Source of the DNA: Chloroflexota bacterium
GTDB taxonomy: Bacteria; Chloroflexota; Limnocylindria; Limnocylindrales; CSP1-4
Direction of reading: 5' to 3'
NCBI GenBank assembly: GCA_021825385.1
Contig: JAKAHU010000004.1
Coordinates: 1 to 33,912, forward strand
Length of the DNA: 33,912 bases
Shown: positions 1 through 33,912 of the stretch, in pieces
Position numbering within the stretch: the stretch's first letter is position 1
Layout of the letters: each line of letters opens with the position of its first letter
Position numbers and translations under genes: made by a program
Notes under the pieces: model-generated
What the model was told of the DNA's origin: nothing
Databases searched by the model: none
Seen by the model: only the letters and a program-made list of their open reading frames with translations

Positions 1-301
1 CCCGCAGCACCCCGCCCCGGCGGCCCCTCGCCTCCTCGGGCGAGCCCAGCCGCTCCACGACCGCCATGACGTAGGACAGCCCGTAGGCGGTCCCCACGCG
101 CCGCTGCTGCACCGGGTCCCACTCGTCCAGCTCGGGCAGACCGAGCGACTGGCCCCAGCCCGCGCCCTCGAACGCGAGCGCCAGCGTGAAGATGCCGTGG
201 TCCTCCCGCAGCAGCGAGAGGCGCGAGACGCGCGCCACCTGCGCCTCGTAGACGAAGTCGTCCACCGTCAGCGGGAACGGGGGCACCTCAGTCGGGTCCA
301 T
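1..301 (-). CDS. hypothetical phage protein (3' end lies outside the window)
   Basis: Open frame on minus strand from ATG at 301 (MDPTEVPPFPLTVDDFVYEAQVARVSRLSLLREDHGIFTLALAFEG...) with no stop before base 1; overlaps the stop of the upstream HTH gene. Confidence 0.65.
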   Translation of the reverse strand, partial: MDPTEVPPFPLTVDDFVYEAQVARVSRLSLLREDHGIFTLALAFEGAGWGQSLGLPELDEWDPVQQRRVGTAYGLSYVMAVVERLGSPEEARGRRGGVLR

Positions 302-644
302 CGCCGGCCTCCGGCCCGTCTCCGGCCAGCACGCCCATCGGCACGTTCAGCCGCCGGGCGAACGTCCGCAGGGTCGGCAGGCTGGGGAACGACAGCCCCG
401 TCTCGATGGCCGAGACGAACGCCTTGGTCCGCCCCGGCGCGGCGAGCTGGGCCTGCGTCAGCCCGCGGCCCACCCGCACCGCCCGGACGCGCGCCCCCAC
501 GGCGACCCGGTAGGCCGCCTCGTCGGCGTCCTCCGGCACCGGGTCCAGCGCGTCGAGCGGCAGCGCCTCCAGCCGCCGCACCACCTCCGCCAGCGGTGCG
601 ACCTCGCCGCCCGGCAGCACCACCAGTACGGTCCCCGGCGTCAT
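288..644 (-). CDS. XRE-family helix-turn-helix DNA-binding protein
   Basis: Translation has VGARVRAVRVGRGLTQAQLAAPGRTKAFVSAIETGLSFPSLPTLRTFARRLNVPMGVLAG, a typical HTH_3/XRE pattern; ATG at 644. Confidence 0.8.
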   Translation of the reverse strand: MTPGTVLVVLPGGEVAPLAEVVRRLEALPLDALDPVPEDADEAAYRVAVGARVRAVRVGRGLTQAQLAAPGRTKAFVSAIETGLSFPSLPTLRTFARRLNVPMGVLAGDGPEAGDGPD

Positions 645-1060
645 CGCGTCTCCTTCCTCGCTGCTACTCCGGTCAGGGCCTCGACGCGCGCCACGGCCCA
701 GCACGTCCCCCGCATGGCGAACCCGCGGCACCCGCAGGTGAGGTACGGCCGGGCGGGGTCGTCCACGACGGTGACGACGTGCGCCCACGGCCTGCCGCTG
801 CGGCTGGGGTAGACCACGGCCATCGGCAGGGCGGACTCGTCCTTCGCCTTCCTCGGAGCCGGGAACAGGTCGCCGAGCACCCGCGCCCCGGTGGCGGCCG
901 CGAACGCCTCCACCTGCTCGTAGTAGTCGGCCTCCCCGTCGCTCGACCCGTGGCCCAGCTCCGGGTCGAGCACCACCTCGCGGAAGCCCTCGCACTGGCA
1001 GTACGGCCCGTAGCAGCGCCCGTCGTGGACGTCGGCCTCGTGGCCGCAGGCGCAGGTCAC
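641..1060 (-). CDS. zinc-binding protein with SWIM-like C-terminus
   Basis: GTG start; N-terminal TCACGHEADVHDGRCYGPYCQCEGF and C-terminal YLTCGCRGFAMRGTCWAVARVEAL resembling a SWIM motif. Confidence 0.55.
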   Translation of the reverse strand: MTCACGHEADVHDGRCYGPYCQCEGFREVVLDPELGHGSSDGEADYYEQVEAFAAATGARVLGDLFPAPRKAKDESALPMAVVYPSRSGRPWAHVVTVVDDPARPYLTCGCRGFAMRGTCWAVARVEALTGVAARKETR

Positions 1061-1356
1061 GGCATCGCCCCCTCGGCCGCGTCGAGGATGGCCCTCGCGT
1101 GCGTCAGGTCGTCCGAGCCGAGCTGCAGCAGCACCGCGGCGTCGCCCCGCGCCCACGCGCGGAACACGCCCTCCGCCCACCGCATCGCGCGCACCGACTG
1201 CGCCTGCTGCCGCAGCAGGTCGGAGTCGCCGCCCAGCTCCGCCGCGGCCAGCAGGGACGCCAGCTCGGCGCAGCGGTCGGCCGCGTCCCCCATCACCGCG
1301 ACGACGCGGCGGCGCGACCAGTCGGCGCCCGCGTAGCCGGTCAGCGACTCGCCCAT
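1057..1356 (-). CDS. hypothetical protein
   Basis: ATG start (MGESLTGYAGADWSRRR...), 4-nt overlap with the downstream gene. Confidence 0.5.
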   Translation of the reverse strand: MGESLTGYAGADWSRRRVVAVMGDAADRCAELASLLAAAELGGDSDLLRQQAQSVRAMRWAEGVFRAWARGDAAVLLQLGSDDLTHARAILDAAEGAMP

Positions 1357-1544
1357 CGCGCCAGCCTCCCCGCCAGCCACGACGCGGCCTCGTCGTCCGG
1401 CAGCACGAAGCGCTCGCAGGGGCACGGCTCGCCGGTCCCGGTCTCCGCGATGCACCACGGGTGCCGGTCGGGGTACGGGCTCGGCCGGTGCTCGCTGCGG
1501 CGGTGGCCGCAGTCGGCGCAGCGGGGGTCCGGCCGCCGGGTCAT
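1341..1544 (-). CDS. small Cys/His-rich protein
   Basis: MTRRPDPRCADCGHRRSEHRP...CIAETGTGEPCPCERF. Confidence 0.5.
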   Translation of the reverse strand: MTRRPDPRCADCGHRRSEHRPSPYPDRHPWCIAETGTGEPCPCERFVLPDDEAASWLAGRLARWASR

Positions 1545-1825
1545 GGCATCGCCTCCACGCTCTCATCTCCGGCGTAGACGAAGAACCACCCCAGCGCTTG
1601 CGCGGCAGCATGGCTGTCGTCCCAGCCGATGCAGTAGGGGATCGGGCTCAGCTTGCCCGACTCGTGGTATTCGTAGTGTTTCACGTAGCCCGTCAACTCC
1701 GGATGGGTTCGATGCCGTACCCGCTGGCCCGGTGCGAGCAGCGGCATGACCTCTGGCCCCGGGGGACGTCGGATGCGCTCGTGAACCTCGTGCTCGCGGC
1801 GGCTGTAGGACGCCCGGCGGCTCAC
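1541..1825 (-). CDS. hypothetical protein
   Basis: GTG start overlapping the TGA of the upstream gene; conserved-looking C-terminus GYVKHYEYHESGKLSPIPYCIGWDDSHAAAQALGWFFVYAGDESVEAMP. Confidence 0.55.
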   Translation of the reverse strand: MSRRASYSRREHEVHERIRRPPGPEVMPLLAPGQRVRHRTHPELTGYVKHYEYHESGKLSPIPYCIGWDDSHAAAQALGWFFVYAGDESVEAMP

Positions 1826-2073
1826 AGCTCCAGCCCTCCCTCGCGCACTCCGCGCGCCGCGTCCATCAGCGCGTACCACAGCGCATCGGTGGCCTCGGTA
1901 CTGTCGAGTGAGGTCCAGTCGCGCCAGTCGCGCTCGACCCGCGCCTTGATGTCCACGTCGTCGGCCGCCATCTGATACGCGCCGTCGACGACCTTGGCCG
2001 CGCCATCCTCGTCCACCTGCACCTTGAGGGTGAGGGTGGCCGGTACGGTGACGGTGTAGGTTCGCTGGCTCAT
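1822..2073 (-). CDS. hypothetical acidic protein
   Basis: MSQRTYTVTVPATLTLKVQVDEDGAAKVVDG...; preceded by promoter cassette and RBS AAGGGGAG. Confidence 0.7.
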   Translation of the reverse strand: MSQRTYTVTVPATLTLKVQVDEDGAAKVVDGAYQMAADDVDIKARVERDWRDWTSLDSTEATDALWYALMDAARGVREGGLEL

Positions 2074-2095
2074 GTGCGTTCTCCCCTTGCTGGTG

Positions 2096-2135
2096 GGGCC
2101 AGTCTGCCAGATCATCACGAGAATGTCAATGGGTA
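2096..2135 (-). promoter_or_regulatory. promoter: TACCCATTGACA (-35), 17 nt, CAGACT (-10)
   Basis: Minus strand TACCCATTGACATTCTCGTGATGATCTGGCAGACT; the 12-mer is shared exactly with five other sites. Confidence 0.7.
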
Positions 2136-2428
2136 TCTTCGAACAGCGCCAGCACCTGCCCGCGGTCCACCCGCTCGATCCGGCCGTACCGCAGCTCCTC
2201 GCGAACATACGGCAGGTGCTCGACCTCGGCTCGGAGTTGCGCTAGCTCGTCCGGTGTCTCCCGCTCCGTCTCAGCCATCAGCGCCAGCACCTCGGCCAGC
2301 ACGCTCGCCCGAAGCCGTGCGCGCGAGCGGACGTGCTCGGTCCGGCTATAGTCGCGCGCGTCTCCCTCGGCGTTGGCATGGCGGCGGAACAGCTCGTCCC
2401 GCACGACGGCGAATGCTGAGCGGGTCAC
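2126..2428 (-). CDS. hypothetical protein
   Basis: MTRSAFAVVRDELFRRHANAEGDARDYSRTEHV...ALFEDTH; stop codon lies inside the next promoter's -35. Confidence 0.6.
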   Translation of the reverse strand: MTRSAFAVVRDELFRRHANAEGDARDYSRTEHVRSRARLRASVLAEVLALMAETERETPDELAQLRAEVEHLPYVREELRYGRIERVDRGQVLALFEDTH

Positions 2429-3093
2429 GGCTTCGCCTTCGGCGCGTGGCGCCCGACGTGGTGCTCGTACTCGTACTGGTGCGCGAGGTCGTCGCTGTGC
2501 GTGCCGTCCTCGACGCAGGGCATCGTCGTATCGGGGTCGTCACGCTCGGCCTCCGGCTCGGCGAGGGCGCGCACTTGATCGGCGGCGGCATGGATGGAGT
2601 CGAGGCATGGCTCCGTGTCGGGATAGGTGCCATCGAACGGCGGCTCAGTGCGGACTGGGACGAGGCGAGAGCCTCCGCACCAGTCGCAGAAGGTGTCTAA
2701 CCTTGCGGCGATGTGGTTCGCCGCCGCCCGCAGACGTGCCTCGCGCGCCTCGGCGGCACGGATCGGGTTGTCGTCAGGGTGCTGCGTGATCGTCGGCGCG
2801 TACCAGCCGTGCTCGTCTGGCTCGCCCCACTCGAAAGTCAGCAGGTCTCCGAGTCCATTGCGCCCGAAGAACAGGGTCGCCGCATCCTCCGATACCAGGA
2901 CGAGCCGAGTTCCTGCGGGAGGCTCAGCGGCGCGGAGGGCGTCGAGCACCTGCCGGGTATCGCAGGGCCAGAGATGGCCATCTGCCGGACAACGTTTCTC
3001 TTGTGTGCCAGCCCAACAGGTCCAGGTCTCATCCGTCCACGCCCAATCGTGCCGTGCCTCGATGTCGGCGATGCCAATCACGATGCCCTCCAT
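2425..3093 (-). CDS. hypothetical protein with IEARH...WPCDTRQVLDxLRAAE motif (paralog of 20353-20700)
   Basis: ATG start MEGIVIGIADIEARH...; shares blocks with the right-arm gene at both protein and nucleotide level. Confidence 0.65.
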   Translation of the reverse strand: MEGIVIGIADIEARHDWAWTDETWTCWAGTQEKRCPADGHLWPCDTRQVLDALRAAEPPAGTRLVLVSEDAATLFFGRNGLGDLLTFEWGEPDEHGWYAPTITQHPDDNPIRAAEAREARLRAAANHIAARLDTFCDWCGGSRLVPVRTEPPFDGTYPDTEPCLDSIHAAADQVRALAEPEAERDDPDTTMPCVEDGTHSDDLAHQYEYEHHVGRHAPKAKP

Positions 3094-3524
3094 CCTTCCC
3101 CGTCGAACTCCACGACCGACCCGCAGTCCTCGCAGCGGCTCACCCACTCGTGCGGTCGCCCGCCCTCGCGCCCGTCCGCCTCATCGCGCGTCTCGACCTG
3201 CGCGTGGTCACAACACTCCGCGCAGATAGCCTGCCCGTCCGCCAGCGGGTCCCCGCACTCGGGGCAGGTCTGCGGGGCGGGGGTCGGGTCCAGCACCTGC
3301 CGCACCTGCGCAAGGACGTAGGCGCTCGGCCCGTCGTCCCGTAGCAGGTCGACCCGGGCGGCATTCGGCCCCAGCGTCCAGACCTCGGCGTGGAGCGGCC
3401 CGCGCGGGGACCGCGCCGAGAGGTTCACGTGCGCCCGCACCGCCGCCGCCTCGGCGCGGATCGTTGCCAGCTCATCGGGCGAGACCAGCCCCCGCGCCCA
3501 CGGGGTCGTGCTGATCGCGTTCAC
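3078..3524 (-). CDS. hypothetical zinc-ribbon protein
   Basis: MNAISTTPWARGLVSPDELATIRAEAAAVRAHV...CPECGDPLADGQAICAECC...SRCEDCGS. Confidence 0.6.
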   Translation of the reverse strand: MNAISTTPWARGLVSPDELATIRAEAAAVRAHVNLSARSPRGPLHAEVWTLGPNAARVDLLRDDGPSAYVLAQVRQVLDPTPAPQTCPECGDPLADGQAICAECCDHAQVETRDEADGREGGRPHEWVSRCEDCGSVVEFDGEGWRAS

Positions 3525-3748
3525 CGCGCGGCCTCCAGCGACCGGATCGTGTCCTCGACGTACTCGATGGCGCGGCGGGTGCCGGTCGCCTGCACGAGCA
3601 GCTGCCCGTCGCGGTAGGGCCGGACGGTGCAGGAGCCGCCGCCGATGCGGCGGAACGTCGCCGACCAGTCGAAGCAGGCCTGACGGCGGTGGACGAACCC
3701 GCGGGCGACGTACTCGGCCGCCTGCTCGGGGGTGAGGACCCAGTGCAT
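3521..3748 (-). CDS. hypothetical protein
   Basis: MHWVLTPEQAAEYVARGFVHRRQACFDW...; directly downstream of a promoter cassette. Confidence 0.65.
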   Translation of the reverse strand: MHWVLTPEQAAEYVARGFVHRRQACFDWSATFRRIGGGSCTVRPYRDGQLLVQATGTRRAIEYVEDTIRSLEAAR

Positions 3749-3775
3749 CTCGCGTTCTCCCTTGCTGGTGAGGCC

Positions 3776-3810
3776 AGAGTACCCCATTCGCGCGAGTCTG
3801 TCAATGGGTA
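3776..3810 (-). promoter_or_regulatory. promoter: TACCCATTGACA, 17 nt, TACTCT
   Basis: Minus strand TACCCATTGACAGACTCGCGCGAATGGGGTACTCT followed by CCTCACCAGCAAGGGAGAACG and ATG. Confidence 0.8.
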
Positions 3811-3818
3811 AGGTGCCG

Positions 3819-4436
3819 TCACGGCGAGCCCGCCATCATCAGCTTCACGCGCTCCGGGGCGCGCTCCTCCGGCTCCAGCCACGGCATCCCGACCGCCGCG
3901 AGGAACGTCCGCTCGTCGGGGCAGGGGACGTACTGCCCGTGGGCATACAGCCGCCCGCCCTGCACCCGCCGCCCCCACGCCCGGCAGCGCGTCACCAGCT
4001 CACGCGAGAAGTCGGCCGGGCCGGTGCGGATGGTGAGGATCACGCCGAAGTCGCTGCGGCTCGGGTCCACGACGAACAGGTCGACCGGCAGCCCCCGGAA
4101 GGTGAGCGCCTTGTAGGCCGGGCCGTCGCGCGTCTGCAGCTCCTCGGAGCCGTCGGCGCGGTGGAGCATCACCGGGCGAGCGGAGAGGACCCCGCTCTCC
4201 CGCAGTACGTCCACCCGCTCGGCGAGCACGTCCACCCGTACCGCGTCGCCCCACAGGCCGCTGGCCTCCTCGCGGTAGCGCGCCTCGGCCACCAGCTCGA
4301 TGTCGGACACGAGCGCCTTCCGCCGCCGCAGGCTGCCCGCGATCACGACCCGCTCGCAGTCGGGGGCCAGCAGGTCCCGCAGCTGCTCCGCTACGGGCAG
4401 CGCCTCGGCGTAGGGGATCGGATCGCCGCTGCTCAC
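3819..4436 (-). CDS. Pol X / Pol beta-like nucleotidyltransferase domain protein
   Basis: GTG start; IPYAEALPVAEQLRDLLAPDCERVVIAGSLRRRKALVSDIELVAE resembles the GSxRRxxxxxxDxD region of family X polymerases. Confidence 0.65.
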   Translation of the reverse strand: MSSGDPIPYAEALPVAEQLRDLLAPDCERVVIAGSLRRRKALVSDIELVAEARYREEASGLWGDAVRVDVLAERVDVLRESGVLSARPVMLHRADGSEELQTRDGPAYKALTFRGLPVDLFVVDPSRSDFGVILTIRTGPADFSRELVTRCRAWGRRVQGGRLYAHGQYVPCPDERTFLAAVGMPWLEPEERAPERVKLMMAGSP

Positions 4437-4609
4437 GGACGGCCCTTGCTGATTGCCACGCGGAACGGCAACCGGCGGCCCTTCCGTCCCGTGCCGTCGC
4501 AGGGCTGCACGCGCCAGCAGGAACACCCGACCTCGAAGCGACACGGATGCTGCCGGTCGGCGGCCCGTCCACACACGCCGCACGCGCGCTCGATCGGCTC
4601 CGGGTTCAT
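4433..4609 (-). CDS. small Cys-rich protein
   Basis: MNPEPIERACGVCGRAADRQHPCRFEVGCSCWRVQPCDGTGRKGRRLPFRVAISKGRP. Confidence 0.5.
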   Translation of the reverse strand: MNPEPIERACGVCGRAADRQHPCRFEVGCSCWRVQPCDGTGRKGRRLPFRVAISKGRP

Positions 4610-5238
4610 GGCTGCCTCCGGTAGATCGTCAGGTGGTCGTGGACGCCGCTCCACCGCGGCAGGTCGACGTCGCGCTCGGCCCGCCAGTCCCGCTCCAGCG
4701 CCGCGTGGAACGCCCGGTCCCCGGTGCAGCCGCCGGCGTCTTCCCCGACGTACGCGAGGCGTCGGCCCCCGGCCCGGTCGTAGGCCCGCAGGGCTCGCGC
4801 GGCCATGCCGGAGGCGTACGGCGGCCAGCACAGGAACAGCGTCCGGTCGGGGTAGCGACCGGCGCGTTCCGGGCCGCCCCGCAGGATCCGGGTCCACGGC
4901 TCCCCGTCGCCGGGACGCCACCAGCCGGAGTCGGCGTAGCGCGGGGGGTAGGTGTCGAACGCCAGCACGTCGGCCCCTGCCTCGCGGAGCAGGTGCGCCC
5001 AGTAGCCGCGTCCCGCGCCGATCTCGACGAGCGGCGAGAGGGCGGCCACCGCGGCCACGGCCTCGTCGGTGGGGATGGCGAACGCGTAGCGCCGGATCAG
5101 GTCCCAGCGGTAGTCGACGCGATCCCCCTTGCTCCACCGCATCGGCGGCAGCGTGTCCCACGACGAGCTGGCGAACCCGCGTCCGAGCAGGCCGTGCGCG
5201 CGCGGCAGGGCGAGGCAGGCGGCAAGGTAGTCGTTCAC
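4606..5238 (-). CDS. SAM-dependent methyltransferase-like protein
   Basis: GTG start; LVEIGAGRGYWAHLLREAGADVLAFDTYPP matches a class I MTase motif I, with a FLCWPPY segment. Confidence 0.65.
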   Translation of the reverse strand: MNDYLAACLALPRAHGLLGRGFASSSWDTLPPMRWSKGDRVDYRWDLIRRYAFAIPTDEAVAAVAALSPLVEIGAGRGYWAHLLREAGADVLAFDTYPPRYADSGWWRPGDGEPWTRILRGGPERAGRYPDRTLFLCWPPYASGMAARALRAYDRAGGRRLAYVGEDAGGCTGDRAFHAALERDWRAERDVDLPRWSGVHDHLTIYRRQP

Positions 5239-5738
5239 GGGTCGACCCTCACCAGCAGCCGCCCGTGCGTCAGGCAGGTGCCGTGGACCCAGCGCGGGCT
5301 GACGGTCACCTCCACCCGGCTCAGGTCGGCGCCGCACGTGGGGCAGCGCACGCGCCGGGCCGGGGTCGGCCACTCGGGCGGCTTGCGGCCGACGATCAGG
5401 CTTCGCCACACGCGCTGCGGGCGCATGTGGTTGTGCGTCGCCGGACGCTCGGTGGTGCGCGTCTCCGGCGCCCACTCAATCATGCCGCCCCGGCTCGCCC
5501 GCCCGACCGCTCCCGACATGGCGCGGTGCTCCGCGGGGTCGGGGACGCCGTGCTCGTGCAGCAGCCGCCACACGTCGTCGGTGGTGAACTCCTCCCGCTC
5601 GCAGGCGAGCACCTGCACCGCCAGCCTCGCGAACACCAGCCAGTCGGCCGCGTGTATCTCGGCCCGGACGATGGCGTCGTCGCGTGCCTGCCGCTCGCTC
5701 ACGACATGCTCCCTGCCGGACGGGTCGTCTCGGTTCAT
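5235..5738 (-). CDS. hypothetical phage protein, possible winged-helix plus zinc ribbon
   Basis: MNRDDPSGREHVVSERQARDDAIVRAEIHAADWLVFARLAVQVLACEREEFTTDDVWRLLHEHGVPDPAEHRAMSGAVGRA...VRCPTCGADLSRVEV. Confidence 0.6.
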   Translation of the reverse strand: MNRDDPSGREHVVSERQARDDAIVRAEIHAADWLVFARLAVQVLACEREEFTTDDVWRLLHEHGVPDPAEHRAMSGAVGRASRGGMIEWAPETRTTERPATHNHMRPQRVWRSLIVGRKPPEWPTPARRVRCPTCGADLSRVEVTVSPRWVHGTCLTHGRLLVRVDP

Positions 5739-6059
5739 CGCTCGTCGCCCCTCGCAAGGTCGCTCTGCTCGTAGTCGTGGACCTCGCCGGTCTGCCGGTC
5801 GAGCACGTACCAGTGCGTTCCGTCGCTGCCAGCGTCGCGGGTGAGCTGGAGCGCCCAGTAGGCTGCCTCACGCGCGTCTGCCATGCCGAACTCCGGGTTG
5901 CCCGAGTCGGACCCCGTGGCCGGGTAGCTGGCCGCCAGCATGACGACGTAGCGGTCCTCGGAGACGACGTAGAGCGACGTCTCGGTGCTGAGGTGCTGGA
6001 TACCACTCGCGGCATCCGACCGCGGCTCCTGAACGGCGCTTCCGGCCTCAGAGGACATC
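5735..6059 (-). CDS. hypothetical protein
   Basis: MSSEAGSAVQEPRSDAASGIQHLSTETSLYVVSEDRYVVMLAASYPATG...; an alternative ATG lies at 6091. Confidence 0.5.
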
Positions 6060-6296
6060 GCAGTAGTCGTAGCTCTCGTTGTCCCGCTCATGACGATCCT
6101 CCCATCGCTCCGGGCGCTCGCCGTAGACCCGCTCGCGCAGCGTCGTAGTCCGCATGCAGGCCGGGCAGAATGTCTCGCTGACGAAATACCAGTACCGACG
6201 CTCTCCTGCGGCATAGGCTGCCGCCGACTGGTCGTGGCGACGGCGAGCCGCCTCGATGTCGGCCAGCAGGGCGTTCCACCTCGCCTCGGCGCTCAC
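6048..6296 (-). CDS. hypothetical protein
   Basis: GTG start; VSAEARWNALLADIEAARRRHDQSAAAYAAGERRYWYFVSETFCPACMRTTTL. Confidence 0.5.
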   Translation of the reverse strand: MSAEARWNALLADIEAARRRHDQSAAAYAAGERRYWYFVSETFCPACMRTTTLRERVYGERPERWEDRHERDNESYDYCDVL

Positions 6297-6805
6297 GGCT
6301 GGTACTCCGGTTCCACGGCCTCGACCGCGGCGCGGTCGCCGTACCTCGCCTGCCACGAGTTGGAGTGCGTCACGTAGCGGAACGAGCGGCCGTACTTGGG
6401 GTCCGTGCGGTGGACGGCACACACCGCGATCCGGCCGTCCCCCGCGGAGTCACGCTCGATGCGCCGCACGTAGCGCGCCTTCCCGTTACAGCGGTGATGG
6501 CCGAAGCCGGTCGCGTCGATGACGCCGATCTGACACTGGCCGATCCCTCCGCCGTAGGGGATTGCCGCGGCCTGCTCCGCAGCCTTGCGCGCCGCCTGCC
6601 GCCGCTCCTCGTGGACGGCGGCCTCGCGGCTCTGGCGCTCGTACGGGCGGTAGTCCGCCCGGGGGCAGATCACGAAGTCGTACTCGCGGAGGATGCCCAG
6701 CGCGCCGGGGTACTCCGCCAGCAGTCGCTCGCGCACGTCCTCGATGGCGTTGCGGTCGCGCTGGCAGATCTCACCGAGGGTCAGTAGCTCACCGGTGGCG
6801 TTCAT
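6293..6805 (-). CDS. hypothetical protein
   Basis: MNATGELLTLGEICQRDRNAIEDVRERLLAEYPGALGILREYDFVICPRADYRPYERQ... Confidence 0.6.
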   Translation of the reverse strand: MNATGELLTLGEICQRDRNAIEDVRERLLAEYPGALGILREYDFVICPRADYRPYERQSREAAVHEERRQAARKAAEQAAAIPYGGGIGQCQIGVIDATGFGHHRCNGKARYVRRIERDSAGDGRIAVCAVHRTDPKYGRSFRYVTHSNSWQARYGDRAAVEAVEPEYQP

Positions 6806-7023
6806 CGGTGTGCCTCGCGGATGATCTGCTGGAGGCGGTGCATGGCCTGCCCCTCGTAGTCGTAGGGTAGGTTCGCGTCCAGCACTCGCTCGATGACCAG
6901 CAGGGCCGCGTTCAGCCTCTCGCGAGTATCCGAGTCGAGGTTGTACGTCCGGACGACGGTGGCGATCTCCTCGGCCGCCGCGTCCACCTGCTCGACGTGG
7001 GTCAGGTCACGATGCACGGCCAT
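6802..7023 (-). CDS. hypothetical protein
   Basis: MAVHRDLTHVEQVDAAAEEIATVVRTYNLDSDTRERLNAALLVIERVLD...; ATGA-type junction. Confidence 0.55.
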   Translation of the reverse strand: MAVHRDLTHVEQVDAAAEEIATVVRTYNLDSDTRERLNAALLVIERVLDANLPYDYEGQAMHRLQQIIREAHR

Positions 7024-7258
7024 CGGTCGGCTCCTCCTTCCGCTTACCACACGCCTCGCAGATGACGGCTGGGCGGTTCCCGTAGCAGGGGCGAAGCTTC
7101 CACGCGTTGCTGTCGGCCGGGAGGCTCTGGATGCACTCGACGACTGCCTCGCGCGTCGCGTCCGGCCCCAGCGACAGCCCCTCGTTCACGGCCCCCTGCT
7201 GGTACTGGCGCCGGAGGGCTCGCCGGATCTGGACGGCGCGCTCGGCGGTCTGGATCAT
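7007..7258 (-). CDS. hypothetical protein with CEACGK motif
   Basis: MIQTAERAVQIRRALRRQYQQGAVNEGLSLGPDATREAVVECIQSLP...VICEACGKRKEEPT; directly downstream of a promoter cassette. Confidence 0.6.
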   Translation of the reverse strand: MIQTAERAVQIRRALRRQYQQGAVNEGLSLGPDATREAVVECIQSLPADSNAWKLRPCYGNRPAVICEACGKRKEEPTDGRAS

Positions 7259-7286
7259 CGGGTGTCTCCCCTGTGCTGGTGAGGCT

Positions 7287-7321
7287 AGCCTAGCCCCCTG
7301 CCGCGGGTCTGTCAATGGGTA
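7287..7321 (-). promoter_or_regulatory. promoter: TACCCATTGACA, 17 nt, TAGGCT
   Basis: Minus strand TACCCATTGACAGACCCGCGGCAGGGGGCTAGGCT followed by AGCCTCACCAGCACAGGGGAGA. Confidence 0.8.
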
Positions 7322-7545
7322 AGTTTCACATCCGGGCGGGGGAGGACGCTCGCAGTTACATCCTGTACGTGGAGGAAGGACGTTCGGGCCGTCGTGCGGT
7401 GGCTCGTCACGGCCAGCATCTGCCAGCAGCGGCTGCAGACTCGCACCCGCTGGCCGACCTCGCGGAAGCCGTTGACCACCAGCGGATCGTCGGCCTGCAC
7501 GGTAACGGTCACTGGGGCTGCGGTGTGGCGGTGGTGCTGATCCAT
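7312..7545 (-). CDS. hypothetical protein
   Basis: MDQHHRHTAAPVTVTVQADDPLVVNGFREVGQRVRVCSRCWQM...VKLTH; stop embedded in the downstream -35. Confidence 0.55.
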   Translation of the reverse strand: MDQHHRHTAAPVTVTVQADDPLVVNGFREVGQRVRVCSRCWQMLAVTSHRTTARTSFLHVQDVTASVLPRPDVKLTH

Positions 7546-7572
7546 CCCCGTTCTCCTCTTGCTGGTGAGCTA

Positions 7573-7607
7573 ACCATAATCCCTCCGGAGCAGTCTGTCA
7601 ATGGGTA
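7573..7607 (-). promoter_or_regulatory. leftward promoter: TACCCATTGACA, 17 nt, TATGGT
   Basis: Minus strand TACCCATTGACAGACTGCTCCGGAGGGATTATGGT followed by GCTCACCAGCAAGAGGAGAACG. Confidence 0.8.
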
Positions 7608-7628
7608 GTTTCGGATCCGGGCGGGGGG

Positions 7629-7656
7629 TTTACAGCCCGCGGGCGGGGGATAGAAT
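7629..7656 (+). promoter_or_regulatory. rightward promoter: TTTACA, 16 nt, TAGAAT
   Basis: Near-consensus hexamers, divergent from the leftward promoter with 21 bp between the two -35 elements. Confidence 0.7.
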
Positions 7657-7660
7657 GGAT

Positions 7661-7883
7661 GGGCTGCCGGAGGTCGCACCAAGGGCAGCCGGGCGTAGAA
7701 CCCGAGCGGAGCGCGAGGCGGGTGGCTGTACCCCGCTCGCCTCCCCCGCTACTCGGTACAGGAGGCTCGATCCGATGATCCGGTCCGAACGACCCCGCCC
7801 CACGGCCCCGCAGCAGACGGGCGGTGGTCGTACCCGCGTCCGTCGTGACCGGGAGGCTCAACAGCCCCTCCGCTCGTGAGCGG
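7661..7883 (+). promoter_or_regulatory. structured 5' leader of the replication operon
   Basis: Stems GGCTGCC/GGCAGCC (7662-7690), GAGGCG/CGCCTC (7715-7743) and CCGCTC-GT-GAGCGG (7870-7883) overlapping the candidate GTG start; no convincing ORF. Confidence 0.45.
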
Positions 7884-8790
7884 CTGGAGCCTCGCCGACG
7901 TGGGCGAGGTCTACCGCGCCGCGTGGTGCCCCCGCACCGACGCCTACGCCGACTGGTCCGTGCAGGGGGAGCACTGGTACGCCGTGCGCGAGGAGCTGAC
8001 GGTGGCGCGCATCCTCGATGGGCTCCGCAAGGTCCGGCCCCCAGTCAGCGCGTACATGGACGACCGCGAAGGCAACACGCACGTGCCGGCGGTCGACTTT
8101 GACCGCGACGACGGGTTGGACCTCGGCCTCCGGCTGGCGCGCGTCATCGACGCCGACGGCGGACACGCCTACGTGGAGCGCAGTCGCCGCGGCTGCCACG
8201 TCTGGATGACCACGGAGGTCCTACCGGGCGAGACGGTGCGGCGGGCGCTGCGCTACTGGCTGGGACGCGTGGACCGCGAGGCGGCCAAGGATCCCAAGGT
8301 CGAGGTCATGCCGATGGCCGTCCAGCGCGGGCCGGAGACGGTGGGCCACAGCCTACGCCTGCCACTCATGCCGCACCAGCGCACCGGCGAGCGCCACCCG
8401 CTCTGTGACCCCGACGGCAAGCCCATCGGCGGGACGCTGGGCGAGACGATGATGGCGGTGGTGGACACGCCGGGGGCCGTGGTGCGGGCCGCCGCGGAGA
8501 AGGTCAAGGTCGGGGTAACCGAGATCACCGTGCCCCCGTGGGCGCGGCACCCGCAACGGGAGGGCGGAGACGTAATAGCAATCCTGCAGGAGCACGGCGT
8601 CCAACGCGCCGCGCCGGGGCGGACGGTGCGGTGCCCACTGCATGAGGATGGGTCGGCCAGCATGACCATCTCGCGAGACTCGGAGCGGGTGTGGTGCCAC
8701 GCTCCCCACTGCGACGCCTACAACGACGGGCGAGGACTCGGAGCGGGTCAGCTCGCTCGCGCGCTGGCCGGAGTGCCGAGCCGTGGCTGA
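7876..8790 (+). CDS. AEP/TOTE-type primase with C-terminal CHC2-like zinc domain
   Basis: AVDFDRDDG (DxD), SRRGCHVWM (sxxxxH) and GHSLRLPL match AEP motifs; C-terminus VRCPLHEDGSASMTISRDSERVWCHAPHCDAYNDGRG resembles a CHC2 primase zinc domain. Start may instead be GTG 7900. Confidence 0.75.
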   Translation: MSGWSLADVGEVYRAAWCPRTDAYADWSVQGEHWYAVREELTVARILDGLRKVRPPVSAYMDDREGNTHVPAVDFDRDDGLDLGLRLARVIDADGGHAYVERSRRGCHVWMTTEVLPGETVRRALRYWLGRVDREAAKDPKVEVMPMAVQRGPETVGHSLRLPLMPHQRTGERHPLCDPDGKPIGGTLGETMMAVVDTPGAVVRAAAEKVKVGVTEITVPPWARHPQREGGDVIAILQEHGVQRAAPGRTVRCPLHEDGSASMTISRDSERVWCHAPHCDAYNDGRGLGAGQLARALAGVPSRG

Positions 8791-10180
8791 CCTGCCGCCC
8801 GAGGGACTATCCCAGACCCGATTCGGGTGCCGCTACTACATCCCGGAGATCCACACGATCTTCGACGTCGTGGACATGCGCCGCAAGTCGGGCGAGCTGT
8901 GGGGCGAGCTGACGATCCGCTGCAACCTAGAGGGCGTCAGGGGCCAGCTCGACGGCAACCGGCTGCGGCAGGGCAACTTCAACTTCTCGTCGGTGACCGC
9001 CCGGCAGTCGTGGGCGAAGGCGTTGGAGGCAATGGCGCCGCCGGAACTGAACAAGCGGTTGGAGTGGGGGAACCTGCTGGAGCACGTCAGTCAGGCCGTG
9101 CTCGATCACGAGCGCACGGGAAGCATCCGCGGTGGCGTGATCACGGGGAAGCGCATGAACGGAGGTGGTCGCCCGTGGGCGGCGTGGCCGATCCTGCCGC
9201 ACCACGAGAATGCGACGCTGTTCAGTCGCGGCGGGGCAGGCAAGACGGCGTTCGTCGCGACGACGGTGCTCGGGCTCGGCCTCGGCCAGTCCCTCACGCC
9301 GGGGGTCCGCATCGACCGGCCCTACCGCGTGGCCTACCTCGACTGGGAGACGAACGTCGAGACGGCCGAGGACCTGTGGGGGCTAATCGCCGAGACGGCC
9401 AAGGTAGCGGTTCCACCGACCATCTGGTACGAGCCGATGGAGGGCTCGCTGGAGCGGTCGCTGCCGCTCGTGTCGAACATCCTCGACAAGCACCGCGCTG
9501 ACCTCGTGGTCATCGACTCGGTGGGCATGGCCCTGCTCTCGTCGGGGGACTTCTCCGACCCGTCTGAGTCGATCATCCGGGCGTACCAGTCGTTGCGGCG
9601 GCTGGAGACGTGGGGCCTTCTCATCGACCACGTGTCGAGCGGCGACCTCCACGGAGGCAAGCCCGCCGTGAAGGCGTACGGCTCGATCTACCGCATGAAC
9701 CTCGCCCGTCACGCGCTCGCGCTCCACATCGGGGACCGAGCCGGAGACACGAAGCACGCGTATCTCGTCTGTCCGAAGACGAACATGGGGCGTGACGAGT
9801 GGGCGATGGCGGGGACGTTCGTGCGGTCGGACAGCGAGCTGCGGTGGGAGTTCGGGGAGCCGGATTTCGACCTGTACGACCGTCTGATGAACGGGGATGA
9901 GGAGGAGGAGGAGTCTGAGGCGCGCGCGACGCCGCGCATGGCCGACCGCATCCTGAGCTACCTCCTGTCGTGCTTCCCGAGGGGTGCCACCACGGCCGAC
10001 ATCGCACGGCAGCTTCACACGACTGCGGGCATGGCGCGGAACCGACTCAATCGGCTGGCCAGCGATCAGCTCACGGTCATCGTGGAGCGTCAGGGACAGG
10101 AGAACGTGTGGGCGCTGACGCAGGAGGGAATCAACCTTGCCCAGACAGTCAACGCATCGCCAGCGGAAGGAGCAGACTAG
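8783..10180 (+). CDS. RepA/RecA-like AAA ATPase (helicase-like) with C-terminal HTH
   Basis: Walker A SRGGAGKTAF, VAYLDWETN, ADLVVIDSVG; C-terminal ATTADIARQLHTTAGMARNRLNRL resembles a winged HTH. Confidence 0.8.
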   Translation: MADLPPEGLSQTRFGCRYYIPEIHTIFDVVDMRRKSGELWGELTIRCNLEGVRGQLDGNRLRQGNFNFSSVTARQSWAKALEAMAPPELNKRLEWGNLLEHVSQAVLDHERTGSIRGGVITGKRMNGGGRPWAAWPILPHHENATLFSRGGAGKTAFVATTVLGLGLGQSLTPGVRIDRPYRVAYLDWETNVETAEDLWGLIAETAKVAVPPTIWYEPMEGSLERSLPLVSNILDKHRADLVVIDSVGMALLSSGDFSDPSESIIRAYQSLRRLETWGLLIDHVSSGDLHGGKPAVKAYGSIYRMNLARHALALHIGDRAGDTKHAYLVCPKTNMGRDEWAMAGTFVRSDSELRWEFGEPDFDLYDRLMNGDEEEEESEARATPRMADRILSYLLSCFPRGATTADIARQLHTTAGMARNRLNRLASDQLTVIVERQGQENVWALTQEGINLAQTVNASPAEGAD

Positions 10181-10185
10181 TGGTC

Positions 10186-10390
10186 GTACCAGGGGTACGC
10201 GTACCCGGTACGGGAAGGGGTACGCGTCGGATCTCACGCAGTGGATCGGGGTCGGGATGGGCCACCTCGTACCGTGCGTGTACCGGGTACGCGTACCCCT
10301 TCACCAAGGTCGTACCTTCCCGGCACACCCTAAAGGGTGTGTGTTGCCGGGGGTACGCCGGTACGTGGAGGAAGTCCATTGGATCGGTAC
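10186..10390. repeat. intergenic GTAC-palindrome cluster (candidate origin or operator region)
   Basis: 13 GTAC tetramers in 205 bp, including two perfect GGGTACGCGTACCC palindromes at 10193-10206 and 10285-10298. Confidence 0.75.
10319..10351. terminator. hairpin, possible terminator
   Basis: CACACCC-TAAA-GGGTGTG flanked by CCCGG/CCGGG arms; no U-tract follows, so function is uncertain. Confidence 0.35.
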
Positions 10391-11125
10391 GTGAGCCCCC
10401 GGCTGAGACTGGCGATCCTAGAGCGCGACGGCTACCGATGCGTGTACTGCGGGAAGACGTCGGCGGACGCGCGCCTAGAGATCGATCATGTACTGGCGGT
10501 GGCGCGGGGTGGGACGTCGGAGGGGACGAACCTCGTCGCGGCGTGCGAAGACTGCAACCGGGCGAAGGGGGCTCAGTCGGTGACGCCTCCGGAGCACGTT
10601 GCACTTCGCGAGGCCCCGCTTATGGCCATAGCGCGACCCCGCGGGGCGAACGCATCCGTCTGGCAGCGCGAGGCAGACCGACGCTGGCCCGACGCGATGG
10701 ACATGGTCGAACCCGCGACGATGGACGGACGGTTCGCGTCCGTAGCGTGGTGCACGACGCTGACCGTTCACCTGTTGCGAACCGCGGCCGACGGGGAGGG
10801 CGCGAAGCGGATCATCGACGGGATCGGGTGTGGCCACTCCTGCTGGCGGGACCACGAGGTCGTGGATCTGGCAGCTCCCGAGGTGATAACGGTGCCTGCC
10901 GAGCTGCGGCGTGTTCGCCGTCGTCTCCAGCACATCCTCGGCTGCGCGATCTGCATGGGGACGACGAACGGGCTGGCTCCGGCAGCAGCCAAGCGCCGAG
11001 GGAATGACCGGATCGAGCGCATGCTCATGGAGCGCTGGGATAAGGTCCGGCCGGTCAAGCATCGCCGGAAGCCGCAGCGTGAGCTTCTTGATGAGTGGGA
11101 AGAGGATGGGCTAGTTGCCCTATGA
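10391..11125 (+). CDS. HNH endonuclease
   Basis: GTG start; LAILERDGYRCVYCGKTSADARLEIDHVLAVARGGTSEGTNLVAACEDCNRAKGAQ. Confidence 0.85.
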   Translation: MSPRLRLAILERDGYRCVYCGKTSADARLEIDHVLAVARGGTSEGTNLVAACEDCNRAKGAQSVTPPEHVALREAPLMAIARPRGANASVWQREADRRWPDAMDMVEPATMDGRFASVAWCTTLTVHLLRTAADGEGAKRIIDGIGCGHSCWRDHEVVDLAAPEVITVPAELRRVRRRLQHILGCAICMGTTNGLAPAAAKRRGNDRIERMLMERWDKVRPVKHRRKPQRELLDEWEEDGLVAL

Positions 11126-11288
11126 CGACGGGGGCTAGCCGGGGGTCGGCACCGGAGGGTATGATGGCGGCGAGAGGAGATGGAGCTGCCGAGAGGCGCC
11201 CCTCCCTCCTCCCTTTGCTGGCGTCGAGCCCCGGTGACCGCCTCGTGTGGTTAGCCGGGGTTCGGCGTGTCTAGGAGGGAGATCACGA
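11126..11288 (+). promoter_or_regulatory. non-coding leader with duplicated TAGCCGGGG-TCGGC motif
   Basis: TAGCCGGGGGTCGGC (11136-11150) and TAGCCGGGGTTCGGC (11252-11266), 14/15 identical; TATGAT box at 11160-11165; RBS GGAGGGAG before ATG 11289. Confidence 0.45.
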
Positions 11289-13013
11289 ATGGCTGATGCT
11301 GTGGAGTGGCGGAACCGCATCGTTGACGAGGGGGACGAGCCGCCGGACCAGCTCTTGGCGTCGCCGTGGAATTGGCGAACTCACGGCGCTGCGCAGCGGG
11401 ACGCCATGCGCGGTGCGCTGTCGCAGATCGGCTGGATCCAGAGGGTCGTGGTGAACCGCACCACAGGCCACGTCGTCGATGGACACCTGCGCGTCGAGGA
11501 AGCCATCAGCCACGGTGACGCCACCATCCCCGTTCTGTACGTCGAGCTGTCGGAGGACGAAGAGCGGCTCGCACTGGCCACGCTCGACCCCATCGGCGCG
11601 ATGGCCGGCGCGGACGCCGCTCGGCTCGATGAGCTACTGCGCGACCTGAACACCGGAGATGAGGGCCTGCGCGTCCTGCTCGACGACCTAGCACGGCAGA
11701 ACGACATCGACTTGACAAGCCGTCCCGCTACAGATCGGCCAAGTCTCGCAGACCGTTTCCTCGTGCCCCCGTTCAGCGTGCTCGATACTCGGCAGGGGTA
11801 TTGGCGCGCGCGGCGCGCTCAATGGTTGGCGCTGGGGATACAGAGCGAGTTGGGCCGTGGGGATGATATTCAGGGCAGCGGCGCGAACTCGGCCTACAAC
11901 GGGTCGTCTGCCTGGGCAGACGACCGAGGTCCCCGACGCCGAGCTGTGGGATATCGTGCTCACGGCGTTGCTGCGACTGCGGATCCGCAGTCGCAGCAGG
12001 GCTTGACCGACAAGGCTCTTGAGGGCAGGGACGACCTGTACGGTCAGGCCGCTCGTAGGCTCGGGCGTGCTTCTCCGAGCGGTTCCCTGAAGCCTGCCGC
12101 AAGCGGACGAGACGCGGACGGCCATCTCCTCGGAGGAGATGGCCGTGGCAGGCCGATCCGAGGTCTTGCCCGGGCGTTCGGGCAAGACCTCATGCGAGGC
12201 GAGCACATTGTCGGTGCGAGACCGTCGGCCCGTGCGACGGTCTCGCAGAACCCCGACGGGACGCTGCACTACGAACCTTCGAACAACGGAGAAGGCGTCA
12301 ACGGCACGTCCATCTTCGATCCGGTCCTGTGCGAGCTGGTGTACCGCTGGTTCATGCCGGCAGGGGGATCGGTGCTGGACCCATTCGCAGGTGGGTCCGT
12401 GCGGGGGATCGTGGCCACCGTGCTGGGGCACGCTTACACGGGCGTGGACCTATCGGCGGCGCAGGTTGCGGCCAACGAACCGCAGGCCGCTCGACTCGGA
12501 TTGTCGCCGCAGTGGGTGGTCGGTGACAGCCGGGACCTGCCGACGCTCCTGCCGCAAGCGGAGTGCGATCTCGTCTTCACCTGCCCGCCGTACTACAACC
12601 TAGAGGTCTACAGCGACGACCCCGCAGACCTGTCCAATGCCGCAGACTATGCGGCCTTCCTCGCCGACTACCGGGTGATCCTTGTGCACTCGTGGGAGCG
12701 CCTGCGGGAAGATCGCTACATGGTGTTGGTGGTCTCGGAGGTCCGCGAGCGGAGCCACTACGTGAGCCTCGTGGCCGATACGGTCAATGTGGTACGTGAC
12801 ATGGGCGGGCGACTCTACAACGAGGCGGTCCTCATCAACTCGGCGGGCAGCCTGCCGATCCGTGTCGGGCGGCAGTTCGGAGTCACTAGAACCCTCGGCC
12901 GGATGCACCAGAACGTGCTGGTGTTCGCCAAGGGCGACGGTCAGAGGGCTGGGCGGGCGCTGGGTCCTGTCGAGGTCGCGGAGGGACCGGATGAGTGGGC
13001 GACGACGATCTGA
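11289..13013 (+). CDS. ParB-like nuclease domain / DNA methyltransferase fusion
   Basis: ParB-like N-terminus (GALSQIGWIQRVVVNRTTGHVVDGHLRVEEAI...IPVLYVELSEDEERLALATLD) and MTase C-terminus (VLDPFAGGSVRGIVA, VFTCPPYYNLEVYS). Confidence 0.88.
   Translation: MADAVEWRNRIVDEGDEPPDQLLASPWNWRTHGAAQRDAMRGALSQIGWIQRVVVNRTTGHVVDGHLRVEEAISHGDATIPVLYVELSEDEERLALATLDPIGAMAGADAARLDELLRDLNTGDEGLRVLLDDLARQNDIDLTSRPATDRPSLADRFLVPPFSVLDTRQGYWRARRAQWLALGIQSELGRGDDIQGSGANSAYNGSSAWADDRGPRRRAVGYRAHGVAATADPQSQQGLTDKALEGRDDLYGQAARRLGRASPSGSLKPAASGRDADGHLLGGDGRGRPIRGLARAFGQDLMRGEHIVGARPSARATVSQNPDGTLHYEPSNNGEGVNGTSIFDPVLCELVYRWFMPAGGSVLDPFAGGSVRGIVATVLGHAYTGVDLSAAQVAANEPQAARLGLSPQWVVGDSRDLPTLLPQAECDLVFTCPPYYNLEVYSDDPADLSNAADYAAFLADYRVILVHSWERLREDRYMVLVVSEVRERSHYVSLVADTVNVVRDMGGRLYNEAVLINSAGSLPIRVGRQFGVTRTLGRMHQNVLVFAKGDGQRAGRALGPVEVAEGPDEWATTI
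11902..12247. repeat. array of strong inverted repeats inside the ParB-MTase linker
   Basis: Perfect arms: 11902-11912/11915-11925; 30-bp palindrome 11969-11998; 12118-12131/12133-12146; 12160-12172/12179-12191; 12215-12227/12235-12247. A weaker 7-bp pair at 12049-12055/12076-12082. Confidence 0.9.
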
Positions 13014-13022
13014 GAGGGGGCC

Positions 13023-13057
13023 TACCCATTGACATGCCCGCAACGGCCTGCTACCGT
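13023..13057 (+). promoter_or_regulatory. promoter: TACCCATTGACA, 17 nt, TACCGT
   Basis: TACCCATTGACATGCCCGCAACGGCCTGCTACCGT, followed by CAGCAAGGGGAGG before ATG 13088. Confidence 0.75.
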
Positions 13058-13087
13058 TGCCACGAACCCGCAGCAAGGGGAGGCGCT

Positions 13088-13312
13088 ATGTACCAGCCGC
13101 TAGAAGGAGTCTTCGTGGGGCGTCCGCCCTGCTCTGCCTGTCATGCGGCATATCGGCTGCACACGGACGGACGGTGCCCCGAGCAGTATCGTCCCGGCAC
13201 GCTAGATGAAGCAGCCCAACTGCTTGCCGACGCGGAGCACAGCGGCGATCCCCTGCGGACCTTCGTGGCGCGCGGCGACGTCCAGCGACTATCGCGCGTC
13301 GAGACGCGATAG
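13088..13312 (+). CDS. hypothetical protein
   Basis: MYQPLEGVFVGRPPCSACHAAYRLHTDGRCPEQYRPGTLDEAAQLLADAEH...; good RBS. Confidence 0.65.
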   Translation: MYQPLEGVFVGRPPCSACHAAYRLHTDGRCPEQYRPGTLDEAAQLLADAEHSGDPLRTFVARGDVQRLSRVETR

Positions 13313-13345
13313 AGTCGGGGCCTACCCACAGCAAGGGGAGAAGAC

Positions 13346-14371
13346 ATGCCAGCGAACATCGCGTACGACGCGAGGATGAACCGCCATCAGGCGGTCTACG
13401 TGGGCAAGCCAGCGTGGCACGGGCTCGGCACCGTCGTGGACGACGCGCTGACCCCGGAGCAGGCGCTGGAGGCGGCTGGCACGGCGTACACCGTGGACAA
13501 GGCGCCGCTGTTCGCCAAGATCGGCGACCGCTTCGTGGAGATGCCCGAGTATCGGGCGACCTACCGCACCGACACCGAGGACGTGTTCGCGCCCGTGAGC
13601 GCCGACTACCCCGTGATCCAGAACCTGACCCCCATGCAGATGCTCGCGGAGATCGTCCGCACCGGCGAGGCGGGCATCGTCAGCCATGCCGCGCTGGGCA
13701 AGGGCGAGCGGCTGTTCGCCGTGCTCGACCTCAAGCGCCTGACCGACCTGACGATCCCCGGCGACCCGAGCAAGCACGACGCCTTCCTCGTGGCCCAGTG
13801 GTGGCACAACGGCGGCGGCGCGCTCACGTTCACCGAGTCGATGGTCCGTGTGGAGTGCCAGAACATGGCCGACGCGAACCTCGCCTACGCCCACCGCACC
13901 GGCAAGCTCGCCCGCGTCATCCACACGGGCGACACGCGGTCGGCCGTGGAGGAGTCGCGGCGCACGCTGGGCTTCGCCGAGCGCGACGTGCAGGCGTTCG
14001 TCAAGCTGATGGCGACGCTCAGCGACATCCCCATCCCCAGCCGGTCGTGGATCGCGGGCTTCACGGAGCGCCTGATCCCTATCGAGCCGGAGGCCGAGCG
14101 CCCCACCCGGCGGCTGGCCGCCCGCGAGACGATCGCGGCCCTCTACGCCAACTCCTCGACGCTGGTGGGCGTCCCCGAGACGGCCTACCGCGCGTTCAAC
14201 GCCGTCACCGAGTTCGTAGACCACTATCGGCCGCTCTACGTAAGCGACGAGGCGCTGGTCCCGGCCAAGCGCTTCACGACGCAGGTCGACGGATCAGGTG
14301 CTCGGCTCAAGGATCAGGCCCTGCGCCTGCTCGTGGATGAGTTCGAGGTTCCCACGGGGAGTGCGCGGTGA
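13346..14371 (+). CDS. DUF932-family phage/plasmid-like protein
   Basis: AVYVGKPAWHGLGTVVDDALTPEQALEAAGTAYTVDKAPLFAK... with TYRTDTEDVFAPVSADYPVIQNL, typical of DUF932. Confidence 0.85.
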   Translation: MPANIAYDARMNRHQAVYVGKPAWHGLGTVVDDALTPEQALEAAGTAYTVDKAPLFAKIGDRFVEMPEYRATYRTDTEDVFAPVSADYPVIQNLTPMQMLAEIVRTGEAGIVSHAALGKGERLFAVLDLKRLTDLTIPGDPSKHDAFLVAQWWHNGGGALTFTESMVRVECQNMADANLAYAHRTGKLARVIHTGDTRSAVEESRRTLGFAERDVQAFVKLMATLSDIPIPSRSWIAGFTERLIPIEPEAERPTRRLAARETIAALYANSSTLVGVPETAYRAFNAVTEFVDHYRPLYVSDEALVPAKRFTTQVDGSGARLKDQALRLLVDEFEVPTGSAR

Positions 14372-14559
14372 GGCATCGTCGGTTCCTGCCGGTGGTCAGG
14401 GAGGGGCGGCTGGTCTGCCGGACGTGCGGCCAGCCTCCCGACCCGGGCCGCGTCTGGCGGACGTGGAGCGATGGGAAGTGGCGGCCGGTCGATGCCGACG
14501 GGGAGCCGGATTACCGCCGGGAGGCATGGGAGCACACCGGACGGAGGGCCGTGGCGTGA
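14368..14559 (+). CDS. small protein with CRTCG motif
   Basis: GTG start; RHRRFLPVVREGRLVCRTCGQPPDPGRVWRTWSDGKW. Confidence 0.5.
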   Translation: MRHRRFLPVVREGRLVCRTCGQPPDPGRVWRTWSDGKWRPVDADGEPDYRREAWEHTGRRAVA

Positions 14560-14870
14560 GGGTCCGGATCGGCAACACGAGCGGAAGCTGGGCGGACGTC
14601 GGCCCCTCGTCGGCCTACGGCGACAAGCGCCGCTGGTACCTCGGCGGGACGCCGCTCACCGAGGGCACGCCGCCGCACGTGGACGGCACGGGCTCGACGG
14701 CGATCCGCCGGGCTCGGCTCGCCGCGAGGGGCGAGGGCCACGGGCGTCCGTTCGACTACAGCGCGGGCTGCCGCTGCGACCTCTGCCGAGAGGCGCACCG
14801 CCGGGTCGAGATGGCCGCGAGGGAGCGTCGGAGGGCGCGGGCCGAGCGAGCGAAGGCGGCGGCGCGATGA
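14556..14870 (+). CDS. hypothetical protein with GCRCDLC motif
   Basis: GTG start; VRVRIGNTSGSWADVGPSSAYGDKRRWYLGG...FDYSAGCRCDLCREAHRRVEM. Confidence 0.55.
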   Translation: MRVRIGNTSGSWADVGPSSAYGDKRRWYLGGTPLTEGTPPHVDGTGSTAIRRARLAARGEGHGRPFDYSAGCRCDLCREAHRRVEMAARERRRARAERAKAAAR

Positions 14871-15115
14871 GTCCATTCGACACGGACGAGGCCGTGCGCC
14901 GGACGATGGACCGACTGTTCGCGACTGCCTGGGAGGGCGTTGCCGCTCCCGCCAAGGACGAGACGATCATCGTCGTGCCGGGGAGGACCGGCCCCGTCTC
15001 GGTGCGCTTGCGTCTCGCGGACATCGAGGCCGTCCAAATCGAGCTGGGCCTCGGCGCACCCTGCGGGATCTGTCACCACAACCCGTGCACGTTCCGGGAT
15101 CGGGCTGACGCATGA
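14867..15115 (+). CDS. hypothetical protein with APCGICHHNPCT knuckle (paralog of 21053-21298)
   Basis: MSPFDTDEAVRRTMDRLFATAWEG...VSVRLRLADIEAVQIELGLGAPCGICHHNPCTF. Confidence 0.6.
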   Translation: MSPFDTDEAVRRTMDRLFATAWEGVAAPAKDETIIVVPGRTGPVSVRLRLADIEAVQIELGLGAPCGICHHNPCTFRDRADA

Positions 15116-15576
15116 CCGATCTCGCGCCGGTGACGCTGACGGAGGCGCGCCGCTTCGTGGCGGAGCACCATCGACACAACCGCGCCCCACAGGGCTGGCT
15201 GTTCGGCGTGGGGTTGCGAGAGGGCGACTCCCTCGTCTCGGTAGCGATTGCTGGTCGCCCAGTCTCTCGTAACCTCGACGACGGACGAACGGTGGAGATC
15301 ACGCGAGTCTGCACACTGGGACAACGGAACGCGAACAGCCGCCTCTACGGCGCGTTGTGTCGGGCTGCCGCAGCACTCGGGTACTCCCGGGCCGTGACGT
15401 ACACGCTGCTGTCGGAGTCCGGCTCGTCTCTGCGAGCTGCGGGGTTCCAGCAAGCAGAGCAGTTGAGCCAGCGGACCTCGTGGGCCAACCCGTCTCGTCC
15501 TCGACAGGACCGCACGATCTGGGGCGAGCGCACGCTACCGGATGAGCCGAGGGTGCGCTGGGAGCGTGTGCTGTGA
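15112..15576 (+). CDS. XF1762-like (GNAT-like) protein
   Basis: LTEARRFVAEHHRHNRAPQGWLFGVGL...RTVEITRVCTLGQRNANSRLYGALCRAAAALGYSRAVTYTLLSESGSSLRAAGF. Confidence 0.75.
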   Translation: MTDLAPVTLTEARRFVAEHHRHNRAPQGWLFGVGLREGDSLVSVAIAGRPVSRNLDDGRTVEITRVCTLGQRNANSRLYGALCRAAAALGYSRAVTYTLLSESGSSLRAAGFQQAEQLSQRTSWANPSRPRQDRTIWGERTLPDEPRVRWERVL

Positions 15577-17618
15577 GGCTGACCGCGCTTCGGTTGGTGA
15601 ACTTCATGAGCTGGGATCACCTCGACCTCGACCTGTCAGAGTGCGACGTGGTAGGCGTCACGGGCAGGGTCGGATTCGGAAAGTCGAGCCTTCTCGACGC
15701 TCTCTTGTGGGCGATCTACGGCGAGGGGCGTGCCAGCGCGGACGCGATGGTGCGGCAGGGCGAGGAGCGCGCGGCGGCCGAGGTGGAGTTCGACGCGGGC
15801 GGACGACGCGTGCTGGTGCGGCGGGAGCGCGAGCGTGGCCGGTCCACGGCGCTGACGCTGGAGGTGGACGGCCAGAGCCTCACCCGGCACACGGTCGCGG
15901 AGACGCAAGGAGCCATCGACGAGCTGGTAGGCGTGTCGTCCGACGCGCTGCTGGCGACGGCGGTCATGGTGCAGGGGCGCAGCGACGAGTTCGTGCGGCT
16001 GCGACCGGCCGAGCGCATGGCGCTGCTCTCGGACCTCGTGGTGGAGGACCCGTACCCCGCGTGGCATGAGGAGGCGAAACGCCGTCGCGATGATACACGT
16101 GAAACGGCCGCCAAGGCGGAGGCGCGTCGGGCGCTGCTGGCCGAGCAGGGCGAGCGCGCCGCGGAGTACCGAGAGGCTGCGGCTAGGCACTCTGCCGCCG
16201 CAGAGCGCGCGAGGGAGGAGGCCGAGTCGAGCCTGCGGGCGCTGCGTGACGCCGAGGCGGCCACTGCGGGGCTGCGAGTCGCGGAGGAGCGCCGAGCGCG
16301 TCTGGCGGCGGAGGTGGAGCGTGTCGCTGCGGAGCGCGAGCGACTGGAGGCCGACGTCCTTCGCCTGCGTGCGGTGGTCGAGCAGCCCGACCCGTCGATG
16401 CCACCGCGACCAGACCCCGAGGTGTTACGGCAGGCTGAGGAGGATGCCGAGGTTGCTCGCCGTGCTGCGGCCGACCTACGGCTGGCGCGGGTCGGGCTAG
16501 AGCAGGCCGCGCGAGAGGAGGAACGAGTCCGCTCGCTGGCGTATGACCGCTCGGCGATACCCTGTCACGGCGAGGGGGTCTATGCGGCCTGTCCACTGTT
16601 GGCGACGATCCCCACGGCGGAGCGGGTGCAGGCGGTCGTCGCGGCGGCTCGGGATGCCGAGTGGGGCGTCCTCGCGCTGGAGGTGCTGGCCTCCCCTGAG
16701 GAGGCGCGGCGCGAGGAGGCCGAGCGGCTGCGCGAGCAGTGGCACGCGTGGGAGCGAGACGCGGCAACAGCCGAGGCATCGCGACTGGCGCTGGCGACGC
16801 GCAGGGAGGACGCGGCGCGCGACGCTGCCTCGGCGGAGGAGCGGCTGACGAGCCTCGCTGCGGTGGAGGCCGCGTCACAGGCCGAGCTAGCAGCGCTGTC
16901 TGGTCCGGAGGCCGACCGGTTGGCGGCACGCGAGGCGATGATCACGGCGCTGCGCGAGGATGCCGAACAGGCCGCGGCGGCGGCAAGACGGCTGGGGGAG
17001 CAGGCGGCGGTGTCCGCTCGCGACGCGGATCGCGCCGAGCAGGCCGCGCGGGAGGCAGCGGAGGCACAGGCAGAGGTTGAGCGCGAGTCGGGGCTCGCGC
17101 AGTCCTACGCCGCACTGGCCGAGGCGTGGCACCCCTACGGCATCCCCCGCCTGATCGTGGAGGAGGCCATTCCCCGCATCGAGGCGCACGCCAACGAGGC
17201 GCTGGGGCGCCTGCCCGGCGGGTTCGTGCTGCGCCTGTCGACGAGCCGGGAGAAGCGCGCGGGCGGGACCACCGACACGCTCGACGTGGTGGTGGAGATC
17301 GGGAGCCGAGAGCGCGACTACGGGCTGCTGTCGGGCGGGGAGCGGTTCCGCGTCGACCTCGCCCTGCGGCTGGGCATCGCCGCGCTGCTGGCCGAGCGCA
17401 CCGGCCGGAAGGTCCAGACGGCTATCTTTGATGAGCCTCTAGCACCCGGCGACGAGCAGGAGCGGGAGGCGGTGCTGGAGGCCATCTCTACGCTCGCGGA
17501 GGAGTACGGTCTGATCATGGTCATGTCGCATGACACCGACTTTGCCGATGCGCTCCCGTGGACTCTGCGGGTCACCAAGGAAGGCGATGCCAGCAGGGCC
17601 GTGCTATCGCGTCAGTGA
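15573..17618 (+). CDS. sbcC: SbcC/Rad50-like SMC-type ATPase
   Basis: LRLVNFMSWDHLDLDLS...GRVGFGKSSLLDALLWAIYG (Walker A), long coiled coil, LLSGGERFRVDLALRLGIAALL signature, TAIFDEPLAPGDEQ, LIMVMSHD. Confidence 0.82.
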   Translation: MRLTALRLVNFMSWDHLDLDLSECDVVGVTGRVGFGKSSLLDALLWAIYGEGRASADAMVRQGEERAAAEVEFDAGGRRVLVRRERERGRSTALTLEVDGQSLTRHTVAETQGAIDELVGVSSDALLATAVMVQGRSDEFVRLRPAERMALLSDLVVEDPYPAWHEEAKRRRDDTRETAAKAEARRALLAEQGERAAEYREAAARHSAAAERAREEAESSLRALRDAEAATAGLRVAEERRARLAAEVERVAAERERLEADVLRLRAVVEQPDPSMPPRPDPEVLRQAEEDAEVARRAAADLRLARVGLEQAAREEERVRSLAYDRSAIPCHGEGVYAACPLLATIPTAERVQAVVAAARDAEWGVLALEVLASPEEARREEAERLREQWHAWERDAATAEASRLALATRREDAARDAASAEERLTSLAAVEAASQAELAALSGPEADRLAAREAMITALREDAEQAAAAARRLGEQAAVSARDADRAEQAAREAAEAQAEVERESGLAQSYAALAEAWHPYGIPRLIVEEAIPRIEAHANEALGRLPGGFVLRLSTSREKRAGGTTDTLDVVVEIGSRERDYGLLSGGERFRVDLALRLGIAALLAERTGRKVQTAIFDEPLAPGDEQEREAVLEAISTLAEEYGLIMVMSHDTDFADALPWTLRVTKEGDASRAVLSRQ

Positions 17619-17643
17619 ACGGAGAGACTAGAATGAACGGAGC

Positions 17644-17704
17644 CGGAGTGAGCGGCGTTACCATATCGGCGACCCCGACTGCGCTCACTCCGCGTCGGGG
17701 TCGC
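17644..17704 (+). promoter_or_regulatory. two interleaved 11-bp inverted repeats (candidate bistable RNA switch)
   Basis: CGGAGTGAGCG (17644-17654)/CGCTCACTCCG (17682-17692) and GCGACCCCGAC (17669-17679)/GTCGGGGTCGC (17694-17704), in order A-B-A'-B'. Confidence 0.75.
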
Positions 17705-17728
17705 GCCGTACACGGGAGAGTGAGATCC

Positions 17729-18316
17729 GTGGACGCATCAGCGGGCGATTGTATTCCGTGGCGCGGACGCCTAACCCGTATGGGGTACGGGATTGGCTAT
17801 GATCCAGCGACGCAACATCAGAAGCTCGCGACGCGCCTTCTCTGGGAGCGGATACGAGGGCCTATCCCTAAGGGACTGACGCTCGACCATCTCTGTCACG
17901 ATTCGCTCGTCTGCCCGGGCGGGCCGGGTGACCCGCACAGGGCCTGCGTCAATCTCGATCACTTGACGGTTGCTACGCGAGGGGCAAATGCCCTGCGAGG
18001 CAATAGCGCTCCGGCGAAGCACGCGCGGATGCTCTCCTGTGTCCATGGTCACGAGTTTCGGGATCCCCGACCACGTAGTCATACTGATCCTCGTATTCGG
18101 CGGTCGTGCCCGACTTGCGATGCTCTGTCGCACCGCCGACGCCGAGAACGTGCGGGGCTGGTTCGGACCGGCCTACCGCTTTTGACGGGCCACTTTGACG
18201 GGAAGGCGTGTGTCTACGGGACGCATCATCCCTTGCCGACTGGCCATTGCCTTTACTGCGGGAAGGTCCAGTCCGGTACTGTCCTTTCACGCCACGCGGA
18301 GCTAGTGCGGCAGTGA
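17729..18316 (+). CDS. HNH endonuclease with additional zinc-ribbon-like Cys pairs
   Basis: GDCIPWRGRLTRMGYGIGYD...GLTLDHLCHDSLVC...CVNLDHLTVATRGANALRG; start may be ATG 17633 in the same frame. Confidence 0.75.
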   Translation: MDASAGDCIPWRGRLTRMGYGIGYDPATQHQKLATRLLWERIRGPIPKGLTLDHLCHDSLVCPGGPGDPHRACVNLDHLTVATRGANALRGNSAPAKHARMLSCVHGHEFRDPRPRSHTDPRIRRSCPTCDALSHRRRRERAGLVRTGLPLLTGHFDGKACVYGTHHPLPTGHCLYCGKVQSGTVLSRHAELVRQ

Positions 18317-18675
18317 GGCGCACGCCCCTCCGCGCCAAGCCGCAGGCCGACCCGGTGACCCCGAAGCTGTACCGGCTGCTGCTGGGGCGCGACCGCGGGT
18401 GCGTACTGGCGAAGCTCGACCCGTCGCACGGCTGCACCGACCGCTGGGGCTACCGGACGCACCCGTGGGACCCGCGCGGGCTGTCGGTCGAGCACGTGAA
18501 ACGCGACCTCCGCGCCGGACGCCGCGCCGACAGCCTCCCGGCGTTCACGGCGATCATCTGCGCCGGGACGAACGGCAAGCCGCCCTCGAAGGAGGAGCGG
18601 GCCAAGCTCCGCGAGTACCTAGCCGAGCGGTACCCCGAGGCGTGGAGCGCCGAGGGGCGAGAGGGGGCTGAATGA
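18313..18675 (+). CDS. HNH-like phage protein
   Basis: GTG start; VTPKLYRLLLGRDRGCVLAKLDPSHGCTDRWGYRTHPWDPRGLSVEHVKRD, weak HNH resemblance. Confidence 0.5.
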   Translation: MRRTPLRAKPQADPVTPKLYRLLLGRDRGCVLAKLDPSHGCTDRWGYRTHPWDPRGLSVEHVKRDLRAGRRADSLPAFTAIICAGTNGKPPSKEERAKLREYLAERYPEAWSAEGREGAE

Positions 18676-19304
18676 GGCACGCACGACTCGTGCTGGCGCT
18701 CTCGGTGGCGGCGGCGATGTGCCTGACCCTGCGCGCCTCCCGCGCGGGCGGCGAGCAGCCCTACGCCTACGCCCCCGTGCCTCGGTCGCAGATCGCTCCC
18801 GTGCCGGCGCCCGAGGGGGAACAGCAGGACCGTGCCGTACCGGACACGACGACTCCGGCGAGCGGCGCGGCGTCATCGCCTGCTGCACCCCCTCGGTCGC
18901 CGTCCGCGAGAACCGCGGCGACCGGAGGACCGTCGAGACCGGACGACACCCACGTCGGCGTTTCGGAGCCGAGGAACGCCGCGACGGCAGCGAAGCCAGC
19001 GCCATCGGCGCCGTCGGGCTCGGGGAGCATGGCGGCCGGTCGGACGGTCCGGGGCATGGCGTCGTGGTACGCGACCGGGGGGCCGGGGGTCTACGGGGCC
19101 GCCGGTCCCGCCCTCCGGCACGGCGACTGGCGCGGGTCGCTGGTGACGGTCTGCGCGGTCGGCGGGCGATGCGCCACGCTCCCGCTGCTCGACTGGTGCG
19201 CGTGCCTCGGGACGCGCGTAATCGATCTGTCGCTCGGCGCGGTCTACGCGCTGGGGCTGGACCCCAGCCGGGGGATCTACGAGGTGGAGGTGACGATGCC
19301 GTGA
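18672..19304 (+). CDS. secreted protein with RlpA/DPBB-like C-terminal domain
   Basis: N-terminal hydrophobic segment, Pro/Ala/Ser-rich linker, then GMASWYATGGPGVYGAAGPALRHGDWRGSLVTVCAVGGRCATLPLLDWCACLGTRVIDLSLGAVYALG. Confidence 0.65.
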   Translation: MRHARLVLALSVAAAMCLTLRASRAGGEQPYAYAPVPRSQIAPVPAPEGEQQDRAVPDTTTPASGAASSPAAPPRSPSARTAATGGPSRPDDTHVGVSEPRNAATAAKPAPSAPSGSGSMAAGRTVRGMASWYATGGPGVYGAAGPALRHGDWRGSLVTVCAVGGRCATLPLLDWCACLGTRVIDLSLGAVYALGLDPSRGIYEVEVTMP

Positions 19305-19316
19305 TCGAGCCGATCA

Positions 19317-19955
19317 GTGCGGAGGGATGACCCGGTGGTAGCCGTACCCGTCGAGCACCTGTCGGCCGCCGCGCGGCGTCGGCTGCAGGAGGCCAACCGT
19401 GCCCGCGCCGCGTACCCGTACGCCGACGAATACGCGGAGTCGATGGCGCGCAACTGGGAGAACGCGAAGGAGCCGGTCGGGCTGGCGCGCTCGCTGCGGT
19501 GGGTCCGCTGGGCCTACGAGCAGGAGCCCCCGTTCCGCATCCACGCGAGCTTCCGCACCGACGCGGGGGGCGACCCGGCGCTCTCGGGGGAGTTCCTCGA
19601 CTGGATCGAGGGCATCGGCTCCCCGTCCACCGGCAGACAGGACCACGAGGAGTCGTGCCCGTGGCGCTACGGCGTCACGAGGGCGGCGCGGGACCTCGGG
19701 GTGCGGGGCGAGTGCCGCTGCTACTACCGCTGGCCGCTGCGCTACGCGCTGTGGCAGATGCACGGCCGGGTCGAGGGGACCGAGGGAGCGTGGCTGGCCG
19801 ACCTGCTGCTCGACGTGGCGGCCTCGCGGGAGGGCCTGCCGGTGGTGGGGGCGTCGCACGGGATACGCCCCGAGTGGGCCGTCCCCTTCGTCGTGCGGGG
19901 GGCGCTCTCGCGGCTGTGGTGGACGTACTCGCCCCTGCCCCGGGGAAACCCCTAG
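19317..19955 (+). CDS. hypothetical protein
   Basis: MRRDDPVVAVPVEHLSAAARRRLQEANRARAAYPYADEYAESMARNWENAKEPVGLARSLRWV...; exact start uncertain. Confidence 0.55.
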   Translation: MRRDDPVVAVPVEHLSAAARRRLQEANRARAAYPYADEYAESMARNWENAKEPVGLARSLRWVRWAYEQEPPFRIHASFRTDAGGDPALSGEFLDWIEGIGSPSTGRQDHEESCPWRYGVTRAARDLGVRGECRCYYRWPLRYALWQMHGRVEGTEGAWLADLLLDVAASREGLPVVGASHGIRPEWAVPFVVRGALSRLWWTYSPLPRGNP

Positions 19956-19987
19956 GCAGCGGGCGAACGACGAGGGGAGGCGGTTCT

Positions 19988-20356
19988 ATGCGGCGCGTGG
20001 TGGCCGTGGTGGTGGTACTGGTCGTCGCCTACGCGTGGCTGTCCGGCGGGTTCGCGCTGCTGCTCCCGACGGTCGCCCCGGGCCGGTGCTCGGTGGGGCT
20101 GAACGGCGCGGCGGTGTCGGTGACGGTGCAGGGGCCGGGCGCGATGGGAGCGTGCGAGGAGTTCCTGACGCAGACCACGGACGGGGGGACGTGGTACGTC
20201 TACGCCTCCGGCGAGCAGCCGACGGCGCCGCTGGTGTGTCAGGTGGCGCTCTCCGGCGACGTGGTGGACGTGCGCGACTCCGGGCTGCTCGACGCCTACG
20301 GCACGACCATCTGCAACAACCTGATCAAGCAGGCGAACGCGCAGGTGTCCCCATGA
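19988..20356 (+). CDS. membrane-anchored or secreted hypothetical protein
   Basis: MRRVVAVVVVLVVAYAWLSGGFALLLPTVAPGRCSVGLNGAAVSVTVQG...; good RBS. Confidence 0.6.
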   Translation: MRRVVAVVVVLVVAYAWLSGGFALLLPTVAPGRCSVGLNGAAVSVTVQGPGAMGACEEFLTQTTDGGTWYVYASGEQPTAPLVCQVALSGDVVDVRDSGLLDAYGTTICNNLIKQANAQVSP

Positions 20357-20700
20357 CTGACATCGACCTCGCCGCCATCGAGGCGCGGCACCACGAGAAC
20401 GAGACGTGGGACGCGGGCAATCCGCGAGCTGGCGCAGACCATCAGGTCCATTGGTGCCCGTGCAGCCCGGGGAGCGACTGGCCCTGCGACACCCGGCAGG
20501 TGCTCGACGTTCTCCGCGCCGCCGAGGCGCGCGAGGCGCGGCTGCGGGCGGCAGGGCAGGTGCTCTACGACGAATGTGCCGAGACGTGGCCCGACGAGTG
20601 GATCGACGAGGAGTCCTCGATGGCGATGCAGGTCATGGTGCGTGGCCGCACACTGGCCGCCCTGCGTACCCTGCTCGCCGAGCCGGAGGCCGAGCCGTGA
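20353..20700 (+). CDS. hypothetical protein with IEARH...WPCDTRQVLD motif (paralog of 2425-3093)
   Basis: MTDIDLAAIEARHHENETWDAG...WPCDTRQVLDVLRAAEAREARLRAAGQ. Confidence 0.65.
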   Translation: MTDIDLAAIEARHHENETWDAGNPRAGADHQVHWCPCSPGSDWPCDTRQVLDVLRAAEAREARLRAAGQVLYDECAETWPDEWIDEESSMAMQVMVRGRTLAALRTLLAEPEAEP

Positions 20701-21056
20701 GCGAGTTCGAGAAGTGCCACCACGGCTGGCTCCTCCATGGCATTCCGCCGTGTGAGAAGTGCGAGGCCGAGCGCGCCCCGATCTTCCACGCGATCCGGAT
20801 GGAACGACGGCGGCAAATCGCGAAGTTCGGGGACCAGAGCGGCAAGCCGCTTATCCGTTGGCTCGGCATCTTGGCCGAGGAGGCGGGAGAGGTCGCCAAG
20901 GTCGTCATGCAACACGACGACGACCAATACGCCTACGAGCACAGTACGCTCGATGATTTACGCCGTGAACTCGTGCAAACGGCTGCCGCTGCGGTGGCGT
21001 GGGTCGAGAAATTGGATCGTGCCGCCCTCGCCGAGCCGGAGGTCGAGCGACCATGA
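20697..21056 (+). CDS. MazG-like nucleotide pyrophosphohydrolase family protein
   Basis: IRMERRRQIAKFGDQSGKPLIRWLGILAEEAGEVAKVVMQHDD...LDDLRRELVQTAAAAVAWVEKLD; EExxE-type motif. Confidence 0.72.
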   Translation: MSEFEKCHHGWLLHGIPPCEKCEAERAPIFHAIRMERRRQIAKFGDQSGKPLIRWLGILAEEAGEVAKVVMQHDDDQYAYEHSTLDDLRRELVQTAAAAVAWVEKLDRAALAEPEVERP

Positions 21057-21298
21057 CGTTCTCTGTCAAGGAGGCGACGAACCGGCAGATGGACCGTCTC
21101 ATGGCAAGCGCGCGCCGTGGCCGTCAAGCAGAGCGGTCGGAACCCCGCACGGAGATTGTGGTCGAGTCGCTGAATGGGCCGGTTTCGATCAGCTTCGGTC
21201 CCAGCGACATCGAAGCCGTCATCATGGAGTTGGAGGCCGACGCGCCCTGCGGCGTATGTCATCAGAATCCCTGCACCTACGGGCGGACCGACGCGTGA
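21053..21298 (+). CDS. hypothetical protein with APCGVCHQNPCT knuckle (paralog of 14867-15115)
   Basis: MTFSVKEATNRQMDRLMASARRG...VSISFGPSDIEAVIMELEADAPCGVCHQNPCTY. Confidence 0.6.
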   Translation: MTFSVKEATNRQMDRLMASARRGRQAERSEPRTEIVVESLNGPVSISFGPSDIEAVIMELEADAPCGVCHQNPCTYGRTDA

Positions 21299-21651
21299 GG
21301 CCCCTCGCTCTCGCCCTGCTCGCCCTCCTGCTCATCGTGGCGCTCCGTCGCCGCGAGCCGGACCGGGCGGTCATGGCGCGCCGCGTCTGGCGCAGGCTGG
21401 AAGCGCAGCCCGGCTTCAATGAACGCATCGAACTCGGCAGGGCGCAGATTGCCGCCAGACGGGTCACGCGGTTCAACCCCGACGCCGACACAGCGGCATG
21501 TCCTACGTGCGATGGCGAGGGGCTGATCCAGTGCCACGACTTCATCGGTTGTCTCCATGACCCCCACTACGACGGCTACCACCTGTGCAACCGCTGCGAC
21601 GGTTCCGGCCTCCAGCCGTCCGACTCGTACCCGGCGAGCCTGCTGCGATGA
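21295..21651 (+). CDS. small membrane protein with DnaJ-type CxxCxGxG repeats
   Basis: Hydrophobic N-terminus RPLALALLALLLIVAL; CPTCDGEGLI...CNRCDGSGL. Confidence 0.6.
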   Translation: MRPLALALLALLLIVALRRREPDRAVMARRVWRRLEAQPGFNERIELGRAQIAARRVTRFNPDADTAACPTCDGEGLIQCHDFIGCLHDPHYDGYHLCNRCDGSGLQPSDSYPASLLR

Positions 21652-21977
21652 GCGAGCCCGAGTTCGACGCGGAGGGCTACCCGACGAAGGCGACGCTGCG
21701 GGCCGTCCGCGAGTGGCCGATCCAGACATGGGCCGACACGGAGGCGCTGTTGCGGTTCGTCGGCGCAGCGTGGTCGTATCCGAACTACTTCGTGCGCCTT
21801 GGTCGGCGCAAGCGACCGTATCGCGGGGCGACGCTGGAACGCCGGTGGCTCGTCAGCACCGGAGGCTGGTCGGGCAACGAGGACCTGATCGCGGCGATGC
21901 AGTCGAACGTCATGTTCTGGATGCTGTCGTGGGAACGCTCCGAGCGCGGCGGCCATTACGAGTTCCGGTCCCGATGA
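21648..21977 (+). CDS. hypothetical protein
   Basis: MSEPEFDAEGYPTKATLRAVREWPIQTWADTEALLRFVGAAWSYPNYFVRL... Confidence 0.6.
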   Translation: MSEPEFDAEGYPTKATLRAVREWPIQTWADTEALLRFVGAAWSYPNYFVRLGRRKRPYRGATLERRWLVSTGGWSGNEDLIAAMQSNVMFWMLSWERSERGGHYEFRSR

Positions 21978-22030
21978 CCCGCCCGCTCGTCCTCCTGCTC
22001 GCGAGCGGCAGCATCTTGCATCCGCATCGC

Positions 22031-22051
22031 GCGACGTGTACCGTACGTCGC
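22031..22051. terminator. hairpin, possible terminator
   Basis: GCGACGT-GTACCGT-ACGTCGC in the gap between 21977 and the terminase small subunit; no U-tract. Confidence 0.35.
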
Positions 22052-22139
22052 TAATCGGGCGGGCGACGACGACAACGCTCGACCCGCTAGCCGCCCCGCC
22101 AGCGGCCCCTCTTGGGTATGGGGGAAGTCTCTCCGAGCG

Positions 22140-22688
22140 ATGGCCGACCAGCAGCTCCCGAACGATGCCGGCGCGACACCTGCAGCCTCTCACCCGCGCG
22201 CGCGCGCGAACGTCTGGCAGGACCGCTTCCTAGAGGAGTACGCCCGGCTCGGCAACGTCACCTTCGCGGCCCGGCTGGCGGGCGTGGACCCCTCGACCGT
22301 CCGCGCCGCCCGCGCCCGACAGGTGGGGTTCGCCGTCCGCATGAAGGCCGCCGAGTACGGCTACTGCGACCGCATCCGGCTGGAGATCCACCGCCGCGCC
22401 GTGGAGGGCGTGGAGAAGCCGGTGTTCGGCACGGTGATCGACGCCAACGGCAACCGCGTCACCGGCCGGGTGGGCGAGGTCCGCGAGTACTCCGACCGCA
22501 TGCTGGAGCTGGAGGCGAAGGCGCGCATGCCGGAGGAATACGGCGAGCGGCTGCGGATCGACGTGGCCTCGGAGGCGCGCCGCATCGCCCGCGAGCTGGG
22601 CGCCACCCCCGAGGAGGAGGAGGCCGCGGTCGCGGAGGCCGAGCGCATCCTGCAGCGCAGGCGCGAGGAGTCGCGGCGCCGCGTCTGA
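22140..22688 (+). CDS. terS: terminase small subunit-like DNA-binding protein
   Basis: WQDRFLEEYARLGNVTFAARLAGVDPSTVRAARARQVGFAVRMKAAE..., HTH typical of phage small terminase; upstream of TerL. Confidence 0.65.
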   Translation: MADQQLPNDAGATPAASHPRARANVWQDRFLEEYARLGNVTFAARLAGVDPSTVRAARARQVGFAVRMKAAEYGYCDRIRLEIHRRAVEGVEKPVFGTVIDANGNRVTGRVGEVREYSDRMLELEAKARMPEEYGERLRIDVASEARRIARELGATPEEEEAAVAEAERILQRRREESRRRV

Positions 22689-22698
22689 GGCAGAGGGC

Positions 22699-22750
22699 GT
22701 GTACACGAGGGCGTGTACACGGTAGAATGTGTACACGGAGGTGTGTACAC
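22699..22750. promoter_or_regulatory. operator array: four GTGTACAC palindromes around a TAGAAT box
   Basis: GTGTACAC at 22699-22706, 22713-22720, 22729-22736 and 22743-22750; TAGAAT at 22723-22728. Confidence 0.8.
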
Positions 22751-22751
22751 G

Positions 22752-23171
22752 ATGCCGCGACCCACGATGACCGTCCGCGACTTTCGCGCCGGGTTCGCCA
22801 GCCTGACGGAGCCGACCGACGTCGGACCCTCCCCCGCGGGGCCGAAGGGCACGTGGTTCCCCGGCGGCCACGAGTGTCCGCCCGAGAACGTCGTCCGCAT
22901 GGGTCAGCATGCTCCCGCCGCGATGGAGGCGGCGCGGACGAAGGTCGAGGGTCTGGAGGAGATCAACCGCAACCTCACCGCGCGGCTGGTCGAGACGTCC
23001 GACGCGCTACTCGTCGCTTCCGATGAGGTCGCCCGGCTGAAGCGCGAGCTGGCGAAGGGCCACGCGGGCGAGCCCCTTCCTCCCGCGACCGGCGGGTACA
23101 GCCGGCAGGGGGACCTCGCCGTGCGCGGCATCCTCGGCAAGCTCGCGACGGGACGGAAGGGCAAGGACTGA
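22752..23171 (+). CDS. hypothetical protein under the GTGTACAC array
   Basis: MPRPTMTVRDFRAGFASLTEPTDVGPSPAGPKGTWFPGGHECPPENVVRM...; begins right after the fourth palindrome. Confidence 0.6.
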   Translation: MPRPTMTVRDFRAGFASLTEPTDVGPSPAGPKGTWFPGGHECPPENVVRMGQHAPAAMEAARTKVEGLEEINRNLTARLVETSDALLVASDEVARLKRELAKGHAGEPLPPATGGYSRQGDLAVRGILGKLATGRKGKD

Positions 23172-23365
23172 TGCCGACGCCGTGGTTCAAGACCCGCATC
23201 GAGGAGCTGGAGGGCAAGCTGCACGAGGCGGAGGTGGCGCTGTCGAACGCGCTCGCCCGCATCGCGGAGCTGGAGGCCGAGGCGCCGCGGGGTCGGCCGG
23301 AGCCCCTGAACAACCCGGGGCCGGAGGTAGATGCCTCGCCGTGGCTGCGGGGGCCGACGAGGTGA
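23171..23365 (+). CDS. small coiled-coil protein
   Basis: MPTPWFKTRIEELEGKLHEAEVALSNALARIAELEAEA... Confidence 0.5.
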   Translation: MPTPWFKTRIEELEGKLHEAEVALSNALARIAELEAEAPRGRPEPLNNPGPEVDASPWLRGPTR

Positions 23366-23550
23366 GCGAGCAGCCGAAGCCGCCCGCGCCTCCCGACACG
23401 TACCTCGATGCGTCGGCAGTCGCGCTGGGGCGCTGGCTGGCGGAGACGTACCGGGGGCTGCGCGAGGGCGGCATGAGTCGAGCGGAGGCCCTTGAGCTGC
23501 TGGTGCGGTTCCTGACGGCGACCCGCGACGGACCGGATCAGAAGCCGTGA
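23362..23550 (+). CDS. hypothetical protein
   Basis: VSEQPKPPAPPDTYLDASAVALGRWLAETYRGLREGGMSRAEALELLVRFLTA, GTGA junction. Confidence 0.55.
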   Translation: MSEQPKPPAPPDTYLDASAVALGRWLAETYRGLREGGMSRAEALELLVRFLTATRDGPDQKP

Positions 23551-23759
23551 CCGGCTGCGTCTACTGCGCCGAGCTGGCCGACGAGGCCGAGGGCGCGCTG
23601 ACCGTGGGGGAGCTGCGCAGGGCGCTCGCCCAGTTGCCGGACGACCTGCCGGTGCTGGTCGAGACGACCGCCCGCTCCGCCGTGAACGTCTGCGAGGCCC
23701 ACGTCGAGGAGCACCACGGGCGACGCTGGCTGTCCATCGGAGAGGCGGGGACCGGGTGA
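23547..23759 (+). CDS. hypothetical protein
   Basis: VTGCVYCAELADEAEGALTVGELRRALAQLPDDLPVLVETTARSAVNV..., GTGA junction. Confidence 0.55.
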   Translation: MTGCVYCAELADEAEGALTVGELRRALAQLPDDLPVLVETTARSAVNVCEAHVEEHHGRRWLSIGEAGTG

Positions 23760-24148
23760 CGGCCGATCAGCCGCGCAGGTTCAAGTACCCCTTCGGCTGG
23801 GTGAGTGCGGCGCAGCCCATCGCGGCCCTGATCCGCTTGGGCGCCCTGATCCCCGTCACGGTGTTCGGCAACTGCGAGCACCCCGTCCCGACTCGTCCGG
23901 GCGCAGCCGAGACGGCGTGCAACGACCAGGCGCACTGGGCATACGGACTGTGCGACCTCATGTCGGAGCACTCGCTGGCGGGCTCGGACTGTAACCGCGC
24001 CGACCACTTCCTCCTGCGCCCGAGCGACGAGGCGATGGCTGACCCCGTGGTGCGCGAGGCCATCGCGGCGGTGCTCCAGTCGGTAGCCGATGACTACTGG
24101 GACGGCGTGCTCGACGAACCGGCACCCGCCGAGGCCAAGCGAGCGTGA
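23756..24148 (+). CDS. hypothetical protein
   Basis: VTADQPRRFKYPFGWVSAAQPIAALIRLGALIPVTVFGNCEHPV..., GTGA junction. Confidence 0.5.
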   Translation: MTADQPRRFKYPFGWVSAAQPIAALIRLGALIPVTVFGNCEHPVPTRPGAAETACNDQAHWAYGLCDLMSEHSLAGSDCNRADHFLLRPSDEAMADPVVREAIAAVLQSVADDYWDGVLDEPAPAEAKRA

Positions 24149-25734
24149 GCATCGACGCGTCCCTCATCGGCTACGAGGCGGCCAAGACGGCCATCGCGCG
24201 CAGCCGGTCCCGAGCGCGGGTGGAGGACTCGCGCATCGGCTGGCAGGCCGACCCGGTGGGCTGGGTCGAGACGCGCCTGACCGAGCGCATGTGGAGCAAG
24301 CAGCGCGACATCGCGCTCAGCGTCAGGGACCACCGACGCACGGCGGTCCACGCGGGCTTCGCTTCGGGCAAGAGCTGGACGGCGGCGCGGATCGCCGCGT
24401 GGTGGCTGGAGTCTCACCCGTCCGGGCAGGCATTCGTGGTATCCACGGCCACGTCCTTCGCGCAGGTGCGCGCGATCCTCTGGCGGGAGATCAACCGCGC
24501 CCACGCCAAGGGCAGGCTCGTCGGCCGCGTGAACCAGACCGAGTGGTGGATCGACGACGAGATGGTGGGCTTCGGACGCAAGCCGTCCGAGTACAACGCC
24601 GAGGCCATCTCCGGCATCCACGCGCGCTACGTGCTGGTCATCATTGACGAGGCGTCCGGCGTTCCGGCCAGCCTGTGGGATATGGCCGACGGGCTCGTGG
24701 CGAACGAGGACAGCCGCATCCTCGCCATCGGCAACCCCATCGACGCAGCCAGCCGCTTCGCGACGGTGTGCAAGCCGGGCAGCGGCTGGAACGTGATCGG
24801 GATCGGCGCGTTCGACACCCCCGCCTTCACCGGCGAGGAGGTAGCGGAGGACGTGCGGGCGCAGCTCGTGTCGCGCACGTGGGTCGACGAGAAGCGGGCC
24901 GACTGGACGGAGCAGAGCCCGCTGTGGGACTCGCTCGTGCTGGGACGCTTCCCCGAGGAGTCCACCGACTCGGTGGTGCTGCTGTCGTGGGCGAAGGCGT
25001 GTCAGCGCGAGCCGGACAGTGAGGCGCAGGCCGAGCAGTGGGCGGCCGAGGAGCCGAACGAGCTGGGCGTGGACGTGGGCGCGGGCGGGGACGAGACGGT
25101 CATCTACCACCGCCGCGGCGCGCGGGCCGAGCTGCTGTGGCACGGCCAGACGCCGGACTGGCCGCAGGCCACCGGACACGTCGTGGACGCCATCCGGCAG
25201 ACCGGCGCGCGGCGGGTCAAGGTGGACGTCATCGGGATCGGCTGGGGCGTGGTCGGCCGCCTAGAGGAGCTGCGCGAGCAGGGCGCCCACGCCTGCGAGG
25301 TGGTGGGCGTGAACGTGGCCGACGCGCCGCGCGACCCGAGCCGCTTCGTGAAGCTGCGCGACGAGATCTGGTGGACGGTCGGCCGCGACAACTCGCGCAC
25401 CCTGACGTGGGACCTGCGGGCGGTCGACGACGCCACGATCGGCCAGCTCATCGCCCCCAAGTACGCGCAGGACTCGGCGGGGCGGGTCAAGGTCGAGCGC
25501 AAGGAGGAGACGCGCAAGCGCATCGGGCGATCCCCCGACCGCGCCGACGCCCTGCTGCTGGCGTTCTACGAGCCGGACGCCATCGGCGAGGGCGTGACCG
25601 ACTGGATCTACGGCATCTACAACTGCACGAACGCGCGCTGCGGCCGGGGCTTCGTCTGGCAGCCCGAGCGCCCCTGCCCCTACTGCGGGACGAAGGCTCC
25701 CGCCGAGTACCCCAAGCCGCCGGGGGTCGCGTGA
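24145..25734 (+). CDS. terL: terminase large subunit
   Basis: VHAGFASGKSWTAARIAAWW (Walker A), YVLVIIDEASGV (Walker B), nuclease region ELGVDVGAGGDETVIYHRRG; C-terminal zinc ribbon CTNARCGRGFVWQPERPCPYCG. Confidence 0.88.
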   Translation: MSIDASLIGYEAAKTAIARSRSRARVEDSRIGWQADPVGWVETRLTERMWSKQRDIALSVRDHRRTAVHAGFASGKSWTAARIAAWWLESHPSGQAFVVSTATSFAQVRAILWREINRAHAKGRLVGRVNQTEWWIDDEMVGFGRKPSEYNAEAISGIHARYVLVIIDEASGVPASLWDMADGLVANEDSRILAIGNPIDAASRFATVCKPGSGWNVIGIGAFDTPAFTGEEVAEDVRAQLVSRTWVDEKRADWTEQSPLWDSLVLGRFPEESTDSVVLLSWAKACQREPDSEAQAEQWAAEEPNELGVDVGAGGDETVIYHRRGARAELLWHGQTPDWPQATGHVVDAIRQTGARRVKVDVIGIGWGVVGRLEELREQGAHACEVVGVNVADAPRDPSRFVKLRDEIWWTVGRDNSRTLTWDLRAVDDATIGQLIAPKYAQDSAGRVKVERKEETRKRIGRSPDRADALLLAFYEPDAIGEGVTDWIYGIYNCTNARCGRGFVWQPERPCPYCGTKAPAEYPKPPGVA

Positions 25735-26186
25735 AGCGGACGCTAGCACTCGCGCTGACGTGTCCGGTCTGCCCCGGCTCGGAGTTCGCGAGCTGGCCGA
25801 GCCACTGGCGGACGCGGGCGCACCGCGAGGCGCTAGCCCGACAGCGGGCCACGTCCGAGCAGGCCGACGCGTTCATGTCGGCCATCGGGCGCTGGACGAC
25901 CCTGCACGTCGCCGACGCGGACTGGCCGCTCCACCTGCAGCGTGAGGCGGACGGCAAGTGGGTCGCCACGATCTACCCGCCGGACGCATTCGACGCGACG
26001 TTCGTCATGGCCGCGCAGCGGTTCGTCCGGTACGCGCCGAGCAGCCCGCTCAATCAGGAGCGAACGGAGCAGGCGACGAGGATGCCGCACTACTGGCGGG
26101 GCGAGTCGTATCAGGGGCTCGACGAGGCGCTGCACAACGCGGCGCTGGCGCTGCAGGTCGAGGGGCAGACGGAGGGGAGAGCATGA
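25731..26186 (+). CDS. hypothetical protein with C2H2-like motif
   Basis: VKRTLALALTCPVCPGSEFASWPSHWRTRAHREALARQ... Confidence 0.55.
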   Translation: MKRTLALALTCPVCPGSEFASWPSHWRTRAHREALARQRATSEQADAFMSAIGRWTTLHVADADWPLHLQREADGKWVATIYPPDAFDATFVMAAQRFVRYAPSSPLNQERTEQATRMPHYWRGESYQGLDEALHNAALALQVEGQTEGRA

Positions 26187-26287
26187 CGCCGCTGGGGTAC
26201 GCCGCGCTGGTGTCGTGGGCGCTGACGGCGGCCGCCATCATCCTCGCGATCACGCTGGTGCTCGTGGCGTGGAACGAGACGCGCTGA
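26183..26287 (+). CDS. single-pass membrane microprotein (34 aa)
   Basis: MTPLGYAALVSWALTAAAIILAITLVLVAWNETR, ATGA junction. Confidence 0.45.
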   Translation: MTPLGYAALVSWALTAAAIILAITLVLVAWNETR

Positions 26288-26301
26288 CCGAGGATGGCTG
26301 A

Positions 26302-26388
26302 GTGCTGTTCTGGCTCGTCATGGCGGTGGTCGTGGCGCTGTTCCTCGGCATCCTGATCTGGCACGCCCACAAGGACGACTGGCTGTGA
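26302..26388 (+). CDS. single-pass membrane microprotein (28 aa)
   Basis: GTG start; VLFWLVMAVVVALFLGILIWHAHKDDWL, with a GTGA junction to the next gene. Confidence 0.4.
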   Translation: MLFWLVMAVVVALFLGILIWHAHKDDWL

Positions 26389-26876
26389 GGCTGCCGCAAG
26401 GGCCCACATGCCCGAACTGCTCGATGCTGATGACCGAGGTGCCATGTCCGGTATGCGGGTTCTGGCCTAGTCGGGTGCATGCGGTCTATCCGATCTGGCA
26501 CGATCCCCTGACCGACAGCTATATGGCGCCGGGCAAGGTACCCATTGACAGACTCACGGCGGAGGGTATAGAGTCCCCTCGGCGGTTCGAGGAAGCGGGC
26601 CCGCCACGAGGGGTCGGAGCCCGAACGCTGGGGCCGAGGCCCGCCACGAGGGGTCCGCTTCCGCCGCCCCTGCAGCGAGGGAGAGCGACGATGGACGAGC
26701 AGCGAGAGGTGCCGCGGGAGTCGGCGCTGCTGCGGAGGTTGGCGGAGCACCAGACGACCACGCCGGGGACCGTGACGACCCCAGCCGAGCGCGCACGCAT
26801 GCGGCGCAGCTACTGGCGGACCGGCGTGCCGCAGGGGTCGTGGATCGACCGGGCGCTGCGGGGAGAGCTGCGGTGA
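26385..26876 (+). CDS. zinc-knuckle protein with possible internal in-frame start at 26691
   Basis: CPNCSMLMTEVPCPVCGFWPS at N-terminus; the same frame runs through a promoter to MDEQREVPRESALLRRLAEHQ (ATG 26691, 61 aa). Confidence 0.5.
   Translation: MRLPQGPTCPNCSMLMTEVPCPVCGFWPSRVHAVYPIWHDPLTDSYMAPGKVPIDRLTAEGIESPRRFEEAGPPRGVGARTLGPRPATRGPLPPPLQRGRATMDEQREVPRESALLRRLAEHQTTTPGTVTTPAERARMRRSYWRTGVPQGSWIDRALRGELR
26539..26577 (+). promoter_or_regulatory. promoter: TACCCATTGACA, about 16-18 nt, TATAGAGT
   Basis: TACCCATTGACAGACTCACGGCGGAGGGTATAGAGT; sixth exact copy of the 12-mer. Confidence 0.7.
26591..26662 (+). repeat. structured leader with two 18-bp direct repeats
   Basis: GGCCCGCCACGAGGGGTC at 26598-26615 and 26638-26655, exactly 40 bp apart, enclosed by GGAAGCGG (26591-26598)/CCGCTTCC (26655-26662). 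Confidence 0.7.
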
Positions 26877-27151
26877 GGGGCAAGCGGTGTCTGGCGTGCG
26901 GATCGGACCGACTGCAGTGGGCGAGACCCGAACTGCACGAGATGGTCTACCTGCCCGACAAGGGGAAGGCTATCGACTGGCCGCCGAGCCCGCCGACGTG
27001 GGGCATCAAGGCCGGGCAGAAGCCGTGCCCGCCCGAGGCAGAGGTCATCGCGGTGGACCACGGCGACCGGCACATGTGCTGGACCTGCCGCTGCGGCTAT
27101 ACGTGGGCGCTGCCCTTCGGTCAGCGAGCGGACGGAAGGCGAGTGCGGTGA
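26873..27151 (+). CDS. zinc-ribbon-like protein
   Basis: GTG start; VRGKRCLACGSDRLQW...HMCWTCRCGYTWALPF. Confidence 0.6.
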   Translation: MRGKRCLACGSDRLQWARPELHEMVYLPDKGKAIDWPPSPPTWGIKAGQKPCPPEAEVIAVDHGDRHMCWTCRCGYTWALPFGQRADGRRVR

Positions 27152-27276
27152 GGCGGCGGGACGCGAGGCCGTACGAGGAGCCGGACGCGCCGTTCTGGGT
27201 GCTGCTGCTGGTGGTGCTCGGCGTGTTCGTGCTCGCGCTGTACGGGATATGGGTCATCCAGCCGTACCTGTCGTGA
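27148..27276 (+). CDS. membrane microprotein (42 aa)
   Basis: VRRRDARPYEEPDAPFWVLLLVVLGVFVLALYGIWVIQPYLS, GTGA junction. Confidence 0.45.
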   Translation: MRRRDARPYEEPDAPFWVLLLVVLGVFVLALYGIWVIQPYLS

Positions 27277-27605
27277 GGACGCGCGCCTTCCACGGGCTGT
27301 GGCACGACGTCTGGCTGGCGCTGGCCGGGCAGGGCATGGACCTCGCCACGGCCCTGCTCGCCTTCCGCTACGCGACCGCGGGGCACGAGGGCAACCCGCT
27401 GATGGCCGCGGCGTACGCGCAGGATGGCCCGTTGGGACTGCTGCTCGTGAAGGGCACCGTAGTCCTGTTCGCGCTGGGGCTGCTCTGGCTGTACCTCCGC
27501 CGCCCCACGGCCGAGCGCGGCTGGGGCCGGGTCGGGCTGCTGATGGTGGCGACGGCGGGGATCGTCGGCGCGGCGACCAACGTGGCGGGGCTGGCCGGGT
27601 GGTGA
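27273..27605 (+). CDS. multi-pass membrane protein
   Basis: MDLATALLAFRYATAGHEGNPLMAAAYAQDGPLGLLLVKGTVVLFALGLLWLYLRR..., at least three hydrophobic segments. Confidence 0.6.
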   Translation: MRTRAFHGLWHDVWLALAGQGMDLATALLAFRYATAGHEGNPLMAAAYAQDGPLGLLLVKGTVVLFALGLLWLYLRRPTAERGWGRVGLLMVATAGIVGAATNVAGLAGW

Positions 27606-27805
27606 CTCCGCCGCGGTACGTGTGCATCGAGTGCGGAGCGGGGTTCCAGCGCCGGGTCGACCTGCGCGTCCACTGGCAGCGCGAGGGCGACGGCCCCCGG
27701 CAGGCGCAGCAGGACGCGCTGGAGCTGACGCAGCTCAAGATGGGACGAGCGCAGGTCCGGCACCTGATCGTCGCCGAGGAACCGATGGGGGAGCGCGAGT
27801 CGTGA
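27602..27805 (+). CDS. C2H2-like zinc-finger protein
   Basis: YVCIECGAGFQRRVDLRVHWQREGD fits CxxC-x3-F-x5-L-x2-H, second His not evident. Confidence 0.55.
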   Translation: MTPPRYVCIECGAGFQRRVDLRVHWQREGDGPRQAQQDALELTQLKMGRAQVRHLIVAEEPMGERES

Positions 27806-28056
27806 GGATCGTGCAGCGTAGCATCCTCCCCGATGGCAGGCAGCATGAGGCGACGGTCGCGGGGGCGCGAAGCGGAGACGGCATGCTGCGGCGTTCGGTG
27901 CTACTGGCGGTCGATCACTACCTTACCCATCGGCATCCCCGCGGCGGATACGTCGGGGTCGCTCCGACCGAGGATGGCATCGTCGTGCAGCTCCACGCGT
28001 CCGATGGGCAGATCGAGTCGTGGCGCGAGCTTGTGGTCGCGGAGGAGCAGTCGTGA
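27802..28056 (+). CDS. hypothetical protein
   Basis: VRIVQRSILPDGRQHEATVAGARSGDGMLRRSVLLAVDHYLTHRHPRGGYVG..., GTGA junction. Confidence 0.5.
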   Translation: MRIVQRSILPDGRQHEATVAGARSGDGMLRRSVLLAVDHYLTHRHPRGGYVGVAPTEDGIVVQLHASDGQIESWRELVVAEEQS

Positions 28057-28367
28057 GCAAGGGCCATCGCAACGACCGGCGCATCGCCCGTCGGGTGCGG
28101 CACGACATGGAGCTGGCGCAGCGCAAGCGCGACGACAAGCTCACCCGCCGCATCCTCGACGCTGTGGCCCGTGCACCGCTGTCGGACGCGCAGGTGGCGC
28201 AGGTGGCCGCCGCAGTATTGGAGCATCAGATGCCAGCGCGTGAGTGGCGCAAGACGAAGGCTGTCGACGTCTTCACCGATCTGGGCGGGGAGGTCGTCGA
28301 GACGCGCCCCGAGTCTCCCGCTCCGGGGACGCTAGTTGGGATCTATCCGGCGCGGAGTCATCACTGA
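28053..28367 (+). CDS. hypothetical basic protein
   Basis: VSKGHRNDRRIARRVRHDMELAQRKRDDKLTRRILDAVARAPLSDAQVAQVAAAVLEHQ..., GTGA junction. Confidence 0.5.
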   Translation: MSKGHRNDRRIARRVRHDMELAQRKRDDKLTRRILDAVARAPLSDAQVAQVAAAVLEHQMPAREWRKTKAVDVFTDLGGEVVETRPESPAPGTLVGIYPARSHH

Positions 28368-28663
28368 CGCTCCCCCTGCCGACTGGGCTTGACCCCTGGG
28401 CGGTGCTGTTCATCGCCGCCATGACCGGCTTCCTCGGAGCGTTCCTTCGCGGCGACGTGCTGGTGCGAGCGCTCTACGACGATCAGGTGCGGATGCGCCA
28501 GACGGCGGACACGCAGGTCGAGCGCAACACCGACGCGCTGGTCCGGCTGACCGGCGTGGTGGACAAGATGGCGGCGGTCAGCGAGACGCGTGATGACGCG
28601 TTTCAGCGCACGCTCGACGGCATCAGTGCGAGCCTGCGCGAGGGGGCCGGCGGTGGATCATAG
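28364..28663 (+). CDS. membrane-anchored coiled-coil protein, possible CTG start
   Basis: (L)TLPLPTGLDPWAVLFIAAMTGFLGAFLRGDVLVRALYDDQVRMRQ...; CTG overlaps the upstream TGA, GGAG 7-8 nt upstream. Confidence 0.5.
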   Translation: MTLPLPTGLDPWAVLFIAAMTGFLGAFLRGDVLVRALYDDQVRMRQTADTQVERNTDALVRLTGVVDKMAAVSETRDDAFQRTLDGISASLREGAGGGS

Positions 28664-28913
28664 GCTGACGGAGGCGGTGCGCGTGATGCTGGGATGGGCG
28701 CCCATCGGGCGCATGGCCGAGACGCTGCATCGCGACCACGCCGCCTCGGAACGTCGACGGCACCGGGCCATCGAGGCGCGTGTCGCCTCGGAGCAGGCGG
28801 TGGTCGTGGCTCGCTCTGCGACGGCGCATGCCATCGCCACCAGCCGTCGCTCGGAGCGGGTGCTCGCGTCCTACCGGCGCGCCACGCAGGTCCAGAGGGA
28901 GGCGCATCACTGA
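28653..28913 (+). CDS. hypothetical basic protein
   Basis: GTG start; VDHRLTEAVRVMLGWAPIGRMAETLHRDHAASERRRHRAIEARVASEQAVVV... Confidence 0.45.
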   Translation: MDHRLTEAVRVMLGWAPIGRMAETLHRDHAASERRRHRAIEARVASEQAVVVARSATAHAIATSRRSERVLASYRRATQVQREAHH

Positions 28914-29218
28914 CGTTCCAGCCGCTCGACGTGGTGTCGGCCGTGCTCATCGTCCTGTGGCTGATCGACCTCCGAGCCACCTGGCTCCAGTGGTCGCTGT
29001 GGCGGATCGACCCGGAGAACGACGCGCTGCGCTCGCGACTGCTGGCCGGGGCGCTGCTGACGGTCGGGGCGTCGCTGGTAGCCGCCCTGGCGGGCATGCG
29101 ATTGGCACGCATCGCGTTCCCGGATCACGACTGGGCGCTGACGGCGTTCGCCGTGTTCGTGCTGATCAGCCTGCCGCAGGCGCACTGGCTATGGTCATGG
29201 TGGAGGGGCTGGTCGTGA
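28910..29218 (+). CDS. multi-pass membrane protein, possible CTG start
   Basis: (L)TFQPLDVVSAVLIVLWLIDLRATWLQWSLWRID...; CTG overlaps the upstream TGA, GGGAGG 7 nt upstream; GTG 28931/28934 are alternatives. Confidence 0.55.
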   Translation: MTFQPLDVVSAVLIVLWLIDLRATWLQWSLWRIDPENDALRSRLLAGALLTVGASLVAALAGMRLARIAFPDHDWALTAFAVFVLISLPQAHWLWSWWRGWS

Positions 29219-29391
29219 CCTGCGACGTGCGGATCGGTCGGGTGGGGAGCCTGCGCCGTTGCGGCCTGTCCGCGAACGAGATGCGCAGCGGGCATCCGGT
29301 GTGCCACTTCCACCGGGCCTACCGGGGGAAGCTGACGTTCCTCACTCCGACCGGGACGGTCGTCGAGCGGAGGGCCGAGCCGTGCCGGTGA
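29215..29391 (+). CDS. hypothetical small protein
   Basis: VTCDVRIGRVGSLRRCGLSANEMRSGHPVCHFHRAYRGKLTFLTPTG, GTGA junction. Confidence 0.45.
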   Translation: MTCDVRIGRVGSLRRCGLSANEMRSGHPVCHFHRAYRGKLTFLTPTGTVVERRAEPCR

Positions 29392-29885
29392 CCATCACCG
29401 ACGTCACCTACTTCGCGCCCTACGACGACGTGCCGACGGCGCTGGTGGGGCTGGTGAACGGCGCCCTCCGGTCCATCCACATCGACATCTACGGCTTCAC
29501 CTACCCCCCGCTGATGGACGCCCTGATCGCGGCGCACCAGCGCGGCGTGACCGTCAACATCGTGGCCGACCACACGCAGGCCGAGGGTCGCGCGGAGAAG
29601 CCGCAGCTGCAGCGGCTGGTGGACGCCGGGATCGCGGTACTGGTGGGGACCAGCAGCCGCGGCGCCATCGACCACAGCAAGTACGTCGTCGTGGACGGCA
29701 ACGTGGTCGGCTTCGGCTCGTTCAACTTCAGCGCGTCGGCCGAGGCACAGGACAACACCTTCAGCGTGCGCAGCGACGCCGGGCTCGTGGCGGCGTTCCT
29801 GACCAACTGGCAGCACGTCTACGACGACGCGGTGGGCAGGCACCCCGAGTGGCAGCTGCAGCCGTCGCAGAGTCCCACGCAGTGA
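29382..29885 (+). CDS. phospholipase D/nuclease (PLDc-like) protein, single HxK motif
   Basis: IHIDIYGFTYPPLMDALIAAHQRGVTVNIVADHTQAEG...GAIDHSKYVVVDGNVVGFGSFNFSASAEAQDNTFSV. Confidence 0.82.
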   Translation: MPVTITDVTYFAPYDDVPTALVGLVNGALRSIHIDIYGFTYPPLMDALIAAHQRGVTVNIVADHTQAEGRAEKPQLQRLVDAGIAVLVGTSSRGAIDHSKYVVVDGNVVGFGSFNFSASAEAQDNTFSVRSDAGLVAAFLTNWQHVYDDAVGRHPEWQLQPSQSPTQ

Positions 29886-29893
29886 GGTGAGGC

Positions 29894-30709
29894 GTGACTG
29901 AGCGCAAGTTGGGGCGGCGACCGCCCATCCCCGACCGCCCGAGGCTGCGCCTCGGGTCGTATCTGCGGGCGATCCCCGCCGCGCCGTCCTCGGCCGACCA
30001 CCTCGCGAGGGTCCCGTCGTGGATCCTCGGCGGCAACGACCGCTACAGCGACTGCGGGCCGGTGTCGGTTGCCAACGACCGCCTGCTCGTCTCGACTTAC
30101 CTGACGGGCAAGCCGCAGGTCGTGTCAGAGGCGGCCATCTTCGACCTCTACCGCCGCAGCGGCAACCCGGGGTTCGATCCGGCCACCGGGAGCGACGACG
30201 GCGGCGTGGTCCTGCAGGTCATGCTGGAGGCGCTGCTGGAGGGCGGGATCGACGGGGTGAAGCCGGTCGCGTTCGCCTCGGTCGACCACACCAGCCTCGA
30301 CGAGATGCGGGCCGCGGTGGCGATCTTCGGATCGCTGCTGGTGGGCGTGAACCTCGACGTGGCGCAGCAGCGCCAGAAGCTCTGGGACTACCTCCCCAGC
30401 GCTGAGTGGGGCGGTCACGCCGTGATGTGCGGACGGTACTCCGAGTCGCCCGACCGCACGGGAGTCGTGACGTGGGGCGCGGTCACCGACGTCACGGACG
30501 CCTTCATCGCGCACCAGCTCGACGAGGCGTGGGTCGTCATCTGGCCGGAACACCTCGGTACTCGGGCGTTCGAGGAAGGGCTGACGCTGGCCGCCCTCAA
30601 AGCGGACTTCCTCGCCCTGACCGGACGGCCGATGCTGCCGCAGCCGCCGGGGTACGTGGCCCGCGCGCTGGGGTGCCTGCAGGGATTCCTGCGGAGACTC
30701 CACCGATGA
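29894..30709 (+). CDS. C39/papain-like cysteine peptidase domain protein (lysin-associated)
   Basis: GGNDRYSDCGPVSVANDRLLVS (Cys) and AEWGGHAVMCGRYSESPD (His) spacing typical of phage C39-like domains. Confidence 0.7.
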   Translation: MTERKLGRRPPIPDRPRLRLGSYLRAIPAAPSSADHLARVPSWILGGNDRYSDCGPVSVANDRLLVSTYLTGKPQVVSEAAIFDLYRRSGNPGFDPATGSDDGGVVLQVMLEALLEGGIDGVKPVAFASVDHTSLDEMRAAVAIFGSLLVGVNLDVAQQRQKLWDYLPSAEWGGHAVMCGRYSESPDRTGVVTWGAVTDVTDAFIAHQLDEAWVVIWPEHLGTRAFEEGLTLAALKADFLALTGRPMLPQPPGYVARALGCLQGFLRRLHR

Positions 30710-32277
30710 CGCTCGCCGGGACGAGCCCGGTGTTCGGGCCGCCGACGATCACCCTCGCGGAGTGGACGGCTGCGCTCGCCTCCTCGCCCGTCGCGCCGAA
30801 CGCGGCGGCGCTGTACGCGCTGGTGGTCGCGGCGGGCATGGACCCGGCCGTCGCACTCGGGCAGTTCGCGGCCGAGTCGAGCTACGGGACGAAGGGCTAC
30901 GCGGTCACCACCCACAACTGGGGCAACAACCTGTGGGCATCGTGGACGGCCCAGTTCGGCGGCACGCCGTACGCGCCCGGCAACGGCTATACGTACGTCC
31001 AGTACCCCGACTGGACCCACGGCATGCAGGCGTACCTGTACCTGATGGGCCAGTACCGCACGTGGGGCTGGGCGACCAACCTCACCACGATGGTCGGCTA
31101 CTGGCTGTCCGGGTCGCCGACGGTCACTCCGCGCGTCACGCAGTACGTCAACAACATCATCAGTGCCGCGCAGTCGGCGGCGCTGCAGTCGAACTACCTG
31201 CCCGCCTTCCAGACCGAGCGCGACGAGCCCGCCCCGTGGGACGACTGCACCCGCCGCTCGGTGGGCATGCTGGTGGACTGGATGACCCACGGCGCCACGG
31301 TCACCAACGGCGAGGGTATCCCGGCCACGGGCGGCGGCACGCCGGGCAAGGGCGCCACGGATCTCGCCACGGCCGCGGCGTGGGTCAAGCTGACGTTCGG
31401 CATCGACATCGGCTGTCTATACGCGAGTCCGCCGACGTTCGCGCAGCTGCAGGGCCTCACGGGCGGCATGGTCGTCCAAGGGCTCTACGGCGCGGTTCCC
31501 GCCCCCTACGACCGCTGGGACCCCACGTTCACGGGCGGCCACGCCGTGTTCGCCTACCACGACGCCGACGGGTTCTTCGTCATGGACCCGCTGGGCGACC
31601 CCGCGCAGGGCTACAGGGGCGAGACGTGGCCCGACGACGTGGTACAGGCGTACGCCTACGGCCTGTCCGGCAACCAGACGGTGCTCTGCGCCGTGCCAGC
31701 CACGGAGGATCAGGTGGTCACACTCACCGGGACGCCGGGCTACTACGACGCGCCGCTCGGGGCGCAGATCTACGCGCTCGACGGCGTGACGCCGCTCACC
31801 AAGCTGGACTACTACCCCCCCTCGACCGGGATCTACAGCCCCGGCGCGACCAGCCCGACGCAGCGCGCGGTCATCATCGACCACGGCGGCGTCAAGGGCA
31901 TGGTGGCGGTCATGAACCTGTCCGACCTGACGCTCCGCGGCGGCGCCGTGGTGCCGGTCCCCTCGCCGACCCCGACCCCTGCGCCGGTCATCACGATCCT
32001 GAACTGGCTGCCTGCGCCGCTCGCGAAGTTCCTGCAGGACGCGGCGGTCGGGGCGGCCGAGGGCGTGGCGGTGGTCAACCTCGCCCCCTACCTGCCCGTG
32101 GCGGGGAGCCAGTTCACCCTGCATCAGGGCGGCGTGCTCGCGGTCGTACTATTCATGGCCGCCCTCAACGGCATCCGCGGCCGGGCCGGGAACGACCTGC
32201 CCGCGCTGCTGAACTGGTTGGCGGGACTGATCCAGCCCGTGCCGCAGCCGACCAATGTCACCCCACCGCAGCCCTGA
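30706..32277 (+). CDS. composite endolysin: glucosaminidase/lysozyme-like domain, C39-like domain, C-terminal membrane segment
   Basis: AGMDPAVALGQFAAESSYGTKGYAVTTHNWGNNLW; PWDDCTRRSVGMLVDW...GGHAVFAYHDADGFFVMDPLG; hydrophobic GGVLAVVLFMAALNGI near the C-terminus. Confidence 0.7.
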   Translation: MTLAGTSPVFGPPTITLAEWTAALASSPVAPNAAALYALVVAAGMDPAVALGQFAAESSYGTKGYAVTTHNWGNNLWASWTAQFGGTPYAPGNGYTYVQYPDWTHGMQAYLYLMGQYRTWGWATNLTTMVGYWLSGSPTVTPRVTQYVNNIISAAQSAALQSNYLPAFQTERDEPAPWDDCTRRSVGMLVDWMTHGATVTNGEGIPATGGGTPGKGATDLATAAAWVKLTFGIDIGCLYASPPTFAQLQGLTGGMVVQGLYGAVPAPYDRWDPTFTGGHAVFAYHDADGFFVMDPLGDPAQGYRGETWPDDVVQAYAYGLSGNQTVLCAVPATEDQVVTLTGTPGYYDAPLGAQIYALDGVTPLTKLDYYPPSTGIYSPGATSPTQRAVIIDHGGVKGMVAVMNLSDLTLRGGAVVPVPSPTPTPAPVITILNWLPAPLAKFLQDAAVGAAEGVAVVNLAPYLPVAGSQFTLHQGGVLAVVLFMAALNGIRGRAGNDLPALLNWLAGLIQPVPQPTNVTPPQP

Positions 32278-32290
32278 CGGGAGGCCGACC

Positions 32291-33127
32291 ATGACGGTCC
32301 AGATCACCAGCTCGACCAGTCTACCGTCGGGCACCACGGAACACGTCGGGGCGCACACGCCCCGCTGGACGCTCGACGGTGCCCCGATCACGCACGGCGG
32401 CCCGTCCGGCGACGGGTCGGTCGGCCCGGCCATCCTCGCGTTCGACCAGATCGACCAGCTCACCGGGGACCTGACCGGGTCCTACTGGCGCACTACGACC
32501 AAGCCGCCCGTCTACATCGAGGCATCTGCCGTGCAGGCGCCCGCGCCGAGGGTGGCGGCGTTCGCGGGCTCGTTCCCGGCGGGCTTCGACGCGGCCATCG
32601 CGATGCCGCAGGATGCCGGTCCGGAGCTGGCGCTCTCGGTCAACGAGTACGCCGTGCTGGTGCAGGGCAGCGCCATCGTGGTGGACTTCGCGGCCGAGGG
32701 ATCGCGATGGATGTGCGACATGATCGGCAACCCCGACTACCAGAACCAGCTGTACGCGCGCCTGCTGGCCCTGACCAACGCGGTGCAGCGGCCCGACCTC
32801 AACGGGATGCCCGCGCTGCAGGACGGCGGCGAGATCAACGGCCAGCCGGTGCTGCCCGCGATCACGGCCTGTCAGGCCGAGATCAACCGCGTCGAGCTGG
32901 CGGGCACCAACACCGGGCTCGGCGCGCACCGCACGCTCGACCCGGCCACGTTCCTGCCCGCGCTCGTCCACAGCGAGGGCGTCTACGTGGACGGCTGCCC
33001 GGAGGTGCAGGCGGCGCTGGAGTCAGCGAAGGTGGCCGCGCAGCCGACGCCGACGTGGGCGTGGAAGGCCGAGTTCGCGAAGGTCTGGGGCCCCATCGTC
33101 TACCAGCCGGGCGCGTACCCGTCGTGA
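32291..33127 (+). CDS. hypothetical phage protein
   Basis: MTVQITSSTSLPSGTTEHVGAHTPRWTLDG...; clear single long frame after the endolysin. Confidence 0.65.
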   Translation: MTVQITSSTSLPSGTTEHVGAHTPRWTLDGAPITHGGPSGDGSVGPAILAFDQIDQLTGDLTGSYWRTTTKPPVYIEASAVQAPAPRVAAFAGSFPAGFDAAIAMPQDAGPELALSVNEYAVLVQGSAIVVDFAAEGSRWMCDMIGNPDYQNQLYARLLALTNAVQRPDLNGMPALQDGGEINGQPVLPAITACQAEINRVELAGTNTGLGAHRTLDPATFLPALVHSEGVYVDGCPEVQAALESAKVAAQPTPTWAWKAEFAKVWGPIVYQPGAYPS

Positions 33128-33354
33128 CGCGGCAGCTCGACGACACCGGGAACCGCTCGGTCGTCGTCCTGTTCGTCCTGACGGTGCTGGCGTGGATCGG
33201 TCTGGAGGCGTACTTCATCGCCAACGGCCGGCCCACCATCAGCGCGCGGGTGCGGGCGCTGTACGCGGCGGACCCCGACACCGGCGTCCTCTCGGCCCTC
33301 GTGATCGGCCTGCTCACCGCCCACTTCTGGTTCAGCCAGCGGGGGCGCGACTGA
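33124..33354 (+). CDS. two-TM membrane protein, candidate holin
   Basis: SVVVLFVLTVLAWIGLEAYFIANG...VLSALVIGLLTAHFWFSQRGRD, located after the lysin genes. Confidence 0.5.
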   Translation: MTRQLDDTGNRSVVVLFVLTVLAWIGLEAYFIANGRPTISARVRALYAADPDTGVLSALVIGLLTAHFWFSQRGRD

Positions 33355-33578
33355 TGGACGGGATCGCTGCCGCCATCGCCGCGCAGGCCGCCTCGGCCGC
33401 GCGTATGCCGCTCCGCATCCCCCTGTCATCTGGACGGTTCGCGGACGTGAGCCTGCCGCGCGACGCGACGGCCGAGGAGCTGGCCGACCTCGCGGCCGTT
33501 CTGCTCGGCCCGGTACGCGCGCAGTGCGCGGCCAACCGGCCCGGGGCCTCGGCCCGCACGCGCATCCTCGTGCCGTGA
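33354..33578 (+). CDS. hypothetical protein
   Basis: MDGIAAAIAAQAASAARMPLRIPLSSGRFADVSLPRDATAEELADLAAVL. Confidence 0.5.
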   Translation: MDGIAAAIAAQAASAARMPLRIPLSSGRFADVSLPRDATAEELADLAAVLLGPVRAQCAANRPGASARTRILVP

Positions 33579-33781
33579 GTCGACCGGAGATGCTGACGGC
33601 GGCCTCTCCCGCCTACTGCGAGTGCGGCCTGCCGCTGGCAACGCACCCGCCGCTGCGCGACCCCGGCCCGCTCCGGAGCTGGCACGCGGCGCGCCACCTC
33701 GACGAGGGCACGTCGCGCCGCGTGCGGGAGCGGCCGCTGACCGACGCGGCGAAGGCCCACATGCGGGCCCCGGTGACGTGA
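33575..33781 (+). CDS. small Cys/His-containing protein
   Basis: VSRPEMLTAASPAYCECGLPLATHPPLRDPGPLRSWHAARHL, GTGA junction. Confidence 0.45.
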   Translation: MSRPEMLTAASPAYCECGLPLATHPPLRDPGPLRSWHAARHLDEGTSRRVRERPLTDAAKAHMRAPVT

Positions 33782-33912
33782 CCCTGCCGGAGGTCCTACT
33801 GGGGGCCGCCTGCCTCGCGCTGGCCGTGCTCTGGGTCCGCGCCGAGCTGGCCTCACAGCACCTGCGCGACGACCTGCGAGCGGGGACCGCCAACGCGCTC
33901 AGCGCCTCCGAG
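33778..33912 (+). CDS. membrane protein (3' end lies outside the window)
   Basis: VTLPEVLLGAACLALAVLWVRAELASQHLRDDLRAGTANALSASE, open to the end of the window. Confidence 0.45.
   Translation, partial: MTLPEVLLGAACLALAVLWVRAELASQHLRDDLRAGTANALSASE

Follow-up and report, generated by a model that had tools for sequence, protein, structure and literature searches.

Clustered perfect hairpins in the translated linker of a phage ParB-like–DNA methyltransferase gene and their probable origin by template switching

The fusion gene and its five hairpins

The window analysed here, meaning the whole 33,912 bp contig, encodes a phage terminase and belongs to a bin of 371 contigs that is 88% complete. 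Its forward strand carries a gene in which a ParB-like domain is fused to a DNA methyltransferase (MTase) domain (Table 1); the probable start is the ATG at 11289, 3' of the motif AGGAGGG. The gene matched PHROG 12517/498 (DNA methyltransferase), PHROG 620 (ParB-like) and, weakly, N6_N4_Mtase, and a PDB fold search returned generic Rossmann methyltransferases only. AlphaFold2 predicted confident folds at residues 13–140 and from residue 345 onward, with pLDDT values below 50 at residues 193–271, 294–318, and 332–342 (numbered from a start at 11283), and the linker between the two domains is, according to this model, probably disordered. Among 40 homologues, the invariant residues end at residue 192 and restart at 343, and the length of the linker varies between relatives, one of the two arrangements considered in the initial annotation of this DNA. 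Elsewhere in the window, an SbcC/RecN-like ATPase gene lies downstream of the MTase gene (15573–17618), and an imperfect inverted repeat, CGTGTACACG...GTGTACACG, is found at 22698–22751 and is a possible operator.

The initial annotation had described five perfect hairpins with dissimilar arms at 11902–12247, in a stretch that stays open in frame between the ParB-like part and the MTase core. All five were present, with arms of 11–15 bp that are unlike one another; the ORF is uninterrupted throughout, and the folded blocks of the AlphaFold2 model flank the low-confidence residues in which the hairpins lie. No other hairpin with arms of at least 11 bp and a loop of at most 10 nt occurs in the contig. 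At the same thresholds, dinucleotide shuffles of the gene contained a mean of 0.003 hairpins (maximum 1 in 300 shuffles) and protein-preserving synonymous shuffles a mean of 0.02 (maximum 1 in 500), against the five observed, so the density is indeed far beyond composition and a chance origin is ruled out. An assembly artefact is also ruled out, because many independent metagenomes contain similar arrays and three contigs have one linker in common.

Table 1. Features of the fusion gene, with positions in the window
Feature	Position	Strand	Basis or content
ParB-like/DNA methyltransferase fusion gene	ORF 11247–13013; gene 11289..13013	+	ORF and translation
Linker between ParB-like and MTase domains	11859..12308	+	Residues 193–342 (11283-start model), mostly low confidence
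Hairpin 1: GGTCGTCTGCC-TG-GGCAGACGACC	11902..11925	+	11 bp arms, loop 2; encodes GSSAWADDR; phase 3
Hairpin 2: perfect 30-nt palindrome TGCTGCGACTGCGGATCCGCAGTCGCAGCA	11969..11998	+	15 bp arms, loop 0; encodes AATADPQSQQ
Peptide module ASPSGSLKPAASGRDADGHLLGGDGRGRP	12069..12155	+	Window form of PGGSxRPA...RGDGxGR; recurs in other phages
Hairpin 3: ACGGCCATCTCCTC-G-GAGGAGATGGCCGT	12118..12146	+	14 bp arms, loop 1; encodes DGHLLGGDGR
Hairpin 4: GAGGTCTTGCCCG-GGCGTT-CGGGCAAGACCTC	12160..12191	+	13 bp arms, loop 6
Peptide module GLARAFGQDLMRGEHIVG	12162..12215	+	Most widespread of the linker modules
Hairpin 5: TGCGAGACCGTCG-GCCCGTG-CGACGGTCTCGCA	12215..12247	+	13 bp arms, loop 7; native ATVSQ codons under right arm
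Peptide module ATVSQNPDGTLHYEPSNNGEG	12234..12296	+	Hairpinned in L287/L288 (PDGTLAYRP), hairpin-free in window
Methyltransferase core (SIFDPVLCE ... DPFAGGSVRG ... TCPPYYNLEVYS)	12315..13010	+	PHROG, weak N6_N4_Mtase match, AlphaFold2, PDB fold search

Hairpins and simple repeats in related linkers

The first relatives found, mostly from other phage groups, had short linkers that were hairpin-free save for one short hairpin in L005. Closer relatives, obtained from three further IMG/VR scans, showed the same phenomenon in other sequences, and the array is therefore not private to the window. Among 196 unique homologous linkers, 35 contained at least one hairpin of at least 10 bp and 17 contained at least two of at least 11 bp. 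In nonredundant long linkers chosen without regard to hairpins, 62 hairpins of at least 11 bp occurred in 44.5 kb, compared with 48 in 928 kb of flanking sequence and none in 113 kb of the adjacent MTase core. Clusters of at least three hairpins within 600 bp were confined to this linker across 1.96 Mb, and a control using the host bin gave an ordinary background of 10 hairpins in 181 kb. Many homologues are hairpin-free, among them 10 of the 30 long linkers in fused genes, and the occurrence of hairpins is scattered over a homologue tree too poorly resolved for the number of origins to be firmly counted. A terminase search for sister phages found no relatives, a plasmid search for the linker modules gave no match, and a class-wide genome search recovered the window alone.

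Simple repeats (poly-G tracts of 8–12, AGGC, ACCG, and AG tracts) were approximately 15 times denser in the long linkers than in the flanks. Of the 62 long linkers that are split or frameshifted, 21 contained them, compared with none of the 30 fused ones, and the window linker has no such tract. The repeat-bearing linkers, none of which was found in frame, may represent off states or independent genes, or may be of some other nature. Long AGGC, ACCG, and AG tracts were seen in linkers without a single open frame in L210 (2332 onward), L242 (3043 onward), L325 (443 onward), and L343. Between L326 (2744–3554) and L330 (1330–2142), two poly-G tracts of 9 versus 10 change which upstream modules share the frame of the MTase, a difference in sequence that suggests a phase-variable phage methyltransferase. 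In L286 (Microcystis phage Mae-JY30; 2506–4117), L300, L313, and L337, the gene is split within the linker into one ORF for the ParB-like part and another for the MTase, and the MTase ORF starts MAK..ARTFGQDLMRGEH. An extra domain inside the MTase domain, between DPFAGG and CPPY, was observed in L124/L287, L206/L364, L284 (Pseudanabaena phage Pam4), and L285 (Erythrobacter phage R6L); in L287 it matches PALP (pyridoxal-phosphate dependent enzyme), and the Pam4 record names the gene likewise.

Peptide modules, paired arms, and codon register

Short peptides, arranged in an order that differs between phages, make up the mosaic of the long linkers, and the hairpins overlie these peptides. The recurring modules include PGGSxRPA...RGDGxGR, NGLLGxSEQARSHY, LARTFGQDLMRGEHVVG, LTWVxGD..LDDTSRKIL, QNPDGTL, and others, and they are also present in hairpin-free linkers. 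Within a hairpinned module, one arm is generally conserved and the other follows it. The right arm of the FGQDLMRGE module is coding sequence that is conserved and also found in hairpin-free genes, and the left arm is its reverse complement, synonymous bases included, with GLAR, LNPAR, SNPGR, or SNLAQ as the left-arm peptide. Hairpin 4 of the window is of this kind, its right arm consisting of the conserved GQDL codons and its left arm of the reverse complement of those codons. In the DETSRK module, it is the left arm that is conserved and the right arm that tracks it (NLAAGR, NLAGGR, NLSAGR). Compensatory changes between relatives, which the initial annotation had treated as informative, were found: two-sided changes occurred in 9 of 12 pairs of the DETSRK module, and slid controls gave far lower values.

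The GLLGxSEQA module differs in that both of its arms are conserved, and the position of its hairpin differs from linker to linker. The near-identical DNA of this module is no proof of recent transfer, because third codon positions pair with first positions and the peptide, together with perfect pairing, would nearly fix the bases. Its shifting position and its in-frame placement within a coding gene recall mobile palindromic elements inserted in the manner of Rickettsia palindromic elements. Of the ideas offered in the initial annotation, the serial insertion of palindromic units came nearest, but its mobile, Rickettsia-type component was not supported. All nine contigs that carry the GLLGxSEQA hairpin pattern among 2.9 million viral contigs, this being the one pattern scanned, carry it in this linker. 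Furthermore, the arms within the gene differ and form no repeat family, hairpin-free homologues of the modules exist, and the likeness of module DNA is explicable by the conserved peptide and perfect pairing. Mobile insertion is therefore very improbable.

The window shares modules with L288 over 12118–12296, but mostly not the sites of hairpins. In L288, where the homologue of hairpin 3 is DGHTVRGDGR, no hairpin corresponds to hairpin 3 or hairpin 5 of the window; the QNPDGTL hairpin of L288 has no counterpart in the window; and the GQDL hairpin, with a longer stem in L288, is the only one in common. This lack of site conservation, and the many hairpin-free homologues, make it unlikely that mRNA hairpins were selected to slow the ribosome at the domain boundary, giving the ParB-like domain time to fold ahead of MTase synthesis. 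Such a role would be consistent with the position of the hairpins between two domains that are folded in the AlphaFold2 model, with the covariation of the stems, and with the folding of the linker RNA, which is far better than that of shuffles (z = −6.2), although this last value follows from the hairpins themselves. Imperfect hairpins numbered 7, compared with 61 perfect ones, and their seven mismatches included four wobble pairs and one A–C, too few to reveal a clear preference for wobble. A structured RNA element, another proposal of the initial annotation, is likewise not supported, given the location of the hairpins on different modules in different phages. No Rfam covariance-model match was obtained at E ≤ 1, and no intrinsic terminator (a GC-rich hairpin followed by a T run) was found.

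The relation of the hairpins to the reading frame was analysed by the register approach applied to the coding palindromes of Nematomorpha mitochondria (PMC6649704). The 61 in-frame hairpins were distributed 26/33/2 among codon phases 1/2/3, whereas 31% of short inverted repeats in the MTase core were in phase 3. The probability of two or fewer phase-3 hairpins was approximately 5 × 10−8 on a matched null and approximately 5 × 10−4 when 33 modules, grouped by eye, were counted once each. The conserved module peptides also run through the hairpins in the frame of the gene. Together, the phase-3 depletion and these in-frame peptides indicate that the linker DNA is read as protein, and, judged by codon register, the hairpin region is translated in the frame of the gene.

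These observations argue against a bypass of the region by the ribosome and against its removal from the RNA, both of which the initial annotation had entertained and both of which are extremely improbable. Hairpins do accompany known ribosome bypass sites, and a frame +1 codon signal between hairpins 1 and 2 could be read in the same sense. However, a bypass of the T4 gene 60 kind involves an untranslated gap after which the flanking frame is rejoined, and here the frame is continuous, the peptides crossing the hairpins are conserved in frame 0, and the phases are biased. As for the frame +1 signal itself, codon signal and GC3 at 11910–11970 favour frame +1 (EVPDAELWDIVLTAL) over the ORF frame, and the stretch may be an old, compensated frameshift; no homologue of the frame +1 peptide was found. 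Hairpin 1 is one of the only two phase-3 hairpins.

Probable template switching and comparable systems

Changes within hairpins were caught in two near-identical pairs of phages, with their direction not polarised. Over 402 nt, only two bases distinguish L350 from L351, both of them in a loop (TC versus GA, the reverse complement). Between L326 and L330, a loop is flipped (AAT/ATT) and an arm-homogenising base extends the stem; two poly-G tracts (9 versus 10) and two further substitutions also separate this pair. Among distant phages, loops likewise occur in both orientations (GAA/TTC and AAGCAA/TTGCTT). Template switching is described as leaving homogenised arms and inverted spacers as its signature (PMC8604942), and it can also generate perfect stems and imitate compensatory evolution (PMC8794818). 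Both kinds of change were present in the near-identical pairs, alongside arms that are exact reverse complements down to their synonymous bases.

We consider it likely that the hairpins are translated coding palindromes that were made, and have been kept perfect, by short-range template switching during replication of the linker, an explanation absent from the list in the initial annotation. The nascent strand would fold back, or the sister strand would be copied, at a chance near-palindrome; one arm would be overwritten with the reverse complement of the other, sometimes with the loop flipped; and recurrent events would accumulate in a probably disordered, fast-changing, modular linker between the ParB-like and MTase domains. 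Template switching accounts for the perfection of the stems, the templated arms, the loop flips, and the scattered occurrence of hairpins. We infer both that template switching at replication was responsible and that the linker either tolerates the resulting variation or gains from it.

Tolerance alone is insufficient, because hairpins are absent from the other linkers and from the intergenic DNA of these phages. Nor does the process appear, from the sequences, to be simply neutral, because the phase bias and the modules with both arms conserved (GLLGxSEQA) point to constraint on the peptide. Template switching does not in itself account for the restriction to this linker, which could reflect selection for RNA pausing, for DNA recombination sites, or for diversification. 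The second of these would mean that the palindromes are selected as DNA, forming cruciforms that promote breakage and recombination and thereby shuffle modules between phages. The many orders of the modules, the hairpins on them, and the SbcC/RecN-like ATPase encoded in the window, which belongs to a class that acts on hairpin DNA, are compatible with this. However, the modules also occur in hairpin-free linkers, SbcC-like genes are common among phages, and no junction between modules was traced to a hairpin, which leaves selection on DNA recombination quite improbable. Under selected diversification, the linker would be a dedicated generator of diversity in which selection keeps near-palindromes and simple repeats. 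Fold-back copying, loop flips, slippage, and module exchange would then keep changing the joining peptide and, with it, the target, partner, or on/off state of the enzyme, as in a contingency locus driven by templated hairpin mutation. We offer this proposal tentatively and regard it as possible but doubtful.

Perfect hairpins with compensatory changes are usually taken as evidence of functional RNA. The linkers provide a large natural phage series in which the same signature has apparently arisen from DNA copying in translated sequence, and the codon register provides a check from within the data. They also offer a compact locus at which comparison of near-identical genomes could quantify mutation by template switching, the inversion of loops, and the slippage of simple repeats. 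Should the variation be under selection, it would be a phage way to diversify a DNA-modifying enzyme for which no description was found among the open-access papers searched.

The template-switch mutation mechanism and coding palindromes as such are already known; no description of such an array in a phage gene, or of this ParB–methyltransferase linker, was found among the open-access papers searched. Several systems show partial likeness. The plastid trnH-psbA spacer undergoes minute, palindrome-associated loop inversions among close relatives (PMC2903610), but it is described there as non-coding, whereas the phage linker is translated. In phase-variable bacterial methyltransferases, simple repeats shift the frame of the enzyme (PMC4889913, PMC5149525), whereas in the phages the repeats lie in the two-domain linker of relatives and not in the window. 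Rickettsia palindromic elements also lie within coding genes without abolishing the protein, but in the outline given in PMC6649704 they are transposable insertions, unlike the phage hairpins, which have unrelated arms at one locus. Template-switch systems share with the linkers arm homogenisation, spacer inversion, multi-nucleotide changes in single events, and apparent compensatory changes (PMC8794818, PMC8604942). Those events were found in RNA genes (PMC8794818) or in 39 yeast protein genes (PMC8604942), whereas the present array is dense and serial and lies at a single locus shared by many divergent phages. The mitochondrial palindromes of Nematomorpha are likewise perfect inverted repeats inside translated genes, with phase 3 depleted among long repeats and homogenisation by template switching suggested (PMC6649704), and the phage linkers also combine perfect repeats in translated sequence with phase-3 depletion (2/61). 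The palindromes of Nematomorpha are spread over several mitochondrial genes with arms of up to 142 bp (PMC6649704), whereas those of the phages occupy the linker of one gene, with arms of 10–23 bp on shuffled modules.

Follow-up and report, generated by a model that had tools for sequence, protein, structure and literature searches.

The established role of Phd/YefM proteins is that of antitoxins, which also act as repressors of the toxin-antitoxin operons encoding them. The phd promoter of phage P1, as given in the P1 record (TATAATTGTGTACACATAACGAGTACACGAGGTGTTTATG), has the layout TATAAT-T-GTGTACAC-(5)-GAGTACAC-...-ATG, and its GTGTACAC is the only copy in the 49 kb of P1 examined. Paired TGTACA palindromes that overlap promoters with 17-bp spacers were described for the yefM-yoeB and axe-txe operators, where the reader is a dimer of the Phd/YefM fold (PMC4803016, PMC7730913). 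A precedent for palindrome arrays in a terminase gene comes from P1 pac, which has seven TGATCA/G hexamers inside pacA (PMC10028697).

A related arrangement was found in the DNA stretch analysed here (33,912 nucleotides, hereafter the window), which is contig 78 of a host assembly of 371 contigs and 3.54 Mb. An exact-match scan of the window located four identical copies of the 8-bp palindrome GTGTACAC, starting at 22699, 22713, 22729 and 22743 and thus spaced by 14, 16 and 14 bp. The features of the locus are as follows.

22140–22688, plus strand: terminase small subunit (TerS; PHROG 4044, E 6.2e-25), with its stop codon 10 bp before the array
22699–22706, no strand: GTGTACAC copy 1, covering the −35-like TGTACA (22700–22705)
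22713–22720, no strand: GTGTACAC copy 2, within the −35/−10 spacer
22723–22728, plus strand: TAGAAT, a −10-like hexamer directly abutting copy 3
22729–22736, no strand: GTGTACAC copy 3, over the site where transcription presumably starts, which corresponds to the position of GTGTACAC in the P1 phd promoter
22737–22741, plus strand: GGAGG, a Shine-Dalgarno candidate for ORF139 read from the sequence, between copies 3 and 4
22743–22750, no strand: GTGTACAC copy 4, flanked by the Shine-Dalgarno candidate and the ATG
22752–23171, plus strand: ORF139, presumed Phd-type autoregulator, with the N-terminus MPRPTMTVRDFRAGFASLTEP and a long helix predicted for residues 44–103 (AlphaFold2)
23171–23365, 23362–23550, 23547–23759 and 23756–24148, plus strand: four small ORFs with no assigned function and successive overlaps of 1–4 bp
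24145–25734, plus strand: terminase large subunit (TerL; PHROG 2, E 7.9e-30), with a 4-bp overlap with the preceding ORF

The initial annotation had already described the four palindromes with this spacing, the TGTACA inside copy 1 at 17 nt upstream of TAGAAT, the ATG at 22752, and a position of the array and its downstream gene between TerS and TerL; the sequence and the PHROG matches of both terminases confirmed all of these. TAGAAT had further been placed exactly between copies 2 and 3, and it does lie between them but is not centred, as it abuts copy 3 and begins 2 bp past copy 2.

The array is real and rare. By a Markov-1 model, 0.25 copies of GTGTACAC are expected per window as against the four present, all inside 52 bp, for which a rough chance estimate is about 1e-12, and no further exact copy was found elsewhere in the 33.9 kb. 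Of the 63 bp separating the TerS stop (22688) from the ATG of ORF139, 52 are taken up by the array. No terminal repeat was found on the contig. The host assembly holds 18 copies of GTGTACAC, four of them in the window array and 14 scattered singly, and no other paired array was found there; nor was another array of at least three copies found in a sample of 400 genomes of the phylum. A search of 176 other genomes from the host's class gave a single GTGTACAC pair (G425, L152), which was rejected as an operator array, being a coding repeat for Val-Tyr-Thr-Pro. IMG/VR contained only 14 stretches with a GTGTACAC pair at the window's 14-bp spacing, and only 18 with three copies 3–16 bp apart. Relatives identified by TerL (L145, L147, L150 and L151) carry neither GTGTACAC nor any clustered palindrome. 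Viral contigs with three bare TGTACA mostly show 12- or 15-bp periods that are possibly coding repeats, and one is a YefM-YoeB locus; the 6-mer alone is therefore not diagnostic.

With the layout TAGAAT-GTGTACAC-(6)-GTGTACAC-G-ATG, the window's TAGAATGTGTACACGGAGGTGTGTACACGATG is arranged nearly like the P1 phd promoter and operator. Common to both are a GTGTACAC directly behind the −10 box and a second palindrome 13–14 bp downstream, followed by a ribosome-binding site and the ATG of a presumed repressor gene. However, P1 phd-doc has one perfect and one imperfect palindrome, whereas the array here has four perfect copies that also extend over the −35 element and the spacer, has no Doc toxin gene beside it and is situated at terminase genes. 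With yefM-yoeB and axe-txe, the window shares TGTACA-core palindromes that overlap a promoter with a 17-bp spacer; those operators, in contrast, comprise two palindromes at a centre spacing of 12 bp and are accompanied by a RelE-type toxin, which is missing here. With its four GTGTACAC, the array has the at least two TGTACA-core palindromes expected of a Phd/YefM operator, but neither the centre spacing of 12 bp (yefM, axe) nor that of about 13 bp (P1 phd) is found in the window. Spacing also varies at the other array-linked Phd-like genes described below. Within the host's class, genomes show an about 18-fold higher density of TGTACA in the 80 bp preceding Phd/YefM genes, an enrichment stemming from only three of 30 loci, and one Phd/YefM locus there carries a 12-bp TGTACA pair like that of E. 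coli yefM.

TGTACA-17-TAGAAT agrees with 9 of 12 consensus bases, has a 17-nt spacer, spans copies 1–3 and is the only sigma-70-like site in 20000–26500 (6.5 kb), where 0.3 are expected by shuffling. The palindromes therefore overlap the −35-like element, the spacer and the start region of the promoter-like site predicted for ORF139. From the sequence, there is good support for reading the copies as putative operators of a promoter that would drive the downstream gene. This part of the initial annotation, which had regulator operators controlling a single inserted gene, was strengthened by the likeness to P1 phd and yefM/axe and by the array-linked Phd genes, whereas the single gene did not hold. 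Between TerS and TerL lie five small ORFs, ORF139 being the first, and each joint overlaps by 1–4 bp on into TerL, with the starts along the chain (ATG 23171, GTG 23362, 23547, 23756, 24145) each placed over the preceding TGA. Since the array fills the gap between TerS and ORF139 and the ORFs are chained into TerL, it heads a TerL operon and not a lone inserted gene. Profile searches found no toxin family of the Doc or RelE/YoeB type among the ORFs from ORF139 to TerL. Elsewhere in the window, a helix-turn-helix ORF (288–995, minus strand; PF13560) may encode a phage repressor and is a further candidate for reading the array, and 15573–17618 encodes an SbcC-like subunit of a palindrome-specific nuclease (PHROG 77, E 9e-59), in the same phage as the palindrome array.

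The N-terminus of ORF139 is suggestively Phd-like as judged from its sequence. Its TMTVRDFRAGFASL resembles QVSIRQLRANLAGEL of L100 and MNVREFRKDLSKHF of L071, two of the array-linked Phd-like proteins from viral contigs. Against profiles of these proteins, ORF139 has the best-scoring N-terminus of the window, scores above all 5,000 shuffles and ranks 14th and 25th among 5,619 N-termini in two tests, in the first of which 11 of the 13 N-termini ranked above it were training members or their duplicates. The alignment covers a helix of only 11–12 residues with non-significant E-values, and the ranks are a lead and no clean test, because profiles and test were chosen after the resemblance had been noticed. 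ORF139 gave no significant match in Pfam, PHROG or NCBIfam and did not rise above decoys with a general Phd profile; a PDB sequence search with its N-terminus returned nothing useful, and its single-sequence AlphaFold2 model was poor and matched no Phd structure in Foldseek. No homologues were found in 50,697 phage records or, by peptide pattern, in IMG/VR, and the 400 phylum genomes gave only weak matches, mostly to coiled-coil regions.

Viral contigs were then retrieved by DNA motif alone (GTGTACACN{4,12}GTGTACAC, plus a three-copy scan), and the 10,898 ORFs of the resulting loci were searched with a Phd/YefM profile derived from relatives of the host. Ten ORFs matched at E≤1, five of them below 0.001, with L010/L015/L026 and L004/L102 being duplicates among the matching loci; nine of the ten lie within 80 bp of GTGTACAC. 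Conversely, L307 was retrieved by protein alone, using three array-linked Phd-like queries and not the DNA pattern, and carries two GTGTACAC. The family was not found in cultured phages with three queries.

Array-linked Phd-like genes adjoin terminase genes in L004, L010, L071, L074, L100, L108, L116 and L307, and several are placed between TerS and TerL. The order is TerS, array, Phd-like gene, methyltransferase and terminase-like gene in L071; TerS, array, Phd-like, TerL-like and a large ORF in L074; TerS, a Cys-rich/array/Phd-like gene and TerL in L100; TerL, array and Phd-like in L010; TerS, a Phd-like gene containing the array and a TerL-like gene in L004; a Phd-like gene containing the array and a TerL-like gene in L108 and L116; and TerS (weak PHROG 51 match, E 0.003), Phd-like and TerL in L307. 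TerS is supported by HMM in L071, L074, L004 and L100, and TerL in L010, L100 and L307; TerL of L116 is supported by similarity to that of L010, and the remaining terminase-like genes were assigned by eye. A single PHROG used for all TerL overlooked several of them. The methyltransferase-like gene of L071 (1624–2922) recalls the methylation control of P1 pac.

The best PDB matches of the family profile are to P1 Phd (4zlx, E 0.001). For the L108 protein, AlphaFold gave a confident beta-alpha-alpha-beta-beta domain, to which Phd-family antitoxins are the nearest structures (Foldseek probability up to 0.99, with E-values of 0.25 and above). The terminase-linked Phd-like proteins (L004, L033, L071, L074, L100, L108, L116 and L307) have in common with the window a GTGTACAC array at or in the gene near terminase genes, and with ORF139 an Ile/Val-Arg-x-Phe/Leu-Arg helix, which lies N-terminally in their Phd-like domain. 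In these proteins, the domain is clear by sequence and fold, Cys-rich motifs are frequent and the copies often lie in coding sequence, whereas ORF139 matches the first helix only and has a long predicted helix instead. The Cys-rich motifs are zinc-knuckle-like (e.g., CxLCGxxH) and occur to either side of the DNA-binding domain, at the N-terminus in L100, L108 and L307 and at the C-terminus in L010, L033, L071 and L074.

Taken together, we lean, with moderate confidence, towards the array being a Phd-type operator, through which the TerL operon would be repressed by its own product ORF139 or by another Phd-type protein. Several related arrays speak against an operator: they are located in coding sequence, as far as about 240 bp downstream of the start codon, where a promoter operator is not needed. 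The main rival, to which we assign a clearly smaller though appreciable probability, is that the array mainly serves as a pac- or cosB-like packaging site, recognised by TerS, by a Phd-like packaging factor or by both, like the P1 pac palindromes inside pacA, with any effect on transcription being secondary. Its position directly behind TerS is where a pac or cosB site would be located, in or beside terminase genes, and P1 pac likewise is an array of short palindromes at terminase genes, although built of TGATCA/G with Dam sites inside pacA, whereas GTGTACAC in the window occupies an intergenic gap with promoter-like elements. Twelve of 28 distinct arrays with at least three copies are within 1.5 kb of a terminase gene as compared with 8.7 at random in the same clipped loci, and a near/far PHROG comparison agrees; however, about 4% of draws reach 12, so that the enrichment is only marginal by within-locus randomisation, and some array loci are at primase or helicase genes. 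Three GTGTACAC spaced by 21/22 bp lie inside TerS of L128 (2953–3888; PHROG 1889), just past the N-terminal part and with no Phd-like gene evident nearby, and L124 shows apparently the same pattern near 2913–2963, at a contig edge. As copies are found inside TerS and, read in any of the three frames, inside Phd-like genes (frames 1, 2 and 0 in L100), it is the DNA and not the protein that is conserved. TerS is nevertheless an unlikely common reader, because the TerS families adjoining arrays are unrelated (PHROGs 51, 57, 606, 1889, 6299 and 4044) yet share the 8-mer, and the placement of the window copies over promoter, start site and leader follows that of the P1 phd operator. Two further kinds of array were observed: one 82.9-kb phage contig bears two with 23-bp spacing or a multiple of it (L129:6870–6969 and L127:1877–1976), one directly behind TerL, and arrays of 3–9 copies beside primase/helicase-like genes (L047/L064/L131, L130 and L122) are possibly replication-origin iterons and not operators.

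Other explanations seem much less probable. Acting as an RNA element, the copies could pair in the transcript, 1 with 4 and 2 with 3, giving a long hairpin with interruptions that would mask GGAGG or be a processing site; the predicted fold of the 101-nt leader (−41.3 kcal/mol) does have the copies paired, and the Shine-Dalgarno sequence is in an internal loop. However, perfect palindromes fold by construction, the z-score is only −1.7 with 14 of 200 shuffles folding as well, Rfam gave no match, and the palindromes of relatives, being variably spaced, do not keep a common RNA structure, which makes such an element improbable. A recent functionless tandem duplication is about equally improbable: a 14-bp unit present 4.1 times at 75% match was returned by Tandem Repeats Finder, but the spacers (GAGGGC, GGTAGAAT and GGAGGT) diverge around four identical 8-mers, and terminase loci of unrelated phages carry this 8-mer as well. 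Similarly improbable is a host transcription factor that binds the array and controls the phage gene, for which the initial annotation had suggested searching the host genome for arrays. The host assembly does encode 11 Phd/YefM-type antitoxins that could bind TGTACA cores, but with GTGTACAC being rare and scattered there, and no other array of at least three copies found in the 400 phylum genomes, a host regulator is unlikely.

The Phd-type operator thus remains the preferred explanation: the array is operator-like and of the Phd type, probably autoregulatory, at the head of the TerL operon. Each GTGTACAC would be bound by a dimer of a DNA-binding protein of the Phd type, in the simplest case ORF139. 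Once occupied, copies 1 to 4 would block, in this order, the −35 element, the spacer, the start site and the leader. ORF139 would thereby be subject to negative autoregulation and so, via the overlapping genes, would TerL, separately from TerS. We infer ORF139 as the binder, the activity of the promoter and repression as the outcome.

The array is a toxin-less, terminase-linked variant of the already known Phd-type regulation. The same DNA code occurs without a toxin at terminase genes here and in several unrelated uncultured phages, and this association of array, Phd-like gene and terminase across phages is a more interesting result than the window array alone. It suggests that the packaging motor is under autoregulated control or, alternatively, that the arrays are packaging signals of a new kind. 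More speculatively, and with a probability slightly below that given to a packaging site in the window, GTGTACAC arrays and Phd-like proteins may together be an undescribed packaging module, widespread among uncultured tailed phages, in which an antitoxin-type protein encoded between TerS and TerL would mark the array as the packaging start and tune TerL from the same DNA.
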